Positions 1 to 64,000 of a stretch of DNA of 64,000 nt are shown here, one piece after another (position 1 is the stretch's first letter; every line of letters starts with the position of its first letter). The translations under genes and the position numbers were made by a program. The notes below the pieces were generated by a model. It was given only the letters and a program-made list of their open reading frames with translations. It made no database searches and was not told the origin of the DNA. The stretch is from Dehalococcoidia bacterium (GTDB lineage: Bacteria; Chloroflexota; Dehalococcoidia; Tepidiformales; Tepidiformaceae): contig JAJEIT010000065.1 of NCBI GenBank assembly GCA_022827945.1, positions 39,294-103,293 of the forward strand, given 5' to 3'.

Positions 1-2
1 CC

Positions 3-269
3 GTGAAGCGCGACGGTTCCCTCGCCTGCTGGGGCGCCGACGGCCACGGCCAGGCGACGCCGCCGGACGGCGAGTTCGTGTCTGTCAGTGCCGGAGCAGA
101 GCACACCTGCGGGGTGACCACCGGTGGCCGTGTCGCTTGCTGGGGGGCGACCGCGTACGCCGACGACGCGCCGGGGGGTGATCGGTTCGTGGCTGTCAGC
201 GCCGGCGTCAGGCACACCTGCGCCCTCAAGGACAACGGCGACATCACCTGCTGGGGCGAGGGCCAGTAG
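3..269 (+). CDS. RCC1-repeat protein, 3' end only
   Basis: The 88 visible residues hold at least two RCC1/BLIP-II-type beta-propeller blades, with recurring 'ACWG' and 'SAGxxHTC' motifs spaced about 37 residues apart. RCC1 blades normally come as seven or so per propeller, so the frame almost certainly extends left of the window and the GTG at position 3 is not a real start. The family is usually a secreted or surface propeller in bacteria, often in Chloroflexi and Myxococcota. The substrate or partner cannot be told from this fragment. The gene ends with TAG just before a convergent YciI-like gene. Confidence 0.75.
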   Translation: MKRDGSLACWGADGHGQATPPDGEFVSVSAGAEHTCGVTTGGRVACWGATAYADDAPGGDRFVAVSAGVRHTCALKDNGDITCWGEGQ

Positions 270-272
270 CGG

Positions 273-560
273 CTAGTCGCCGCCGATCACAACCGTCCAC
301 TCCCTGATGCGCCAGGAAGGGACGAGCCCGTTCGCGACGTAGGGATCGGCGGCGACGAAGGCCTCGACACGGGAACGATCGTCCACGGTGAAGACGAAAG
401 CGGCGCCGTCGACGGGGTCGGCGAAGGCGCCCGCCATCTCGATCTCGCCACGGTCGACGTATTCGCGGGCGAGGGCGAGGTGGTCGGCGCGGAAGGGGGC
501 GCGCTTCTCGACGACGTTCTCGACGTAGTCGTAGAGCAGGACGAAGCGGGTGGCGGGCAT
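273..560 (-). CDS. YciI-like (YCII domain) protein
   Basis: A 95-residue protein with the compact ferredoxin-like alpha/beta layout of the YCII family. It starts 'ATRFVLLYDYVEN', has a central 'HLALAREYVDRGEIEMAGAF', and a 'FVAADPYVANGLV' segment that matches the conserved DPY/DPF region. The family is small and cytoplasmic and of uncertain function; some members act as dehydrochlorinase-like or muconolactone-related enzymes. It is the last gene of a three-gene minus-strand operon and begins 2 bp after the TPR gene ends. The family call is fairly secure; the activity is unknown. Confidence 0.8.
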   Translation of the reverse strand: MPATRFVLLYDYVENVVEKRAPFRADHLALAREYVDRGEIEMAGAFADPVDGAAFVFTVDDRSRVEAFVAADPYVANGLVPSWRIREWTVVIGGD

Positions 561-562
561 GG

Positions 563-1339
563 TTACTCCTCTGCGCTCTCCTCGGCGGTGCTCCGCAGCA
601 GCTTCATAAACTCCTCGTCGCCGTCGAGGAGGGCAAGGCGGGCATCGCCGGCGGCCTCGGCGGCGTAGGCGGGCTGTATCTCGAAGGCTTCCCGCAGGTG
701 CTCCAGCGCCACCTCGCGCTTCCCCAGGGCGCCGGCGGCCTGGGCGGCGCCGTAGTGGGCGGCAGAGTCGCCGGGGTTGAGTTTCGCCGCCTGCTCGAAG
801 CTCGCGAGGGCGTCCTCGTGGGCGGCGGTCTCGAGCTGCGCCATCCCGCAGTTCACCATGACGGTGGCGTCGTCGGGATTGAGGGCGAGGGCCTGCTGGA
901 AGTCTGCCAGCGCCTCGGCAGGTTCGGCGCGATAGAGGCGCAGCATGCCGCGATTGTTGAGCGCGTCGCCGTCGGCGGGAGTCAGCTCGAGGGCGGCGTC
1001 GTAGTCGGCGAGGGCCTCGTCGAAGGCGCCGAGGCGGGTGTGGGCGGTGGCGCGGTTGTAGAGGGCCGCGGGAATCCCGGGCGACTCGGCGAGGGCGCGG
1101 GTGTAGCGTTCGACGGCGAGGGCGTACTGGCCGACGTTGAAGTAGACGTTGCCCTCGTCCAGGTAGGAGGCGGCGGTGCGGAGGCGGGTATCGCCGATGA
1201 CCTCCTCGAGGTCGGGCATCGACTCGCGGGCCTCACCGCTCTCGGCGCTCTGCTGCGGGCGGCCGAACAGGCGAACGAGCACGGCGACGACAGCCCCGAG
1301 GGCGGTGAGCACCAGGATTGCCCTGAGGAGGGTCTTCAC
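563..1339 (-). CDS. Membrane-anchored TPR-repeat protein
   Basis: I use the GTG at 1339, which overlaps the upstream stop by 4 bp (GTGA), instead of the far upstream start in the ORF track. The track's extra 86 residues are Arg-rich shadow sequence. The resulting 258-residue protein has one N-terminal hydrophobic segment (about residues 5-24) and then about five tetratricopeptide repeats from residue 50 to 220, for example 'NVYFNVGQYALAVERYTRAL' and 'ALNNRGMLRLY'. TPRs form a protein-binding superhelix. A single anchor suggests it assembles partners at the membrane, but the partner is unknown. Confidence 0.8.
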   Translation of the reverse strand: MKTLLRAILVLTALGAVVAVLVRLFGRPQQSAESGEARESMPDLEEVIGDTRLRTAASYLDEGNVYFNVGQYALAVERYTRALAESPGIPAALYNRATAHTRLGAFDEALADYDAALELTPADGDALNNRGMLRLYRAEPAEALADFQQALALNPDDATVMVNCGMAQLETAAHEDALASFEQAAKLNPGDSAAHYGAAQAAGALGKREVALEHLREAFEIQPAYAAEAAGDARLALLDGDEEFMKLLRSTAEESAEE

Positions 1340-1764
1340 GAGTCGTCCTCTTCCTCGGCGGCGCGCTCCAGGAGCGCTTCGGTGACGGCCATGAGGCCGC
1401 TGTAGGCGTAGACGACGTAGTCGCGCGGGTGGAGGTCGAGGGGGCGCTTCTCCTCCTTGCGGGCGGTCACCGGGTCCCAGGACCCGGTCAGCTCGACGGC
1501 ATCGTGGTCGACGCCGAACTCGAGCTCGTAGAGCTCGCCGTCCTCGCCCACGACGACGCAGCCGCGCTCGGGGTCGCCGGCAGGGCCGGGGTCGCACTCG
1601 ATGGCGTTCGTGAAGAAGGCGTTGGGGAACGAGGGGAAGGGGCGCAGGGCGGCGCTCGCTTCCTTCAGCAGCACCTCAAGCTCGGCGGCGGCGCGCTCGA
1701 GCACGCGGTCCGCGCTTGTCTTGCGGGCCAGGCTTTCCCGCGCGTCGTCGTCCATGGCGATCAT
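1336..1764 (-). CDS. Conserved hypothetical protein
   Basis: A 142-residue acidic protein of no family I recognise. The start is set to the ATG at 1764 because GGAAGGGG lies 7 nt before it; the ORF track begins 32 residues earlier in Arg/Pro-rich sequence with no homology look. An N-terminal helix ('ADRVLERAAAELEVLLKEA') is followed by a beta-rich part ('GCVVVGEDGELYELEFG') and a C-terminal helix. It is the first gene of the operon with the TPR and YciI-like genes, and its stop is overlapped by the TPR start. Confidence 0.6.
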   Translation of the reverse strand: MIAMDDDARESLARKTSADRVLERAAAELEVLLKEASAALRPFPSFPNAFFTNAIECDPGPAGDPERGCVVVGEDGELYELEFGVDHDAVELTGSWDPVTARKEEKRPLDLHPRDYVVYAYSGLMAVTEALLERAAEEEDDS

Positions 1765-1864
1765 GCTACGACCCCTTCCCGCTCCGGGACCAGACGGCCT
1801 TCGCGGTGCGCCCGCCCACACAGCCGTGTCGTGACCCCTTGTAGACTGGCGCAGGGGCATCGAT

Positions 1865-2341
1865 ATGGCGCGCCGCCGCCTGACGCGGGACGACCTCGCG
1901 GTCGAAACCTGCTGCTACGTCTGCGATCCGGCCAACGAGGACGGGCTGCAGATCGCGTTCTACCTCGACGAGGAGGCCGGCCGCGTGCTGGCCGACTACA
2001 CGCCGGCGACGGCGCACGAAGGCGCCCCCCGGGTCATCCACGGGGGCGTGATCGGCGCCATCCTCGACGACGCCATGGCCTGGGCGGTGAACGTGCTCAG
2101 CGGCTCGTTCGGGCTCACGCGCCGCGGGGAAATCGAGTACTCGCGCATCGTGCGCCCGGGCGAGCCCTACGCCGTCACCGCCTGGATCTCCGAGATCGGC
2201 CAGCACCGGGCCGCGACCATCGCCGAACTTCGCGACTCCGAGGACCGGCTCTGCTGCGTCACGAAGGCCGAGTTCTCGCTCATCTCGCACGAGGAAGCGA
2301 AGCTCGCCTTCGAGCGGCGCGCCGCAGCGGAGGGCGACTGA
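1865..2341 (+). CDS. PaaI-family hotdog thioesterase
   Basis: A 158-residue single hotdog-fold domain. The signature 'VIHGGVIGAILDDAMAWA' carries the HGG motif and the catalytic acidic residue region typical of PaaI/4HBT acyl-CoA thioesterases. These enzymes hydrolyse acyl- or aroyl-CoA thioesters in the cytoplasm. The N-terminal 'CCYVCDPANEDGLQI' is common in actinobacterial and Chloroflexi members. The stop overlaps the start of the next alpha/beta hydrolase by one base, so the two are probably co-translated. The exact acyl-CoA substrate is unknown. Confidence 0.85.
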   Translation: MARRRLTRDDLAVETCCYVCDPANEDGLQIAFYLDEEAGRVLADYTPATAHEGAPRVIHGGVIGAILDDAMAWAVNVLSGSFGLTRRGEIEYSRIVRPGEPYAVTAWISEIGQHRAATIAELRDSEDRLCCVTKAEFSLISHEEAKLAFERRAAAEGD

Positions 2342-3144
2342 TGGCCCCCCGGCTGCTCCTCATCCACGGCTACGTCTCGAACCCCGAAGCGTGGGCGCCA
2401 CTGCGGCGCGAGCTGGAGGGAGAGGTCGGGACGTTCGCGCCCTACCTTCCGGGCTACGGGGGCGAGCCGGACCCGGCGAGCTACACGCTGGAAGGCGTCG
2501 CGGCGGCGTTCGACAACGTGGTGGAGGCGGTGAAGCCGGACTACCTGCTCGGCCACTCGATGGGCGCCCTGGTGGCGCTGGGCGTGGCCAACCGCCACCC
2601 CGGGCGTTTCAAGCGGGTCGGCCTCGCCGGGCTGCCGGTGTACGACACGATCGAGGAGGGGCTGCGCTACATCGGTTCGAGGAGCATCTCGCGCGACCGC
2701 TACATGCGGAACCCCGGCGCCGGACACGTCTTCTGCCGGCCGGTCCACTCCCTGCGCTACCTGTGGGGACCGTTTGCCCATCTGGCGAAACCGGACTACC
2801 CCCTTTCCATGATCATCGACATGTTCAACCACAGCCCCGAGGCGCACCGTGGGGGCATGGAGGACATCGTCTTCTCCGGCCATGCCCGGCGGCTCGCGCC
2901 GGAGATGGGCACGCCCGTCGCGCTCATCCACGGCAATGCCGACCGCGTCACGCCGCTCGAGCCGGTGGTCGAGCTGGCGCGTGAACGTGGCTGGCCCCTG
3001 CGGATCGCCCACGGGGCGGGGCACGAGCTGACCTTCGCCCAGCCTCGCGGGATGGCGCGCTGGGTGCGGGAGCGGTTGCTCGCGCCCGTCGCCGCCGAGG
3101 CAGCGCCCGAAGACGAGGCGGCGGCGGTGAGCGCCTCCGCCTGA
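2341..3144 (+). CDS. Alpha/beta hydrolase
   Basis: A 267-residue alpha/beta hydrolase starting at the ATG in TGATG, directly coupled to the thioesterase upstream. The ORF track's longer frame (from 1429) is shadow. Visible motifs are the oxyanion 'LIHGYVSNPEAW', the nucleophile elbow 'GHSMGA' near residue 77, an acid strand 'ALIHGNADRVTP' and the C-terminal catalytic His in 'GAGHELTF'. The length is normal for the family. It probably hydrolyses a small ester or thioester, but the substrate is not predictable. The Ala/Glu-rich C-terminal tail is likely disordered. Confidence 0.85.
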   Translation: MAPRLLLIHGYVSNPEAWAPLRRELEGEVGTFAPYLPGYGGEPDPASYTLEGVAAAFDNVVEAVKPDYLLGHSMGALVALGVANRHPGRFKRVGLAGLPVYDTIEEGLRYIGSRSISRDRYMRNPGAGHVFCRPVHSLRYLWGPFAHLAKPDYPLSMIIDMFNHSPEAHRGGMEDIVFSGHARRLAPEMGTPVALIHGNADRVTPLEPVVELARERGWPLRIAHGAGHELTFAQPRGMARWVRERLLAPVAAEAAPEDEAAAVSASA

Positions 3145-3224
3145 ACCGCAGGCGGCGACCGTTGCGCTCCCGCGTCGGGCGCGCCTAAGCTCGCAGGCCG
3201 GGGCCACCCCGAGGAGGCGCGCTC

Positions 3225-3764
3225 GTGGAGAACTTCCTGCATATCGCCGCCGTCTGGCTGCACGTCCTCGGCATCGCGCTGTTCGTGGGGCCGCAGTTCT
3301 TCCTGGCCTTCGCCTGGGTGCCCGCTTCCCGCCAGATCGAGGACCTGCAGACGCGCGTGGCGGCGATGCGCACGATCACGACGCGCTTCGGCTGGATCGG
3401 GGGCATCGGCCTCCTGCTGATCCTGATCGGCGGCACGTACCTGATCATGACCTGGCGCGACTACCACAACATCGTCGAGGGGACGGCCTTCTTCGACCTG
3501 CGCTACGGCGTGGTGTTCGTCATCAAGATGGTGCTGCTGGTGGTGATGATCGTGCTGGTGGGGCTGCACATGTTCGTGGTCGGCCCCAGCCAGGTGGACG
3601 CGATGGAGGAGCAGGCCCGCGGCGGGAACGTTCCCGACAAGGACATCCGGCGCCTGCGCATCACCTCCATGGTGCTGAGCATCACGGGGCTGATCCTGAC
3701 GCTCGTGATCATGGGGTTCGGCGTGAGCCTGGGCGCGGCGGAGTACTCGCTGCAGAACTTCTAG
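3225..3764 (+). CDS. CopD-like/DUF integral membrane protein
   Basis: A 179-residue protein with four hydrophobic segments (about 4-27, 58-78, 93-117 and 145-170). A His near the first helix ('AAVWLHVLGIALFVGPQ') and one in the third ('VGLHMFVVGP') resemble the heme- or copper-ligand pattern of CopD/DUF4149-type membrane proteins. It is probably in the cytoplasmic membrane. The start is the GTG at 3225, in the sequence ggaggcgcgctcGTG. It stands alone between the hydrolase and the ileS leader. Function is not proven; the family label is by overall pattern only. Confidence 0.6.
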   Translation: MENFLHIAAVWLHVLGIALFVGPQFFLAFAWVPASRQIEDLQTRVAAMRTITTRFGWIGGIGLLLILIGGTYLIMTWRDYHNIVEGTAFFDLRYGVVFVIKMVLLVVMIVLVGLHMFVVGPSQVDAMEEQARGGNVPDKDIRRLRITSMVLSITGLILTLVIMGFGVSLGAAEYSLQNF

Positions 3765-3783
3765 GCGGCTACCCGGCGCGTGT

Positions 3784-3812
3784 TTGACCCATTCGCGGGG
3801 CGCTGGTTCACT
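3784..3812 (+). promoter_or_regulatory. Probable promoter of the ileS leader
   Basis: TTGACC (3784-3789) and TTCACT (3807-3812) are separated by 17 bp, a canonical vegetative sigma spacing. Transcription would begin near 3819, just before the first T-box helix. The -35 box is strong (5/6); the -10 box is weak (3/6). Confidence 0.5.
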
Positions 3813-3827
3813 AGCTCCAGAGGCGTT

Positions 3828-4101
3828 GACGGAGACGAGTAGCGTCCCGTTCCTGCGCTCAGCGAGCCCCGTTCGGTGCGAGGGGGCGCTGCAGGCGGAC
3901 GTGAACATCCCTCCCGAGCTTCCGGCCGAACGCCGGCGGCGCCGGCAAGTAGACCCGGACGGAACGTGTCCGCGGGTGCGGACCGCCCCCCGTTACCGAG
4001 GGCGGGAGCGTGATGGCGCTCCGCAGAGCGCCCGCCTCGTGCGGGAAGCAGGGTGGTACCGCGGGTCTTGCGCCCGTCCCTGACCGGGACGGGTTTTCTT
4101 G
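3828..4101 (+). promoter_or_regulatory. T-box riboswitch (isoleucine) upstream of ileS
   Basis: This leader fills the 373-bp gap between the membrane protein and ileS. It contains the near-invariant T-box sequence AGGGTGGTACCGCG at 4050-4063, whose bulge pairs with the NCCA end of uncharged tRNA. About 10 nt later a strong intrinsic terminator begins. The 5' part starts GACGGAGACGAGTAG, like a stem I with its AGTA bulge, and a candidate specifier ATC (isoleucine codon) lies at 3907-3909 in 'GTGAACATC'. By family knowledge, uncharged tRNA-Ile would stabilise the antiterminator and switch ileS on. The specifier assignment is inference; the T-box itself is clear. Confidence 0.9.
4073..4100 (+). 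terminator. T-box intrinsic terminator
   Basis: CCCGTCCC (4073-4080) and GGGACGGG (4086-4093) form a perfect 8-bp stem with a 5-nt TGACC loop, followed by TTTTCTT. It lies directly after the T-box sequence and competes with the antiterminator. Confidence 0.9.
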
Positions 4102-4137
4102 TGTCCGTCCCGGCAACCCTCGCCCGGGAGGCCGGAA

Positions 4138-7415
<3,278 letters not shown>

Positions 7416-7419
<4 letters not shown>

Positions 7420-8153
7420 CGCCGCCGAAGGCCATCCTTTTCGACCTCGACGACACGCTGCTCGACATGTGGACCGCCATGCAAAGCTCTTGGGAGGAGA
7501 TCTGCGCCGACGTGGCGCCCGGCCTCGGGTGCGACGCCGACAGCCTGCGCGAGACCATCCGCCGCGAGAGCGCCCTCTTCTGGGCGGATGAAGGAGCGGT
7601 CGCCGAGTACCGGGTGAAGCCGCTGGAGTCGCGCACGATCGTCGTGCGCCTCTCCCTGCTGTCGATGGGACTCGACGACTCGGACGCGGAGGAGATCGCC
7701 GGGCGGTCGCTTCGGGGGTACCTGGAGCGCGTCGCACCATTCCCGGACGCCATCGAGACGCTGGAGGCGCTGCGGTCGCAGGGGTACCGGCTGGGGATGG
7801 TCACGAACGGTTCGTCCGATACGCAGCGCGAGAAGATCGGGCGCTGGCAGCTGGAGCCGTATTTCGACGAGATCGTGATCGAGAGCGAGTTCGGCCGCGG
7901 CAAGCCCGATCCCGGCGTGTTCAGGCAGGCGCTGGCGGGGACGGGGGCGGCTCCGGACGAGGCCTGGATGGTGGGCGACAACCTGTACGCCGACATCGGC
8001 GGGGCGCAGGGCGTGGGCGTCCACAGCGTGTGGATCCACCGCGAACGGCTGGAGTTCCCCGACGACCCTCCGGCCCATCCCCACCGCCGCATCGGACACT
8101 TCGACGAGCTGCACGCGGCCCTCGACACCGCAAGGGAGGGTGGGCCGCGGTAG
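7416..8153 (+). CDS. HAD-superfamily hydrolase (phosphatase-like)
   Basis: A 245-residue HAD hydrolase. Motif I is 'ILFDLDDTLLD' with the nucleophile and acid/base Asp pair, motif II is 'MVTNGSSD', the motif III Lys lies in 'GRGKPDPGVF', and motif IV is 'MVGDNLYADIGGA'. The alpha-helical cap between motifs I and II places it in subclass I, like YjjG or haloacid dehalogenase-type phosphatases. It is cytoplasmic and likely dephosphorylates a small metabolite, possibly a nucleotide. The ATGA overlap with ileS implies co-expression under the T-box, though a functional link is not obvious. Confidence 0.88.
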
Positions 8154-8238
8154 CCCCCTCGAAAGCTCGCTCACGAAGCTCGTACGAGCGTGTCCGGTAC
8201 CGTATTGGCGCAACATCGAACTACACCAGAGGAACGTA

Positions 8239-9174
8239 ATGTCGAACGTGAAACTGACGGTCCTGGCTGGGCTCGGGGTGCTGGGGATCGGCCTCGCCGC
8301 CGCCGCCCTGGTCGTCGGGATTCTCGCCCTCGCGGGTGACGACGACGGCGACGGGGACGCCCCCTCGCAGGCGAACGGCCCCGCTTACACCATCTGGCTC
8401 GTCGAGCAGGCGGTGGCCTACTACGAGGCGGAGGGACGCGAGGCCGCGGTCGCGCACTACAGCTCGCCCGAAAGCAGGGACGGCCCCTGGTACGTGTTCG
8501 TCTTCGACGCCGAGAGCAGCGTGCTCATCGGGCACTTCAACGAGGAACTGATCGGGCAATCGCTCCTGACCGACCCGCTCGGCACGGACGCCACGGGCTA
8601 CCACTTCGGCTCGGCGATGGCGGCCGCCGACGAGGGCGGGCGCTGGATCACGTACGTCTTCCTCAACCCCGACACCGGCGAACAGCAGCGCAAGCACGCG
8701 TGGGTGGTCCGGAGTGGCGGCCTCCTCTTCGGCTCCGGCTGGTACGACTACTCCAGCCACGCCGCACCCGCGCCCTCGAAGACGAACGCCCCCGCCTACA
8801 CCATCTGGCTCGTCGAACAGGCGCTCGAGCGCTACGAGCGGGAAGGGATCGAGGCCACGATCGACCACTACAACTCGCCCGAGGCCCTGGACGGCTCCTG
8901 GTACGTCTTCGTGCTCGAGGAGCGCGACGGCGAGCTCTACTCGGTCGCCAACTCCAACCGGCCCGACATCGTGGGCACGACGCGGGAACGGATCGACGCC
9001 ACCGGCTTCAACTACGGCGAAGTCTTCGCCGCCACCGTCGACGGGGGCGCGGGGCAGTGGGTCAGCTACCTCTTCACGCACCCCGAGACGCGCGAGGACG
9101 CGCTCAAGCACACCTGGATCGTGCGTCGCGGCGACTTCCTGTTCGGCGTGGGCTGGTACGACGGGATCCGCTAG
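8239..9174 (+). CDS. Membrane-anchored protein with two tandem Cache-like domains
   Basis: A 311-residue protein starting at ATG 8239, with an AGAGGA ribosome site just before it. One N-terminal membrane segment ('VLAGLGVLGIGLAAAALVVGILAL') and an acidic linker precede two near-identical domains (about residues 50-175 and 185-311). Each starts 'PAYTIWLVEQA', contains 'HYxSPExxDGxWYVFV' and 'DATGxxxG', and ends 'FGxGWYD'. The order resembles single-Cache (sCache) small-molecule sensing domains, normally found outside the cell in kinases and chemoreceptors. No kinase, cyclase or methyl-accepting part follows. It may be a scavenging or partner-signalling sensor; the ligand is unknown. Confidence 0.75.
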   Translation: MSNVKLTVLAGLGVLGIGLAAAALVVGILALAGDDDGDGDAPSQANGPAYTIWLVEQAVAYYEAEGREAAVAHYSSPESRDGPWYVFVFDAESSVLIGHFNEELIGQSLLTDPLGTDATGYHFGSAMAAADEGGRWITYVFLNPDTGEQQRKHAWVVRSGGLLFGSGWYDYSSHAAPAPSKTNAPAYTIWLVEQALERYEREGIEATIDHYNSPEALDGSWYVFVLEERDGELYSVANSNRPDIVGTTRERIDATGFNYGEVFAATVDGGAGQWVSYLFTHPETREDALKHTWIVRRGDFLFGVGWYDGIR

Positions 9175-9178
9175 GCCC

Positions 9179-10165
9179 CTACGGCTCGAGCACGATCTTG
9201 CCGAAGTTGGCGTTGGCCTCCATGTAGGCCTGCGCGGCGGCGGCCTCGCTCAGCGGGTAGACGCTGTCGACGACGACCTTGATGCGTCCCGAGGCAATGT
9301 GGGGGAGAACGCTCTTCTCGAAGGCACGGGTGGCCGCCGCCTTCTGCTCGAGGGGGCGGGCGCGGAGGGTGGTGCCACGCACCTGGAGCCGCTTCATCAG
9401 GAGTGGTCCGAGGCTTGCGTTCTCGAGGTCGGCTCCGCTCATCAGCCCGACCTCGACCATGCGGCCCTGGCGCGCGAGGGCGCGCAGGTTCTGCTCCCAG
9501 TAGTCCGCGCCGATGACGTCGAGGACGACATCGACGCCGGCGCCGTCGGTGGCTTCGCGCACGACCTCGGCGAAGTCCTGCTCGCGGTAGTTCACGCCCA
9601 CGTCGAGGCCGAGCTCGGCGGCGCGGGCGAGCTTCTCCGCGCTGCCCGCCGTGCCGAAGACCTGCGAAGCGCCCATCGCCTTCGCGATCTGGACGCCGGC
9701 GACGCCGACACCCGACCCGACCGCGTGGATGAGCACGCGCTCGCCGGCCTGCAGGTCGCACTGGAGCAGGGCGTCGTGGGCGGTGATGTAGACCTCCGGG
9801 GTCGCGCCGGCCTCCTGCCAGCTCAGCGAGTCGGGGACCTTCAGGGCGAGGCGCTGGGGCACGCTCACGAGCTCGGCGTAGCCGCCGCCCGGCACGAGGC
9901 CCATGACGCGGTCGCCGGAGGCGAAGCCCTCGACCCGCGAGCCCGCCTCGACGACCTCGCCGGCGTACTCGAGGCCGGGGATCTCGAACTCGGGCCTCGG
10001 TCCGGGCTGGGGGTAGCCGCCCATGCGCTGGAGCACGTCGGCGCGGTTGAGGGCGCAGGCGCGCACGGCCACGAGCAGGTCGTCGGGGCCAACGATGGGG
10101 TCCGGCACGTCGCGGTAGACGAGCGAGCCGCCCGCGTCGGACTTCTCGATGACGATCGCCTTCAT
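9179..10165 (-). CDS. Zinc-independent quinone oxidoreductase (MDR family)
   Basis: A 328-residue medium-chain dehydrogenase/reductase. The N-terminal GroES-like fold begins 'MKAIVIEKSDAGGSLVYRD', and 'ALNRADVLQRMGGYP' is typical of NADPH:quinone reductase and PIG3-like enzymes. The Rossmann domain has 'VLIHAVGSGVGVAGVQIAKAMG' (AxxGxG-type cofactor loop). The catalytic and structural zinc cysteines of alcohol dehydrogenases are absent. It likely reduces quinones or enones with NADPH in the cytoplasm. The start is ATG 10165; the track's longer frame is shadow. It sits 8 bp after fabI and is probably co-transcribed with it. Confidence 0.9.
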   Translation of the reverse strand: MKAIVIEKSDAGGSLVYRDVPDPIVGPDDLLVAVRACALNRADVLQRMGGYPQPGPRPEFEIPGLEYAGEVVEAGSRVEGFASGDRVMGLVPGGGYAELVSVPQRLALKVPDSLSWQEAGATPEVYITAHDALLQCDLQAGERVLIHAVGSGVGVAGVQIAKAMGASQVFGTAGSAEKLARAAELGLDVGVNYREQDFAEVVREATDGAGVDVVLDVIGADYWEQNLRALARQGRMVEVGLMSGADLENASLGPLLMKRLQVRGTTLRARPLEQKAAATRAFEKSVLPHIASGRIKVVVDSVYPLSEAAAAQAYMEANANFGKIVLEP

Positions 10166-10173
10166 GGCGTCCG

Positions 10174-10965
10174 CTAGCCCTCGTCCTCGTCTGGAGGCAT
10201 GGCCATGCCGAGCGTGTTGAAGCCGCCGTCGACATAGAGCACCTGGCCGCTGATGTTGGCGCCGGCGTCGCTGGCGAGGAAAGCGGCGGCGGCGCCCACG
10301 TCCTCGATCGAGATGTGGCGGCGCAGGGGCGTGACCTGGGGGAAGACCTTGTAGAGGTTGCGGAACTCGCCCACGCCCGCCGCCGAGAGCGTGCGGACGG
10401 GGCCGGCGCTGATGGCGTTGACGCGGATGCCCTGGGGGCCCACATCTGAGGCGAGGTAGCGCACGGCCGACTCGAGGGCGGCCTTGGCGACACCCATCAC
10501 GTTGTAGCTGGGCATCATCTTCTGGGAGCCGTGGTAGGAGAGGGTGACCACGCTGCCGCCGTCGGGCATGAGCGGCCGGGCGGCGCGGGTGAGGGCGACG
10601 AGCGAGTAGACGGAGAGCTCCTGGGCGAGGAGGAAGCCGTCGCGGCTGGTCTCGATGAAGGGGCGGGAGAGGTCGTCGCGCTTCGCCCCGACGATGCCGT
10701 GGGCGACCGCGTCGATCGTGCCGTAGCGGTCGGCGAGCTTGGCGAAGAGCGACTCGATGTTCTCGTCGCTGGTGGCGTCGCAGTACTCGACGAAGTCGCA
10801 GCCAATGCTCTCGGCGAGGGGGCGGACGCGCTTCTCCATGGCGGGGCCATAGGAGAGGGCGACAGTGGCGCCGGCCTCGTGCATCGCCTTGGCGATGCCC
10901 CACGAGATGGAGCGGTCGTTAGAGACGCCGGAGACGAGGGCGGTCTTGCCTTCCATGCCTGACAT
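10174..10965 (-). CDS. fabI: Enoyl-[acyl-carrier-protein] reductase (NADH)
   Basis: A 263-residue FabI that reduces trans-2-enoyl-ACP in the last step of fatty acid elongation. The diverged SDR cofactor motif 'SGVSNDRSISWGIAKAM' and the catalytic Tyr-x6-Lys in 'MMPSYNVMGVAKAALE' are both present, as is the C-terminal 'SGQVLYVDGGFN'. Length is normal. The ATG at 10965 follows a TAGGCT box by 8 nt, so the mRNA is probably leaderless or nearly so. It is divergent from lgt and followed by the quinone oxidoreductase. FabI is the usual triclosan target; resistance cannot be judged here. Confidence 0.94.
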   Translation of the reverse strand: MSGMEGKTALVSGVSNDRSISWGIAKAMHEAGATVALSYGPAMEKRVRPLAESIGCDFVEYCDATSDENIESLFAKLADRYGTIDAVAHGIVGAKRDDLSRPFIETSRDGFLLAQELSVYSLVALTRAARPLMPDGGSVVTLSYHGSQKMMPSYNVMGVAKAALESAVRYLASDVGPQGIRVNAISAGPVRTLSAAGVGEFRNLYKVFPQVTPLRRHISIEDVGAAAAFLASDAGANISGQVLYVDGGFNTLGMAMPPDEDEG

Positions 10966-11046
10966 AGCTGGCAAGCCTACGGCCTCGCGCGAAGCAGCGG
11001 CAAACGGCTTCGCCCCTGAGCGAAACGCGCCGTACGATACCCGCCG

Positions 11047-11934
11047 ATGGACCTCTCTTCCCTGGCCCTGCTCCTCTCCATCACAATCGACATCGACCCG
11101 GACATCGGGAAGATCTTCGGGCTGACGATCACGTGGCACGGGCTGTTCACGGCGATCGGGATCATCTGCGGCGTGAGCCTGTCGGTGTACCTCGCGCGCG
11201 TCGACGGCGTGCCTTCCGACGTGGGGCAGGAGATCGCCCTCGTCTCGGTGATCAGCGCCATCATCGGGGCGCGTCTCTTCTTCGTCTTCGAGCACTGGGA
11301 CCGCTTCGAGAACGACCTGGCGGCGATCGTGACGGACATCACCGAGGGGGGCATTACGCTCTACGGCGGCCTGATCGGGGGCGTGCTGGGAGGGGTGATC
11401 TACGGCGCCATCCAGCGCTACCCCATCGGCATCTGCCTGGATGCGGCCGGCCCGGGAATGATCCTGGGCCAGGGCCTCGGGCGGATCGGCGACCTCATCA
11501 ACGGGGAGCACCTGGCGACCGCCAGCGACCTGCCCTGGGCCTTCGTCTACGTTCACCCGAACACGCTGGGCGAGCTGGGGCAGTCCGTGCACCCGGCGGC
11601 CGGCGGCTACGAGCTGCTCGGCGACTTCGTCATCCTCGCTATCCTGCTGTTCGTGGCGAGGCGGGTCATCAAGGTGCCGGGCTGGACCTTCTGCACGTAC
11701 GCCATCCTCTACTCGGTGATGCGCTTCGGCCTCTCCGAGTTCCGAATCGACGAGCAGACGGTCGACGGCATCCCCGTGCCGCAGATCGTGGCGGCGGTGG
11801 TCATCGGGCTCGCCATCATCCTGGCGGGCGTGTTCCGCCGGTACCCGGGCGGGATCACGGATGAGTGGGAGGACCGCGTGCTCGGTCCGCCGCCGGAAGA
11901 GGCCGAGGACGAGTCGACGCCCTCCCCGGCATGA
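11047..11934 (+). CDS. lgt: Prolipoprotein diacylglyceryl transferase
   Basis: A 295-residue polytopic membrane enzyme (about seven helices) that moves diacylglycerol from phosphatidylglycerol onto the lipobox Cys of prelipoproteins. The Lgt signature appears as 'GRIGDLINGEHLA', with the usual Asn of GNF replaced by Asp. 'ITWHGLFTAIGI' provides the conserved Tyr/Trp-His region, and 'GARLFFVFEHWD' and 'GGITLYGGLIGG' are also typical. A TACGAT box lies 8 nt before the ATG. The cytoplasmic tail is acidic. Its stop overlaps the glutaredoxin-like gene by 4 bp. A likely client in the window is the PQQ dehydrogenase lipoprotein. Confidence 0.95.
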   Translation: MDLSSLALLLSITIDIDPDIGKIFGLTITWHGLFTAIGIICGVSLSVYLARVDGVPSDVGQEIALVSVISAIIGARLFFVFEHWDRFENDLAAIVTDITEGGITLYGGLIGGVLGGVIYGAIQRYPIGICLDAAGPGMILGQGLGRIGDLINGEHLATASDLPWAFVYVHPNTLGELGQSVHPAAGGYELLGDFVILAILLFVARRVIKVPGWTFCTYAILYSVMRFGLSEFRIDEQTVDGIPVPQIVAAVVIGLAIILAGVFRRYPGGITDEWEDRVLGPPPEEAEDESTPSPA

Positions 11935-12185
11935 GCGCCCCCGGCCCGGTCACCCTCTACACGCGCGCCGACTGCCGCCTCTGCGACGAGGCGCGCGCAC
12001 TCCTTGAGGGGCTCGCCGAGCGCCTCGGCTTCGCGATTGAGGCGGTCGACATCGACGCGGACGCCGAGCTTCGCGCCCGCTACAACTACGCGGTCCCCGT
12101 GATCGCGGCCGGCGGCGAGGAGGTTGCGCGGGCGCCCATCCGGGCGGCGGCGCTGGAGGCGGCCCTGCGGGAGCGCTACCGGTAG
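11931..12185 (+). CDS. Glutaredoxin-like thioredoxin-fold protein
   Basis: An 84-residue thioredoxin-fold protein of the glutaredoxin-like (DUF836) type. The redox motif is CRLC in 'LYTRADCRLCDEA', and the cis-Pro lies in 'YAVPVIAAGG'. It starts with the ATGA overlap on lgt, so the two are translationally coupled. The longer track frame starting at 11865 is shadow. It probably reduces disulfides or mixed disulfides in the cytoplasm. Its last 10 bp overlap the convergent nadD gene end. Confidence 0.85.
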   Translation: MSAPGPVTLYTRADCRLCDEARALLEGLAERLGFAIEAVDIDADAELRARYNYAVPVIAAGGEEVARAPIRAAALEAALRERYR

Positions 12186-12763
12186 AGGCCGTGCTCGCGG
12201 ATGTAGTCCTCGACCGCAGGCGGCACGAGGTAGCGGATGGACATCCCCTCGCGGACGCGCTCGCGCACGAGCGTTGAGCTGACCGGGAGCGGGGGCATCT
12301 CGACGACGATTGGTGGGGTATCGAGACCAATCTGCGCGGCCAGCCAGGCTTGCTCGCCCTGGTCGGCGTCCTTGGGGGCGACGGCGAGGCGGGCGAGGGC
12401 GGTGATGACGTCGGGGTCACGCCAGGCGGGCATATCCGCGAGGGCGTCGCTGCCGAGGATGAGGACGACATCGTCGAGGCCCTGGGCGTGCATCTCGCGC
12501 AGGGTGTCGACGGTGTAGGTCGGGCCGATGCGCTCGATCTCCCGCTCGTCGAGGTGGAAGCCGGGGTTGTCGGCGATGGCGAGGTGGGTCATGGCGAGGC
12601 GGTGGGCGGCGGAGCTCACGCCGAGGCCGGCCTTGCGCCAGGGATCGCCCGCGGGCATGAAGTAGACGCGCTCCAGGCCAAGCTGCTCGCGGGCGCACTC
12701 GCCCAGGACGAGATGGCCGACGTGCGGGGGATCGAAGGTGCCTCCGAGCAGGCCGATGGGCAT
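12176..12763 (-). CDS. nadD: Nicotinate-nucleotide adenylyltransferase
   Basis: A 195-residue nucleotidyltransferase that joins ATP and nicotinate mononucleotide to give NaAD in NAD synthesis. Seen: the N-terminal 'GGTFDPPHVGH' motif (GxFxPxHxGH), 'GSDALADMPAW' for substrate binding, and the C-terminal 'PVSSTLVRERVREGMSIRYLVP' with the ISSTxxR-like motif. The length matches the family. A TAGACT box sits exactly 6 nt before the ATG, which points to a leaderless mRNA. It is divergent from the hrcA operon and convergent with the glutaredoxin gene. Confidence 0.96.
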   Translation of the reverse strand: MPIGLLGGTFDPPHVGHLVLGECAREQLGLERVYFMPAGDPWRKAGLGVSSAAHRLAMTHLAIADNPGFHLDEREIERIGPTYTVDTLREMHAQGLDDVVLILGSDALADMPAWRDPDVITALARLAVAPKDADQGEQAWLAAQIGLDTPPIVVEMPPLPVSSTLVRERVREGMSIRYLVPPAVEDYIREHGLYR

Positions 12764-12769
12764 GGTGCG

Positions 12770-12775
12770 AGTCTA
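12770..12775 (-). promoter_or_regulatory. Leaderless -10 box of nadD
   Basis: TAGACT on the minus strand with 6 nt to the ATG. It fits the TANNNT-N6-start pattern seen at many genes here. Confidence 0.55.
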
Positions 12776-12788
12776 TCCGATCGGGTCA

Positions 12789-12815
12789 TTAGCACTCTTG
12801 CCCCGAGAGTGCTAA
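12789..12815 (+). promoter_or_regulatory. CIRCE operator (HrcA binding site)
   Basis: The perfect inverted repeat TTAGCACTC-N9-GAGTGCTAA, identical to the consensus CIRCE. It overlaps a probable promoter (TTAGCA at 12789 and TAACAT at 12813, 18-bp spacing) and ends 21 bp before the hrcA start. HrcA binding here would repress hrcA-grpE-dnaK until heat shock titrates HrcA. Confidence 0.97.
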
Positions 12816-12836
12816 CATAGGTCGACAAGGTTCACA

Positions 12837-13895
12837 ATGGCATTGTCAGAGCGAAGGGCCAGGATCCTCGCCTTCATCATCGAGGACTACGTCGAGAGCG
12901 CGCAGCCGATCGGCTCCGCGGCGCTCGTGGCGCGGCACGATCTGGACCTCTCCAGCGCCACCGTTCGCAGCGAAATGAAGGCCCTCGAGGAAGAGGGGCT
13001 GATCACGCATCCCCACACCTCGGCGGGGCGCGTGCCGAGCAATCTCGGCTACCGCACGTACGTCGGCTCGCTCATGGGCGACCGCCGCCTGAGCAGCGCC
13101 GAGGAGCTGACGATCCTGCACCAGTTCCACCAGAGCGCGGTCGACCTGCAGCGCTGGCTGTCGCTCTCGGCGAGCGTGCTGGCGAACTCGCTGCATACGG
13201 CCGCGATCGCGACGCCGCCGCACATGGTGGAAGTGCGGCTGAAGCAGCTCCAGCTGGTCGAGCTGACGGAGGAGAGCGCGCTGCTGGTGGTGGTGATGAA
13301 CGACGCCGCCGTCCTCCAGCACACGCTCCAGTTCGCGGAGGCGACGACACAGGACCAGCTCACACGGCTGGCGGGCCGCCTGAACCAGCAGCTCGAGGGC
13401 AAGACCGCCACGGAGATCGAGGCGAGGGCGCCGGCGGCGGCCGTCATCGAGCGGCAGGTGGTCGACCAGGTGGTGGCGCTGCTCCGCAGCGAGGAGGACG
13501 CCGCCAGCGAGACGCCGGTTATTGAGGGCGTGCGCGAGCTGTTGCGCCAGCCGGAATACGAGGGCGACAGCGACCGCCTGCTCGACACGCTCGAGGCGGT
13601 CGAGACCTCGCGCCTGCAGCGCGCGATTCCGGCGCGGCTGCTGGGGAGCGACGACGTGGCGATCGTGATCGGCGACGAGAATCCCGCCGAGCGCTACCGC
13701 GACATGAGCTTCGTGCTCTCACGCTACGGACCAACGGGAGGCGCCGGCGGCCTCATCGGGCTGCTGGGCCCGACCCGGCTCGACTATCCCGACGCGGTCG
13801 CGCACGTGCGCTACGTGAGCGACGTCCTGACCGAGCTGATGCGGCGTTTCTACGGAGACGCGGAGGCGGCGGACACACCCGAGGAGACGCAATGA
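12837..13895 (+). CDS. hrcA: Heat-inducible transcriptional repressor HrcA
   Basis: A 352-residue repressor of class I heat-shock genes. The N-terminal winged helix-turn-helix reads 'RILAFIIEDYVESAQPIGS' through 'LDLSSATVRSEMKALEEEGLITHPHTSAGRVPS', which is diagnostic. The central GAF-like dimer domain and 'TGGAGGLIGLLGPTRLDYPDAVAHVRYV' at the C-terminus are both present. The preceding CIRCE element confirms the role and shows autoregulation. The stop overlaps grpE by 4 bp. Length is normal for the family. Confidence 0.97.
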   Translation: MALSERRARILAFIIEDYVESAQPIGSAALVARHDLDLSSATVRSEMKALEEEGLITHPHTSAGRVPSNLGYRTYVGSLMGDRRLSSAEELTILHQFHQSAVDLQRWLSLSASVLANSLHTAAIATPPHMVEVRLKQLQLVELTEESALLVVVMNDAAVLQHTLQFAEATTQDQLTRLAGRLNQQLEGKTATEIEARAPAAAVIERQVVDQVVALLRSEEDAASETPVIEGVRELLRQPEYEGDSDRLLDTLEAVETSRLQRAIPARLLGSDDVAIVIGDENPAERYRDMSFVLSRYGPTGGAGGLIGLLGPTRLDYPDAVAHVRYVSDVLTELMRRFYGDAEAADTPEETQ

Positions 13896-14518
13896 GCGAC
13901 AGCGACGCTCCGAAGTTCGTCGACCGGCGCGCAGCCGCGCGCATGTCCGAGGACGAGGGCGAAGCGGCCGAGGCTGCGTCCGAGGCGGAGGCGCCGGCGC
14001 CCGGGGAGGCGCCTGCCGGGGGCCTCCAGGAGCAGCTCGAGGCCGCGCTGGCCCAGGCCGAGCGCTTCGAGGCGAACTGGAAACGGGCGGCCGCCGACCA
14101 CGCGAACTACAAGCGCCGGGTCGAGCAGGAACGGTCCGAGCAGGCGCGCCTCGCCGGCGCCGCGCTGGTGATCAACCTGCTGCCCATCCGCGACGACTTC
14201 GGACGGGCGGTCGAGACACTCGACAGCACGCTCGCCGGGCTGAACTGGGTGCAGGGCGTGCTCGCCATCGAGCGCAAGCTGGGCGGCCTGCTGGAAAGCA
14301 TGGGCGTGACGGAGGTGGCCGCCGAGGGCGAGACCTTCGACCCCACGCAGCACGAGGCCGTGGGCCGCGCCCCCGGCCCCGAGAACGTCTGCCTGCACGT
14401 CGTCCAGAAGGGCTACGCCCTCAGCGGCGCTGTCATCCGCCCCGCCATGGTGATCGTGGGCGAGGGCGGCGAAGCGAACGCGGGCGAATCAACCGAACGC
14501 GAAGACGAGGGCGACTAG
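13892..14518 (+). CDS. grpE: Nucleotide exchange factor GrpE
   Basis: A 208-residue GrpE that releases ADP from DnaK. An acidic disordered N-terminus (residues 1-50) is followed by the long dimerising helix ('[30 protein letters not shown]') and the C-terminal beta domain with '[18 protein letters not shown]' and '[13 protein letters not shown]'. The start ATG overlaps the hrcA stop (ATGA). It is followed by dnaK after 34 bp, in the usual order hrcA-grpE-dnaK. Confidence 0.96.
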
Positions 14519-14552
14519 CCGCCCCGAGAGACCACCGCCAGGAGGAACGAAC

Positions 14553-16478
14553 ATGCCGAAAGTACTGGGAATCGACCTGGGCACCACGAACAGCGCCATG
14601 GCCGTGATGGAAGGCGGCGAGCCCACCGTGGTCCCGAACGCCGAAGGCACGCGCACGACCCCCTCGGTCGTCGCCCTGACCAAGGGCGGCGAGCGGCTCG
14701 TGGGCCAGGTCGCCAAGCGCCAGGCGATCACGAACCCCGAGGACACCGTCTACAGCATCAAGCGCTTCATGGGGCGCAAGCACAGCGACCCCGAGGTGCA
14801 GCGCGGCGCGGGCTCGATGCCGTACCACATCAGCGCCGCCGAGAACGGCGACGTGCAGGTGACGATGGGCGAGGGCGACCACAGCCCGCCCGAGGTCAGC
14901 GCCATGATCCTGCAGAAGCTGAAGGCGGACGCGGAGGCCTACCTGGGCGAGACCGTGACCGAAGCGGTCATCACCGTGCCCGCCTACTTCAACGACGCAC
15001 AGCGGCAGGCGACCAAGGACGCGGGCCGCATCGCGGGCCTGAACGTGCTCCGCATCATCAACGAGCCGACAGCGGCCTCGCTGGCCTACGGCCTCGACAA
15101 GAAGGAAGACGAGGTCATCGCCGTCTACGACCTCGGCGGGGGCACGTTCGACATCTCCATCCTCGAGATCGGCGACGGCACCTTCCAGGTGCTCAGCACG
15201 AACGGCAACACGCACCTCGGCGGCGACGACTTCGACGACCGCATCATCGACTGGCTGGTCGACGAGTTCCGGCAGGCCGAGGGGATCGACCTGCGGCAGG
15301 ACCGCCAGGCGCTGCAGCGCCTGAAGGCGGAGGCGGAGAAGGCGAAGATCGAGCTCTCCAGCGCCCAGCAGTCGGAGATCAACCTGCCCTTCATCACCGC
15401 CGACGCGAGCGGGCCCAAGCACCTCAACCTCACGCTCAGCCGGGCGAAGCTCGAGCAGCTCGTGGGCGACCTGCTTCGGGGCACCCTCGAACCGGTGAAG
15501 AAAGCGCTCGACGACGCCGGGAAGGCCGCCGGCGCGGTCGACGAGATCGTGCTCGTGGGCGGCCAGACGCGCATGCCCGCCGTGCAGACGCTGGTGGGCG
15601 AGTTCTTCGGGAAGGAGCCCCACAAGGGCGTGAACCCGGATGAGGTGGTCGCGATCGGCGCGGCCATCCAGGCGGGCGTGCTGATGGGCGACGTGCAGGA
15701 CGTGCTCCTGCTCGACGTGACGCCGCTGACGCTCGGCATCGAGACGCTGGGCGGCGTGATGACGACCATCATCCCGCGCAACACGACCATCCCGACGGCC
15801 AAGAGCCAGGTGTTCAGCACGGCGGCCGACAACCAGCCGAGCGTCGAGATCCACGTGCTCCAGGGCGAGCGCCCGATGGCGCCGGATAACAAGTCGCTCG
15901 GCAAGTTCACCCTGGACGGCATCCTGCCGGCGCCGCGCGGCGTGCCCCAGATCGAGGTCACGTTCGACATCGACGCGAACGGCATCGTGAACGTGCACGC
16001 CGCCGATAAGGGCACGGGTCGCGAGCAGAAGATCACGATCCAGGCGTCGAGCGGGCTGAGCGAGGAAGAGATCCAGCAGATGCAGCGCGACGCTGAGCTG
16101 CACGCGGATGAGGATCTGCGCCGCCGCGAGATGATCGAGCTGCGCAACCTGGCCGACAGCGCCGCCTACCAGGCGGAGAAGACGCTCACCGACAACGCCG
16201 ACAAGATCGACGAGGCCCTCAAGGCGGACGTCGAGGAGAAGGTGAAGGCGGTGCGCGAGGCGCTCGAGGCCGAGGGCGACGACGACGCCACGAAGGAACG
16301 CATCCAGGCGGCGCTCGACGAGCTGACGCAGGCGCTCCAGAAAGTCGGCGAGTCCGTGTACGGCCAGCAGGGCGACGGTCCGGGGCCGGACGGCGCCGCC
16401 GGAGGCGGCTTCGATCCGGGCGCGAGCGCGGGCGGCGCCGAGGAAGGCACCGTCGAGGGCGAGTTCCGCGAGGTCTAG
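14553..16478 (+). CDS. dnaK: Molecular chaperone DnaK (Hsp70)
   Basis: A 641-residue Hsp70 chaperone. The nucleotide domain has '[17 protein letters not shown]', '[14 protein letters not shown]' and '[15 protein letters not shown]'. The substrate-binding domain and helical lid follow, and the C-terminus ends in an acidic 'EGEFREV' typical of bacterial DnaK. AGGAGG lies 5 nt before the ATG. The gene belongs to the CIRCE-controlled operon, but dnaJ does not follow; an aldolase gene does, so the J-domain partner must be encoded elsewhere. Confidence 0.98.
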
Positions 16479-16486
16479 CGGAGGGC

Positions 16487-16492
16487 TATCCT
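16487..16492 (+). promoter_or_regulatory. Leaderless -10 box of the class II aldolase gene
   Basis: TATCCT with 6 nt to the ATG at 16499. It suggests the aldolase has its own promoter after dnaK. Confidence 0.5.
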
Positions 16493-16498
16493 CCCCCG

Positions 16499-17053
16499 AT
16501 GGCCGTTCCGGAGGCGACGCTGCGCGAGCTCGCAGGGGTCGGGCGTGACCTCTATCAGCTCGGCATGGTCAGCAGCCGCGGCGGCAACCTGAGCATCCGT
16601 GACGGCCACGAGATGTGGATCACGGGCACGGGGACGGCCCTGGGACATCTGAAGAAGCTCGACATCAGCCGCGTGTATCCCGACGGGCGGCACGAGGCGC
16701 CGCCGCCATCGAGCGACACCATCCTCCACTGGACCATCTACGCGACGACGCAGGCGGGGGCGATCGCGCATGCCCATCCCCACCACGCCATCGCCCTTTC
16801 CTACACCCGGGACGTGTTCAAGCCGGAAGACCTGGAGGGGCAGCTGCACATCCCCTCCGTGCCGGTGATCGAGCAGGGGCCGACGCAAGAGGAGAAGATC
16901 GCAACCGCGCTGCGCGAGTCGCGCGTGGCCATCCTGCAGGGCCACGGCGCCTACGCCCGCGGCGGCTCGCTCTGGGACGCGCTCCACTGGCTGACCGCGC
17001 TCGAGGAGAGCGCCCACATCGTCTGGCTGCGGCAGGCGGTCGAGCGCGACTAG
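16499..17053 (+). CDS. Class II aldolase/adducin family protein
   Basis: A 184-residue single-domain enzyme of the fuculose-/ribulose-phosphate aldolase and epimerase family. The divalent-metal ligands are visible in 'AIAHAHPHHAIALS' and a later His in 'AILQGHGAYARG'. The N-terminal 'MVSSRGGNLSIRDG' is the phosphate-binding region. The glutamate following 'PPSSDTILHWTIY' in typical aldolases is not obvious, so it may be an aldolase, epimerase or decarboxylase. It has its own leaderless-type promoter after dnaK. The stop overlaps the convergent ferredoxin gene by 4 bp. Confidence 0.85.
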   Translation: MAVPEATLRELAGVGRDLYQLGMVSSRGGNLSIRDGHEMWITGTGTALGHLKKLDISRVYPDGRHEAPPPSSDTILHWTIYATTQAGAIAHAHPHHAIALSYTRDVFKPEDLEGQLHIPSVPVIEQGPTQEEKIATALRESRVAILQGHGAYARGGSLWDALHWLTALEESAHIVWLRQAVERD

Positions 17054-17295
17054 GCGGTCGCGTACAGCTTCGTCACCGTTACCGCCTCGACCGGGCAGCG
17101 TTCGACACAGAGGTCGCAGAGGATGCACTCGTCGACGTTGTCGTCGATGACGCGCGCGACGCGCTCACCGGGGTCGCGCTCGAGGATGTCGACGGGGCAG
17201 CTCTGGACGCACTCGCGGCACTCGGGTTCCGAGGCGCAGGCGGCCTCGTCGATGGTCACGTCGATGAAGAGGCCCACGGGCTGAGCGTACCCCAT
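17050..17295 (-). CDS. Ferredoxin, 2x[4Fe-4S]-type
   Basis: An 81-residue electron carrier with two Cys clusters. The C-terminal 'CILCDLCVERCPVEA' is a standard CxxCxxCxxxCP, while the N-terminal cluster is spread as 'CASEPECRECVQSCPVD', resembling the insert-bearing first motif of NDH-type and Zn/7Fe ferredoxins. 'DVTIDEAACAS' is a typical start. It is divergent from the amidohydrolase, whose start is only 18 bp away. It probably passes low-potential electrons to an oxidoreductase not identifiable here. Confidence 0.9.
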   Translation of the reverse strand: MGYAQPVGLFIDVTIDEAACASEPECRECVQSCPVDILERDPGERVARVIDDNVDECILCDLCVERCPVEAVTVTKLYATA

Positions 17296-17313
17296 CTGCT
17301 ACGATCGCTCCCG

Positions 17314-18144
17314 GTGACAATCGACGCGCATACACACCTCTTTCCCCCCTCGCAGGCGCGGGCGCGCGACGCCATCGCGGGCCGCGACGCGGGCTTCGCC
17401 GAGATCTACGGCGACCCCGGGGCTGCCATCGCGGATGCACCCGCGCTGCTCGCGGCGCTCGGCGAGGATGGCATCGAAGCGGCGGTCGCGCTCGGCTTCG
17501 CCTTCAGCGGCGAGCGCGAGGTCGCGGAGCAGAACGAGTACGTCCTCGGCGCCGCCGCCGAGGCGCCACGCGCGATCGTGCCCTTCGCGACCGTGAACCC
17601 GACGCTCGCGGGCTGGGAGCGGGAGGCCGAACGCGCGCTCGCACAGGGCGCCCGGGGCTTCGGGGAACTGCGCCCGGGGACACAGGGCTGGAACCCGCTC
17701 GGAGACGCAGGACGGCGACTGGCGGCGCTCGCGGGCGAGGCCGGGGCTGCCCTGGTCTGGCACTCGAGCGAGCCCGTCGGGCACCGCTATCCGGGCAAGG
17801 ACGGCGGCCTTTCTCCGGCAGAGCTGATCGAGGTTGCGACGGCCGCGCCCGAGGTCACGATGGTGGGGGCGCACCTGGGGGCGGGGGCGTCGTTCTACCT
17901 GTCCATGCCCGAGGTCCGGGAAGCCGTCCCCAACCTGCTGTTCGATACGGCGGCGGCGAGCCTGCTTTACGATTCCGGGGCGATTGCCCGTCTGGTGGCA
18001 ACGGCCGGCGCGGAGCGCGTCCTCTTCGCTTCGGACTTCCCCCTGCGAAGGCCCGACGCCGAGATGAAGCGGACACTTGCCGGACTCGACGCCGGCGACG
18101 CCGCGGCCATCGCGGGAGAGAACGCACGCAGGCGGCTTTGCTGA
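17314..18144 (+). CDS. Amidohydrolase-2 family metal hydrolase
   Basis: A 276-residue TIM-barrel protein of the amidohydrolase-related (ACMSD-like) family. The first metal motif is 'DAHTHLF' immediately after the start, a later His lies in 'ALVWHSSEPVGH', another in 'TMVGAHLGAG', and the catalytic Asp is in 'VLFASDFPLRRP'. I start at GTG 17314, 8 nt after a TACGAT box; the track's frame from 16615 is antisense shadow. Members decarboxylate or hydrolyse small cyclic carboxylates; the substrate is unknown. It runs into thpR with a 1-bp gap. Confidence 0.85.
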   Translation: MTIDAHTHLFPPSQARARDAIAGRDAGFAEIYGDPGAAIADAPALLAALGEDGIEAAVALGFAFSGEREVAEQNEYVLGAAAEAPRAIVPFATVNPTLAGWEREAERALAQGARGFGELRPGTQGWNPLGDAGRRLAALAGEAGAALVWHSSEPVGHRYPGKDGGLSPAELIEVATAAPEVTMVGAHLGAGASFYLSMPEVREAVPNLLFDTAAASLLYDSGAIARLVATAGAERVLFASDFPLRRPDAEMKRTLAGLDAGDAAAIAGENARRRLC

Positions 18145-18145
18145 G

Positions 18146-18754
18146 ATGACCGAGCCAACCGAGAAGACCCACCGCCTGTTCGTCGCGTGCGAACTACCCG
18201 AGGACGTGCGGCACACCGTCGGCGGGCTCGTAGAGAGCCTGCGGGAGCAGAGTGACGGCGCCGTGCGATGGGTGAATCCGTCGAACCTCCACGTCACCCT
18301 GAAGTTCCTGGGCGAGGTGCCAGAGCGGCAGATTCCGGCGGTGAAGATGGCCCTGCAGGAAGCGGTCGTGCGGCATTCGGCCTTCTTCCTGGAGCTCGCC
18401 AACATCGGGACGTTCGGCGGGCGCGAGGGGCTGCGGGTAATGTGGGCGGCGGTCGCCGGCGACGTCCTCCGGCTGGAGGCGCTCGCGCGGGACGTGAACC
18501 GCGCCCTGTCGGTGGTCGGCTTCGAGCGGGAGACGCGCCCCTTCCGCCCGCACCTGACGCTCGGGCGGGTCCGCAACGAGGTAGGCACCCGCCAGCGGGC
18601 CGAGCTCGAGGTGGCGGTGGGGAAGATCGAGATCCCGGAGTGCGAGTGGCGGACGACCGAGATTTCCCTGGTCCGCAGCCGCCTCCACCCCGACGGCGCC
18701 CGCCACGATACGGTCGCCACTTTCCCCCTGCGCGCGCCACCGCCAGCGAGCTGA
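18146..18754 (+). CDS. thpR: RNA 2',3'-cyclic phosphodiesterase
   Basis: A 202-residue 2H phosphoesterase (formerly 2'-5' RNA ligase). The two HxTx motifs are 'LHVTLKFLGEV' and 'PHLTLGRVRNE', about 125 residues apart. The N-terminal 'HRLFVACELPEDVR' is the family start. It opens 2',3'-cyclic phosphates on RNA ends, as in tRNA metabolism. The start is ATG 18146, one base after the amidohydrolase stop; the track start at 18077 lies inside that gene. The two are probably one transcript. Confidence 0.92.
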   Translation: MTEPTEKTHRLFVACELPEDVRHTVGGLVESLREQSDGAVRWVNPSNLHVTLKFLGEVPERQIPAVKMALQEAVVRHSAFFLELANIGTFGGREGLRVMWAAVAGDVLRLEALARDVNRALSVVGFERETRPFRPHLTLGRVRNEVGTRQRAELEVAVGKIEIPECEWRTTEISLVRSRLHPDGARHDTVATFPLRAPPPAS

Positions 18755-18824
18755 GGGCGCCCCGGAGCCGGCTTCGCCGTTCGGGGGAGATGCGTAGGAT
18801 TCCCGCGGAGAGAGGGAGGGATCG

Positions 18825-19751
18825 ATGTCAGCAGATGCGCACCCCGAGCCCAGCGAAGCGGAGGTTCGCTCCTACTTCGAGACGTGCAGCAACTGGGGGC
18901 GCTGGGGACCCGACGACAGCGCCGGCACGATCAACCTGATCACGCCCGAGAAGCGCCGCGAGGCGGCGGCGCTGGTGCGCAGCGGCCGATCGGTTTCGTG
19001 CTCCTACCCGCTGAACACGCAGGGCGGCCCCGGCAACTGGAGACCCGCCCAGCATTTCCTGACCTTCGGTCCGCAGGCCTCGGCCGACTACATCGGGCTC
19101 GTGTTCCACGGGTACGCGACGACGCACGTCGACGCGCTCTGCCACATCTTCTGGGAAGGGAAGATGTGGAACGGGAAGGACGCCGCCGAAGAGGTGACCT
19201 CCGCAGGGGCGCGCACGGGGGCGGTGGCGGCCTGGAAGGACGGCATCATCACGCGCGGCGTGCTGCTCGACATCCCGCGGCTGCGCGGGACCGAGTACGT
19301 GACCCCCGACCGGCCCACCCGCGGCTGGGAGCTGGAAGCCGCTGCCGAAGCCGAGGGCGTCGAGCTCCGGCCGGGCGACGCCGTGCTCGTGCGGGGGGCG
19401 CGCCCCGCGTTCCTCGCGGCCAACCCCGAGATGGTGCCCGGAACCCCGCCGACGCCCGGCCTGCACGTCGACTGCGTGCCCGTGCTGAAGCAGGCGGACG
19501 CGGCCATCCTCGGCTGGGACATGCTCGACTCGCGGCCCCACTCCTACCCGCTGTTCGACGACGCGCCCGGCGGGCCCGTGCACGTGTTCACCATCGTCTA
19601 CATGGGGCTGCCGCTGCTGGACAACGCCTTCCTCGATCCGCTGGCGGAGGCGTGCGCGGAGGAAGGCCGCTGGGAGTTCATGCTCTCGATCGCGCCGCTG
19701 CACGTGCGCGGGGGCACCGGCTCGCCGGTGAACCCGATCGCCACGTTCTGA
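18825..19751 (+). CDS. Cyclase family protein (kynurenine formamidase-like)
   Basis: A 308-residue metal-dependent hydrolase of the cyclase family. The metal-binding signature is visible as 'HGYATTHVDALCHIFWEGKMWNG' (HxxxxHxDxxxH), and 'DAVLVRGARP' is the second conserved block. The N-terminal 'WGRWGPDDSAGTINLITPEKR' is typical of the larger Chloroflexi and actinobacterial members. Possible substrates are formylkynurenine or another amide/lactone; the family is broad. It is followed 48 bp later by a PIG-L deacetylase in the same direction, with AGGAGG-like GGAGG before the latter. Confidence 0.88.
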   Translation: MSADAHPEPSEAEVRSYFETCSNWGRWGPDDSAGTINLITPEKRREAAALVRSGRSVSCSYPLNTQGGPGNWRPAQHFLTFGPQASADYIGLVFHGYATTHVDALCHIFWEGKMWNGKDAAEEVTSAGARTGAVAAWKDGIITRGVLLDIPRLRGTEYVTPDRPTRGWELEAAAEAEGVELRPGDAVLVRGARPAFLAANPEMVPGTPPTPGLHVDCVPVLKQADAAILGWDMLDSRPHSYPLFDDAPGGPVHVFTIVYMGLPLLDNAFLDPLAEACAEEGRWEFMLSIAPLHVRGGTGSPVNPIATF

Positions 19752-19799
19752 GGCTTCCCCCAACCACCCGACACCAGACCAAACGGAGGACGTATCCCC

Positions 19800-20567
19800 A
19801 TGACCGAAGAAGGTACCGACGAGTTCCAGCCGGAGCGCGCGATGGTCGTCGTCGCGCACCCGGACGACGCCGAGTTCATGGTGGCCGGGACGGCCGCGAA
19901 GTGGGCGGGGCGGGGCGCCGATGTGACCTACGTGGTCATCACGAACGGCAACAAGGGCAGCGAGGATCCGGAGATGACCTCCACGCGGCTCGCCGAGATC
20001 CGCGAGGCGGAGCAGCGCGCCGCGGGGCGCATCCTGGGCGTGAAGAACTTCGAGTTCCTCGGCTACGAGGACGGCTACCTCGAGCACACGCTCGACCTGC
20101 GCCGCGACCTCACGCGGCTCATCCGCAAGTACCGGCCGGACGTGGTCGTGACCTTCGACCCGACGGCGCGTTTTATGTTCGACGCCTACGCGAACCACCC
20201 CGACCACCGCGCCGCCGGCGACGCGACGGTCGACGCGATCTTCCCGAGCGCACGCGACCGCCTGACCTTTCCCGAGCTGCTGGTGGACGGGCTTGAGCCA
20301 CACAAGGTGAAGCAGCTCTGGATGGGGTCCGGGGCGGGAGCGAACGCGAACGTCTGGGTCGACATCACGGAGACGATCGACCTGAAGAAGAAGGCGCTGG
20401 CGGCGCATCCGAGCCAGCTGAGCGAAGAGGTGGCGGAGTTCGCCAGCGAGATGGCTCGCAACACCGCCGCGGATCAGGAATTCGAGTACGGCGAGGCGTT
20501 CCGACGCATCATCTTCGACCAGCCGCGCGAGGTGCGCCTGGCGAACCGGCGGGAGGGGTCGGGCTAG
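19800..20567 (+). CDS. PIG-L family deacetylase (LmbE-like)
   Basis: A 255-residue zinc hydrolase of the LmbE/PIG-L family. The metal motif is 'VVAHPDDAEFMVAGT' (AHPDD), with a second His in 'NHPDHRAAGDATVDA'. Members remove acetyl groups from N-acetylglucosamine conjugates, such as in bacillithiol or mycothiol synthesis and glycolipid processing. GGAGG lies 9 nt before the ATG. No partner glycosyltransferase is near, so the substrate is unknown. Its end overlaps the convergent VOC gene by 4 bp. Confidence 0.92.
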   Translation: MTEEGTDEFQPERAMVVVAHPDDAEFMVAGTAAKWAGRGADVTYVVITNGNKGSEDPEMTSTRLAEIREAEQRAAGRILGVKNFEFLGYEDGYLEHTLDLRRDLTRLIRKYRPDVVVTFDPTARFMFDAYANHPDHRAAGDATVDAIFPSARDRLTFPELLVDGLEPHKVKQLWMGSGAGANANVWVDITETIDLKKKALAAHPSQLSEEVAEFASEMARNTAADQEFEYGEAFRRIIFDQPREVRLANRREGSG

Positions 20568-20971
20568 GGCGCGCGCGTCTCCGCGAAGGCGAGGATGTTG
20601 CCGTCGGGGTCGCGGAAGAAGGCCATCCACTCCTCGGATCCGGCGGGGCCGAAATTGCCCTCGTCGTCGCGAGCGATGGGGGTCGGCTCCTGCTCGACGT
20701 CCACGCCCGCGTCGCGCAGGGCGGCCACGGCCGCGTCGATGTCGTCGACGCGGAAGTAGAGTGGCGAGCCCTCGTGCTCGATGGCGCCAGGAATGGCGTC
20801 GAGCATGAGGCGTACGCCGCCGATGTCGAAGAAGGCAAGGCCGGGCGGGTCGAAGGTGGCGATGTAGCGGGCGCCGAGCACGTCGCGGTAGAAGGCGACC
20901 GAACGCTCCAGGTTCTTGCTCGGTTGCGCCACCTGCTGGAAGGCGTTGACGGCCAGTCCCTGGTCGCTCAC
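20564..20971 (-). CDS. VOC (glyoxalase/bleomycin-resistance fold) protein
   Basis: A 135-residue single VOC module made of two beta-alpha-beta-beta-beta units. 'LERSVAFYRDVLGARYIATF' opens the first, and 'MAFFRDPDGNILAFAE' with its conserved Glu closes the second. The start GTG at 20971 overlaps the SDR stop by 4 bp (GTGA), so the pair is translationally coupled. Members include glyoxalases, dioxygenases and antibiotic-binding proteins; which one applies cannot be read here. Confidence 0.88.
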   Translation of the reverse strand: MSDQGLAVNAFQQVAQPSKNLERSVAFYRDVLGARYIATFDPPGLAFFDIGGVRLMLDAIPGAIEHEGSPLYFRVDDIDAAVAALRDAGVDVEQEPTPIARDDEGNFGPAGSEEWMAFFRDPDGNILAFAETRAP

Positions 20972-21777
20972 TGCTGCGCTGCCGCCCGGCGCGTCTCCGG
21001 CAAGCGGAGCAGGTGGTTGCCGCCGTCGACGGGGATGACCTGGCCGGTGATGTCGCCGAAGAGGTCGCTTGCCACGACGAGGGTCACGTCGGCGCAGTCG
21101 TCGACGGTGGTGATGCGGCCGAGGGGCGTCTGCTCGATGAAGCCTGCGGCCGTGGGGTTGTCGTCCGGGATCTCGACGCGGGCCTCGTCGATAGGGGTGC
21201 CGCCACCGTAGTTGTTCATGGCGGTCGGCACGAAGGTGGGGGCGACGGCGTTCACGCGGACCCCGTCGCCGCCGAACTCGCGGGCGGCGATCTTGGTGGC
21301 GAAGTTGATGGCCGCCTTGGCCGCCGAGTAGGGCGTGAGGCGCGTTGGGATGGAGATGGCCGTCGTAGACGTTATGTTGATGAGCGAACCGCCGCCGCTG
21401 GCCACGAGCGCGTTTCCGAAGTGCTTCATGAAGTAGATGAAGCCGAAGTACTGGATGTCGGCCACGGCGTGCAGGTCCTCGGGGGTGATGTCCTTGATGA
21501 ACGCCCCTCGTACGACGCCGGCGGAGTTCACCGCCACGTCGACGCGGCCCCACTTCTCCATGGCGGTGTCGGCCAGCGCCTTCAGGTCGTCGTAGTCGCG
21601 CCCGTCGCAGCGAACGGCGGTGCCGCCGATCTTCCCGGCCAGCTTCTCCAGGTTCTCGACACGGCGGGCGGCCACGATCACGTCGGCGCCGTGCTCGGCG
21701 AAGCGCTCGCTGATGGCCCAGCCGATGCCGCTCGAGGCGCCCAGGACGACGGCCTTCTTCCCTTCCAGCAGCTTCAT
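20968..21777 (-). CDS. SDR-family oxidoreductase
   Basis: A 269-residue short-chain dehydrogenase. The cofactor loop is 'VLGASSGIGWAI' (GxxxGxG), 'NSAGVV' replaces NNAG, and the catalytic Ser and Tyr-x3-Lys lie in 'INITSTTAIS' and 'YSAAKAAIN'. The C-terminus 'GDITGQVIPVDGGNHLL' is standard. I start at ATG 21777 because GGGGAGA lies 8 nt before it; the track begins 10 residues earlier. It precedes the coupled VOC gene. The substrate is a small alcohol or ketone of unknown identity. Confidence 0.9.
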   Translation of the reverse strand: MKLLEGKKAVVLGASSGIGWAISERFAEHGADVIVAARRVENLEKLAGKIGGTAVRCDGRDYDDLKALADTAMEKWGRVDVAVNSAGVVRGAFIKDITPEDLHAVADIQYFGFIYFMKHFGNALVASGGGSLINITSTTAISIPTRLTPYSAAKAAINFATKIAAREFGGDGVRVNAVAPTFVPTAMNNYGGGTPIDEARVEIPDDNPTAAGFIEQTPLGRITTVDDCADVTLVVASDLFGDITGQVIPVDGGNHLLRLPETRRAAAQQ

Positions 21778-21814
21778 CCAGTCATTCTCCCCACACTTGC
21801 CCGTCATTGCGGGC

Positions 21815-21820
21815 TATACT
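21815..21820 (+). promoter_or_regulatory. -10 box for the AhpD-like selenoprotein gene
   Basis: TATACT, about 75 nt before a good AAGGAG ribosome site. No convincing -35 box was found. Confidence 0.35.
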
Positions 21821-21900
21821 CTGCGGCAGGATACGCGAAGGCGCGGAACCGGTCGGCTGCAGCGTGCGCTACAGCCCAGGAGAGCGCGAAGGAGCAGGCT

Positions 21901-22506
21901 ATGCCGAGAGTCAGCGAAGTCGGCGGGATGCAGGGGTTTGGCGGCGTCTACGGGCACCGCCCCGACCTCTTCAAGGGGTTCATGTTCAATTACGGCGTGC
22001 TGTGGTCCCACAGCACCCTCGATCCGCTCCTCAAGGAGCTGATCCGCCTCTACTCGTCCAACACCAACGGATGTCGTTACTGAATCCCCGCTCGTACTGC
22101 TGCGGCGCAGCAGGAAGGCATGACGGAAGAGATGATCCAGCAGGCGCTGGACTTCCGGAACTCGGACCTCCCGGACCGAATCAAGATCGCGCTTGAGCTG
22201 GCCGAGGACTTCATCCTCAACCACGCGAACAACGTCGATGACGCGTTCATGGACCGGCTGAAGGAGTACTACACCGAGGACCAGATCGTCGAGATCACGA
22301 TCGGCATCGGGATCTGGGACTCCGTGCACAAGTTCAACAACGTCTTCGACGTGCCTCCGCCGGTTGAGGACGGCCTGTTCGTCCTCGAGCGCTTGGCCGA
22401 CGCCCCCGAGGACATGCAGCATCTCATCACGCACCTCGACGGCAACGGCAATCCCATGGATCGCTGGCAGCCGGCCGAGGCGGAAGCCGCGGGAGGCGCC
22501 TCCTAG
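21901..22506 (+). CDS. AhpD-like/CMD-family selenoprotein (in-frame UGA = Sec61)
   Basis: A 201-residue carboxymuconolactone decarboxylase/AhpD-like protein, which the ORF track splits into 21901-22083 and 22120-22506. Both pieces are in one frame, separated by a TGA at 22081-22083 and 12 sense codons. The TGA falls exactly at the second Cys of the family's CxxC: 'NGCRY-U-IPARTA'. Downstream 'EGMTEEMIQQALDFRNSDLPDR' and 'VEITIGIGIWDSVHKFNNVF' continue the domain. A hairpin follows (see the SECIS entry). AAGGAG lies 6 nt before the ATG. A CxxU AhpD-like selenoprotein would act as a thiol/selenol peroxidase or disulfide reductase. The alternative, a nonsense mutation, is less likely given the exact position. 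Confidence 0.88.
22097..22113 (+). promoter_or_regulatory. Candidate bacterial SECIS hairpin (AhpD-like)
   Basis: CTGCTGC and GCAGCAG form a perfect 7-bp stem with loop GGC. The loop begins 20 nt after the UGA and its first base is G, as the published bacterial SECIS model requires (loop about 16-37 nt from UGA). Confidence 0.75.
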
Positions 22507-22604
22507 GCGCCCTTCCGGAACACACGCTCGAACTTGCCGGGGCGCGCAGCGTTATCGCCGTGCGCCCCGCTTGCGTCTGGCACGGGGATCACGCGGCTCT
22601 CCAC
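22503..22604 (-). CDS. Possible small ORF, 33 aa
   Basis: A short frame beginning at GTG 22604, with GGAAGG 8 nt before it, coding for a basic peptide with 'GDNAARPGKFERVFRK'. It fills the gap between the AhpD-like gene and the DUF4160 gene and overlaps the former's stop by 4 bp. It includes copy 1 of the 29-bp direct repeat. I recognise no family, and the only support is the ribosome site and coding-like composition. Confidence 0.25.
   Translation of the reverse strand: MESRVIPVPDASGAHGDNAARPGKFERVFRKGA
22549..22577. repeat. 29-bp direct repeat, copy 1
   Basis: Identical over 29 bp to 23173-23201 (starts GCGTTATCGCCG). The two copies flank the DUF4160/DUF2442 pair. Confidence 0.85.
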
Positions 22605-22635
22605 TCCGGGGACCTTCCGATTACACTAATGGGTA

Positions 22636-22872
22636 ATGCCGACGGTTCTGAGGGAGGGCCCTTACCGCTTCTTCTTCTACGCCAGCGATCGGGAGGAACC
22701 ACCGCACGTCCATGTTGAACGCGACCGGCAAACGGCCAAGTTCTGGCTGGATCCGGTCCGGCTTCAACGCAGCGGAGGACTGAGACCTTCCGATCTGAGA
22801 AGGATCGCGAGGACCGTTACGGCAAACGAGGCGCTGTTCCTGGAGGCCTGGCATGAGCGTTTCGACTCTTGA
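22636..22872 (+). CDS. DUF4160 family protein
   Basis: A 78-residue protein with the DUF4160 hallmark 'YRFFFYASDREEPPHVHVER' and the C-terminal 'ALFLEAWHERFD'. DUF4160 genes are usually followed by DUF2442 genes, as here, and the pair behaves like a small toxin-antitoxin-type module in genome surveys; activity is not established. A TACACT box lies 8 nt before the ATG, so the mRNA is nearly leaderless. It overlaps DUF2442 by 20 bp. G+C is visibly lower than in the neighbours, consistent with transfer. Confidence 0.85.
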   Translation: MPTVLREGPYRFFFYASDREEPPHVHVERDRQTAKFWLDPVRLQRSGGLRPSDLRRIARTVTANEALFLEAWHERFDS

Positions 22873-23161
22873 AGTAAGCGTCCCGGAAGCGCAGTCAGTT
22901 ACGGTCGACGACGAAACGCTGACCGCCGAACTGTCCGATGGCCGCACCATTGCCGTACCGCTCGGCTGGTATCCGCGGCTCGTCCACGCCACTCCCGAAG
23001 AGCGGGCCAACTGGCGGTTCATCGGGGTGGGTGAAGGCATCCACTGGCCCGACCTTGATGAGGACGTCAGCGTGGCGGCATTGCTGGCGGGACGCCCGTC
23101 TGCTGAGGGCCAGAAGTCCTTCAGACGCTGGCTCGAGGGAAGGCCTGGAGCCACTACCTGA
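22853..23161 (+). CDS. DUF2442 family protein
   Basis: A 102-residue protein with 'LTAELSDGRTIAVPLGWYPRLVHATPEERANW' and 'GEGIHWPDLDEDVSVAALLAGRPS', the defining DUF2442 blocks. It is the second gene of the DUF4160/DUF2442 pair, whose members occur together on mobile and chromosomal loci and are suspected antitoxin-like DNA-binding partners. The 20-bp overlap means translational coupling. The pair sits between two copies of a 29-bp repeat. Confidence 0.87.
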   Translation: MSVSTLEVSVPEAQSVTVDDETLTAELSDGRTIAVPLGWYPRLVHATPEERANWRFIGVGEGIHWPDLDEDVSVAALLAGRPSAEGQKSFRRWLEGRPGATT

Positions 23162-23168
23162 CCTTCGC

Positions 23169-23186
23169 CACGGCGTTATCGCCGTG
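23169..23186. terminator. Hairpin between convergent genes (possible terminator)
   Basis: CACGGCG-TTAT-CGCCGTG, a perfect 7-bp stem with a 4-nt loop and no T-run. It lies between the DUF2442 stop and the end of the small membrane ORF and could end both transcripts. Confidence 0.4.
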
Positions 23187-23201
23187 CGCCCCGCTTGCGT
23201 C
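23173..23201. repeat. 29-bp direct repeat, copy 2
   Basis: Identical to 22549-22577. Here it encodes the C-terminus of the small membrane ORF and half of the hairpin. Confidence 0.85.
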
Positions 23202-23298
23202 CGGAGCGACCGGTGCGCCTGCCCCGAAGCTTCTGCCAGGCGGCGTAGATGACGCCGACAAGCAGGCCCGCGCCGAACATGATGAAGATGTACTCCAC
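23176..23298 (-). CDS. Small single-span membrane protein, 40 aa
   Basis: This ORF is too short for the track. It starts at GTG 23298, after 'GAGGGTCAGGGC'. The peptide has one hydrophobic helix ('EYIFIMFGAGLLVGVIYAAW') and a very basic tail ('KLRGRRTGRSGRKRGARR'), the positive-inside arrangement of a real small membrane protein. It lies 14 bp after the histidine kinase gene stop on the same strand in genomic order, so it would be the last gene of that operon. No family is recognised. Confidence 0.5.
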   Translation of the reverse strand: MEYIFIMFGAGLLVGVIYAAWQKLRGRRTGRSGRKRGARR

Positions 23299-23312
23299 GC
23301 CCTGACCCTCGC

Positions 23313-24686
23313 CTAGACCGGCACGCGGGGCTCGCGCCCCACGAAGCGCTTCGGGAGGCGCACGGTCATGGCCGCGCCGCGGCCGTCCTCGTTGCGGGCA
23401 GCGACGGTGCCGCCGTGGGCCTGCACCAGGTGCTTCACGATGGCGAGGCCCAACCCCGCGCCGTCGTCCGCGCGCGAGTGCTCGGCCTTGTAAAAGCGCT
23501 CGAAGACGCGGTCGAGGTCCTGCGCGGCGATGCCCGGGCCGTCGTCGCAGACCTCGACGGCGACGAGCGGATCCTCGTCGCGTACGTCGATCGTGATGAC
23601 GCTCCCGTCGGGGCTGAACTTGAGGGCGTTGTCGAGCAGGTTCGTGACGATGCGGACGGTAGCCGTGCGGTCGGCCTCAACAGCAGGCGTGGCGCCCTCC
23701 GGTCCCTCGACGCGGACGTCGCAGGCTTCGAGCCTGGCGGCGAGGGCGGCCCGCGCCTCCGCCACGGACGACGCCAGGTCCACGGACTCGGGTTCAAGGT
23801 GGATCGCCCCGGACTCTATGCGGGAGAGGTCGAGCAGCTCGTTGGTGAGGAGGGCCATGCGCTCCACCTGGCTGCGGATGCGGCTGAGGAAGGCGGCCTG
23901 CTCGTCCCCTTCGAGGTCGCCCAGCTCAAGCGTCTCGACGAGCGCCCCGATGGCGGCAATGGGCGTCCGCAGCTCGTGGGAGACGTTGCTGATGAAGTCG
24001 CGGCGGACGTGGTCGACGCGCTGCACGTCGGAGAGGTCGACGAGGACGAGGAGCGCGGCCCAGCTCCCGCCCTCGGCCACGGGCACGGCCAGGGCGCGCA
24101 GCTGCGTGCGGTCGCGACCGAAGGGCACGACCCTGGGCTGCGGGACGCTCTCGCCGGCGAGCGCTTCGCGGACGAGCGCGTCGAACTCGTAGTCGCGCAC
24201 GCTCTCGATGAGGGTGCGGCCGACCACCTCGCTTTCCTCCATGCCGAGGAGGGCGAGCGCCGCGGGATTGGCATACTGGACGTCGGTCGTGGCGTCGACG
24301 GCCATGATGCCGTCGGCAGCGGCGGCGAGGGCCGCCTCCAGGCGGGCGTGCTCGGCGGTGATCGCCCGCGAGGAAGCCTCGATCTCGGTGGCCATCACGT
24401 TGAACTCGTGGGTGAGCTGGGCGGTCGGCCCGGTGGTGCGCACGGCGCGGGCGGAGAGGCTGCTGCCGCGGAGGGCGCGGGCTGCTTCGGCCGTTTCGCG
24501 AACGGAGAGGGCCACGGGACGCAGCAGGAGGTAGACGCCGGCGAAGGCGGCGGCGCCCGTCGCGAGCACGGTGACGGCGACCCAGAGGGCATCGCCGGCT
24601 GTCGCGGCGACGATGGCAGCGGCGGAGGCCGCGAGGAGCCCGGCGATCCCGCTGGCGAGGGCCGCTCGGCCAGCGAGGCTGCTCAC
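23313..24686 (-). CDS. PhoR-like sensor histidine kinase
   Basis: A 457-residue membrane sensor kinase. Two membrane helices (about 5-27 and 32-54) with almost no loop between them lead into a HAMP-like segment and a PAS domain ('ADGIMAVDATTDVQYANPAALALLGM'). HisKA has the phospho-acceptor His in 'FISNVSHELRTPIAAIG', and the ATPase domain has 'NLLDNALKFSP', 'DDGPGIA' and 'GAGLGLAIVKHLV'. The missing periplasmic domain implies sensing in the membrane, through PAS, or by partners, as in PhoR. It lies 9 bp after its response regulator. Confidence 0.94.
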   Translation of the reverse strand: MSSLAGRAALASGIAGLLAASAAAIVAATAGDALWVAVTVLATGAAAFAGVYLLLRPVALSVRETAEAARALRGSSLSARAVRTTGPTAQLTHEFNVMATEIEASSRAITAEHARLEAALAAAADGIMAVDATTDVQYANPAALALLGMEESEVVGRTLIESVRDYEFDALVREALAGESVPQPRVVPFGRDRTQLRALAVPVAEGGSWAALLVLVDLSDVQRVDHVRRDFISNVSHELRTPIAAIGALVETLELGDLEGDEQAAFLSRIRSQVERMALLTNELLDLSRIESGAIHLEPESVDLASSVAEARAALAARLEACDVRVEGPEGATPAVEADRTATVRIVTNLLDNALKFSPDGSVITIDVRDEDPLVAVEVCDDGPGIAAQDLDRVFERFYKAEHSRADDGAGLGLAIVKHLVQAHGGTVAARNEDGRGAAMTVRLPKRFVGREPRVPV

Positions 24687-24695
24687 GAGCCCGCC

Positions 24696-25427
24696 CTAGC
24701 CTTCGAAGAGGTACCCGCTTCCGCGAACGGTGCGGATGCGCTCGGGATTGGCCGCATCGGGCTCAATCTTCTGGCGAAGCCAGCGCATATGAACGTCCAC
24801 CGTCCGCGCGTCACCATTGAAGTCGTGCTCCCAGACCGACTCGAGGATGTGCTCGCGGGAGAGCACCTGGCCGGGATTTCGCAACAAGAATAGCAAGAGC
24901 TCGAACTCCCGCGGCTTCAGACGCAGCAGTTCCCCGTCGCGTCGCACCTCGCGCCGCACCGCGTTCACCTCGAGATCGCCGGACTCGACGACGTCTTCGT
25001 CGGGAGCTGTGCTCTGCCGGGTGGGGGCGCGACGGAGGAGGGCGCGCACGCGCGCGAGGAGCTCGCGCATGCCGAAGGGCTTGGGAAGGTAGTCGTCGGC
25101 GCCGGTGTCGAGCCCGGCGACGCGGTCGCCCTCGCCGCCGAGCGCGGTGACCATGATGATGGGCACGTGGGTGTCGCGGCGCAGCGCGCGGCAGACGCCC
25201 ATGCCGTCGACGCCGGGAAGCATGAGGTCGAGGACGATGACGTCGGGCTTGTGGTCGCGGGCCATGCGCAGGCCATCATCGCCGCGCGCCGCGGTGAGCA
25301 CGTCGTAGCCTTCCCGGCGGAGGTGGTGCGCCATCGAGAGGAGGAGGGCTTCCTCGTCCTCGACGACGAGCACGGTTGCCGTCGTGGCCGGCGCGGCAGT
25401 CATTCCGGTTTCAGACTCTTCCGACAT
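24696..25427 (-). CDS. OmpR/PhoB-family response regulator
   Basis: A 243-residue regulator. The receiver has the acidic pocket 'VVEDEEALL', the phospho-acceptor Asp in 'DVIVLDLMLPGVDGM', Thr in 'IIMVTALG' and Lys in 'YLPKPFGMRELLARV'. The C-terminal winged-helix DNA-binding domain has 'LKPREFELLLFLLRNPGQVLSREHILESVW' and 'RTVDVHMRWLRQKIE'. It is the first gene of the two-component operon with the kinase, so the two are cognate. PhoB-like phosphate control is plausible from sequence type, but no pho box or pst genes are in view. Confidence 0.94.
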   Translation of the reverse strand: MSEESETGMTAAPATTATVLVVEDEEALLLSMAHHLRREGYDVLTAARGDDGLRMARDHKPDVIVLDLMLPGVDGMGVCRALRRDTHVPIIMVTALGGEGDRVAGLDTGADDYLPKPFGMRELLARVRALLRRAPTRQSTAPDEDVVESGDLEVNAVRREVRRDGELLRLKPREFELLLFLLRNPGQVLSREHILESVWEHDFNGDARTVDVHMRWLRQKIEPDAANPERIRTVRGSGYLFEG

Positions 25428-25474
25428 CGTGTGAACAGCGCGTGATCGCGGGTCTCGCGCGATCGTCGCACAGG

Positions 25475-26341
25475 CTAGCGTCCCGTGCCGCTGCGGCGCC
25501 GGGCATGCGCTACCAGTTCCTCCACGCTCTCCAGGGGATCAGGGATGCCGGCGTCGGGGGGGCTGATGGCGCGGACGATGGCCAGGTGTTCGATGGCGCG
25601 CACGATGACCCAGCGCCACATGAGCGTGGTGTCGACCGGCGCTACGAGCTGGTACCCCCGCAGGTACACGAAGGCCGCCAGCGGCCTGAACAGGCGTGTG
25701 ATGACGCGCATCGCGGGACTCGGGTCGAGCGGCTCTCCCAGACGCAGCAGCGCCACCGAGCGGGCGACATCCGACTCAGCCGGTCCGGCCGCGCAGAAGC
25801 CCCAGTCGATGACGACGCGGCGCCCGTTGGGCTCGAGCAGGACGTTCCCGGGGTGGAAGTCGCTGTGGCAGAAGCGGTCGCCGCCCTCAAGACCCTCCAG
25901 CGTTTCCTCGGCGAGGGCCGCCAGATGGGGCGGCACCTCGACGTTCCCGATCCACTCACGCACACGCTCGTGCGCGGTCCAGAGCCCCTCAGGTGCCGGG
26001 AGCGCGTTCAGTTGCGCGTGGATCTTGCCCGTCTCCCAGGCCTCTCGCGTCATGAACCAGGGTTTCCGGCCAATCAGGTCGAGTAGATTCTCGCCATCGA
26101 TGCGCTCCATGAGGGTGCCCTCGCGTCCGGCCACGTGCAGCGGCTCCCCGATCCGGGGGGCGGGAATACCGCCGGCGATGGCGGCGGGGATGGCGATGCG
26201 CTCCGGCTCGACGTTGCGCTCGTACCCCTCGCGGAAGAGGCGCAGGGCCTGACCGTCCTCCCAGGCGAAGATCTCGGCTTCGTAGCCCTCGCCCAGCTTC
26301 TCCAGGGTGTCGAGGTCGACGTCCAGGTTGTCCATCGTCAC
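25475..26341 (-). CDS. Aminoglycoside-phosphotransferase-like (APH) kinase
   Basis: A 288-residue protein with a kinase-like fold. The catalytic loop is 'FCHSDFHPGNVLLEPNG' (HxDxxxxN) and the metal Asp follows in 'VVIDWGFCAAGP'. An N-terminal lobe has 'KLGEGYEAEIFAWEDGQALRLFREG'. I use GTG 26341, with GGAGG 7 nt upstream and a 4-bp overlap with the CCA-enzyme stop; ATG 26335 is possible. Substrates in this family range from antibiotics to sugars, choline and homoserine; nothing here identifies it, and resistance should not be assumed. Confidence 0.88.
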   Translation of the reverse strand: MTMDNLDVDLDTLEKLGEGYEAEIFAWEDGQALRLFREGYERNVEPERIAIPAAIAGGIPAPRIGEPLHVAGREGTLMERIDGENLLDLIGRKPWFMTREAWETGKIHAQLNALPAPEGLWTAHERVREWIGNVEVPPHLAALAEETLEGLEGGDRFCHSDFHPGNVLLEPNGRRVVIDWGFCAAGPAESDVARSVALLRLGEPLDPSPAMRVITRLFRPLAAFVYLRGYQLVAPVDTTLMWRWVIVRAIEHLAIVRAISPPDAGIPDPLESVEELVAHARRRSGTGR

Positions 26342-27744
26342 GAACGGTCCTCCGAGTCGGCAAGGAGCGCCGCCGTGCCCCCCATGCGGCGGGCGATGCG
26401 GGCCGCCTCTTCCTTGTCGCCGGGGGCCAGCTCGCCGTCGAGCACGAGGGTGCTGAGGCGCTCCTTGATGCGCGCGATCCAGGGCCCCGGTTCGCGGCCC
26501 AGCAGGTCCATCAGCTCGCGACCGTCGAGCGGGCTTTCGGCACGGAGCATGGCCGCCTCCTCGGCCTCGACGCGCTCGCAGGCGGCCTCGAGGCGGTCGT
26601 GGTACTCGTTGTCGTCGTAGGTATGGCTGGCGTTGTCCGCGCGCTTGAGAGCGAGGAGGTCGCGCCAGTGCCCCTCGAGGCGACGCATGAAGCGCCGCAC
26701 GAGGCGTCCATCGTCGGGGTCGGGGCGGTCCATGTGGCGCCGCACGAGCAGGGAGAGGAGAGCGCCTTCGCGCTTGCCCAGGCGCAGCCGCTCGGTGAGC
26801 GCGTCCGTCATCTCGGCGCCCACGATCTCGTGGCGGTAGAAGCCCCACTCGCCGTTCTTCTTGACGTGCCGGACGGGGGGCTTGCCGAGATCGTGCAGGA
26901 GCGCGGCCCAGCGGCGTAGCGAGAGGCTCGCGGAGTCGGTGGTGATGGCTTCGACGGTAGCGGTCGTGTGGCCCCAGACATCGAACTTGTGGAAGCGGTT
27001 CTGGTCGCAGCCGGGCATGGCGGCGAGCTCGGGCAGGACGTGGGGCAGGGCGCCGATCTCGCGCAGGGCCTCCAGTCCCTCCTGCGGGTGCTTCCCGCAG
27101 AGGAGGCGCTCGATCTCAGCGGTCACGCGCTCCTGCGAGAGGGTCTCCAGCAGCTCGACGGAGGCGACCATGGCCGCCTTCGTCTCCTCCTCGATTTCGA
27201 AGCCGAGCTGGCTGACAAAGCGCACGCCCCGGAGGATGCGGAGCGGGTCCTCGGCGAAGCGCGTTCGCGGGTCGCCGGGCGCGCGCAGCAGGCGCCGTTC
27301 GATGTCGTCGCGCCCGGCAAAGGGGTCGCGCAGCTCGCCGGTGGCGGTGTTGCGCGCGATGGCGTTCACGGTGAAGTCGCGGCGGGCGAGGTCCTCGTCG
27401 ATCGAACTCCCGAAGGTGACGTCGGGCCAGCGGCTGCCTGCCGCGTAGCTGTCGCCACGGAACGTCGTGATCTCGGCCATCTCATCCTTGAGCAGTACGC
27501 CCGTGGTGCCGAAGCGCTGCCCGATGGTGGCGACGGTCGCGCCCAGTGCGCGGCCAATGCGCTCGGTCTCGTCGGGGAGGGCGCTCGTCGCGTAGTCGGC
27601 GTCGGCCCGGTCCTTGGTGGGCAGGTCGTCGCGCTCTGTAACGGGCAGGCCCCGAAGCTCGTCGCGCACGAGTCCTCCGGCCAGCCACAGCTCGTGGCCG
27701 GCCTCGGCAAACGCCGCGATCAGGGCTTCGCGCGTCGCAGGCAT
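26338..27744 (-). CDS. CCA-adding tRNA nucleotidyltransferase / poly(A) polymerase family with HD domain
   Basis: A 468-residue class II nucleotidyltransferase. The head has 'LAGGLVRDELRG' (GGxVRD), the catalytic Asp pair in 'DADYATSA', 'TTFRGDSY', and an RNA-binding neck with 'EDPLRILRGVRFVSQLGFEIE'. An HD domain ('RWAALLHDLGKP') follows. It adds or repairs the 3' CCA of tRNAs, or may only add part of it if the genome splits the activity. Between the GGxVRD motif and the DxD there is a short insertion. TACAAT lies exactly 6 nt before the ATG (leaderless). The APH-like gene overlaps its end. Confidence 0.93.
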   Translation of the reverse strand: MPATREALIAAFAEAGHELWLAGGLVRDELRGLPVTERDDLPTKDRADADYATSALPDETERIGRALGATVATIGQRFGTTGVLLKDEMAEITTFRGDSYAAGSRWPDVTFGSSIDEDLARRDFTVNAIARNTATGELRDPFAGRDDIERRLLRAPGDPRTRFAEDPLRILRGVRFVSQLGFEIEEETKAAMVASVELLETLSQERVTAEIERLLCGKHPQEGLEALREIGALPHVLPELAAMPGCDQNRFHKFDVWGHTTATVEAITTDSASLSLRRWAALLHDLGKPPVRHVKKNGEWGFYRHEIVGAEMTDALTERLRLGKREGALLSLLVRRHMDRPDPDDGRLVRRFMRRLEGHWRDLLALKRADNASHTYDDNEYHDRLEAACERVEAEEAAMLRAESPLDGRELMDLLGREPGPWIARIKERLSTLVLDGELAPGDKEEAARIARRMGGTAALLADSEDRS

Positions 27745-27750
27745 GCTCCG

Positions 27751-27756
27751 ATTGTA
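27751..27756 (-). promoter_or_regulatory. Leaderless -10 box of the CCA-enzyme gene
   Basis: TACAAT on the minus strand, 6 nt before the ATG at 27744. Confidence 0.6.
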
Positions 27757-27802
27757 GAAGAGGGGTCCACCAGGGAGGGTGAAGCTTCGAGAGAACGGAC
27801 CG

Positions 27803-28309
27803 CTAGGGGCTCACGGGTCCGGGAGCGTCTTCCACTACCAGCGTGTAGTACATGCCGCCTTCGTAGTGGCCGGCGATGTCGCAGTAGAGGACGTAGCGGC
27901 CGGCCGGCAGGCTGAAGGTGCGCCCCCCGGCGCCGCCGGGCAGGACCGTCTCGACCGTGCCCACGACGTCCCCGGCGCCATCAAGGTCGACTCGCCCGTT
28001 CGCGAGCGGCAGGTCCTCCTCGCCGAGGTCGGTGCGCACGACGACGAAGCTGTGCCGGACGCCGTCGGCGTTGGAGAGCTCGAAGCGCAGGTCGCCGCTG
28101 GTCACCGCGGGCAGGGCGCCCCCCTCCGATGACCCCAGCCGCCATGCGCCCACGACCTGCACGTTCCCCTCGGCGTCGATGACGCGCAGGTCGCCGTGCG
28201 AATGCGAGTGCGCGTGAAACCCCACGATCGCCACGGTCAGGCCAATCGCGAGCACCAGCCCAACGAACACGAACTGCCGGCGGGAAAGGCCCAGAGTCAT
28301 CGCTACCAT
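27803..28309 (-). CDS. Membrane-anchored cupredoxin-like protein
   Basis: About 168 residues: an N-terminal membrane anchor ('FVFVGLVLAIGLTVAIVGF'), a His-rich stretch 'HAHSHSHG', and a cupredoxin domain. Type-1 copper ligands are visible: His in 'GVRHSFVVV', then Cys, His and Met in 'YCDIAGHYEGGM'. It would be a periplasmic or cell-surface blue-copper electron carrier or copper-binding protein. The start is unclear: ATGs at 28330, 28309 and 28300 are in frame, and the 28309 codon lies within a 16-bp palindrome. It is divergent from a small ORF. Confidence 0.85.
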   Translation of the reverse strand: MVAMTLGLSRRQFVFVGLVLAIGLTVAIVGFHAHSHSHGDLRVIDAEGNVQVVGAWRLGSSEGGALPAVTSGDLRFELSNADGVRHSFVVVRTDLGEEDLPLANGRVDLDGAGDVVGTVETVLPGGAGGRTFSLPAGRYVLYCDIAGHYEGGMYYTLVVEDAPGPVSP

Positions 28310-28316
28310 GGTAGCG
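28301..28316. promoter_or_regulatory. 16-bp perfect palindrome plus extra half-site (possible operator)
   Basis: CGCTACCATGGTAGCG is a perfect palindrome, and GCTACCAT recurs at 28323-28330. It lies between divergent genes and overlaps the cupredoxin start, so it could bind a dimeric regulator. Confidence 0.4.
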
Positions 28317-28324
28317 CGCTCTGC

Positions 28325-28330
28325 TACCAT
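28325..28330 (+). promoter_or_regulatory. Leaderless -10 box of the 59-aa ORF
   Basis: TACCAT, 6 nt before GTG 28337. Confidence 0.45.
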
Positions 28331-28336
28331 CCCGCC

Positions 28337-28516
28337 GTGATCCCGTTCTTCCTGTGGCGGTGGTGGCAACTCCTCCGCGGAAACACCCTCACCGTGCAGT
28401 ACGCCGAGCTGTGGGCGGAGTGGGATGAGGAGGAGGATAGCGTCTGGGACGTAACTCTCTCCGATGGCCTGGAGGACGAGGACTGGAGCGAGTGTTACGA
28501 GGTGAGCGAGCGATGA
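28337..28516 (+). CDS. Small acidic hypothetical protein, 59 aa
   Basis: The start is GTG 28337, set by the TACCAT box exactly 6 nt upstream; the track's longer frame reads through the cupredoxin gene. An N-terminal aromatic stretch 'IPFFLWRWWQLL' may sit on the membrane, followed by a very acidic part ('WAEWDEEEDSVWDV', 'GLEDEDWSECYE'). No family is recognised. The stop overlaps the LLM oxidoreductase start by 4 bp, so it is probably co-translated and may be a partner or leader protein of that enzyme. Confidence 0.55.
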   Translation: MIPFFLWRWWQLLRGNTLTVQYAELWAEWDEEEDSVWDVTLSDGLEDEDWSECYEVSER

Positions 28517-29475
28517 AGTTTGGCGTGGTTCTTCCCATGATCGGGTCGCTGGCGAGCACCGAGGCGATCGACGCCGTTTGCGACAAGGCGGAGGAGGTCG
28601 GGATCGACTCGATCTGGGTGATCGACCACATCCTCCTGCCCTACAGCATCGGCGCGAAGTACCCGTACAACCTGACGGGGGAGTGGGCGGCCGGGCAGGG
28701 GCCCTGGTGGGACGCGTTCTCGATCATGTCGTACGCGGCCGCGCGAACGAGCACGGTCGAGCTGGGGAGTTGCGTCATCATCCTGCCGTACCGGCACCCG
28801 GTGCACACGGCCAAAATCGTGGCAACCATCGACCAGCTCTCGCGGGGGCGGGTGCAGTTCGGCATCGGCGTGGGCTGGATGAAGGACGAGTTCGACAACC
28901 TCCAGCTCGACTCGTTCCACCACCGGGGCGCGCTGGTAAACGAGCAGATCGAGGTGTTCAAGGAGGTCTGGGCGAACGACCCGGCGTCCTTCGAAGGGGA
29001 CTACTACCGCTTCAACGAAGTGAGCGTCACGCCGAAGCCGTACCAGAGCCCCCACCCGCCGCTCCTCGTTGGCGGTAACACCAACGCCGCCCTCGAGCGC
29101 ACCGCCGCCCTCTGCGACGGCTGGCTGGGAATCAGCCTGCGGCCGCAGCAGCTCGCCGAGCACCGCGCGCGGCTGCTCCAGCGCTGCGACGCGCACGACC
29201 GCGACGGGACCGACATGCCCATCGCGATGCTGCACGGCATCAACCTCACGGATGACCCCGACCACCGCGCCACCCTCGCCGACCACGAGCGCGCCCAGAG
29301 TGTGACGGGCACGGTCGAGCAGGTGGTGGAGGAGCTGCGGGAGTTCGAAGAGGCTGGCCTGACGCACATCATCGCCTCCGCCCGCCGCTTCGGGCGGCCC
29401 GGGGGCGGCCTGCAGGCGGTGCTCGACGGCCTGGACACGCTCGCGCACGACATCATGCCGGCGGTCCGCAGCTAG
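28513..29475 (+). CDS. LLM-class F420-dependent oxidoreductase
   Basis: A 320-residue TIM-barrel flavin/F420 enzyme of the luciferase-like monooxygenase family. Typical blocks are 'SIWVIDHILLP', 'LGSCVIILPYRHPVHTAKIVATIDQLSRGRV' and 'GIGVGWMKDEFDNL', and 'SPHPPLLVGGNTNAALERTA'. Members in F420-using bacteria hydride-transfer to small substrates; FMN-dependent relatives exist. CofC for F420 synthesis is encoded in the same window (42181), which favours F420. I start at ATG 28513, in the ATGA overlap with the small ORF. Confidence 0.92.
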   Translation: MKFGVVLPMIGSLASTEAIDAVCDKAEEVGIDSIWVIDHILLPYSIGAKYPYNLTGEWAAGQGPWWDAFSIMSYAAARTSTVELGSCVIILPYRHPVHTAKIVATIDQLSRGRVQFGIGVGWMKDEFDNLQLDSFHHRGALVNEQIEVFKEVWANDPASFEGDYYRFNEVSVTPKPYQSPHPPLLVGGNTNAALERTAALCDGWLGISLRPQQLAEHRARLLQRCDAHDRDGTDMPIAMLHGINLTDDPDHRATLADHERAQSVTGTVEQVVEELREFEEAGLTHIIASARRFGRPGGGLQAVLDGLDTLAHDIMPAVRS

Positions 29476-29486
29476 CCCCTTTCCGG

Positions 29487-30320
29487 CTAGATGGGGTGGG
29501 CGGTGAGGAACTGGACGCCGCGGGCGAGGACCTCGCCGGTGAAGACGGCGCCCATGCAGATGTAGAGGAGGCCGGTCGCGCTCTGCATGGAGCGAATCTG
29601 GGCGGTGCGGAGGGCGAGCACCGCGAGGACGAGGGCAAAGGCAAGCCCGACGCCGATGCGGAACCAGAAGAGCGGGTTGGCGAGCAGGCCGCCCTCGACG
29701 GGGTTGGCAGGGGTGGGGGTGATGCGCTCGGGGACGGCAGCGTTGACGACGAGCAGCAAGACCTGCACGACGATGGTCACAATCAGTATCCAGGCGAGCT
29801 CGCGCATGGGGCGCGCTGGGAGCGTGCCCTCGGTGAGGTACCAGTGCCCCCACGTCATCGAGGTGGAGACGGCGCCCATCGCCAGTGTGCCGGCGAGGAG
29901 CGCGAGGAGGACGCCGGCGTAGCCCCAGACGGGCGGCGAGAGCATCCCCGCGAGGAAGGCGACGCAGATCACGCCCACGACGGAGCCGCCGATGGCGACG
30001 ATGCGGCCGATGGGGTCCCAGCCCATGAAGACCATGAAGGCGTAGAAGGCCGAGGTGCCAGTCACGACGAGCAGGAGGTCCTGCATCGGGGCGAACCAGC
30101 CGGTGTCGATCAGGTAGCCGTCGACGTCGGGGCCGACGTTGAGGGAGACGGCGAGCCAGTAGGCGAGTCCGGCGACGATCGCAGCGAGGCCGGACATGGT
30201 CAGGACGAAGCCGCGGGTGACGCCGCCGCGCAGGTCTGCGGCGAGCGTGACCCAGAGGCTGCCGATGGCCAGCTCGATGAGGATGATGAGGAGCGTGTAG
30301 GGGAGCGCCTCCGCGTTCAC
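29487..30320 (-). CDS. Polytopic membrane protein of unknown function
   Basis: A 277-residue protein with about eight hydrophobic helices, for example 'YTLLIILIELAIGSLWVTLA', 'GLAAIVAGLAYWLAVSL' and 'ELAWILIVTIVVQVLLLVV'. A conserved-looking 'MTWGHWYLTEGTLPARPM' lies between helices, with Trp/His residues that could bind heme or a metal. The start GTG 30320 follows a TACACT box by 7 nt, so the message is leaderless-like; the track's longer start is shadow. It may relate to cytochrome-oxidase-associated or NrfD-like membrane proteins, but I cannot assign it. Confidence 0.7.
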   Translation of the reverse strand: MNAEALPYTLLIILIELAIGSLWVTLAADLRGGVTRGFVLTMSGLAAIVAGLAYWLAVSLNVGPDVDGYLIDTGWFAPMQDLLLVVTGTSAFYAFMVFMGWDPIGRIVAIGGSVVGVICVAFLAGMLSPPVWGYAGVLLALLAGTLAMGAVSTSMTWGHWYLTEGTLPARPMRELAWILIVTIVVQVLLLVVNAAVPERITPTPANPVEGGLLANPLFWFRIGVGLAFALVLAVLALRTAQIRSMQSATGLLYICMGAVFTGEVLARGVQFLTAHPI

Positions 30321-30406
30321 GGCAGCGAGTGTAGCAGCGCGTCTGCTTGGAGCCTGCGGGGCGCGTGTGGAGACGCCCTTCGCTATCCTGCCCGGCGGAG
30401 GCGCGT

Positions 30407-32143
30407 GTGAACGACCAGGTCGTGTTGATAACGGGCGCGTCGCGCGGGTTCGGGGCCGAGGCGGCCCGGCGCATCGCGGCGCGGGGCAACCAGGTGGTCG
30501 CAACGATGCGGAATCCTGAGCGGGACGGTCCGGCGGTCGCGGCCGGGCTGGAGGGTCGCATCACGGCGGTACGGCTGGACGTGACCGACCCGGACGGGGT
30601 CGAGCGGGTGGTGGGAGAAACGCTGGCGCGACACGGCCGCATCGACGTGCTCATCAACAACGCGGGATACGGGCTCTACGGGCCGATCGAGGAGGTCTCG
30701 GAAGAGCAGGTGTGGCGGCAGGTCGATACGAACGTGCTGGGGCAGTGGCGGCTGGCGAAGGCGGTGTTGCCGGGGATGCGCCGGCAGGGGGCGGGGAAGA
30801 TCGTGAACGTGAGCTCGCTGGCGGGGCGGGTGCCGGGAGCGTGGCTGGGGATGTACGCGGCCGTGAAACACGCCGTCGAGGGGATGTCGGAGGCACTTCG
30901 CTTCGAGGTAGGCCACACGGGGGTGCAGGTGTGCATCCTCGAGCCGGGGATGTACGTGAGCGACTGGCAGACCGGGAGCCTGGACGTAGCAGCGCCGCAA
31001 CTCGAGGGGCGCAGCGCCTACCAGGAGACCGTTGAGGCGGCGCTGGCGAACTTCCGGGCGCGGGCGAAGACGCGCCCCGCCTCGGGTTCGATCGGGGTGG
31101 CCATGGCGGACATGGTCGAGCTGGAGCAGCCGCTGCCGATGCGCTGGCCGGTGGGGGAGGACAGCACGCACCTGATCGAGTCGCGGCTGAGCACGACGGA
31201 GGCAGGGTGGGAGGCGCTGCGGCTGGCGCGAACCCTGCGGACGTGGCGGCGTCCCGGAGAGCAGGGCGGCGCCGAGCGCGACTGGGGCAGCGAGAGCGTC
31301 GTGCTCATCACGGGGGCGTCGCGGGGATTCGGGGCGGCGGCGGCGCGGGAGTGCGCGGCGCGGGGGAGCCTCGTGGCGGCGACGATGCGGAACCCCGAAC
31401 GGGATGGGGCGGCGGTGCGGGAGGGGTTCGAGGACCGCATCGAGCCGTTCGCGCTGGACGTGACAGATTCGGAGTCGGTCTCGGCGGCGGTGGCGGCGGT
31501 CGTGGAGCGGTTCGGGCGCATCGACGTGCTCGTGAACAACGCGGGCTACGGCCTCTACGGGCCGTTGGAAGACCTGACGGAGGAGGAATGCCGGCGGCAG
31601 CTCGATACGAACCTGCTGGGGCAGTGGCGGATGCAGCAGGCCGTGCTGCCGGGGCTGCGACAGCAGGGCTGGGGGAAGATCGTGAACGTCAGCTCGCTCT
31701 CGGGACAGGTGCCGCGGGCGACGCGGGGGATGTACGCGGCCTCGAAGTTCGCGGTGGAGGCGATGTCGGAGGGCCTGGCGGACGAGGTGGCGCCGTTCGG
31801 CGTGCAGGTCACCATCCTGCAGCCGGGCCAGTACCGGAGCGACTGGCAGACGACCAGCCTCGACGTGTGCGCGGCGGTACGAGAGGGGCGGAGCGCGTAT
31901 CAGCCGGGGATCGAGCGCAAGCTCGAAGAGTTCCGGTCGGTGGCGGCGACGCGGCCGGGGTCGGATGCGGTGGGGATGGCGATCGCCGATGCCGTCCAGT
32001 TGCAGCAGCGGCTGCCGATGCGCTGGCCGCTGGGGGAGGACGCCCTGCGGCTCATCCCGGCGCGGCGGACGACGCCCGACGACGTGTGGGAGCGGGATCG
32101 CCGAGCCGAGGGGTGGGGCTTCACCATGGAGGACATGGCCTAG
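30407..32143 (+). CDS. Fused tandem short-chain dehydrogenase (two SDR domains)
   Basis: A 578-residue protein with two complete SDR domains, about residues 1-280 and 292-578. Both begin 'VLITGASRGFGAxAAR' with the TGxxxGxG cofactor loop, share 'VAATMRNPERDG' and 'NNAGYGLYGPxE', and keep Ser and Tyr-x3-Lys: 'NVSSLAGRV...YAAVK' and 'NVSSLSGQV...YAASK'. The domains are close copies, so this is an in-frame gene duplication and fusion. Each copy looks catalytically competent. GGCGGAGG precedes the GTG start. The related single-domain enzymes reduce or oxidise retinol/steroid-like or lipid alcohols; the substrate here is unknown. Confidence 0.9.
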   Translation: MNDQVVLITGASRGFGAEAARRIAARGNQVVATMRNPERDGPAVAAGLEGRITAVRLDVTDPDGVERVVGETLARHGRIDVLINNAGYGLYGPIEEVSEEQVWRQVDTNVLGQWRLAKAVLPGMRRQGAGKIVNVSSLAGRVPGAWLGMYAAVKHAVEGMSEALRFEVGHTGVQVCILEPGMYVSDWQTGSLDVAAPQLEGRSAYQETVEAALANFRARAKTRPASGSIGVAMADMVELEQPLPMRWPVGEDSTHLIESRLSTTEAGWEALRLARTLRTWRRPGEQGGAERDWGSESVVLITGASRGFGAAAARECAARGSLVAATMRNPERDGAAVREGFEDRIEPFALDVTDSESVSAAVAAVVERFGRIDVLVNNAGYGLYGPLEDLTEEECRRQLDTNLLGQWRMQQAVLPGLRQQGWGKIVNVSSLSGQVPRATRGMYAASKFAVEAMSEGLADEVAPFGVQVTILQPGQYRSDWQTTSLDVCAAVREGRSAYQPGIERKLEEFRSVAATRPGSDAVGMAIADAVQLQQRLPMRWPLGEDALRLIPARRTTPDDVWERDRRAEGWGFTMEDMA

Positions 32144-32155
32144 GGCGCCACGGCA

Positions 32156-33481
32156 CTACGGGGCAACGATGCGGAAGATGCCCCGGAAGGTCACGAAGTA
32201 GAGCTCGCCGTCGGCATCCTCGGCGAAGGAGACGGCTTCGATCGGGCCCTTGTCCCAGAGAACCACGGGCTCGACAAAGCCGCGAGTCGCGGCGGTTTCG
32301 GCGTGGATGGCCGTGATGATGCCGGTGCAGTAGTCGCTGAAGACGTACCAACCGTACAGGGCGGGGATGGCCTCCCCGCGATAGACGAGGCCGCCTGTGA
32401 TGGAGCAGCCGACGGAGTGGCTGTACTCCCAGACGGGGAGGGTGAGGCCGGCGCGGTCGCAGCCCGTCTCGGGATCGAAGCAGCGGGAGCCCTCCATGGT
32501 TCTCCAGCCGTAGTTCCCTCCCCGTTCGATGATGCTGACCTCCTCTAGGCGGTTCTGGCCAACGTCTCCTGCCCAGAGGAGGCCGGTCTCGCGGTCGAAG
32601 CTCATACGCCAGGGGTTTCGCAGGCCGTAGGCCCAGATCTCGGGGAGGACCCCTGCCTCGTCGAGTAAGGGGTTGTCGGGAGGAACGGCGTAGGGCTCGT
32701 CCTCGCTGGCGTTGCGGACGTCGATACGGATGATCGTGCTGAGGTGGGTTCGCAGGTTCTGGCCGTGGCCGTGGGGGTCGTTGGCGGCGCCGCCGTCCCC
32801 GAGGCCGAGGTAGAGCATGCCGTCGGGCCCGAAGAGAACCGTGCCGCCGTTGTGGTTCACGAAGGGTTGCTCCACCTCGAAGAGGGTCAACTCGCTGGCG
32901 GGATCGAACGCGAAGGTCTCGCCCTCGCCCGTCGTCGAGAAGCGCGAGAGGCGGCTCACGCCCCGCGGAACGGCCGCGCTGTAGTAGGCGTAGACGTAGC
33001 CGTTCGTGGCGAAGTCCGGGTCCAGGGCAATGGAGAGCAGGCCATCCTCGTTGCAGCACACGGTGGTCTCGCGCTGGTCGTGGACCGTATGGGGCGCGTC
33101 GTAGGGACCACCGCGAGGAAGGCCGATGATGCGCCCTTCCTGCAGGACGAGGAGGAGGAGGTTGTGGGCGCGGAGATCGATGAGGGCAACGGGGCGCTCG
33201 TACTCGGGAAGGCCGGGGAAGGCGGGGACGAGGACGGCGGCGGGAAGCTGGTCCCTCGGGTCGGGGGTCGCGGTGGGGTCGGGCGAGGGGCTGGCGACAG
33301 CCACCGTTCCCGTCGCGTCAGGAGTGGCGATCGGGGTTGAGGCTGGCCGGGGTGAGGGGGAGGGGGAACCGGTTGCGGGAGGCGTGCGGTCCGGCATGGA
33401 AGAACCGCCGCAGGCCAGCAGGAGAGCGCCCGCGAACAGGCCCGCGGCGAGCGAAAACAGTCGCCGCGGGCCAGGGCTCAT
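32156..33481 (-). CDS. PQQ-type sugar dehydrogenase (glucose/sorbosone dehydrogenase fold), lipoprotein
   Basis: A 441-residue six-bladed propeller of the soluble glucose/L-sorbosone dehydrogenase family. The lipobox 'LLLACGGSS' near residue 24 makes it a lipoprotein processed by Lgt. A Pro/Thr-rich linker (about 28-75) follows. Domain motifs are 'LLSIALDPDFATNGYVYAYYS', 'NHNGGTVLFGPDGMLYLGLGDGG' and 'WAYGLRNPWRMSFDRETG'. It would oxidise sugars or other aldoses outside the cell, if PQQ is available; PQQ synthesis genes are not in the window. It overlaps the aminotransferase gene by 4 bp. Confidence 0.9.
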   Translation of the reverse strand: MSPGPRRLFSLAAGLFAGALLLACGGSSMPDRTPPATGSPSPSPRPASTPIATPDATGTVAVASPSPDPTATPDPRDQLPAAVLVPAFPGLPEYERPVALIDLRAHNLLLLVLQEGRIIGLPRGGPYDAPHTVHDQRETTVCCNEDGLLSIALDPDFATNGYVYAYYSAAVPRGVSRLSRFSTTGEGETFAFDPASELTLFEVEQPFVNHNGGTVLFGPDGMLYLGLGDGGAANDPHGHGQNLRTHLSTIIRIDVRNASEDEPYAVPPDNPLLDEAGVLPEIWAYGLRNPWRMSFDRETGLLWAGDVGQNRLEEVSIIERGGNYGWRTMEGSRCFDPETGCDRAGLTLPVWEYSHSVGCSITGGLVYRGEAIPALYGWYVFSDYCTGIITAIHAETAATRGFVEPVVLWDKGPIEAVSFAEDADGELYFVTFRGIFRIVAP

Positions 33482-34653
33482 GAATCCAGTCGGGAGGCGG
33501 CCACGTCGAGCGCGGCGCCGACATCGGCCTGGAAGCCGTGCTCACGCAGCAGCCGGCCAAGGGACGCCAGGAAGAAGAGCACGTTGCCGGCGGTCGACGA
33601 TTCGCCCATGAGGCCCACTCGCCAGATGCGACCGCCAAGCTCCCCGATGCCGCCGCCAACCTCGATGCCGAAGCGCTGGAGAAGGGCGCCGCGGATGTCG
33701 GTGTCGGTGATGCCCTCGGGGATGCGCACGGTGGTGAGGACGGGGAGGCGGTGGTCGGCATCGGCGTGGAGGGTCAACCCCATCGCTTCAAGCCCTGCCT
33801 GGAGGGCGCGGCCGTTGCTCTCGTGGCGGCGCCAGCGGGCCTCGAGGCCCTCCTCGAGGACGAGGGCGAGGGCGCGGTGGAGGGCGTAGGTCATGGAGAT
33901 GGGGGAGGTGTGGTGGTAGGCGCGGCGGCTGTCCCAGTAGGCCTCGAGGAGGTTGAGGTCGAGGTACCAGCTGTTGGAGGGCGCCTCGCGGGCCTGGATG
34001 GCGCTCCAGGCGGCGGGGGAGAGGGTGACAGGGGAGGCGCCGGGAGGCGCGGAGAGGCACTTCTGCGTGCCCGAGTAGGCGGCATCGACGCCCCACTCGT
34101 CGATCTCGACGGGCACGCCACCGAGGGACGTAACGCAGTCGAGGAGCAGCAGGGCGCCGTGCTCCTTGCAGAGCGCGGAGATGGCTTCGACCGGCTGGCG
34201 GACGCCGGTGGAGGTCTCCGCGTGGACGACGGCGACGAGCTTGGTGGGGGTAGCGCGAAGCTCGCGCTCGATGGCCTCGGGGGGGATGGGGGAGCCCCAG
34301 GGAGCGGTGACAATGGTGACCTCGGCGCCGGTGCGCGTGGCCATCTGGGAGATGCGGTCGCCGAAGTAGCCGCAGATGCCGATGATGGCGCGGTCGCCCG
34401 GCTGGAGCAGGTTCATGACGGCCGCTTCCATGCCGCTGGTGCCGGTGCCGGGCGTGGCGAGCGTGACCTCGTTTTCGGTGCGGAACACCTGCCGCATCAT
34501 CTGCTGGCACTCGTCCATGATGCGGATGAACTCGGGGTCGAGGTGGCCGAGGAGCGGGAGGCCCATGGCGGCGAGCACGCTCGTGTCGGCGCCGCTGGGG
34601 CCAGGGCCCATGAGGACGCGCTTGGGGGGATCAAGGGAAGGAATCTCGGTCAT
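33478..34653 (-). CDS. Class V aminotransferase (alanine/serine-glyoxylate type)
   Basis: A 391-residue PLP enzyme. The N-terminal 'VLMGPGPSGADTSVL' and 'TPGTGTSGMEAAVMNLL' are typical of the serine/alanine-glyoxylate aminotransferase branch, and the PLP Lys lies in 'AAYSGTQKCLSAPPG'. It probably makes glycine from glyoxylate with alanine or serine as donor. TAGCAT lies exactly 6 nt before the ATG (leaderless). The gene precedes and overlaps the sugar dehydrogenase gene in a two-gene operon; a metabolic link is not obvious. Confidence 0.92.
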   Translation of the reverse strand: MTEIPSLDPPKRVLMGPGPSGADTSVLAAMGLPLLGHLDPEFIRIMDECQQMMRQVFRTENEVTLATPGTGTSGMEAAVMNLLQPGDRAIIGICGYFGDRISQMATRTGAEVTIVTAPWGSPIPPEAIERELRATPTKLVAVVHAETSTGVRQPVEAISALCKEHGALLLLDCVTSLGGVPVEIDEWGVDAAYSGTQKCLSAPPGASPVTLSPAAWSAIQAREAPSNSWYLDLNLLEAYWDSRRAYHHTSPISMTYALHRALALVLEEGLEARWRRHESNGRALQAGLEAMGLTLHADADHRLPVLTTVRIPEGITDTDIRGALLQRFGIEVGGGIGELGGRIWRVGLMGESSTAGNVLFFLASLGRLLREHGFQADVGAALDVAASRLDS

Positions 34654-34659
34654 TGGCCA

Positions 34660-34665
34660 ATGCTA
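34660..34665 (-). promoter_or_regulatory. Leaderless -10 box of the aminotransferase gene
   Basis: TAGCAT on the minus strand, 6 nt before the ATG at 34653. Confidence 0.55.
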
Positions 34666-34690
34666 ACGGCTGGGCCTGCTACGGAGTCCT

Positions 34691-35470
34691 CTACGGGCCC
34701 TCGCTCACGGCGATGAAGACGCCGCGCCCGGGCTCCTGCTCGACGCCGGCGGAGGGCGCCTGCTCGAAGACCGTTCCACGAGGGTACTGCTCGTTGCGGT
34801 CGGTGACGACGGTGACGACGAAGCCGGCCTCCTCGACGGCGAGGCGGGCGATGTCCTCGGGCTGGCCGATAACGTCGGGCACGACGCCGCGCTGGACGTC
34901 GAGGCCGCTTTCGGTGGCGGCCGTCGTGGCTTCGGGGGTGGTCGTGGGGTTGGTGGGGGCGGGGGCGCCGGTGTCGCCGCCGTTCTCGCCGCCGACGTTG
35001 GCGATGACGATCGCGAGGACGACGACGAGCGCGGTGACCCCGACGGCGACGGCGGCGATGAGCCCGGTACGGGCGAAGGAGGTGGGGCCGGCGCCGATGC
35101 GGCGGTTGGGGATGGCGACGCCGATATCGACGCCGATCATGGGCTCCTCGGGGACGCGCGAGCCGAAGAGAGCGGAGGGGCCACGACCGGAGCGGTCCTC
35201 CTGGCTGGGCGGGCGGGCGGGGGAGCCGGGCGTGGGGGAGTCCTGGGGAAAGCGCGCCAGCAGCGGGGCCGTCTCGACCCCAAGGTACTGGGAGTACGAG
35301 CGGAGAAAGCCCCGCGCATAGACCGGCGCGGGGATGATGTCGAAGCGCTCGTCCTCGAGGGCCTGGAGGTAGCGGCGGGAGATGCGGGTATCGCGCTCGG
35401 CGTCTTCGAGGGAAAGGCCGCGCTGCTCGCGAGCCTCGATCAGCCGCTCACCGATGCCGAGGCCGCTCAT
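34691..35470 (-). CDS. RodZ-like HTH membrane protein with a PASTA domain
   Basis: A 259-residue protein. Residues 5-75 are a RodZ-type helix-turn-helix ('IGERLIEAREQRGLSLEDAERDTRIS' and 'YARGFLRSYSQYLG'). A Pro/Ser linker, one membrane helix (about 138-160) and a Thr/Pro stretch follow. The C-terminal domain, beginning 'VPDVIGQPEDIARLAVEEAGF', is a PASTA repeat, which binds peptidoglycan or beta-lactam-like ligands in kinases and penicillin-binding proteins. I start at the ATG at 35470 (TGGAG upstream). It likely links the cytoskeleton to cell wall synthesis. PASTA instead of the usual RodZ periplasmic domain is a variation. Confidence 0.87.
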   Translation of the reverse strand: MSGLGIGERLIEAREQRGLSLEDAERDTRISRRYLQALEDERFDIIPAPVYARGFLRSYSQYLGVETAPLLARFPQDSPTPGSPARPPSQEDRSGRGPSALFGSRVPEEPMIGVDIGVAIPNRRIGAGPTSFARTGLIAAVAVGVTALVVVLAIVIANVGGENGGDTGAPAPTNPTTTPEATTAATESGLDVQRGVVPDVIGQPEDIARLAVEEAGFVVTVVTDRNEQYPRGTVFEQAPSAGVEQEPGRGVFIAVSEGP

Positions 35471-35559
35471 CGCGCCACTCCAGAGAGGGGACGGTAACAC
35501 TCAGGGGCAAGGGAGCCAAACACGCCAAACCGGCTCGCCACGGCGCCGCTGGAGCGGCC

Positions 35560-36453
35560 TCAGCTCACGGTAAACTTATCGAGCTGGTGGCGCTTCACCT
35601 CGGCCATCACCTTCGCCCCGACGGCATCGTCGGGTTCGACGACGGGCAGGCGCGGGGCGCCGATATCGACGCCGAGCTGGCGGAGGACGTAACGGATAGT
35701 GCTGGGGCTGCCGTTGAGGAAGCACGCGTCGGTGAGGGGCACGAGCGGGCGGTGGATGTCGGCGGCGGCGGCGAGGTCGCCGGCGAGGACGTGGTCGAGC
35801 ATGGCGCGCTGGCGTCCGGCCACGATATGGGCGGTGACGCTGATGGCCCCGTAGGCGCCCATGCACCAGAGGTGGAAGTTGTCGTTGTCGTTGCCGCTCC
35901 AGATACGGAAGTCGGGCTTCGCCTCCAGCACGCGGGCGGTGGCGTGCAGGTCGCCGTTGGCTTCCTTGTTGCCGGCGATGTTGGGAATCTCGGCGAGCTT
36001 CAGGAGCGTAGCGACGGTGAGGTTGACGCCGGTGCGGCCGGGCACGTTGTAGACGATGACGGGCAGGCTGGTGCTCTCCGCTATCTGGCGGAAGTGCTCG
36101 ATGATGCCGGCCTGGGGCGGGCGCAGGTAGTAGGGCGCGACCGCGAGGATGGCGTCCGCGCCCGCGGCCTCGGCGCGCTTCGCGAGCTTCACCGAGTGGT
36201 GAGTGTCGTTGGTGCCGGCGCCGGCAACGACGGTGCCGCCGTCGCCGAGCTCCTGCTTCGTCTCCTCCCAGAGGCGAGCCTTCTCGTCGTCGCTCAGGAG
36301 GGGAGACTCGCCGGTCGTTCCGGTCACGACGACGCCCTCGTTCCCGGCGCGGACAAGGGAGGCGGCGAGGCGGCGGGCGAGGGCGTAATCGACCTCGCCC
36401 CCGGCGGTGTAGGGGGTAACCATGGCGGTAAGGAGTCGGCCGATCGTGGACAT
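35560..36453 (-). CDS. dapA: 4-hydroxy-tetrahydrodipicolinate synthase
   Basis: A 297-residue TIM-barrel class I aldolase. The family blocks are 'GTTGESPLLSDDEK', 'VAPYYLRPPQAGIIEHF', the catalytic Tyr in 'VIVYNVPGRTGVNL' and the Schiff-base Lys in 'IAGNKEANGDL'. It condenses pyruvate and aspartate semialdehyde, the first step of lysine and diaminopimelate synthesis. The Thr-Thr motif ('GTTGE') and Arg in 'PGRTG' support DapA over the related N-acetylneuraminate lyase, but some DapA-like enzymes have other substrates. GGAGCGC lies before the ATG. It lies between the RodZ-like gene and the deaminase gene. Confidence 0.88.
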   Translation of the reverse strand: MSTIGRLLTAMVTPYTAGGEVDYALARRLAASLVRAGNEGVVVTGTTGESPLLSDDEKARLWEETKQELGDGGTVVAGAGTNDTHHSVKLAKRAEAAGADAILAVAPYYLRPPQAGIIEHFRQIAESTSLPVIVYNVPGRTGVNLTVATLLKLAEIPNIAGNKEANGDLHATARVLEAKPDFRIWSGNDNDNFHLWCMGAYGAISVTAHIVAGRQRAMLDHVLAGDLAAAADIHRPLVPLTDACFLNGSPSTIRYVLRQLGVDIGAPRLPVVEPDDAVGAKVMAEVKRHQLDKFTVS

Positions 36454-36526
36454 GATGCGCTCCGAAAACGTGAACGCTCAGTCTATCGCTCCCGAGGGGG
36501 GAGCGGCACCGGCAGGGGTTGGGAGG

Positions 36527-37735
36527 CTAGAAGCGGAGGGGGAGCTGTCCCCACGAGCGGAAGTGCTTGCTCAGGAAGCGCCACTGGCGCTCGTCGCCGT
36601 AGTGGGAGCCGGCGTCGCGGCCGTAGAGGCGGTCGGGCGGACCGGCGAGCGACTGGTAGCGGAGGGTGGCGACCTCCTGGCCGTCCTCGAGCATGAAGGG
36701 CACGTCGTGGGCGCGCACCTCGAGGACGGCGGGAAGCCCATTGGGCACACCGGAGCCGAAGCCCGGATCGAAGAAGCCGGCGTAGTGAGTGCGGAGTTCG
36801 CCGCTGGTGGGGTCGAAGGGGACCATCTCGGCGGCAAGCTCGGCGGGGATCGCGATCTGCTCCCGGGACCGGAGGAGGTAGAACTCCTCCGGTTCGAGCA
36901 CGAGCTGGTTGGCGGGCCAGATGGCCTCCCAGAACTCGCGCGGATCGTGATCCCGCCGGGCCAGGTCAAGGAGGGCGCTGTTGCGCCTCGCCTTGAAGCC
37001 GACGGGCATGACCCCGCCGTCGCCCTCAGTGCTGTCGGGCTCCTCGGGCGACGGGCGAAGCTGGATGCGCACGGTCTCGGGAGCAGACGGCGGGAGAGGG
37101 GGGGGCGCGTCATCGCGGGAGGGGTTCTCGATAATGAAGCGAAGCTGGTTGAGAGCCATCCCGGCGTGCACCTTCACGAGGAACGAGCGAGAGAACACCT
37201 CGAGCCAGAGGGCGCCGTCGTAGCCCGGCGCGATGTCGTCGAAGCGGTGGGAGTAGTCCGTCACGACGCGGGTGAAGATGTCGACGCGGCCCGTGGAGCT
37301 CTTGGGGTTGGTGAAAGCGCGCACGTTGCGCGGCAGCCGCAGGCCCTCCATGAGGGGGATCAGGTACGGGCGCTTCGGCTCGAGGATGCCGCCGTTGCGA
37401 ATGTCGATGCCCTTGTCGATCTGGAGGTCGGTGAGGCGTTCGCGGACGGTGCAGTCGCCGGGGAGGAAGCTGGAGCCGATGCGGAAGGCCGTGGGGCCGA
37501 GGAGGAGGTCGAGGCTGGCCGGCTGGAAGCCCGGCTCGGGGATCTCGATACCGGAGGTGGTGATGATGCCGAGGCGCTCCGCCTCGCGCAGGGTCTGGCG
37601 GGGGACGACGCCGGGCGGCAGGTCCCAGGTCTCGGGCCAGACCGGCTCGACCGGAGGCGGCGGGCGCCACGGGGCGGCGGCCTGCTCGCCCTGGGTAGGC
37701 TCGATCTGGTGGGACACGTCCACTCCCTCAGACAT
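36527..37735 (-). CDS. dcd: dCTP deaminase, long double-domain form
   Basis: A 402-residue 2'-deoxycytidine 5'-triphosphate deaminase of the double-domain type, twice the ~190-residue standard Dcd. The nucleotide-binding signature 'FTNPKSSTGRVDIFTRVVTD' is in the N-terminal half. The second half carries a degenerate copy with 'HYAGFFDPGFGSG' and 'VRAHDVPFMLEDGQEVATL'. It would give dUTP, feeding dTMP synthesis; ThyX in this window fits that route. TAGACT is 8 nt before the ATG. The insertion around 'SRDDAPPPLPPSAPE' is a disordered linker. Confidence 0.85.
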   Translation of the reverse strand: MSEGVDVSHQIEPTQGEQAAAPWRPPPPVEPVWPETWDLPPGVVPRQTLREAERLGIITTSGIEIPEPGFQPASLDLLLGPTAFRIGSSFLPGDCTVRERLTDLQIDKGIDIRNGGILEPKRPYLIPLMEGLRLPRNVRAFTNPKSSTGRVDIFTRVVTDYSHRFDDIAPGYDGALWLEVFSRSFLVKVHAGMALNQLRFIIENPSRDDAPPPLPPSAPETVRIQLRPSPEEPDSTEGDGGVMPVGFKARRNSALLDLARRDHDPREFWEAIWPANQLVLEPEEFYLLRSREQIAIPAELAAEMVPFDPTSGELRTHYAGFFDPGFGSGVPNGLPAVLEVRAHDVPFMLEDGQEVATLRYQSLAGPPDRLYGRDAGSHYGDERQWRFLSKHFRSWGQLPLRF

Positions 37736-37806
37736 GCCGGGCGAGTCTACGACCGCGGAACTCCGTAACCGCGACGAAAGCTAAAGCTTCTGCATCTTCC
37801 CGCAGG

Positions 37807-38145
37807 TCAGCCCTCCGCGGCGGCGCGGCGCTCCCGCGCCTCGATGGAGTAGGGCAGCTCGTTCATGAACTCGAGCTCTTCCTCTTCGAGGCAGTCGCCG
37901 AGGCCCTTCGACCACTCGCTGAACTCCGGATCCTGGCCGGCGACCTCGAGCACGGAGCGGACGGCGTTGGCGTCGGGCATCTCCCAGAGGTCGTAGCAGC
38001 GATTGAGGCGGCCGATACTGTTCTGGTAGGCGCCGTGGAGGCGCCAGCCGTTCTTTTCGAGGACGGGCACGAGGTGCGACATGATCTCCTGGAATTCCTG
38101 GGTCTTGCCGTACTTGCACTCCAGGCGAACGAGCATGAAAGGCAT
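37807..38145 (-). CDS. NIPSNAP-like / dimeric alpha-beta barrel protein
   Basis: A 112-residue protein with a ferredoxin-like alpha/beta-barrel pattern ('MLVRLECKYGKTQEFQEIMSHLVPVLEKNGWRLHGAY', then 'NRCYDLWEMPDANAVRSVLE'), similar to NIPSNAP and other dimeric barrel proteins. It acts in the cytoplasm on an unknown ligand. It lies 45 bp downstream of the SelW-like selenoprotein gene on the same strand and probably shares its transcript, suggesting a redox-related role. GGAGG is just upstream (AAACCGGAGGTTTCCCC). Confidence 0.75.
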   Translation of the reverse strand: MPFMLVRLECKYGKTQEFQEIMSHLVPVLEKNGWRLHGAYQNSIGRLNRCYDLWEMPDANAVRSVLEVAGQDPEFSEWSKGLGDCLEEEELEFMNELPYSIEARERRAAAEG

Positions 38146-38190
38146 GGGGAAACCTCCGGTTTCGCTCTTTGCTGCCGGCTGCTGGCGGAC

Positions 38191-38475
38191 CTACGAGAGG
38201 CGGGCGACGATGGCGTCCTCCAGCTCCCGCATCTCGGGATAGCGGCCTTCGGCCTTCTTGGAGAACACGAGGTCGCCGTCGACCTGGACCTCGAAGGCGC
38301 CGCCGGCCCCCGGGATCAGGGTGAGGGAGGCGGTCTGGTCGGCGAACGTGGCGAGGAGCTCCTGGGCCGTCCACGCGGCCCGTGCGGTGTAGTTTCAGGG
38401 GACGCAGTATTCGATGGAGATGGCGAGGGCGTGCTGCACCATGGGGAGGGCCTCCAGGTCTGATGTGTTGGACAT
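38191..38475 (-). CDS. SelW-like (Rdx family) selenoprotein, in-frame UGA = Sec27
   Basis: A 94-residue selenoprotein missed by the ORF track. The N-terminal part stops at TGA 38397-38395, right at the Sec position of the Rdx motif: 'ISIEYCVP-U-NYTARA'. The same frame goes on as 'TAQELLATFADQTASLTLIPGAGGAFEVQVDGDLVF', the standard SelW/Rdx thioredoxin-fold core, and ends TAG. The CxxU motif would carry out thiol-selenol redox. The start is ATG 38475, 6 nt after TACACT, a leaderless promoter identical in sequence to that of secA; ATG 38442 with GGAGG is an alternative. Loss of the UGA would give an ordinary truncation, but the exact position and hairpin favour Sec. Confidence 0.9.
38364..38381 (-). 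promoter_or_regulatory. Candidate bacterial SECIS hairpin (SelW-like)
   Basis: GGGCCG and CGGCCC (minus strand) form a 6-bp stem with loop CGTGGA. The loop begins 19 nt after the UGA and has G second, fitting the bacterial SECIS rules. Confidence 0.65.
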
Positions 38476-38481
38476 GGAGCC

Positions 38482-38487
38482 AGTGTA
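38482..38487 (-). promoter_or_regulatory. Leaderless -10 box of the SelW-like gene
   Basis: TACACT, 6 nt before ATG 38475. The stretch TACACTGGCTCCATG is identical to the secA promoter/start. Confidence 0.6.
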
Positions 38488-38513
38488 GCGCCCTGAGCGG
38501 CGGAGGCGGGGGC

Positions 38514-38519
38514 TATAAT
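38514..38519 (+). promoter_or_regulatory. -10 box of the UGSC selenoprotein gene
   Basis: A perfect TATAAT, 35 nt before the ATG, with GGAGG between. No clear -35 box was seen. It lies in the 78-bp space shared with the divergent SelW-like gene. Confidence 0.55.
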
Positions 38520-38553
38520 CGCCGCACTGGCAAGACGCTCGCGGAGGCGCCCC

Positions 38554-39072
38554 ATGACCACAATCCTCGACCCCACGGACGAGCGCGTCCCGGTACGGCG
38601 CTCGCTGACGAAGCGGCCGGAAGCGATCAGCGGAACGGTCGCGCTGCTGGACATCTCGAAGCCGCGGGGCGATGTCCTGCTGAACCAGCTCGAGGTGCGC
38701 CTGCGGGAGCGGCTCCCCGAGGTGGACGTGCTGCGCTACAGCAAGCCCACGTTCACCAAACCGGCGCCCGAAGCGCTGCGCCAGGAGCTGGCGAAGGAGG
38801 CCGATTTCGTCGTCGAAGGGTTGGCCGACTGAGGGTCGTGCACGACGTGCAGTGTGCACGACACGACCTGGCTTGAAATCAACGGCATCCCCTCGGTGTT
38901 CATCGCGTCGGACGAGTTCGAGGAAGCGGCGGAAGCGCAGGCTGAGTCGCTGGGTCTGCCGGAAGTGCGGCGGCTCTTCGTTCCCCACCCGATCCAGGAC
39001 GCCAACGACGACGAGATGCGGGAGAAAGCGGACGCGATCGTCGAGGACGTGATCGCGGCGCTGATCGACTAG
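38554..39072 (+). CDS. UGSC family selenoprotein (in-frame UGA = Sec93)
   Basis: A 172-residue protein split by the ORF track into 38554-38832 and 38854-39072. The two parts are in the same frame around the TGA at 38830-38832, giving 'VVEGLAD-U-GSCTTCSVHD'. This is the U-G-S-C motif that names the family, where Sec (or Cys) precedes GSC. The upstream half has 'LLDISKPRGDVLLNQLEVRL', and the downstream half 'TWLEINGIPSVFIASDEFEEAA' and 'RLFVPHPIQDANDDE', as in full-length members. A hairpin follows the UGA. The function of the family is not established; the Sec/Cys motif implies redox chemistry. GGAGG lies 8 nt before the ATG. Confidence 0.9.
38846..38860 (+). promoter_or_regulatory. Candidate bacterial SECIS hairpin (UGSC)
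   Basis: CGTGCA-GTG-TGCACG, a perfect 6-bp stem whose loop starts 19 nt after the UGA with G first. A competing 9-bp stem (38835-38843 with 38854-38862) is also possible. Confidence 0.65.
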
Positions 39073-39113
39073 AGCGGGGAAACGCGCGCCGTTCCTCACA
39101 GGGCGGGGCGCGA

Positions 39114-39119
39114 TACACT
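39114..39119 (+). promoter_or_regulatory. Leaderless -10 box of secA
   Basis: TACACT, 6 nt before the ATG at 39126; identical context to the SelW-like gene. Confidence 0.6.
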
Positions 39120-39125
39120 GGCTCC

Positions 39126-41753
39126 ATGGCAAGGCTCGGCTTCATCAACCGCGTCGTGGGCGGCTCGAACGAGCGCGAGGTCAAGCGCCTCAGCTCGGAG
39201 ATCCGCGCGATCGAGGATCTCAGCGCGGAGTTCGAGCGGCTCTCGGACGAGGAGCTGGGCGGACTGACGAAACAGTTCCGCGAGCGGCTGACCCAGGGCG
39301 AGACGCTGGACGACATCGCGTACGAGGCGTTCGCGACGGTTCGCGAGATGGCGTGGCGCAAGGTCCGGGAGCGTCCCTACCCGGTCCAGCTGATGGGCGG
39401 GATGGTGCTGCACCAGGGGAAGATCGCGGAGATGCGGACGGGCGAGGGCAAGACTCTCACCGCGGTCGCGGCGCTCTACCTGAACGCGCTGGCGGGGAAG
39501 GGCGCCCACCTGGTGACGGTGAACGACTACCTGGCCCGTCGCGACGCGGCCTGGTACGGGCCCGTGTTCCACGCGCTCGGGATGAGCGTGGGCATCATCC
39601 AGAACGACCACATCCAGTACCTGTATGAGCCTGGCTACCGGCCGGGTGAGGACGGGGAAGGCGGTCTCGAGGACCTGCGTCCCTGTGAGCGTCGCGACGT
39701 GTACCGGACGGACGTGACGTACGGCACGAACAACGAGTTCGGGTTCGACTACCTGCGCGACAACATGGTGCGCGAGTCGGAGCTGAAGACGCAGCGGCCG
39801 CTTTACTACGCGATCGTCGACGAGGTGGACAACATCCTCATCGACGAGGCGCGGACGCCGCTCATCATCAGCGGGCAGGCGGAGGAGGCGGCCGGGACGT
39901 ACCAGCAGTTCGCACGGGCGGTGCGCGGCCTGCACGTGGAGCTCGACTACCAGATCGACCAGAAGGCGAAGCACGTGGCCCTGACGGAGACGGGCATCGC
40001 CAAGATCGAGCGGGCGCTCAGGGTGGACAACGTGTTCGGCGGCGACCCGCGGGTCGCGCGGCACCTGGAGGCGGCGCTCGACGCCGAGTACCTGAAGCGT
40101 CCCGACCGCGAATACGTGGTGCGCGACCGCGAAATCGTGATCGTCGACGAGTTCACGGGGCGGATGATGCCGGGACGGCGCTGGAGCCACGGCATCCACC
40201 AGGCGGTGGAGGCGAAGGAGAACGTGCCCATCCAGCGGGAGTCGCTGACGTACGCGACGATCACCTTCCAGAACTACTTCCGGCTGTACGAGAAGCTGGC
40301 GGGGATGACGGGAACGGCGGAAACGGAGGCGGAGGAGTTCGCGAAGATCTACGACCTCGACGTGGTGGTCATTCCCACGAACATGCCGATGGTGCGCGAC
40401 GACCAGGAGGACGTGGTCTACATCAACGAGAAGGCGAAGTTCGCGGCGGTGGTGGAGGAGATCGTGGGGATGCACGGACAGGGGCGGCCGGTGCTGGTGG
40501 GCACGACCTCGATCGAAAAGTCGGAATACCTGGCGGCGCTGCTCCTGCGGCGGGGAATCGACCACGAGGTGCTGAACGCGAAGCAGCACGAGCGCGAGGC
40601 CCACATCGTGGAGAACGCGGGCGAGCCGGGGGCGGTCGTGATCGCGACGAACATGGCCGGGCGCGGCACGGACATCAAGCTCGGGGAGGGGGTCGCCAAC
40701 GCGGGCGGGCTGCACGTCATCGGGACGGAGCGGCACGAGTCGCGGCGCATCGACAACCAGTTGCGGGGGCGGTCGGGACGGCAGGGCGATCCCGGTTCGA
40801 GCCGCTTCTTCGTCTCGTTCGGTGACGACATCATGCAGCGCTTCGCGCCAGACTGGGTGCCGGGCATGCTGGAGAAGATGGGGATGACGGAGGACCTGCC
40901 CCTCGAATCGCGCATGGTGACGCGCGCGATCGAGCAGGCGCAGCAGAAGGTCGAGGGCTACAACTTCGACATCCGCAAGCGGCTGGTGGAGTTCGACGAC
41001 GTCATCAACGAGCAGCGCGCGGTGCTGTACACGGAGCGGGACAAGGTGCTGGAGGGGGCGGACGTGCGCGAGAACGTGTTCTCGTTCGTGACGGAGGAGG
41101 TGGACGGCATCGTCGAGCGGAACAGCGACGAGGGCTTCGATGCGAGCCTCGTCCACACGGAGCTGGGGGAGATCATGCCGCCCGACATCCTGCCGAGCCT
41201 CGAGGAGATCGAGGAGAAGCGGGACCGCGTCGCGGACACCGCCCTGGACCGCATCGAGGATCGCTACGAGGAGATCGAGGAGACGGTGGGCGAGGAGATC
41301 GCGCGCAAGATGGAGCAGTGGCTCCTGCTGGAGTCGATCGACTACCACTGGCGCGAGCACCTGACGGCGGTGGAGGAGGTGCGGCAGAGCGTGGGTCTGC
41401 AGGCGTACGCGCAGGTCGACCCGCTGGTGGCCTTCAAGCGCGAAGGCTACGACATGTTCCAGCAGCTGCAGGGGAACATCCGGCGGCAGGTGGCGCAGGC
41501 GGTCTTCAAGATGCGGGCGAGGGACCTGCCGCCGCCAACGCCGAACGGCGGGACTGCGCGCCGTCCGGACGCGCCCCAGGCTCCCGTGCAGGCGCAGGGG
41601 AACGGCCGCGGCAACGGAGCGCAGGCCCAGGGCAGGAGCGCCACCGCGACCGCGACGGCGCCAAGGCCGGGCGGCAAGAAGATCGGGCGGAACGATCCCT
41701 GCTACTGCGGCAGCGGACGCAAGTTCAAGAAGTGCCACGGCAAGCTCGCCTGA
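39126..41753 (+). CDS. secA: Preprotein translocase ATPase SecA
   Basis: An 875-residue SecA, the motor that drives unfolded preproteins through SecYEG. The Walker A region is 'EMRTGEGKTLTAVAALYLNAL', the DEAD-box equivalent is 'YYAIVDEVDNILIDEARTPLIISG', and NBD2 has 'ATNMAGRGTDIKLGEGV' and 'LRGRSGRQGDPGSS'. The low-complexity linker (about 800-850) leads to the C-terminal zinc finger 'IGRNDPCYCGSGRKFKKCHG'. The start ATG lies 6 nt after TACACT (leaderless). Length is normal. The 1208-residue frame on the other strand is a shadow of this gene. Confidence 0.98.
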   Translation: MARLGFINRVVGGSNEREVKRLSSEIRAIEDLSAEFERLSDEELGGLTKQFRERLTQGETLDDIAYEAFATVREMAWRKVRERPYPVQLMGGMVLHQGKIAEMRTGEGKTLTAVAALYLNALAGKGAHLVTVNDYLARRDAAWYGPVFHALGMSVGIIQNDHIQYLYEPGYRPGEDGEGGLEDLRPCERRDVYRTDVTYGTNNEFGFDYLRDNMVRESELKTQRPLYYAIVDEVDNILIDEARTPLIISGQAEEAAGTYQQFARAVRGLHVELDYQIDQKAKHVALTETGIAKIERALRVDNVFGGDPRVARHLEAALDAEYLKRPDREYVVRDREIVIVDEFTGRMMPGRRWSHGIHQAVEAKENVPIQRESLTYATITFQNYFRLYEKLAGMTGTAETEAEEFAKIYDLDVVVIPTNMPMVRDDQEDVVYINEKAKFAAVVEEIVGMHGQGRPVLVGTTSIEKSEYLAALLLRRGIDHEVLNAKQHEREAHIVENAGEPGAVVIATNMAGRGTDIKLGEGVANAGGLHVIGTERHESRRIDNQLRGRSGRQGDPGSSRFFVSFGDDIMQRFAPDWVPGMLEKMGMTEDLPLESRMVTRAIEQAQQKVEGYNFDIRKRLVEFDDVINEQRAVLYTERDKVLEGADVRENVFSFVTEEVDGIVERNSDEGFDASLVHTELGEIMPPDILPSLEEIEEKRDRVADTALDRIEDRYEEIEETVGEEIARKMEQWLLLESIDYHWREHLTAVEEVRQSVGLQAYAQVDPLVAFKREGYDMFQQLQGNIRRQVAQAVFKMRARDLPPPTPNGGTARRPDAPQAPVQAQGNGRGNGAQAQGRSATATATAPRPGGKKIGRNDPCYCGSGRKFKKCHGKLA

Positions 41754-41769
41754 CAGGACCGACGCGCCC

Positions 41770-42153
41770 GTGAGCGTTCTCGCGACGCTGGGGCTGGGCG
41801 CGGACGGCGTGCGGGCGATGCTCATCGACCCACCGGACGAGGTGCTCGGCGAAGCGGGTCGGCTCGATCCGCGCCCCACCGTGGCGAGCTCGCTGCAAGT
41901 GGCGGAGCCCGCGCTCCAGATCGCGTGGTGGCCACAGCGGGACGAGTTGACGGCGGAAGGCATCAGCAAGCTCGCCTGGATGCTGTCCGTCGTCGAGGGG
42001 GCCGAGGGGTGGCTGGTCAGCGACGGCGACGAGGAGAGCCCAACACGGGAGGTGCTGCTGGCGGCGGTGACGGAGTCGGCGCTGCGCGTGGAGGGGGAGA
42101 CCGCGCTCGATGACGGCGGGTTCGCGGTGCGGCTGGCGGCCGGCGAGGGGTAG
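41770..42153 (+). CDS. Hypothetical protein
   Basis: A 127-residue protein beginning with GTG 41770, 16 bp after secA. 'LGADGVRAMLIDPPDEVLGEAGRL', 'WWPQRDELTAEGISKLAWMLSVV' and 'GDEESPTREVLLAAVTESAL' suggest an alpha/beta protein with a two-Trp patch; I recognise no family with confidence. It could be a SecA-linked or DUF3052-like regulator. It is followed 27 bp later by cofC with its own -10 box. Confidence 0.6.
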   Translation: MSVLATLGLGADGVRAMLIDPPDEVLGEAGRLDPRPTVASSLQVAEPALQIAWWPQRDELTAEGISKLAWMLSVVEGAEGWLVSDGDEESPTREVLLAAVTESALRVEGETALDDGGFAVRLAAGEG

Positions 42154-42167
42154 CGCGCCGCGCACGG

Positions 42168-42173
42168 TACGAT
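42168..42173 (+). promoter_or_regulatory. Leaderless -10 box of cofC
   Basis: TACGAT, 7 nt before the ATG at 42181. Confidence 0.5.
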
Positions 42174-42180
42174 CGCGGGG

Positions 42181-42834
42181 ATGGCGACGACCGTCCTGAT
42201 CCCGGTGAACCGTCTCGACCGCGCCAAGGGGCGGCTGGCGGCGCTGCTCGAACCGGCGGAGCGGGCCGAGCTGGTACGCCGTTCGCTGGCAGCGGTGCTG
42301 GCAGCGGTGGAGGGGGCGGGGATGAAGGCGGTCGTGCTGACCTCGGACGAGGCGGTCGCAGCGCAGACGCCGGCGGGGGTACGGGCGCTGGGGGAAGACC
42401 CGGACCTGCGGGGATTGAGCGCGCAGCTCGAGCGGGCCAGCGGGCTCCTGGCCGTCGAGGAACTGCTGATCCTGCACGCCGACCTGCCGCTGGTGACGGC
42501 GGAGGCCCTCCGGGAGCTGGTCGCGCAGGCGCCACCGGCGCCGTCGGCGACGCTCGTGCGTCCCGGAGACGGTGGCACGAACGCGATGTTGCTGCGCCCG
42601 CCGGGGCGCTTCCCGCTCGCGTACGGGCGGGGCAGCGGCGACCTGCACGAGGCCGCGGCGCGGGAGGCGGGGCTCGCGGTCCGACGCGCGGACGTACCGG
42701 CGCTCGCGCTCGACCTCGACACGCCGTCGGACGTGCGCGAGCTGTTGTCGACCGCGGAGGGCCGGGCGTCGGAGGCGGGGCGCTACCTGGTCGAGATCGG
42801 CATCGAGGGGCGGGAGGCGTTCAGGGAGGGGTAG
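42181..42834 (+). CDS. cofC: 2-phospho-L-lactate/phosphoenolpyruvate guanylyltransferase (F420 synthesis)
   Basis: A 217-residue nucleotidyltransferase with a GT-A-like fold. 'VLIPVNRLDRAKGRLAALLEPAERAELV' is the CofC-type N-terminus, 'LILHADLPLVTAEAL' holds the metal-binding Asp pair, and 'VRPGDGGTNAMLLRPPG' and 'ALDLDTPSDVRELL' are conserved. It activates 2-phospholactate or phosphoenolpyruvate with GTP for coenzyme F420. Its presence supports F420 use by the LLM oxidoreductase at 28513. CofD and CofGH are not in the window. A neighbour on the opposite strand is a phosphatase. Confidence 0.9.
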   Translation: MATTVLIPVNRLDRAKGRLAALLEPAERAELVRRSLAAVLAAVEGAGMKAVVLTSDEAVAAQTPAGVRALGEDPDLRGLSAQLERASGLLAVEELLILHADLPLVTAEALRELVAQAPPAPSATLVRPGDGGTNAMLLRPPGRFPLAYGRGSGDLHEAAAREAGLAVRRADVPALALDLDTPSDVRELLSTAEGRASEAGRYLVEIGIEGREAFREG

Positions 42835-42836
42835 GG

Positions 42837-43388
42837 TCAGGCCGGCTCCGCGACGCGTCGGAAGGTCGCGCCCTCTTCGGCGAAGAGCCAGGCGTCCGGA
42901 AAGGTCAGGTTCTCCCAGAACCCGACAGCGTCGAGGCCTTCGATCGCATCCGCCGCCCAGACGCTCATGGCGAGACCGTGGCCGACGGCGATGGTCGTGC
43001 CCTCCGGCCCCCAGTGCTCGACCAGCGCGCTCAAGACCCGCCGCAGGACTTCGTCGCGAGACTCCCAGCCGGGGGCGGAACCGGACCGCAGGTACTCGCG
43101 GGCGACGGCGCGGTAGTCGCCCTCGGTCCAGGGGCGCTGGACCTCACGGAGGTCGGCGCAGACCTCGGCGGGGGCGAGGCCGAGGGCGTCGCACAACGCG
43201 TCCGCCGTCTCGATTGCCTTGCGCTCGTCGCTGGTGACCACGGACACCGGGGCGAGGGCGGTCAGCGAGCGGGCGAGGCGCGCGGCCTCTTCCCGGCCTT
43301 CGGGCGCGAGGGGCCAATCGCGGGCGGGGGTGGCGGGGTCCGGGATGGGCAGGGCATGGCGGACCCAGAGAAGCTGGCGGGCGCTCAT
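42837..43388 (-). CDS. Histidine phosphatase family protein (phosphoglycerate mutase-like)
   Basis: A 183-residue phosphatase with the RHG motif changed to 'LLWVRHALPIPDP', the Glu-bearing 'REVQRPWTEGDYR' and the second His in 'TIAVGHGLAMSVWA'. It acts by a phosphohistidine intermediate on small phosphate esters. I start at ATG 43388; TACGAT lies 9 nt upstream; the track's longer start is shadow. The substrate is unknown (candidates include phosphosugars, cobalamin or F420 intermediates). Convergent with cofC, with a 2-bp gap. Confidence 0.88.
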   Translation of the reverse strand: MSARQLLWVRHALPIPDPATPARDWPLAPEGREEAARLARSLTALAPVSVVTSDERKAIETADALCDALGLAPAEVCADLREVQRPWTEGDYRAVAREYLRSGSAPGWESRDEVLRRVLSALVEHWGPEGTTIAVGHGLAMSVWAADAIEGLDAVGFWENLTFPDAWLFAEEGATFRRVAEPA

Positions 43389-43539
43389 ATGGACTCCATC
43401 GTATCGGGGCAGCCTGCAGGCACCCCGCAGCAGATACGGTCTCCATAACCGTTCGAGGACGCGAATCTTGGGCAATCGCACAGGCGAGTGAGCAATTCCC
43501 CGTGCGAGAATGGATGGCACTCTCGCCGGAGGCGGCGCC

Positions 43540-44370
43540 ATGCCTATCCAGGTCACCCTACTTTCGCACAGCGAGGACCCGATGCGGTCCCTCTACATGG
43601 CGTACCGGACGTGCTACAGCCAGCTCACGCCCCAGCAGGTGGCGGCGCGCATCGAGGACGAACGCATTCCGCGCGAGAAGATGCACAACTTCATCGTGGA
43701 GCGGCTGAAGACCGGCCACGCGAGCCCGCTCGAGCAGGTCTGGTTCGAGTTCGGTATCTCGGGCGTGTCGCGAGCGTTCAGCCACCAGTTCGTGCGGCAC
43801 CGGGTGGGGATCTCGTTCGAGCAGCAGAGCCAGCGGTACGTGACGTACAAGAAGGGCGAGTTCCCCTACAGCATCCCCAAGAGCGTCGAGAAGGCGGGGA
43901 TGTCGGAGCAGATGGAGGATCTGTTCGGGAAGGCGGGCGCCCTCTACGAGGAGCTGGTGGAGGCGGGCGTGCCGGCCGAGGACGCGCGCTTCCTGCTGCC
44001 GAACGCGACGAGCACGAACTTCAAGATCACGGTGAACTTCCAGAGCCTTCTGCACATCTGCGACCTGCGGCTCTGCACGCGGGCGCAGTGGGAGTTCCGG
44101 CGGGTGGCGGCGCTGTTGCGGTCGGAGGTTGCGAAGGCCGTGCCGGAGCTGGGCAGCTACCTGCAGCCGAAGTGCGGGGAGCTGCGCACCGGCTACTGCG
44201 ACGAGTCCGTCGAGGACTGGGAGGCGTGCCCCATCGGGCGGGTGCGTCCCCACAAGGACGCGCTCTTCCGGCTGTACGACCAGTACCGGAAGGGCGAGCT
44301 GCAGCCGCTGCGCGAGGAGGACTGGGACGCGATCGAGGGGATCGGTGCGGAGGTAGCAGGCGGCGGCTGA
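43540..44370 (+). CDS. thyX: Flavin-dependent thymidylate synthase
   Basis: A 276-residue FAD-dependent thymidylate synthase that makes dTMP from dUMP with methylenetetrahydrofolate. The ThyX signature is 'RHRVGISFEQQSQRY' (RHRxxSxxxxSxR), and 'ARFLLPNATSTNFKITVNFQSLLHICDLRLC' is another family block. The start is ATG 43540, with GGAGG 7 nt upstream; the track start is 10 residues earlier. The length is at the upper end for the family, with a C-terminal extension containing Cys residues ('YCDESVEDWEACPIG') that may bind metal. Confidence 0.96.
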   Translation: MPIQVTLLSHSEDPMRSLYMAYRTCYSQLTPQQVAARIEDERIPREKMHNFIVERLKTGHASPLEQVWFEFGISGVSRAFSHQFVRHRVGISFEQQSQRYVTYKKGEFPYSIPKSVEKAGMSEQMEDLFGKAGALYEELVEAGVPAEDARFLLPNATSTNFKITVNFQSLLHICDLRLCTRAQWEFRRVAALLRSEVAKAVPELGSYLQPKCGELRTGYCDESVEDWEACPIGRVRPHKDALFRLYDQYRKGELQPLREEDWDAIEGIGAEVAGGG

Positions 44371-44393
44371 TCGCGGGCGGCTCGCGACCTCGC

Positions 44394-44399
44394 TACGCT
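44394..44399 (+). promoter_or_regulatory. Leaderless -10 box of lipB
   Basis: TACGCT, 6 nt before the ATG at 44406. The intervening AGGAGC could be a ribosome site if transcription starts earlier. Confidence 0.5.
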
Positions 44400-44405
44400 A
44401 GGAGC

Positions 44406-45077
44406 ATGGCTCCGAGCGCGCGCACGATCGTGGTCCGGGACCTGGGGCTCACCCGCTACGGCGAGGTCCACCGGCTCCAGCAGGAGCTGCAGGCCGAGCG
44501 CATCCGCGGGGAGGGCGTCGACACGCTCCTCCTCACCGAGCACCAGCCGGTGTTCACGCTGGGGCGGAACCATCCCGAGCCGAACCTGCGGGCGACGGAA
44601 GCGATGGTGCGGGCGGCGGGCATCGAGGTGGCGCAGACCGAGCGCGGGGGCGACATCACCTACCACGGTCCGGGCCAGCTTGTCGCCTACGGCATCATCG
44701 ACCTGCAGGCGTGGGGCGTGCGGGTCGTCGACTACGTGTCGGCGCTGGAGGACACGATGTTCGGCGTGCTGGGCGAGTGGGACATCGAGGGGCGGCGGCA
44801 CGAGTGCGCGCGCGGGGCCTGGGTGGGGGAGCGGAAGGTGGGGTCGGTGGGGCTGCACGTGCGGCGGTTCGTCTCGATGCACGGGGCGGCTTTGAACGTG
44901 GCCCCGAACATGGAGCACATCGCGCTGATGAACCCCTGCGGCCTTGAAGACACGGAGATGACGAGCCTGTCGGCGGAGGCGGGGCAGGCGGTGGCGGTAA
45001 TGGAGGTGGGCAAGGCGTTCGTGCGGCAATTCGCGCGGGTGCTCGAGTGCGAGGCGAGCCGTTGGGGAGATGACTAA
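44406..45077 (+). CDS. lipB: Octanoyl-ACP:protein octanoyltransferase
   Basis: A 223-residue LipB that moves octanoate from ACP to lipoyl domains, the first step of protein lipoylation. 'ERGGDITYHGPGQLVAYGIIDL' is the family signature, with the catalytic Lys in 'GERKVGSVGLHVRR' and the Cys in 'LMNPCGLEDTEM'. The start ATG lies 36 bp after thyX. lipA is not adjacent. The long track frame from 43488 is a shadow that runs into this gene. Confidence 0.95.
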   Translation: MAPSARTIVVRDLGLTRYGEVHRLQQELQAERIRGEGVDTLLLTEHQPVFTLGRNHPEPNLRATEAMVRAAGIEVAQTERGGDITYHGPGQLVAYGIIDLQAWGVRVVDYVSALEDTMFGVLGEWDIEGRRHECARGAWVGERKVGSVGLHVRRFVSMHGAALNVAPNMEHIALMNPCGLEDTEMTSLSAEAGQAVAVMEVGKAFVRQFARVLECEASRWGDD

Positions 45078-45143
45078 CGGCGAGCGCTACTGCTGGCTCG
45101 GCCTTTCGGCATGCGAAGACGACATCGGCGGACACTTGAGCGA

Positions 45144-45362
45144 ATGCAGGCAACGCCAACGCCTGCCGATATCAGGTGGGCGGAGATTGAGTCGTTGCTG
45201 ACAGCCCTGGGTGTGAATATCACCGAGCGCGCGGGCTCTCGTGTACAGTTGAACAAGGGCCGCTACTCCATTGTCGTGCACAGGCCTCACCCCAGGCCTG
45301 AGGCTAGCCGAAATACCGTGCGCGACATCGCTAGGTTTATCGAGCAGGCGGGGGAGAAGTGA
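45144..45362 (+). CDS. hicA: HicA-family toxin (mRNA interferase-like)
   Basis: A 72-residue HicA-like dsRNA-binding fold. 'IRWAEIESLLTALGVNITERAGSRVQLNKG' is the typical start, and the catalytic His lies in 'YSIVVHRPHPRPEASRNTVRDIARF'. HicA toxins cut mRNA and are blocked by HicB. I chose ATG 45144 by family length; the track starts at 45111. The 3' end overlaps the HicB-like gene by 4 bp. The pair differs in codon use and G+C from its neighbours, consistent with transfer. Confidence 0.85.
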   Translation: MQATPTPADIRWAEIESLLTALGVNITERAGSRVQLNKGRYSIVVHRPHPRPEASRNTVRDIARFIEQAGEK

Positions 45363-45598
45363 TGCTGGAGTACAAGGGATACGTCGCCGAGGTCGTGTAC
45401 GACGATGAGGCGGGAGTTCTCCATGCCAGGGTGGTCAACAGCGGCCCCTACCCGGTGGCGAACGCCGAGGCGACGGATGTCGAGGGCATCAGGCGCGAGT
45501 TCCAGATGTCAGTCGATATCTACCTGGAAGGGTGCGCCGAGCTCGGCATCGAGCCCATCCCGCCCGCAGCCGCACCGGCGTGGACGGGCGCTGGCTGA
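45359..45598 (+). CDS. hicB: HicB-family antitoxin
   Basis: A 79-residue HicB-type protein with the partial RNase-H-like fold: 'LEYKGYVAEVVYDDEAGVLHARVVNSG' and 'ATDVEGIRREFQMSVDIYLEGCAELG'. No C-terminal DNA-binding domain follows, as in the minimal HicB type. The start is GTG/ATG at 45359-45362, overlapping hicA. It should neutralise HicA. No operator was identified. Confidence 0.82.
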   Translation: MMLEYKGYVAEVVYDDEAGVLHARVVNSGPYPVANAEATDVEGIRREFQMSVDIYLEGCAELGIEPIPPAAAPAWTGAG

Positions 45599-45601
45599 CG
45601 C

Positions 45602-45805
45602 CTAGCGCGGGCGGGTAACGGAATCGAGCAGGCGGCGGGTGGCCTCCGCGACCTGCTCGACGGCCTCCTCGAACGCTTCCTCGTTGCGGCGCGAGGGCGC
45701 CCGGAAGCCGCTCACCTTGCGCACGTACTGGAGGGAGGCCTCGCGAATCTCGTCGTCCGGGGCGACGCCCTCAGGGCTACGCAGCCGCTTGATGCTGCGG
45801 CACAT
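45602..45805 (-). CDS. DUF2277 family protein
   Basis: A 67-residue protein that matches DUF2277 across its length: it starts 'MCRSIKRLRSPEGVAPDDEIREASLQYVRKVSGF' and ends 'EQVAEATRRLLDSV'. The family is common in Actinobacteria and Chloroflexi, with no known function; the N-terminal Met-Cys-Arg is invariant, implying the Cys is important. The GAGG site lies before the ATG. It follows a membrane protein gene by 2 bp and is probably in its operon. Confidence 0.9.
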   Translation of the reverse strand: MCRSIKRLRSPEGVAPDDEIREASLQYVRKVSGFRAPSRRNEEAFEEAVEQVAEATRRLLDSVTRPR

Positions 45806-45807
45806 GG

Positions 45808-46305
45808 CTACACCTCGGGAGCGGGCGGCTTGCTGGGCCGTCGCGCTTCGACCCAGGCCATGCCGGCCGCGAGCGCGGCGATGCTGAAGCCGAGCAGGAC
45901 GCCGATGGTGATGGAGAAGCTGTCGCGGAGACCGTCGGGGCCGGTGGTGAGGGCGGCGCGCCAGAGGTCGAAGCCGGTGAGGGCCACAGCGAAGAAGAGC
46001 AGGGTCACGCCGGTCGAGGCTTCGAGCCAGGCGCGTCGCAGCACGAGGTAGGCGAGGGAGATGCCGCCGAGGGCGTAGAGGGGGATGGTGACGGGCACGA
46101 CCCAGTCGCGGACTTCGGTCCAGCTGGCGCGGGCCTGAAAGGCGATCGCGACGAAGGCGGCGGTGCAGGCCACACCGACGGCGATGTGCAGGAGCAGGCG
46201 GGCGTAGTCCTGGCGGTCGGCGGGTGCGCCGGGGCGGGTGTCGCGGTCGTGGACGACCTCGCTCTTGTCGGGTTCGACGGGCGCGGCGGCGGAGAAGTCA
46301 GCCAT
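45808..46305 (-). CDS. Four-helix membrane protein, unknown
   Basis: A 165-residue protein with an acidic N-terminus (residues 1-35) and four membrane helices, for example 'LLLHIAVGVACTAAFVAIAF', 'WVVPVTIPLYALGGISLAYLVL', 'GVTLLFFAVALTGFDLW' and 'SITIGVLLGFSIAALAAGMAW'. No family is recognised. It is directly upstream of DUF2277 and downstream of the Eis-like acetyltransferase on the same strand. Confidence 0.65.
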   Translation of the reverse strand: MADFSAAAPVEPDKSEVVHDRDTRPGAPADRQDYARLLLHIAVGVACTAAFVAIAFQARASWTEVRDWVVPVTIPLYALGGISLAYLVLRRAWLEASTGVTLLFFAVALTGFDLWRAALTTGPDGLRDSFSITIGVLLGFSIAALAAGMAWVEARRPSKPPAPEV

Positions 46306-46350
46306 CGCCCGCGATCATGGCGGGCGGGCGTCAGCGGGGCAAGCGGGGCG

Positions 46351-47580
46351 CTAGAACTCGTCGATGCACCAGGGGGCGGTGTGCCAGCGGAAGATGGCGT
46401 CGGCGAGGCGGAGGGCTTCGGGCGCGCCTTCGACGCGGCCGGCGCGGGCGAGCACCGACGGGGAGACATCGCCCAGGTAGACGGCCCCGAGGGCGTCGGC
46501 GCCGAGGGTAACGTCGGGGGATGCGTCCGTGGGGCGGCAGGAGGCCCTGCCGTTCTCCACTGTGAGCTCGAAGCGGCCGGCGGCCCAGGGTCCGAAGGAG
46601 TCGGTCACATCGAGGACGAGGCGGCCGTCGGTGAGGTAGGCGCGGCCTTCGAGAGCCTTCGGCACGTCGAGGATGCGCGCCCAGAGCGTGTCGCGGGGGA
46701 TGCGGCGGAGGTGGCGGGGGTCGGCCAGCATCCAGAAAAGGGGGTCGTCGGGCGGACGGTTGTCGGCCTGGATGGTGCCGATGAGGTCGACGCCGAAGAG
46801 GTAGCGCCAGAGGGCAGTCTCGGCGACGGAGTTCAGGGCGACCAGCTCGTGCAGGCGCAGGATTCCGCGGGGGAGGCCCTCGGGCCAGTCGGACTTGACG
46901 CTGTAGATGGCGTAGCCCTCGGGGCCGTCGGCACCGCTGTACTCGACGTACAGGCGATTCGTGAAGCCGTCTTCGGGCTTCTCGGTGCTGGGGATGACGA
47001 ACCCCCTCCAGAGGTAGGGGAAGCGCGTCATCATGCCGGGGCGCGACTCGCGCAGCCGGTCGTGGATCGCCGGCCAGCGCTCGAGAGCGGCGTCGGGGGC
47101 GACGAAGCGCACCTCACCGGGGGCGTCCGGGGCGTCGGCGCGGAACTCGGTGTGGCGGCGGTCGATGCTGACGCGGTCCGACTGGGCCGCCATCCCGTAG
47201 CCGAAGCGGCCGTAGATGACGCTCTCCGAGGCCCAGAGGGCGGCGAGCGGCTCGCCCCGGTCCCGGATGTCGTCGAGCTGGCGGCGCATGAGCTCGGTGA
47301 GGACGCCGCGCCGCCGGTGCGTCGAGGACACGGTGACGGCGGTGACGCCGGCCGTCGGGAGGTCGCCACCGGGGACGCTCATGGAGAAGGGGATGGAGTG
47401 CGTCTTACCCACCATCTCGTCGCCGTCGAAGGCGGCAATGCCGCGATCGAAGTCGAAGTGGGGGCGGATGGGCTCGGCCCAGGCGGTCGCCCCCTCGGGA
47501 CTATCGAGGAAGCCGCGGGCATTGCCGGCGACCCACTCGTCCCAGTCGTCCTCGATGAGCTGACGGTAGGTGATGGCCAT
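46351..47580 (-). CDS. Eis-like GNAT acetyltransferase
   Basis: A 409-residue protein with tandem GNAT domains and a C-terminal sterol-carrier-like domain, as in Eis/enhanced intracellular survival proteins. The acetyl-CoA loop is 'VSSTHRRRGVLTELMRRQL' (R/Q-x-x-G-x-G/A type), and 'SVIYGRFGYGMAAQSDRVS' is an Eis block. It ends 'WHTAPWCIDEF', so the C-terminal carboxylate is retained for catalysis as in Eis. Eis enzymes acetylate several amines, including aminoglycosides and proteins; the substrate here is unknown. I start at ATG 47580, not the longer track start. Confidence 0.9.
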   Translation of the reverse strand: MAITYRQLIEDDWDEWVAGNARGFLDSPEGATAWAEPIRPHFDFDRGIAAFDGDEMVGKTHSIPFSMSVPGGDLPTAGVTAVTVSSTHRRRGVLTELMRRQLDDIRDRGEPLAALWASESVIYGRFGYGMAAQSDRVSIDRRHTEFRADAPDAPGEVRFVAPDAALERWPAIHDRLRESRPGMMTRFPYLWRGFVIPSTEKPEDGFTNRLYVEYSGADGPEGYAIYSVKSDWPEGLPRGILRLHELVALNSVAETALWRYLFGVDLIGTIQADNRPPDDPLFWMLADPRHLRRIPRDTLWARILDVPKALEGRAYLTDGRLVLDVTDSFGPWAAGRFELTVENGRASCRPTDASPDVTLGADALGAVYLGDVSPSVLARAGRVEGAPEALRLADAIFRWHTAPWCIDEF

Positions 47581-47636
47581 CGATCGACTATGGCGGGGAG
47601 GGAGCCAACGGGCCAGACGGGGGCAGGGGCAGCGCG

Positions 47637-47642
47637 TAGGCT
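47637..47642 (+). promoter_or_regulatory. Leaderless -10 box of the crotonase-like gene
   Basis: TAGGCT, 6 nt before ATG 47649. Confidence 0.5.
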
Positions 47643-47648
47643 TGAGCC

Positions 47649-48296
47649 ATGAGCAGGATTGGCGCACTGGCGCTAACGGCGGGCGTCTCCGCGGATGCGG
47701 TGGCAGGGGCGCTGGCGGGGTACGCGGAGGGGGACGCGCGGGTGGTGGTGGTCGAGGCAGCGGCGGACGCGGACCTGGGGGCGTGGCCGGGGGAGCGGGT
47801 GCGCCGGCTCTGGCGGGACTACCCCCTGCCGGTCGTATTCGCGTTCGAGGGACGGTTGGCGGGCGCGGAGGCGGCCTTCGCGCTCGGGTGCGACATCCGC
47901 GTGTGCGGCGCGGAGGCGGCGATCGAGCTGGACGGGGCGTCGATGGACGACCTGACGGCGGAACGGACGCGGACGCTGCTGGGGTTGGGGGCGGGGGACG
48001 TCATCCCGGCGAGGCTCACGGCGGGGGAGGCGCTGGAGGCCGGGCTGGTCTCGCGCGTGGGGCCGGCGGGGAGCGCGGGGAAGGTGGCGCGAGGTGCGGC
48101 GGAGGCGGTGGCGGCGCGGGGTCCGATCGCGACCCGGCTGGCGAAGGAAGCGGTCTGGCGGGGGCTGGATCAGCCCCTCGAACAGGCCCTGCGCTTCGAA
48201 ACCGATTTGACCTTGCTCCTGCAAGCGACCAAAGATCGGGCTGAAGGCGTGCGGGCGTTCATGGAAAAGCGCCCGCCGGACTTCACTGGGGAATAA
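47649..48296 (+). CDS. Crotonase-fold protein, short and diverged
   Basis: A 215-residue crotonase-like protein. 'YPLPVVFAFEGRLAGAEAAFALGCDIRVCG' matches the oxyanion-hole region, but the first half is shortened and the usual 'AFSAGADI' loop is missing. The C-terminus 'LTLLLQATKDRAEGVRAFMEKRPPDFTG' is a standard crotonase tail. With the N-terminal oxyanion loop absent it may be inactive or use a different substrate; a non-catalytic role is possible. TAGGCT 6 nt before the ATG suggests leaderless expression. Confidence 0.75.
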   Translation: MSRIGALALTAGVSADAVAGALAGYAEGDARVVVVEAAADADLGAWPGERVRRLWRDYPLPVVFAFEGRLAGAEAAFALGCDIRVCGAEAAIELDGASMDDLTAERTRTLLGLGAGDVIPARLTAGEALEAGLVSRVGPAGSAGKVARGAAEAVAARGPIATRLAKEAVWRGLDQPLEQALRFETDLTLLLQATKDRAEGVRAFMEKRPPDFTGE

Positions 48297-48299
48297 CGA

Positions 48300-48551
48300 A
48301 TGATCGTTTTGCTTGAAGAACAAGAGTCGTGGTCGCTGATGATGCTTGTCAGCGCGGTCGCGATCGACAATGCTGACATCTCCTTCGAAGGGAAAGAGGC
48401 GATCCGGCGCTGGCGCTCGGATCACCAGGAGGGTTCACCCGAGCTGGAGGCGCTGACGGAGGCTCTGAATGGCCGGCTGAACGCGGCCATCGATGAGAAG
48501 CTCATGAGGCGGGTCAAGAGCAAGGGCCGCTACGAGACGGTGAGGAGATAG
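48300..48551 (+). CDS. Small helical protein, paralogue A
   Basis: An 83-residue protein 3 bp after the crotonase-like gene. 'KEAIRRWRSDHQEGSPELEALTEALNGRLNAAI' and the end 'LMRRVKSKGRYETV' predict mostly helices. It shares the pattern RRWRS...GS.EL..L..N..L with the next gene, so the two are paralogues. No family is recognised. Confidence 0.6.
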   Translation: MIVLLEEQESWSLMMLVSAVAIDNADISFEGKEAIRRWRSDHQEGSPELEALTEALNGRLNAAIDEKLMRRVKSKGRYETVRR

Positions 48552-48553
48552 CC

Positions 48554-48799
48554 ATGGTTCAGGTGAACTACAGCGACGACGAGATCAACGAGATGCTGGT
48601 AGAGCTCGTGAACCGCATGGCGAGTGAGGCGGAGCTGAGCGCGAAGGACCGGGCGATGCTGAAGCGCTGGCGCTCCTCGGAGATGAAGCTCGGCAGCGAC
48701 GAGCTGGACGACCTCGTGCGGAAGGCGAACGAAGACCTCGCCAAGAACCTCTCGTCACGCGAGAAGAGCGCCATCCGAAGGCCCGACTGGCGCCAGTAG
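48554..48799 (+). CDS. Small helical protein, paralogue B
   Basis: An 81-residue protein 2 bp after paralogue A. 'RAMLKRWRSSEMKLGSDELDDLVRKANEDLAKNL' aligns with the core of the preceding protein. It is highly charged and probably cytoplasmic. It is the last gene before a strong terminator. Function unknown; a heterodimer of the two is a natural guess. Confidence 0.6.
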   Translation: MVQVNYSDDEINEMLVELVNRMASEAELSAKDRAMLKRWRSSEMKLGSDELDDLVRKANEDLAKNLSSREKSAIRRPDWRQ

Positions 48800-48833
48800 G
48801 CGCCATCAACGCCTGCTCCCCGGGCAGCACAAT

Positions 48834-48867
48834 GCGCCGGCCTCCAGGGCCGGCGCTCTTGTTGCTT
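48834..48867 (+). terminator. Intrinsic terminator
   Basis: GCGCCGGCC (48834-48842) pairs with GGCCGGCGC (48848-48856), a 9-bp stem with loop TCCAG, followed by TCTTGTTGCTT. Confidence 0.8.
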
Positions 48868-48891
48868 CCGCGCCCGGGGCTGCGGTCGCCG

Positions 48892-48897
48892 TAAACT
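48892..48897 (+). promoter_or_regulatory. Leaderless -10 box of the enoyl-CoA hydratase gene
   Basis: TAAACT, 6 nt before ATG 48904. Confidence 0.55.
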
Positions 48898-48903
48898 GGC
48901 CGC

Positions 48904-49536
48904 ATGGCCGAGCTGGTCCTGTTCGACATCGACGACCGGGGCGTGGCGACGATCACGCTGAACCGGCCCGAGCGACTGAACGCGATCAACATGGCCATGC
49001 GCGACCTGCTCTGGGAGTACCTGCAGGCGTGCCGCGACCACCCGGACGTGCGGGCGGTGTGCTTCCGCGGCGAGGGGCGCGCCTTTAGCGCGGGAGCGGA
49101 CATCTCGGAGTTCGGGACCGCGCCCAGCCTTTGGGAGTCCCGGCGGGCGCGGCACGAGCGGGACGTGTGGGGGCTGCTGCTCTCGCTGCCGGTGCCGCTG
49201 GTGGCGCGGCTGCACGGCTACTGCTTCGGGGCGGGGCTGGAGCTGCCGCTCTGCTGCGACGTGCGGGTGGCGGCCGAAGACGCGCGCTTCGGCCTGCCGG
49301 AGGTGACGCTCGGGTACATCCCGAGCGCGGGCGGCACACAGACCCTGCCCCGCACCATCCCCCCGGGCGCAGCCGCCGACCTGATCCTGACGGGTGAGCC
49401 CGTGGGCACGGAGGAAGCGCTGCGCTGGGGCCTCGTCTCACGGGTCGTGCCCGAAGCGGAGCTGGACGCGGCGGTGGAGGAGGAGGTGGGGCGGCTGCTG
49501 GCGGGACCGTTCGAGCCAGCCCGCCCCGCCCTGTGA
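48904..49536 (+). CDS. Enoyl-CoA hydratase/isomerase family protein
   Basis: A 210-residue crotonase. The oxyanion loop 'FSAGADISEFG', 'VARLHGYCFGAGLELPLCCDVRVAAEDARFGLPEV' and 'PSAGGTQTLPRTI' are all present; the Glu in 'GLPEVTLG' is the likely second catalytic residue. It is about 50 residues shorter than the usual 260, lacking the C-terminal trimerisation helices. It would hydrate enoyl-CoA in beta-oxidation. It leads a run of acyl-CoA genes, 110 bp before the ligase. Confidence 0.88.
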   Translation: MAELVLFDIDDRGVATITLNRPERLNAINMAMRDLLWEYLQACRDHPDVRAVCFRGEGRAFSAGADISEFGTAPSLWESRRARHERDVWGLLLSLPVPLVARLHGYCFGAGLELPLCCDVRVAAEDARFGLPEVTLGYIPSAGGTQTLPRTIPPGAAADLILTGEPVGTEEALRWGLVSRVVPEAELDAAVEEEVGRLLAGPFEPARPAL

Positions 49537-49646
49537 CCCCGGCACCTGCGATCTGTCTTCCGCGCGCCCGATTCGCGCGCGAATCGGGGCGCCGGTAGAA
49601 TCCCGTTCCGCCGCGTATACGCGGAAACCCGCTCCTCGGAGGGAGC

Positions 49647-51221
49647 ATGAACACGATCGAGTTCCTACAGATCTCCGCCGCCGTCGTGCCCGAGCGGGAG
49701 GCGCTGGTGGAGGTGGGCGGGCGCGGCCGCCGCCTGACGTACGCCGCGATGCAGGAGCAGGTGACGCGCCTCGCGAACGCCATCCGCGGCCTGGGCGTGG
49801 AGCAGGGCGAGAAGGTCGCCATCATGGCCCAGAACAGCACAGACTTCGTGCTGACGTACTACGCCTGCGCGATGCTGGGCGTGACCCTCGTTCCCCTGAA
49901 CTACCGCTCGAAGGACGAAGAGCTGACGTACATGCTCAACGTGAGCCAGGCGGGCGTGCTGTTCGTCTCGGAACGCTACCGCGACCTGGTTGCCCGCATC
50001 CGGCCCACGCTGGAGCACACGAAGTCGTTCGTGAGCTACGACGGACCGGCCGAGGGCTACCTCGACTTCGCGGGCCTGGTGGCCGGGGCGGAGGCGGAAG
50101 ACATCTGGGTGGAGGTCGACGACGAGCAGCCCACGGTCCTCATCTTTACGAGCGGCACCACGGCGTTCCCCAAGGGCGTCATGGTCACCTACCTGGACAT
50201 GACCGCCTATGTGACGAACACGATGAACCCGGCGGACCCGGACATCCACGAAAAGACGCTGGTCTCAGTGCCGTTCTTCCATATCGCCGGGGCGACGGCG
50301 ATGCTGTCGTCGATCTGGGGCGGGCGCACCATGCTGGTGCTGCCGCAGTTCACGCCGGAGGGCTGGATGACGGCCGTCGGCGGCGAGGGCGCAACGCACT
50401 CGATGGTCGTGCCCACGATGCTGAAGCGCCTCATGGACCACGACGACCTGGAGGGGACGGACCTCTCCACGCTCCAGCTCATCACCTACGGAGCGGCGCC
50501 GATGCCGTACGAGGTCGTGCGCCGCGCGTGCGACATCTTCCCGCCGCAGGGCGTGGGCCTGATGAACGCCTATGGACAGACGGAATCGACCTCGACGCTG
50601 ACGTACCTCGGTCCGGACGACCACGACCTGAGCGTCGACACAGACGTGCGGGAGGCGCGCCTGCGATCGGTGGGCAAGCCGATGGACGACGTCGAGATCG
50701 GCATCATGGACGACCGGAACAACCTCCTGACCACGGGCGAGGAGGGCGAAATCTGCGTCCGCTCGGACCGTGTGATGAAGGGCTACTACGAGCAGGAGGA
50801 CGCGACCAGCACGGCGATCATCGACGGCTGGCTGCACACTGGCGACGTGGGCCGCGTGGACGACGGCGGCTACCTGTTCATCACGGGCCGGAAGAAGGAC
50901 CTCATTATCCGCGCCGGCGAGAACATCTCGTCGGGCGAGGTGGAGAACTGCCTGGAGGACCACGAAGGGATCGACGAAGCGGCCGTCATCGGCGTTCCGG
51001 ACGTGGACTGGGGCGAGGTGGTGAAGGCCGTGCTCGTGCCGAAACCGGGGGCGACGCTCACCCCTGAGGAAGTGAACGCTTACTGCAAGACCCGGATCGC
51101 CTCGTTCAAGGCGCCCCAGTACATCGCGGTGGTGGATGAGCTGCCGCGGAACGCCATGGGCAAGGTGTTGAAGACCGACCTCCGCAAGCTGTACGGCACG
51201 CCGACGAACGACAACGTATGA
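49647..51221 (+). CDS. AMP-binding acyl-CoA ligase
   Basis: A 524-residue adenylate-forming enzyme. The P-loop-like motif is 'IFTSGTTAFPKGVMVTY' (the usual TSGTTGxPKG with Ala for Gly), the A5 block is 'NAYGQTESTSTLTYL', A7/A8 are 'LHTGDVGRVDDGGYLFITGRKKDLIIRAGENIS', and the catalytic Lys lies in 'NAMGKVLKTDL'. It activates a carboxylic acid (fatty or aromatic) to its CoA ester. GGAGG precedes the ATG. The stop overlaps the Fe-S membrane protein by 4 bp, tying fatty acid activation to electron disposal. Confidence 0.93.
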   Translation: MNTIEFLQISAAVVPEREALVEVGGRGRRLTYAAMQEQVTRLANAIRGLGVEQGEKVAIMAQNSTDFVLTYYACAMLGVTLVPLNYRSKDEELTYMLNVSQAGVLFVSERYRDLVARIRPTLEHTKSFVSYDGPAEGYLDFAGLVAGAEAEDIWVEVDDEQPTVLIFTSGTTAFPKGVMVTYLDMTAYVTNTMNPADPDIHEKTLVSVPFFHIAGATAMLSSIWGGRTMLVLPQFTPEGWMTAVGGEGATHSMVVPTMLKRLMDHDDLEGTDLSTLQLITYGAAPMPYEVVRRACDIFPPQGVGLMNAYGQTESTSTLTYLGPDDHDLSVDTDVREARLRSVGKPMDDVEIGIMDDRNNLLTTGEEGEICVRSDRVMKGYYEQEDATSTAIIDGWLHTGDVGRVDDGGYLFITGRKKDLIIRAGENISSGEVENCLEDHEGIDEAAVIGVPDVDWGEVVKAVLVPKPGATLTPEEVNAYCKTRIASFKAPQYIAVVDELPRNAMGKVLKTDLRKLYGTPTNDNV

Positions 51222-53482
51222 GCGCAACGTCGAGCACGCAGGACAAGGGACCGGCCGCGGACGGCAAGCAGGAGCCGAAGGGCAAGCGCTTCAACGTGAC
51301 CGTCGTGGGCGCGGCCGTGCCGGTGGCGGTGATTGCCGCGATTGGGGCTCTGGAGACGGCGCAAACGGAGCGCGCCAGCCGCGAGGTGTTCTTCAACATC
51401 CAGGGCTTCGCCGTGATGTACTTCATCTTCGGCGTGTCCGTGGCGGTCATCCTGGGAGCGTTCCTGCAGCGCCTGCGGGTGTGGCGGCTGGGACGAGGAC
51501 ACAACGTCTTCAACAACCTGGGAGCGCGGATCACGAACGCGCTGACCCTGGGGGCGGGCACGGGACGCGTCACGAACGACCGCTACGCGGGCGTGATGCA
51601 CTGGTGCATCTACTCGAGCTTCGCCGTCCTGACGCTGGTGACGATCCTGCTGGCAATCGACGACTACTTCGACCTGATCTTCCAGGTCGGCGGTGAGCAC
51701 GCCTTCCTCGAAGGGGGCGTCTACCTGGCCTACAGCTTCGTGGGCGACCTGTTCGGCATCATCGGGCTCGTGGGCGTGGGGATGGCGGTGTTCCGCCGCT
51801 TCGGTCCGGCGCCGGCGAAGCTGACGTGGGACCGGCGGCAATCGGAAGACGCGATCGTCGTCGGGCTGCTGGGGTTCGTGCTGTTCACCGGCTTCCTCGT
51901 CGAGGGCTTGCGGATCGGCGGGCACGAGATTCCCGCCGGGCACGAGAACTGGTCGTACTGGTCGCCGGGCGGCTGGGTGATCGCGAAGATCGTCGGCGCG
52001 GCAAGCGAGAGCGCGCTGCTGACGGCGCACCAGGTGTTCTGGTGGATCCACGTGGTGGGCGCCTTCGGCCTCCTGACGCTGATGGCGCTGACGAAGTTCC
52101 GGCACATCATCTTCGCGCCGGTGAACGCGTTCCTGAAGCGTCCGGCGGTTCCCGCGTACCTCGCGCCGATGGGCGACTTCGAGCAGCTGATCGAGGAGGG
52201 GGCCAGCCTGGGCGCGGGCAAGGTGCAGGACCTCTCGTGGAAGCAGCTCTTCGACGCGGATACGTGCGTGCGCTGCGGGCGCTGCACGGACGCCTGCCCG
52301 GCGTACACGGCGGGGCAGCCGCTCTCGCCGATGGCGATCGTCCAGGACCTGAAGTCGTACATGAACCACGCCGGCCCCCTGCTCATCGCGGGCAAGGACC
52401 CCTCGGAGAAGGTCGAGGGCGAGCTGGTGGGCGACTACGTGAAGGACGAGTCGCTGTGGGCCTGCCGCACGTGCATGGCCTGCGTGCAGGAGTGCCCGGT
52501 TCTGATCGAGCACGTGCCCACGATCGTCGACATGCGCCGCTACCTCGTGATGGAGCAGGCGCGCATCCCGGGGACGGCGCAGGAGACGCTGCAGAACATC
52601 GAGCAGCGCGGCCACCCCTGGCGGGGCACGCAGCTCACGCGCGAGACCTGGATGGAGCAGCTCCGCGAAGAGGGCATCGAGGTGCCCATCTTCGACGGCT
52701 CCCAGGAGTACCTGTACTGGGTCGGCTGCTCGGGGGCGCTGGTCGAGCGGAACATGCCGATAACGAAGTCGGTCGTGCGGCTGCTGATCGAGGCGGGCGT
52801 GAGCTTCGGCGTGCTGGGTCAGCAGGAAACCTGCACGGGCGACCCGGCCCGGCGGCTCGGCAGCGAGTTCCTCTACGCGACGCTGGCGGAGACGAACGTG
52901 GCCTCGATGAACGAGATCGGCGTGCGTCGGGTGATCACGGCCTGCCCGCACTGCTTCAACACGTTCAAGAACGAGTACCCGGACTTCGACGGGCAGTGGG
53001 AGGTCACGCATCACGCGGAGTTCCTCCAGCTCCTGCTGGCGCAGGGCAAGCTGCGGCCGAAGGAGATGAACGGCCAGACGATCACGTACCACGACTCGTG
53101 CTACCTGGGCCGCGGCAACGGCATCATGGACGCGCCGCGCGATGTGCTCGACCAGATTCCCGGCGCTGAGCTGGTGGAGATGCCGCGCAGCCGCGAGCAG
53201 GGCCTCTGCTGCGGGGCGGGCGGCGGCAACATGTGGCTGGAGGAGTCGGGCACGCGGGTGAACCACCTGCGCACGGCGGAGGCGGCGAACACGGGCGCGA
53301 GCGTCGTGGCGACGGCCTGCCCGTTCTGCATCCAGATGTTCGAGGACGGCATTCCCGCCGTGCAGCCGGACGAGGAAACGCGCTCGATCCAGGCGTTCGA
53401 CATCGCGGAGCTGTTGGAGGTGAGCGTCGCGCCGCCGCGTCCGGCGGGCGAGGGCGCGATACCTCCGGGGGTTGCGGGGTAG
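51218..53482 (+). CDS. EtfD-like membrane Fe-S oxidoreductase (heterodisulfide reductase-related)
   Basis: A 754-residue protein. Residues 15-310 hold about six membrane helices of the NarI/DUF-type cytochrome region, with His residues in 'MHWCIYSSFAVL' and 'AHQVFWWIHVVGAFG' that could bind heme. A [4Fe-4S] pair follows ('CVRCGRCTDACPAY', 'CRTCMACVQECPV'), then two CCG domains ('CPHCFNTFKNEYPDF', 'SCYLGRGNG', 'CCGAGGGNMWLEE'). This is the EtfD-type ETF:menaquinone oxidoreductase plan that passes electrons from acyl-CoA dehydrogenases via ETF to quinone. Its coupling to an acyl-CoA ligase supports that role. Confidence 0.9.
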   Translation: MSATSSTQDKGPAADGKQEPKGKRFNVTVVGAAVPVAVIAAIGALETAQTERASREVFFNIQGFAVMYFIFGVSVAVILGAFLQRLRVWRLGRGHNVFNNLGARITNALTLGAGTGRVTNDRYAGVMHWCIYSSFAVLTLVTILLAIDDYFDLIFQVGGEHAFLEGGVYLAYSFVGDLFGIIGLVGVGMAVFRRFGPAPAKLTWDRRQSEDAIVVGLLGFVLFTGFLVEGLRIGGHEIPAGHENWSYWSPGGWVIAKIVGAASESALLTAHQVFWWIHVVGAFGLLTLMALTKFRHIIFAPVNAFLKRPAVPAYLAPMGDFEQLIEEGASLGAGKVQDLSWKQLFDADTCVRCGRCTDACPAYTAGQPLSPMAIVQDLKSYMNHAGPLLIAGKDPSEKVEGELVGDYVKDESLWACRTCMACVQECPVLIEHVPTIVDMRRYLVMEQARIPGTAQETLQNIEQRGHPWRGTQLTRETWMEQLREEGIEVPIFDGSQEYLYWVGCSGALVERNMPITKSVVRLLIEAGVSFGVLGQQETCTGDPARRLGSEFLYATLAETNVASMNEIGVRRVITACPHCFNTFKNEYPDFDGQWEVTHHAEFLQLLLAQGKLRPKEMNGQTITYHDSCYLGRGNGIMDAPRDVLDQIPGAELVEMPRSREQGLCCGAGGGNMWLEESGTRVNHLRTAEAANTGASVVATACPFCIQMFEDGIPAVQPDEETRSIQAFDIAELLEVSVAPPRPAGEGAIPPGVAG

Positions 53483-53534
53483 GTCGCCCGGCGAGCCCGG
53501 TGGCGGTTCCCTGGCGAGCCATCCAGGCCCGGCA

Positions 53535-53540
53535 TAGGCT
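53535..53540 (+). promoter_or_regulatory. Leaderless -10 box of the methyltransferase gene
   Basis: TAGGCT, 6 nt before GTG 53547. This spacing chooses 53547 over the track start at 53544. Confidence 0.5.
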
Positions 53541-53546
53541 GGTGTG

Positions 53547-54419
53547 GTGAGCAAGCAACAGCCGGGCGGCATCGTGCATTGCGCCGACGGGGTAGAGGTG
53601 GCGCGGGGGCTGGCGGACGAGTCGGTGGACCTGGTGTACCTCGACCCGCCGTTCAACACGGGCAGGCGTCAGGAACGGGTGCAGACGAGGGCCAAGCGGG
53701 TCAAGGACGGCGAGGGGGATCGGACGGGGTTCGGGGGACGGCGGTACGAGACGGTGCGGCTGGGGTCGCGGTCGTTCGACGACGACTTTGACGACTACCT
53801 CGGGTTCCTCGAGCCGTTCCTGGTCGAGTCGAGGCGAGTGCTGAAGCCGAGCGGATCGCTGTACCTGCACCTCGACTACCGCGAGGCGCACTACGCCAAG
53901 GTGCTGCTCGACGAGGTCTTCGGGCGGGAGTGCTTCGTCAACGAGATCATCTGGGCATACGACTATGGTGGGCGTCCGAAGAACCGCTGGCCGGCGAAGC
54001 ACGACACGATCCTGTTCTATGCGAAGGACCCGGCGCAGAACTTGTTCAACGCCGATGAGGTCGAGCGCATCCCCTACATGGCGCCGGGCCTCGTGGGGAA
54101 GGAGAAGGCGGCGCGGGGGAAGCTGCCCACGGATGTCTGGTGGCACACGATCGTGAGCCCGACGGGCAAGGAGAAGCTGGGCTACCCGACGCAGAAGCCG
54201 CTGGGGGTGCTGAAGCGCATCGTGAGCGCGTCGTCGCCACCGGGGGGGCTGGTGGTGGACCTGGTGGCGGGGAGCGGGACGGCGGGGGCGGCGGCGCTGG
54301 CGCTGGGGCGGCGTTTCGTGCTGGCGGATCGGTCGGAGGAGGCGTTCGCGGTCATGCGGAAGCGCTTCGGGGGGGAGGCGGGTGTGGAGTTCCGGGGGCC
54401 GGCGAGCGGAGGGGCTTGA
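53547..54419 (+). CDS. DNA methyltransferase (N4-cytosine/N6-adenine, beta class order)
   Basis: A 290-residue site-specific DNA methyltransferase. The catalytic motif IV is 'DLVYLDPPFNTGRR' (DPPF) near residue 32, and the AdoMet motif I-like segment 'VVDLVAGSGTAGAAALALGRRF' is near the C-terminus; this order is the beta class. 'YPTQKPLGVLKRIV' is motif X. The start is GTG 53547, set by TAGGCT 6 nt upstream. No restriction endonuclease is adjacent, so it is a solitary methylase or part of a defence set elsewhere. The recognition site cannot be told. Confidence 0.88.
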   Translation: MSKQQPGGIVHCADGVEVARGLADESVDLVYLDPPFNTGRRQERVQTRAKRVKDGEGDRTGFGGRRYETVRLGSRSFDDDFDDYLGFLEPFLVESRRVLKPSGSLYLHLDYREAHYAKVLLDEVFGRECFVNEIIWAYDYGGRPKNRWPAKHDTILFYAKDPAQNLFNADEVERIPYMAPGLVGKEKAARGKLPTDVWWHTIVSPTGKEKLGYPTQKPLGVLKRIVSASSPPGGLVVDLVAGSGTAGAAALALGRRFVLADRSEEAFAVMRKRFGGEAGVEFRGPASGGA

Positions 54420-54494
54420 AGGCTCGGCGGCGGGCGCGTACGGTTGGAGTGTCGGCGCAACAGTTGCCGTGAGCGCCGGCGACAGGAGTTCGAC

Positions 54495-54752
54495 GTGGTC
54501 ACTCGGGACGTGTCTGAGGATCTGCGGGAACGCGAAGAGGCGATGGCGACGTGGCGGTGGTGGGAAGAGCACTACGAGGAGATGCTCGCGCAGTACCCGG
54601 AGAAGTTCGTCGTGATCGACAAGGACCGTGAGGTCATCGCCTCGTTCCACTGCCTCCGTGATCTCAGCGACGCCATGGATGCGAAGGGGTTGGTGTTCGG
54701 CAAGGACATCGACGTCGAGTTCATCACGGCCAACCTGCGTCTGCGCCCGTGA
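54495..54752 (+). CDS. DUF5678-like small protein
   Basis: An 85-residue protein. 'WWEEHYEEMLAQYPEKFVVIDKDREVIASFHCLRDLSDAMDAKGL' fits the DUF5678 pattern (an aromatic/Glu start, a YP..FV motif and an I/V-rich strand). The start is GTG 54495, with AGGAG 6 nt before it; the track begins in other sequence. Its stop overlaps the aspartyl protease start by 4 bp; this gene pair recurs in prokaryotic genomes in my recollection. The function is unknown; the protein may guide or inhibit the protease. Confidence 0.7.
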   Translation: MVTRDVSEDLREREEAMATWRWWEEHYEEMLAQYPEKFVVIDKDREVIASFHCLRDLSDAMDAKGLVFGKDIDVEFITANLRLRP

Positions 54753-55174
54753 TCTCGGGCTACTTCAGCGCCCACTGGGGCTGCCCGTTCGTCTGGACGC
54801 GACTGGCGATCCCGGGCAGGCCTCCTCAGCCAGTTCCCTTCCTGATCGACACCGGATCCGCCACGAGCATCGTGCACGCGAAGGACGCCCTAACGCGCCT
54901 CAACCTGGCGATGGCCGCGATGGAGCCCGCTGCGTGGGCGCCGGAGGAGACCGTACGGCGCCTCGGTGTTGCCGGCGTCGCGCGCAGCCGCATGATCGAA
55001 GCGAGCTTCGAGTTCACACACGAGGACGGCTCTCTCCAGGCCCTTGCCGAGACGATCGAACTGGGGGCGCTTGATTCGCAGCAACTGCCGTCGCTGATGG
55101 GGTGGGACCTTCTCCGCCACTTTCGCATCGAGCTGGATCAAGGCACGGGCACCGTGACACTCGGGCCCCGGTAG
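54749..55174 (+). CDS. Retropepsin-like aspartyl protease family protein
   Basis: A 141-residue single-domain protein of the retroviral-type aspartyl protease fold. The active-site motif is 'VPFLIDTGSATSIVHAKD' (DTGS), and the C-terminal 'LPSLMGWDLLRHFRIELDQ' is the hydrophobic-hydrophobic-Gly block that completes it. Such monomers act as homodimers. It is intracellular, with no signal peptide. It is co-translated with a DUF5678-like gene. The substrate is unknown. Confidence 0.85.
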   Translation: MISGYFSAHWGCPFVWTRLAIPGRPPQPVPFLIDTGSATSIVHAKDALTRLNLAMAAMEPAAWAPEETVRRLGVAGVARSRMIEASFEFTHEDGSLQALAETIELGALDSQQLPSLMGWDLLRHFRIELDQGTGTVTLGPR

Positions 55175-55237
55175 CCCCACCGCCCGTTCGCGCCTCCGGT
55201 ATCATCCGCGCGGCATTTACGGACCGGAGGTGGGCGC

Positions 55238-56470
55238 ATGGTGCGCGCCGAGATCATCGAACGGCAGAACGAGATCAAGCAGACGCCGATGCTGGAACGC
55301 ATCGAGAGCATGCGGGAGATGCTGCGGGCGGCGGGCGACGAGGCGCAGGAACTGCGCCACCTGCCCCCCTGGGCGGCCAAGGAGATGGCCGCCAACGGCT
55401 TCTACCGGTTCGCGCTGCCGAAGGAGCTGGGCGGGGAGGACGTGACCGCACGCGAGCAGATCGAGAACGTCGAGCTGGTCTCGTCGATCGACGGCTCGGT
55501 GGGGTGGTGCACGCACATCAACTCGGAGATCAACGGACTCATCGTGCGGCGCATGGACCGCGCGCTGTGCGACAAGATCTTCGACGACTGGGATGCGCTG
55601 GTGTGTTCGGGACTGGGCCCGCCGAACGGGCCCAACCCGGGCCGCACGGCGAAGCGCGAGGGCGACGGCTGGCGGCTGAGCTACCAGGGCTCGTTCGCGA
55701 GCGGCTGCCACAACGCGACCTGGAACTTCGTGATGTCGCCGGTCGTCATCGACGAGGCTACGGAGGAGGGCGCCGAGAACTCGTTCATGGTGCCGAAGGG
55801 TGAGTTCGAGATCGTCGATACGTGGGACACGGCGGGGATGCGGGGCAGCGGCAGCCACGACGTGCGCATGGACGGCACCTACGTGCCGCCCGAGCACCTG
55901 CTGCCGGCGCGCCCGCTGGCGCCGAGCGAGCAGTGGGACAACCCGACGTTCCGCAACCCGTGCCACGCCGTCTACAACAAGTCGGCGGTGGCGCTGGGCG
56001 TGTGCAAGGGCGCGCTGGAGTCGTTCATCGACCTCGCCAACATCAAGACACCCTGGGGGCTGGCGTCGCCGCTGAAGGACATGCCGCAGGTGCACTACCG
56101 CATCGGCGAGGCGATGGCGACCTATATGGCGGCGCGCACCTTCGTGCTGGACACGCAGGATGCGCTCGAGGCGCATCTGGGGCCGAAGCCCTCCGAGGGC
56201 GGGCGGCTGGAGCCGGAGTGGGACGTCTTCTGGCCGGCCTACCTGGCCTGCGCGCACTCGGCGCAGGCGGTGCGGCACGTGGTCGGCATCATCAACAACA
56301 CGGCCGGGACGACCGGAAGCCGCATGGACAGCCCGCTGGAACGCCACCTGCGCGACGCGCAGCAGTCGGCAACCCACGCGCTGATCTCGTGGCGGCACTA
56401 CGAGGACCTCGGTAAGACGTTCGTGGGGCACGACCCCGCGGCGAACTACATGGAGCTGCGCCGCGCCTAG
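55238..56470 (+). CDS. Acyl-CoA dehydrogenase-fold flavin monooxygenase/dehydrogenase
   Basis: A 410-residue protein with the acyl-CoA dehydrogenase fold. 'GFYRFALPKELGGEDVTAREQIENVELVSSIDGSVGWC' and 'WDTAGMRGSGSHDVRMDGTYVPPEHL' resemble the HsaA/pigment-production hydroxylase branch (group D flavin monooxygenases). The C-terminal part is helical. It would oxidise an acyl-CoA or hydroxylate an aromatic or steroid substrate with a flavin reductase. ACCGGAGGTGGGCGC precedes the ATG. It sits beside a nitroreductase that could provide reduced flavin. Confidence 0.85.
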   Translation: MVRAEIIERQNEIKQTPMLERIESMREMLRAAGDEAQELRHLPPWAAKEMAANGFYRFALPKELGGEDVTAREQIENVELVSSIDGSVGWCTHINSEINGLIVRRMDRALCDKIFDDWDALVCSGLGPPNGPNPGRTAKREGDGWRLSYQGSFASGCHNATWNFVMSPVVIDEATEEGAENSFMVPKGEFEIVDTWDTAGMRGSGSHDVRMDGTYVPPEHLLPARPLAPSEQWDNPTFRNPCHAVYNKSAVALGVCKGALESFIDLANIKTPWGLASPLKDMPQVHYRIGEAMATYMAARTFVLDTQDALEAHLGPKPSEGGRLEPEWDVFWPAYLACAHSAQAVRHVVGIINNTAGTTGSRMDSPLERHLRDAQQSATHALISWRHYEDLGKTFVGHDPAANYMELRRA

Positions 56471-56500
56471 CGCGAGCGCCCAACGCGAAGGAGCTACCGG

Positions 56501-57196
56501 ATGGCAGAACGCGAACCCCTCGACGTGCTGGAGGCGATCCACTCGACGCCCGCCCGGCGCTATCTCGGATCCGACCCGATTCCCGACGAGGTCCTGTGGG
56601 AGTTGCTGGATGCAGCCATCCGCGGGCCGACGGGCGGGAACTCGCAGATCTGGGGCTGGGTGGTCGTGCGCGACGAGACGAAGAAGGCGCAGATCGCCGA
56701 GTGGTGGAAGGGGGTGTTCGAGGCGACCTACGGGCGCGCCGATCCGGCCGCCCTCGAAGGGGGCGGTCGCGTCCAGTTCTCCGACTTCGACAGGGTGGTG
56801 GATGCGGAGACGGGGCTCGACGCCTCGGGGCTGCGCTCGGTGACCTACCTCGCGAACCACATCGGCGAGGCGCCGGTGCTGATGGTGCCCGTGCTCACGG
56901 GCGTGGCCGGAGGGCCGGAGTCGACGCGCACGGGGATGACCTACGGGGGCTTCATCTTCGGGGCCATCCAGAACCTGGCGCTGGCGGCGCGCGCCTACGG
57001 CATCGGCGCGCCGCTCACGACCTTCGGAACGGGCCCCGCGCTCGACGAACTGCTCGACTTGCCGGAGGGCTCGACCGCCGTCGCGATCGTGCCGCTCGGC
57101 TACCCCGTGCGCGGGCGCTTCTCGCAGCCGCGCCGGATGCCGGTCGAGCAGGTCGTGCACTTCGACACCTGGGGGAATTTTCAGGAGCGCCCCTAG
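56501..57196 (+). CDS. Nitroreductase family protein
   Basis: A 231-residue FMN-binding nitroreductase-fold protein. 'IHSTPARRYLGSDPIPDEVLWELLDAAIRGPTGGNSQIWGWVVV' is the family N-terminus with the FMN-binding RR, and 'LAARAYGIGAPLTTF' and 'AIVPLGYPVRG' are the other conserved blocks. It reduces nitro compounds, quinones or flavins with NAD(P)H. AAGGAG lies 8 nt before the ATG. It may feed flavin to the preceding dehydrogenase-like gene, 30 bp upstream. Confidence 0.9.
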   Translation: MAEREPLDVLEAIHSTPARRYLGSDPIPDEVLWELLDAAIRGPTGGNSQIWGWVVVRDETKKAQIAEWWKGVFEATYGRADPAALEGGGRVQFSDFDRVVDAETGLDASGLRSVTYLANHIGEAPVLMVPVLTGVAGGPESTRTGMTYGGFIFGAIQNLALAARAYGIGAPLTTFGTGPALDELLDLPEGSTAVAIVPLGYPVRGRFSQPRRMPVEQVVHFDTWGNFQERP

Positions 57197-57294
57197 GTAC
57201 TCCCGTCGCGAAGGTGTAGCCGATCCGGAGGCGGGGGCGGCCCTCCGCGTCTGTGGCGCTGTATCGTTCGCGAACCCGCAGAAGGAGCCCTGTC

Positions 57295-58101
57295 ATGCCC
57301 GATATCGTCACGCTTGAACGACCGCGCGAAGGCGTCGCGCTCATCACCATGTCGAACCCGGACATCAACAACCACGGCTCGTGGGAGGGCGTGGGGCAGC
57401 TGGGCGACGCGCTGATCGAGGCGCGCGAGGGCGGCTCGCGGGTGTCGGTGCTGGCCTCGGGGACGCCGGGGCACTGGTACGAGCACGCCTGGCTGCGCGA
57501 CCTTCGCAACACCGTCATCGGGGAGCCGACGACGGGAACGGGCGGGGGCTGGGGCGTCTGCCTGCAGGAGCTGGCGAAGACGCCGGTCGTGACGATCGCG
57601 GCCATCTCGGGGGACTGCTCCGGGGGCGGGGCGGAGCTGGGGTGGGCCTGCGACCTGCGCATCGCGGAGGAACAGGCGCGCTTCGGGCAGCCGGAGATCC
57701 AGATCGCCCTGACGACGGGGATCGGGGGGACGAGCCGGCTGGCGCGCATCATCGGGCGCACGGCGACGGCGGAGATGGTCCTGGACGGCACCCCGATGAC
57801 GGCGCAGCGCATCTACGAGCTGGGCGGGGTGAATCGCGTCGTTCCGGATGGGACGTCGGTGGAGGTGGCGCTGGACTGGGCGGGCCGCCTGGCCGACCGC
57901 CCGGCGCAGGCGCTGGCGACGCTCAAGCAGATCCTCATCGACAACGACGACCTGGGGCTGTCGGAGGCGCTCACGAACGAGCAGCGCCTCTTCCAGACGG
58001 TGGTCGGCACGGAGGAAGCGATCGCGACGATGGGAGACATCCAGGATCGCTTCGACTCGGGGGAGTCGATCGAGTCGGTGTACGGCTCACCACGGCCGTA
58101 G
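57295..58101 (+). CDS. Enoyl-CoA hydratase/isomerase family protein
   Basis: A 268-residue crotonase. 'VVTIAAISGDCSGGGAELGWACDLRIAEEQARFGQPEI' is the conserved core. The N-terminal oxyanion loop is altered: 'ASGTPGHWYEHAWLRDL' replaces the standard FSAGADL. 'TTGIGGTSRLARIIG' and the C-terminal helix are present. AAGGAG precedes the ATG. It is likely a hydratase or isomerase acting on acyl-CoA, though the changed loop may shift specificity (such as to a decarboxylase or hydrolase). Confidence 0.85.
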   Translation: MPDIVTLERPREGVALITMSNPDINNHGSWEGVGQLGDALIEAREGGSRVSVLASGTPGHWYEHAWLRDLRNTVIGEPTTGTGGGWGVCLQELAKTPVVTIAAISGDCSGGGAELGWACDLRIAEEQARFGQPEIQIALTTGIGGTSRLARIIGRTATAEMVLDGTPMTAQRIYELGGVNRVVPDGTSVEVALDWAGRLADRPAQALATLKQILIDNDDLGLSEALTNEQRLFQTVVGTEEAIATMGDIQDRFDSGESIESVYGSPRP

Positions 58102-58117
58102 GGGCCGCTTACGGCCC
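58102..58117. terminator. Hairpin after the crotonase gene (possible terminator)
   Basis: GGGCCG-CTTA-CGGCCC forms a perfect 6-bp stem right after the stop codon but without a T-run. Confidence 0.35.
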
Positions 58118-58242
58118 GCACGAGCCCTTGCGGGGAGGCGTACGATAGGGGCGATTCCGGGTTGGGATGGGCTGCGCGGAGGGCGTCCCGGTGGGGCGCG
58201 TGTTGCGCGGCTGTCCGCCGACCCGGCCCCTGGAGGGTCCTG

Positions 58243-59580
58243 ATGACGACTGAAATGATGTCGAAGCGTGACAAGGCGATGATGGAGGCGGAGGCCCAGT
58301 GCCCCTTCAGCGTGGAGGACGTTGACCTGTTCGCGCCGGGCTCGCAGGAGTACTGGTTCGACGCGTACCGCATCCTGCACAGGGACGCGCCCGTGCTGCG
58401 CATTCCGGGCGGGGGCGACACGCCGGACAAGGACGGCTTCATCCTCACGAAGTACGAGGACGTGGCGCGGATCGTGCGGGACACGGAGACCTTCCCGCTC
58501 AACTACGGCCAGCGCGCCGCCGGGCAGGAGGTGGAGCGGGAAATCCTCAAGAAGGAGGGGCACGGCGACGCGATCGACGCCGGCCTGTCCCTTCGCCCCA
58601 ACATGGAGCAGCACCGGTGGCACCGCGAGCAGCTCACGAACCCGTGGGTGGGGGCCGTGGGCGCCGGTCGCAACACGGAGATGATCACGGGCTTCGTGAA
58701 CGAGCTCATCGACCGCTGGATCGACCGGGGCGAGGTCGAGTACGTGACGGAGTTCGCGGCGCCGCTGCCGCAGATGGTGATCACGACGATCCTCGGCTTC
58801 CCTCTGGAGGACATGCCCACCCTGCGGAAGTGGGAGGAGGCGCAGGTGCGGCGCTTCGTGTTCGGGTCGACGCACCGGAACCTGCTGCCAGCGGAGGACG
58901 AGGCCGAGAATGCGCGCACGCTGGCGGCCTTCCACGAATACATCGGGAAGCACGTGCGGGAGAAGCGGCAGAACCCGAAGGACGACATGATCTCGTACCT
59001 GACGCAGGTCGAGTACGGCGACGAGAAGCGTCCGCTGACGGACGCGGAGGTCGTGAGCGTCGCCTACGGGATGCACATCGGCGGCAACGAGACGACGCAG
59101 TACGCGCTCACCGCGGAGGCGATGGTGCTCGCGCAGAAGCCGGAGCTTGCCGAGGAGCTGCGGGCGGACCGCTCGAAGGTGCGCTTCTTCGTGGAGGAGT
59201 GCCTGCGGCTGTACGCGCCCACGCAGGGTCTCTCGGGGCGGCGTCCGATCAAGGACATCGTGGTGCAGGGCGTGACGATCCCGGCGGGGTCGACGATCCA
59301 CCTGCGCTACGGGGCGGGGAACCGCGACGAGGACGAGTACCCGAACGCGGAGGAGATCGACCTGACGCGTCCGAGCCCGGGCCGGCACGTGACGTTCGGG
59401 CAGGGGCCGCGATCGTGTCCGGGGGCGGGGCTCTCGCGGCTGGAGCAGAACATCGCGACGAACGTGATCCTGGACCGGCTCGACGACCTGCGGCTGGCGC
59501 CGGGGAAGAACGACCTGCGCCACCAGCCGGGCGTGATGCTCGGGCTGCTGGAGCTGAACCTGGAGTTCGACAAGCGGTAA
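58243..59580 (+). CDS. Cytochrome P450
   Basis: A 445-residue P450 monooxygenase. The heme-binding loop is 'FGQGPRSCPGAGLSRLE' with the axial Cys, the I-helix has 'AYGMHIGGNETTQYAL' with the acid-alcohol pair replaced by Glu-Thr, and the ExxR is in 'FVEECLRLYAPTQGLSGR'. The N-terminal half follows soluble bacterial class I P450s with no anchor. It needs ferredoxin and ferredoxin reductase; the ferredoxin at 17050 is a candidate. GGAGGGTCC is just before the ATG. The substrate is unknown; lipid or steroid is plausible given the neighbours. Confidence 0.93.
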   Translation: MTTEMMSKRDKAMMEAEAQCPFSVEDVDLFAPGSQEYWFDAYRILHRDAPVLRIPGGGDTPDKDGFILTKYEDVARIVRDTETFPLNYGQRAAGQEVEREILKKEGHGDAIDAGLSLRPNMEQHRWHREQLTNPWVGAVGAGRNTEMITGFVNELIDRWIDRGEVEYVTEFAAPLPQMVITTILGFPLEDMPTLRKWEEAQVRRFVFGSTHRNLLPAEDEAENARTLAAFHEYIGKHVREKRQNPKDDMISYLTQVEYGDEKRPLTDAEVVSVAYGMHIGGNETTQYALTAEAMVLAQKPELAEELRADRSKVRFFVEECLRLYAPTQGLSGRRPIKDIVVQGVTIPAGSTIHLRYGAGNRDEDEYPNAEEIDLTRPSPGRHVTFGQGPRSCPGAGLSRLEQNIATNVILDRLDDLRLAPGKNDLRHQPGVMLGLLELNLEFDKR

Positions 59581-59680
59581 CGCCGTAGCCGCCGCCGGAC
59601 CGGACGGCCGCCGCGTCGTGGACGCCGCGGCGTTCGCGGGCGTATAAGCGCGGGGACCGGCGCGGGTCCCGAGGCGGCAG

Positions 59681-61426
59681 TTGCAGGCAGAAGGCGTCAA
59701 CGAGGCGATTCGCTACGAGGCGGACGAGTCCTGCCCACCCCTGATCGCGCTCAGCGTGGGTTTGCAGGGCGTGATGCTGGGGGTGGCGCCGCTGGTGCTG
59801 ATCGTCGCGATCACGGCGGCAGCGGGCGGCCAGGACGACAGCTACCTCAGGTGGGCGGTGTTCGCCGCGCTGATCATCGCGGGCGTGCTGACCGCGCTGC
59901 AGGCGACCAGGTTCTGGCGGCTGGGGGCGGGGCACATCATGATCATGGGCACCACCCCCAACTTCGTGGCGGTGTCGGTGCTGGCTCTGGAGGGGGGCGG
60001 CCCGGGCCTGCTGGCGAGCCTGATCGTGGTGGCGTCGCTTTTCTACCTGGCGCTCGCGATCTGGCTGCCGCTGCTGCGGCGCATCATCACGCCCGTCGTC
60101 TCGGGCACGGTGTTGATGGTGCTGGCAGTGACCCTCGTGCCGATCGCGCTGGACCGCGTGCAGGAAGTGCCTGAGAGCGTCCCCGGGGCCACGGGCCCGA
60201 CCGTCGCGCTGATCACGCTGGCGGTCGCGACGGTGATGGCGCTGCGGGCATCGGGCACGTGGCGGCTGTGGTCGCCGCTGATCGCCATCGCGGTGGGCAC
60301 CGTGGTTGCGGCGCTGTTCGGGGCGTACGACCCGCAGGCCGTGCTGGATGCGCCCTGGGCGGGCATCCCGGGCGGGAGCGAGTTCCCCGGGTTCGACTTC
60401 ACGCCGGGAGCGGAGTTCTGGGCGCTCCTGCCGGTGTTCGTCGTGATCATCCTCGTCGGCGGCGTCAAGAACATCGGCGACAGCGTGGCGATGCAGGGCG
60501 CTTCCCGCCGCCGACCGCGGGTGACGGACTTCCGGCTCGTCCAGGGATCGCTCAATACGAACGGGTTGGGGATCTTCTTCTCGGGTCTCGCGGGGACGCC
60601 ACCGACCTCGGTCTTCTCCTCCACCAGCGTTTCGCTGGTGACCATGACGGGCGTGGCCTCGCGGAACGTGGGCTACGTGATCGGCGGGGCGTTCCTGGTG
60701 CTGGCGCTCTTCCCGAAGCTGCCGGCGCTGGTGCTGACGATCCCGAATCCGGTGATGGGGGCATTCCTGCTGACGGCGATCGCCCTCATCTTCGTGGGCG
60801 GCGTCCGGACGGTGATCCAGGACGGGCTCGACGCAAAGAAGATGCTGATTGTGGGGGTCGCGTTCTCACTCGGCGCGGGCATGGAGCACCAGACGATCTT
60901 CGAGGACCTCATCGGCGGGACGTGGGGCCGTCAACTCGACAACGGACTGCTGATCGGGGCGCTGGCGGCGGTCGTGATGACCGTCTTCCTGGACCTGACG
61001 AGCCCCCGCACGGGGGGACGGCTGGAGTCGAAGCTGCACACCGGCTCACTGCCCGAGATCGACGCATTCGTCCGGGAGATTGCCGGCAGGCTCGGGTGGA
61101 ACGAGGGATCGACGGAGCGGTTGCGGTCGGCGGCCGAGGAAACCGTCCTGAGCCTGTTGCCCGAAGGGGACGAGGCCGAGGCAAGGGACGCGCCCCGGCT
61201 CATCGTGGTGGCGCACCCCGAAACGGGGACGGTCGAGCTGGAATTCATGGCGGTTTTCGATGAAGAGAACCTCGAGGACCGGCTCGCGTACCTGGAAGAG
61301 GAGACGGAGGGGTTGCAGGAGGGGGAAGTCCCGCTGCGGCTGCTGCGGCACTACGCCTCGTCGGTGCACCACCAGAAGTATTACGGTCTCGATATCGTGA
61401 CGGTGCAGGTGAAGGGGTCGCGGTAG
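59681..61426 (+). CDS. NCS2-family nucleobase permease with C-terminal ATPase-like domain
   Basis: A 581-residue protein. Residues 20-450 hold about 12-14 helices of the nucleobase:cation symporter-2 (xanthine/uracil permease) fold, with 'NIGDSVAMQGASRR', 'GLAGTPPTSVFSSTSVSLVTMTGVASR' and 'PVMGAFLLTAIALIFVGGV'. The C-terminal ~125 residues ('EIDAFVREIAGRLGWNEGSTERLRSAAEETVLSLL' onward) look like a histidine-kinase/RsbW-type ATPase domain, but the DxGxG-type ATP boxes are missing, so it may only bind partners. The start is TTG 59681 with a weak site. Uptake of purines or pyrimidines with a regulatory tail is the likely role. Confidence 0.85.
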   Translation: MQAEGVNEAIRYEADESCPPLIALSVGLQGVMLGVAPLVLIVAITAAAGGQDDSYLRWAVFAALIIAGVLTALQATRFWRLGAGHIMIMGTTPNFVAVSVLALEGGGPGLLASLIVVASLFYLALAIWLPLLRRIITPVVSGTVLMVLAVTLVPIALDRVQEVPESVPGATGPTVALITLAVATVMALRASGTWRLWSPLIAIAVGTVVAALFGAYDPQAVLDAPWAGIPGGSEFPGFDFTPGAEFWALLPVFVVIILVGGVKNIGDSVAMQGASRRRPRVTDFRLVQGSLNTNGLGIFFSGLAGTPPTSVFSSTSVSLVTMTGVASRNVGYVIGGAFLVLALFPKLPALVLTIPNPVMGAFLLTAIALIFVGGVRTVIQDGLDAKKMLIVGVAFSLGAGMEHQTIFEDLIGGTWGRQLDNGLLIGALAAVVMTVFLDLTSPRTGGRLESKLHTGSLPEIDAFVREIAGRLGWNEGSTERLRSAAEETVLSLLPEGDEAEARDAPRLIVVAHPETGTVELEFMAVFDEENLEDRLAYLEEETEGLQEGEVPLRLLRHYASSVHHQKYYGLDIVTVQVKGSR

Positions 61427-61525
61427 GGCCGCGGGTGTGAGCGTGCTCAGGTGAGCCGTTGACGGGCCTGTGCCACGTCCCTATCGTCGCCTCGTAATCA
61501 TTTGTATCGCGAGGAGCGTGTGCCC

Positions 61526-61765
61526 ATGGCTGCAACCGAAGAGCGTCTGAGGAAGCTCGTTGACGACAACCTGGAGATTGAGGGGCGGGCGCCCGGCAGC
61601 CCCCTCGACCTTGAGCGCAACATCTCCGATGCGGGCGTGTCCTCGCCCGACATCGTGGCGTTCTGGAAGCTCGTGAACGAAGAGTTTGGCGTCGACATTT
61701 CGGCTGAGCAGTTCGCCGAGCTCCTGACGCCGGCCGCGTTGATCGCGTACCTCGACGCAGCCTAG
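61526..61765 (+). CDS. Acyl carrier protein
   Basis: A 79-residue four-helix carrier protein. The pantetheine Ser lies in 'ISDAGVSSPDIVAFWKLVNEEFGVDIS', where the usual DSL triad is replaced by SSP, so the second Ser is the probable attachment site. The start is ATG 61526 with GGAG 9 nt before it; the track starts 8 residues earlier. It is a specialised ACP and not the primary fatty acid AcpP. A 4'-phosphopantetheinyl transferase follows 53 bp later and would activate it. Confidence 0.85.
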   Translation: MAATEERLRKLVDDNLEIEGRAPGSPLDLERNISDAGVSSPDIVAFWKLVNEEFGVDISAEQFAELLTPAALIAYLDAA

Positions 61766-61818
61766 GGGGAGGGCTCCCGCCGGGAGATCCCAGGCCCCGC
61801 AGGAGCGCGCAGCCCGAG

Positions 61819-62556
61819 ATGCCGGCTCCTGTTTCCGCACCCTGGTGGCGCCCGTTCAGGGAACTGGACGGGGCAAGGGTCGTGTACGTCGACCTGACCG
61901 CCGACGCGGACCGCGAGGCGGAAGCGGCGGTCTGGCTGGACGAGGAGGAGCGGGGGCGCTGGGCCGCATATCCGTACTCGGGACCGCAGCGCCAGTTCCT
62001 GCTGTGTCGCGCCGCCTTGCGCGCGACCCTCTGCGAGCAAGTCGGCTGCGCGAACGAGGCGCTCGGCTTCGAGACTTCCGAGCACGGCAAGCCCTCGGCC
62101 AGGGTGGGAGGCGCGGAAGCGCCCATCAGCTTCAACGTCAGTCACAGCGGGCGGCACGGGCTGATCGCGTTCGCGCCGGACGGACTGCTGGGCGTGGACG
62201 TGGAGGAGCTTGCCGGCCGGCGCAACCTCGACCTGCTCATGGACGGGGTGCTGGGCGAGAACGAGCGTCGCGAGATCGACTCGAAGGAGGGCGACGAGCA
62301 GCTCCGCTCCTTCTTCCGGTTGTGGACGATGAAGGAAGCGCTGCTGAAGGCGTACGGCAAGGGGCTCCTGGTCGACGCGACCACCTTCGAGATCCCGCCC
62401 GTGGTGCGCGGGGGCGCGCCACGGGGGCAGCTCGAGCTGCCGCAGCTGCCGGGCGTGACCCTGCAGGTGGAGGGCATCGGCGGCGAGGACTTCGCCGCCG
62501 CCCTTGCGCGGGAGGTGGTTCCCGAGGCGGGCGGCGAGCCAGCGGAATCGCGGTGA
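61819..62556 (+). CDS. 4'-phosphopantetheinyl transferase, Sfp type
   Basis: A 245-residue Sfp-type PPTase that loads the pantetheine arm on carrier proteins. 'DGLLGVDVEELAG' (GxDxE) and 'FFRLWTMKEALLKAYGKGL' (WxxKEA...KGxG-like) are the two magnesium/CoA motifs, and 'FNVSHSGRHGLIAF' is the P1a block (SHS). It likely serves the adjacent ACP. Both genes are near a large secreted protein gene, and no polyketide or peptide synthetase is in the window. Confidence 0.92.
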   Translation: MPAPVSAPWWRPFRELDGARVVYVDLTADADREAEAAVWLDEEERGRWAAYPYSGPQRQFLLCRAALRATLCEQVGCANEALGFETSEHGKPSARVGGAEAPISFNVSHSGRHGLIAFAPDGLLGVDVEELAGRRNLDLLMDGVLGENERREIDSKEGDEQLRSFFRLWTMKEALLKAYGKGLLVDATTFEIPPVVRGGAPRGQLELPQLPGVTLQVEGIGGEDFAAALAREVVPEAGGEPAESR

Positions 62557-62712
62557 CGCAATTCCTCTAGCCACACGGAACGATCGCGCCCGGGGACGCA
62601 TATTGGTAAGTGACACCCAGCGCCTTCCCCGGACGGTTCTCCGTGCGCCGGATGGGGCAGATCGTCGGGGAGGGTGCTAGGGTGTCGCCACTCTCGGGAG
62701 GAGGCCCCGCTC

Positions 62713-64000
62713 CGTGACCCGTGACCCGGCGCTGACGCACGGATTCCTGGGCGCCCTCGTGCTCGCGCTGGCGCTGGTCGCCGGCGCCGGGGTGGCGGGC
62801 GCCCACCCCGGGCACGCCGCGGGGGGCACCGCCGATGTCGACGTGCGTGTCTGGCAGCACGTGGACGACCCACTGCGCATCCACATCAGCGCCCGGCCCG
62901 AGGGGACCACCTGGGACACGCTCGGGACGATCCCGCTGCTCCTGGACGACGGGCTGAGCAGCAGCCGCAACTTCCGCTTCGGCGACATCACGGTCGAGGG
63001 CGTCGAGGTGCGCGTCTGGCAACGGATCACCAGTCCGCTGAGCATCTTCATCAGCGCGCGGCCGGAGGGCGGGGACTGGGACCGCCTGGGCACGATCCCC
63101 CTCCCCCTCGATGACGGCTTCAGCCGCAGCGGCAACTACCGTTTCGGCGACATCACGGTGGCCGTACCGGTAGCCCACCCGCTGGACGCGCCGGCGGTGG
63201 TGGTCTCGCCGGGCGGCGACGAAGTCCCGCGTCTGGCGGCGCTCACGTTCGCCTTCGGCGATCCCCCCGCCGAGACCGACGGGGCAGCCTTTATCTCGTT
63301 CGAGCCGCCGGTTGAGGGGTCATTCGTCTGGCTCGACAGCCGGACGCTGCTCTTCCAGCCCGACTACCCCGGCTGGCAGCGCGGGGAGGGGTACGAGGTC
63401 GTCGTCGATGCGGGCCCCGTGGGCCTCGCGAGCGACTACACCCATGCCTTCACGGTCGAGGGGCGGCTCGAGGTCGCCTCGGTCATCCCCGGGCACGGGG
63501 ACGCGGACGTTCCCACGAACGCCCAGGTTCTCGTGCAGTTCAACCGCTCGGTGGCGCCCCTCACGGTCCTCCAGGAGGGTCCGGGGGCGGCCGTGCTGGA
63601 GTTCGACCCACCCCTGGAAGGCGCGGGCGAGTGGCTCAACACCTCGCTCTACCGGTTCATCCCGACGAACCTGGAGCCAAGCACGACCTATTCGGTGCGC
63701 ATTCCCGCGGGTCTGACCGCGGCCGTCGACGGCGCGCTGGGGGCGGACTACACGTGGAGCTTCGCAACCATCCAGCCGGCAGTGACCGGTGTCACGCCAC
63801 ACGACGGGGCGACGTTCGTCGAGCCCGACGACCCGATTTCGGTCACCTTCAACCAGCCGATGGAACGTGCGTCGGTGGAGGCAGGGGTAACGCTCCGGGC
63901 CGTGGGAGGCGCGGCGATTCCCGGCTCGTTCGAGTGGAACGAGGCCGGCACCGTGGTGACGTTCACGCCGGAGGAGCCGCTGGAACTGCTGAAGCTGTAC
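62713..64000 (+). CDS. Secreted Ig-like (Big_5/SbsA) protein, 3' end missing
   Basis: An open frame of at least 429 residues that runs off the right edge, so it is not in the ORF track. It begins at GTG 62713, after GGGAGGAGG. A signal sequence ('GALVLALALVAGAGVAGAHPG') is followed by two ~50-residue repeats with 'VRVWQ', 'ISARPEG', 'LGTIPL.LDDG' and 'RFGDITV'. At least two Ig-like domains follow, with 'GDADVPTNAQVLVQFNRSV' and 'GATFVEPDDPISVTFNQPM', the SbsA/Big_5 pattern. Large bacterial alpha-2-macroglobulins of Chloroflexi can begin this way, but that needs the missing part. Confidence 0.8.

Follow-up and report, generated by a model that had tools for sequence, protein, structure and literature searches.

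A SupE-type transporter of the sup cluster joins an NCS2 permease to a degenerate anti-sigma-like domain

In the 64,000 nt stretch of DNA analyzed here (the window), a forward-strand reading frame is open from exactly 59681 to the stop codon ending at 61426. It encodes a SupE-type transporter of 581 amino acids, in which an NCS2 permease carries a degenerate anti-sigma-like domain at its C-terminus. The TTG start codon at 59681 aligns with the ATG of close orthologues. The next gene upstream, in the same direction, encodes a cytochrome P450 (58243..59580), which also adjoins SupE in close orthologues. Downstream on the same strand follow the genes for an acyl carrier protein (ACP) of 79 amino acids (61526..61765; Pfam PP-binding, E 1.2e-8) and for an Sfp-type 4′-phosphopantetheinyl transferase (PPTase) of 245 amino acids (61819..62556; Pfam ACPS, E 6.6e-16). 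The gene order in the window is P450, transporter, ACP, PPTase and a Big_5-domain protein. Only the beginning of the latter lies in the window (62714–64000, running off the window); it is a large protein that starts with bacterial Ig (Big_5) domains. At locus L036, the orthologue is a bacterial alpha-2-macroglobulin; thus, an inhibitor-like surface protein adjoins the sup genes in this genus. A preliminary description of this DNA had missed the polyketide/fatty-acid gene cluster around the transporter.

The membrane part comprises residues 1–441 (59681..61003, plus strand) and matches the Pfam family Xan_ur_permease (PF00860) over residues 24–401 with an E-value of 4e-42 and 144.8 bits, compared to a cut-off of 27. 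A full-length AlphaFold2 model (pLDDT 80) had UapA (E 3e-16) and UraA (E 3e-15) as its top matches in the PDB. The profile match and the UraA/UapA-like 7+7 fold both place the protein in the NCS2/NAT family (SLC23), in agreement with the NCS2-fold transporter suggested previously. About 135 residues extend beyond the last membrane helix, and residues 445–581 (61013..61423, plus strand) form a tail with a SpoIIAB/RsbW-like HATPase fold lacking the ATP boxes. The two strings that the preliminary description had quoted from this region correspond to residues 480–493 and 552–577. The extra C-terminal domain is a genuine fusion, as had been proposed, and intact relatives carry it too.

The window tail alone gave no significant direct sequence match in Pfam or the PDB; we therefore used its relatives and its predicted fold. 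For a tail model built from 59 relatives (pLDDT 80), the first 21 PDB matches were all SpoIIAB/RsbW/UsfX chains or an RsbW domain (E 2e-6 to 7e-4, probability 1.0). Two basal members of the fusion family, with about 30% identity across the whole protein, match HATPase_c_2 in Pfam (L012, E 5e-11; L029, E 1.5e-11). A blind search of 294 genomes of the class with the tail profile yielded a weak match (E about 1e-5) to the HATPase domains of PP2C-HATPase proteins; in the protein examined, a STAS gene comes next. In hhalign, the broader tail alignment matched a PP2C-HATPase protein with an E-value of 2.8e-5, and the narrow tail alignment had no significant match to the single RsbW of this genome. 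The NCBIfam models gave a weak match of the window protein to the RsbA anti-sigma model (E 0.0014). On the basis of the predicted model, the tail is a degenerate SpoIIAB/RsbW-type HATPase domain. The structure prediction and the HATPase_c_2 matches of the basal relatives thus uphold the RsbW-type fold that had been guessed from the sequence. The tail matches the anti-sigma fold and not STAS, the C-terminal domain that marks SulP/SLC26 carriers.

A disordered or unrelated tail is ruled out by the predicted fold and the profile search. No relative was found in which the tail is a gene of its own; a few split frames (L087, L090, L098 and L102) appear to be copies of this fusion that were frameshifted or cut. 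At L032, the intact gene is closely preceded by a frame (3737–4606) that duplicates part of the first 100 residues of SupE.

The register of the former ATP boxes was set against the RsbW of this genome, partly by eye. At the former N-box (residues 483–494, SAAEETVLSLLP; 61127..61162, plus strand), the Glu pair is kept and the Asn is replaced by S491. At the places of the former G1 box (residues 519–530; 61235..61270, plus strand) and G2 box (residues 547–556; 61319..61348, plus strand), Asp-x-Gly and Gly-x-Gly are lost. In this register, partly set by eye, no main-family member retains the G1 or the G2 box. The N, G1 and G2 boxes that mark the ATP-binding kinases SpoIIAB and RsbW are hence missing from the main family, and two basal members retain part of them. 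The alignment bears out the earlier remark that the tail is without glycine-rich ATP boxes. It speaks against the nucleotide signalling proposed along with it: because the whole main family has lost these boxes, nucleotide sensing or signalling by the tail is unlikely.

Twelve positions of the tail are invariant in 41 sequences (E486, E487, E521, F522, N530, L538, L555, V562, H564, G569, D571 and V575). The dN/dS ratio was 0.07–0.17 for the tail and 0.12–0.18 for the permease part. Because the ratio resembles that of the permease and the tail has invariant residues of its own, the sequences indicate that it is not decaying and is under purifying selection like that of the permease.

Looking at the substrate pocket, alignment to the solved structures places K263 (60467..60469) at the substrate-binding Glu of TM8 (UapA E356, UraA E241), N294 (60560..60562) at the Asp of TM9 (UapA D388) and the Ser-rich stretch FSSTSVS (residues 312–318; 60614..60634) at the NAT signature QN-x-G, all on the plus strand. 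The TM8 position is K in 37 of the 41 sequences and the TM9 position is N in 36. We take the TM8 Glu, the TM9 Asp and QN-x-G to be established substrate-pocket residues of UapA, UraA and XanQ; the window protein lacks this set, which defines nucleobase carriers. Basal paralogues, one of them on another contig of this genome (C45), keep the Glu and the Asp and lack the QN, so the negative charges of the pocket were lost within the family. With the canonical binding residues replaced, canonical nucleobase transport, and with it the earlier label of a nucleobase permease, appears doubtful. The same changes argue for an anionic or otherwise different substrate, as far as we can infer from the pocket.

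The genes around the transporter point to the sup cluster, which in sponges occurs independently of taxonomy (PMC9426513). The ACP and PPTase genes adjoin the window gene, and the synthase stands beside its relatives. Within 6 kb of the best 76 of 455 places encoding the fusion in the genome collection, we found a type I synthase at 35 loci, an alpha/beta hydrolase at 24, a PPTase at 19 and an ACP at 15. The synthase pieces at the loci of two relatives combine to KS-AT-DH-MT-ER-KR-ACP. In the genome of the window, the synthase followed by an alpha/beta hydrolase lies on a different contig (C88); there (L147), the sup-type synthase is encoded by an open frame of 3150 amino acids, which seems to include a second KS-AT set. 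A permease of 557 amino acids, with SupE of clone pAPKS18 (ABE03914) as its best match, has been described beside swfA and STAS genes (PMC3908369). The window protein resembles SupE of pAPKS18 in standing, through its relatives, beside a mono-modular synthase of the KS-AT-DH-MT-ER-KR-ACP type in sponge symbionts. It is also similar in size, comparing its 581 amino acids by description with the 557 listed for the SupE-like permease. By gene neighbourhood and published description, the window gene is SupE, the permease of the sup cluster. This permease is known but uncharacterized, and its anti-sigma-like domain and changed pocket are newly recognized. Among the papers searched, we found no published note of such a tail or pocket in SupE and none naming Xan_ur_permease together with HATPase_c_2.

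A large number of paralogues are found away from sup clusters, next to CoA-transferase, amidohydrolase and DUF1330 genes. Consequently, the sup ACP cannot be all that the tail serves, and the role of this domain must extend beyond the sup pathway. Many of these paralogues (L069, L078, L083, L139, L153 and others) are followed by a small DUF1330 gene. At Acidimicrobiia loci, SupE pairs stand between an ABC importer and the synthase. SupE genes often form adjacent divergent pairs (L041, L042, L051, L086, L093, L097, L100 and others), whose products possibly are heterodimers. Next to the basal NCS2-HATPase relatives L137 (G057:C7) and L138 (G090:C119), genes resembling those of squalene/hopanoid synthesis were recognized by eye, and these neighbourhoods again look like a lipid pathway.

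The tail is present on all three NCS2 genes of this genome, which has no others. Its genus-mates gave three to seven matches each, apart from two genomes with none, and the fusion tail occurs in 34 of 294 genomes and 10 of 184 genera of the class. NCS2 proteins with this tail are thus present in Chloroflexota, as the preliminary description had anticipated. The nearest named relatives are Dehalococcoidia/Chloroflexi MAGs, and the best 76 of the 455 places belong to six phyla (Chloroflexota, Actinomycetota, Gemmatimonadota, Acidobacteriota, Latescibacterota and Verrucomicrobiota). These 76 places stem almost entirely from sponge-symbiont MAG sets. For sets other than the jk18x series and the RHO/COS/IRC/APA bins, the hosts, including a probable coral set (‘Plut’), are those we presume. 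The jk18x series consists of Ircinia sponge MAGs (PMC9531527), and the names of the RHO/COS/IRC/APA bins match sponge hosts (PMC8163846). In the phylogenetic tree, supported branches place members of one phylum inside another. Lateral transfer would be expected to give this pattern; a caveat is that MAG bins can contain contaminating sequences.

No STAS gene was found near the window gene. Among the loci examined, only L087 and L105 have a STAS gene and a gene of 90 codons immediately upstream of SupE. The 90-aa product (L087, 4526–4795; L105, 3953–4222) is helical, has no Pfam match and is encoded between the STAS gene and SupE. In the sponge fosmid PS11G3, genes for a 115-aa STAS protein and a 92-aa protein lie beside a SupE-like permease (PMC3908369), a pair that the arrangement in L087 and L105 matches. 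The only STAS gene found in the genome of the window is located on contig C45, beside no SupE. It belongs to a complete-looking set of STAS, response-regulator and RsbW genes (L135, 7007–8962).

Compared with known systems, the window protein shares the membrane fold, PF00860 and its best full-length fold matches with the NCS2/NAT carriers UraA, UapA and XanQ, from which it differs by the replaced TM8 Glu, TM9 Asp and QN-x-G and by the extra C-terminal domain. Its tail resembles SpoIIAB, RsbW and UsfX (HATPase_c_2) in fold, in the order of strands and helices and in the Glu pair of the N-box; unlike these, it is fused to a carrier, has lost the ATP boxes and has invariant residues of its own. 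SulP carriers combine a related 7+7 fold with a STAS tail (PMC6497670), and the STAS domain of DauA has been co-crystallized with acyl carrier protein (PMC5703999). The window protein thus resembles SulP/SLC26 carriers such as DauA in its related 7+7 membrane fold and in a cytoplasmic C-terminal domain drawn from the STAS/anti-sigma partners. In contrast, SulP has the fold of the antagonist (STAS) and the window protein that of its anti-sigma partner. By analogy, SupE would be the mirror image of the SulP-STAS carriers, encoded beside an ACP gene.

We place high confidence in the transporter fold, the homology, the fusion, the lost motifs, the gene neighbourhood and the distribution. That SupE of the sup cluster carries an anion and uses its dead anti-sigma fold for docking or dimerization seems to us about an even proposition, and substrate class, direction, partner and gating are put forward more tentatively. 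In this model, the rebuilt NCS2 pocket would move an anion. Its cargo would probably be a carboxylate that enters or exits the pathway of branched fatty-acid synthesis. The tail, without ATP binding, would be kept as a cytoplasmic protein-protein module that dimerizes the carrier and/or docks a partner gating transport. Candidate partners are the ACP encoded next door or a STAS protein where one is encoded alongside. SupE would then act like the SulP carriers with their STAS tail, using the other half of the STAS/anti-sigma pair. The most specific version, in which the inactivated anti-sigma fold docks the synthase ACP (or a STAS switch) and so couples carboxylate transport to sponge-specific branched fatty-acid synthesis, we consider rather unlikely as a whole.

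The direction of transport leads to one alternative, that SupE exports the end product of the cluster, a branched fatty acid or some derivative of it, with the tail recruiting the transporter to the synthase or to the carrier protein of the synthase. Export would agree with the ACP, PPTase and hydrolase genes nearby and with the reversed charge of the pocket, which would suit an acid. Set against this, the NCS2 carriers characterized so far import their substrates as symporters, the neighbourhoods of paralogues look catabolic and the Acidimicrobiia SupE pairs stand beside an ABC importer. Since NCS2 carriers are symporters and the Acidimicrobiia pairs lie between the importer and the synthase, uptake is slightly likelier than efflux, and we judge the exporter improbable. 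At the other extreme, the protein might be an ordinary nucleobase (xanthine or urate) symporter, its tail incidental and merely stabilizing and the proximity of the synthase functionally unrelated. The best NCBIfam model is indeed the xanthine permease PbuX (E 4e-57, far below its cut-off), and the genome has no NCS2 genes besides the three fusions; yet the Glu, Asp and QN of the pocket are replaced, the tail is under selection and the neighbourhood recurs across phyla, which makes this reading very unlikely.

Partner-switching concerns the tail itself, which might bind an unphosphorylated STAS protein and so gate the carrier, or titrate STAS and let transport steer a sigma factor. This would fit the anti-sigma fold, the STAS and 90-aa genes by SupE in L087 and L105 and the similar pair in fosmid PS11G3. 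We nevertheless judge it improbable: the STAS gene occurs at just these two, mutually related loci, the single STAS and RsbW genes of this genome lie together on another contig beside no SupE, and a domain without ATP cannot phosphorylate a STAS partner.

Few biosynthetic systems in sponge microbiomes are as widespread as the sup cluster, whose permease has so far figured as a bare annotation. The rebuilt pocket and the dead anti-sigma domain provide a handle on what enters or leaves the sup pathway and on its control. As a counterpart to the SulP-STAS carriers, SupE bears on the question why such carriers recruit either half of the STAS/anti-sigma pair. If true, docking of an ACP or STAS protein would couple transport to branched fatty-acid synthesis across unrelated symbiont phyla.
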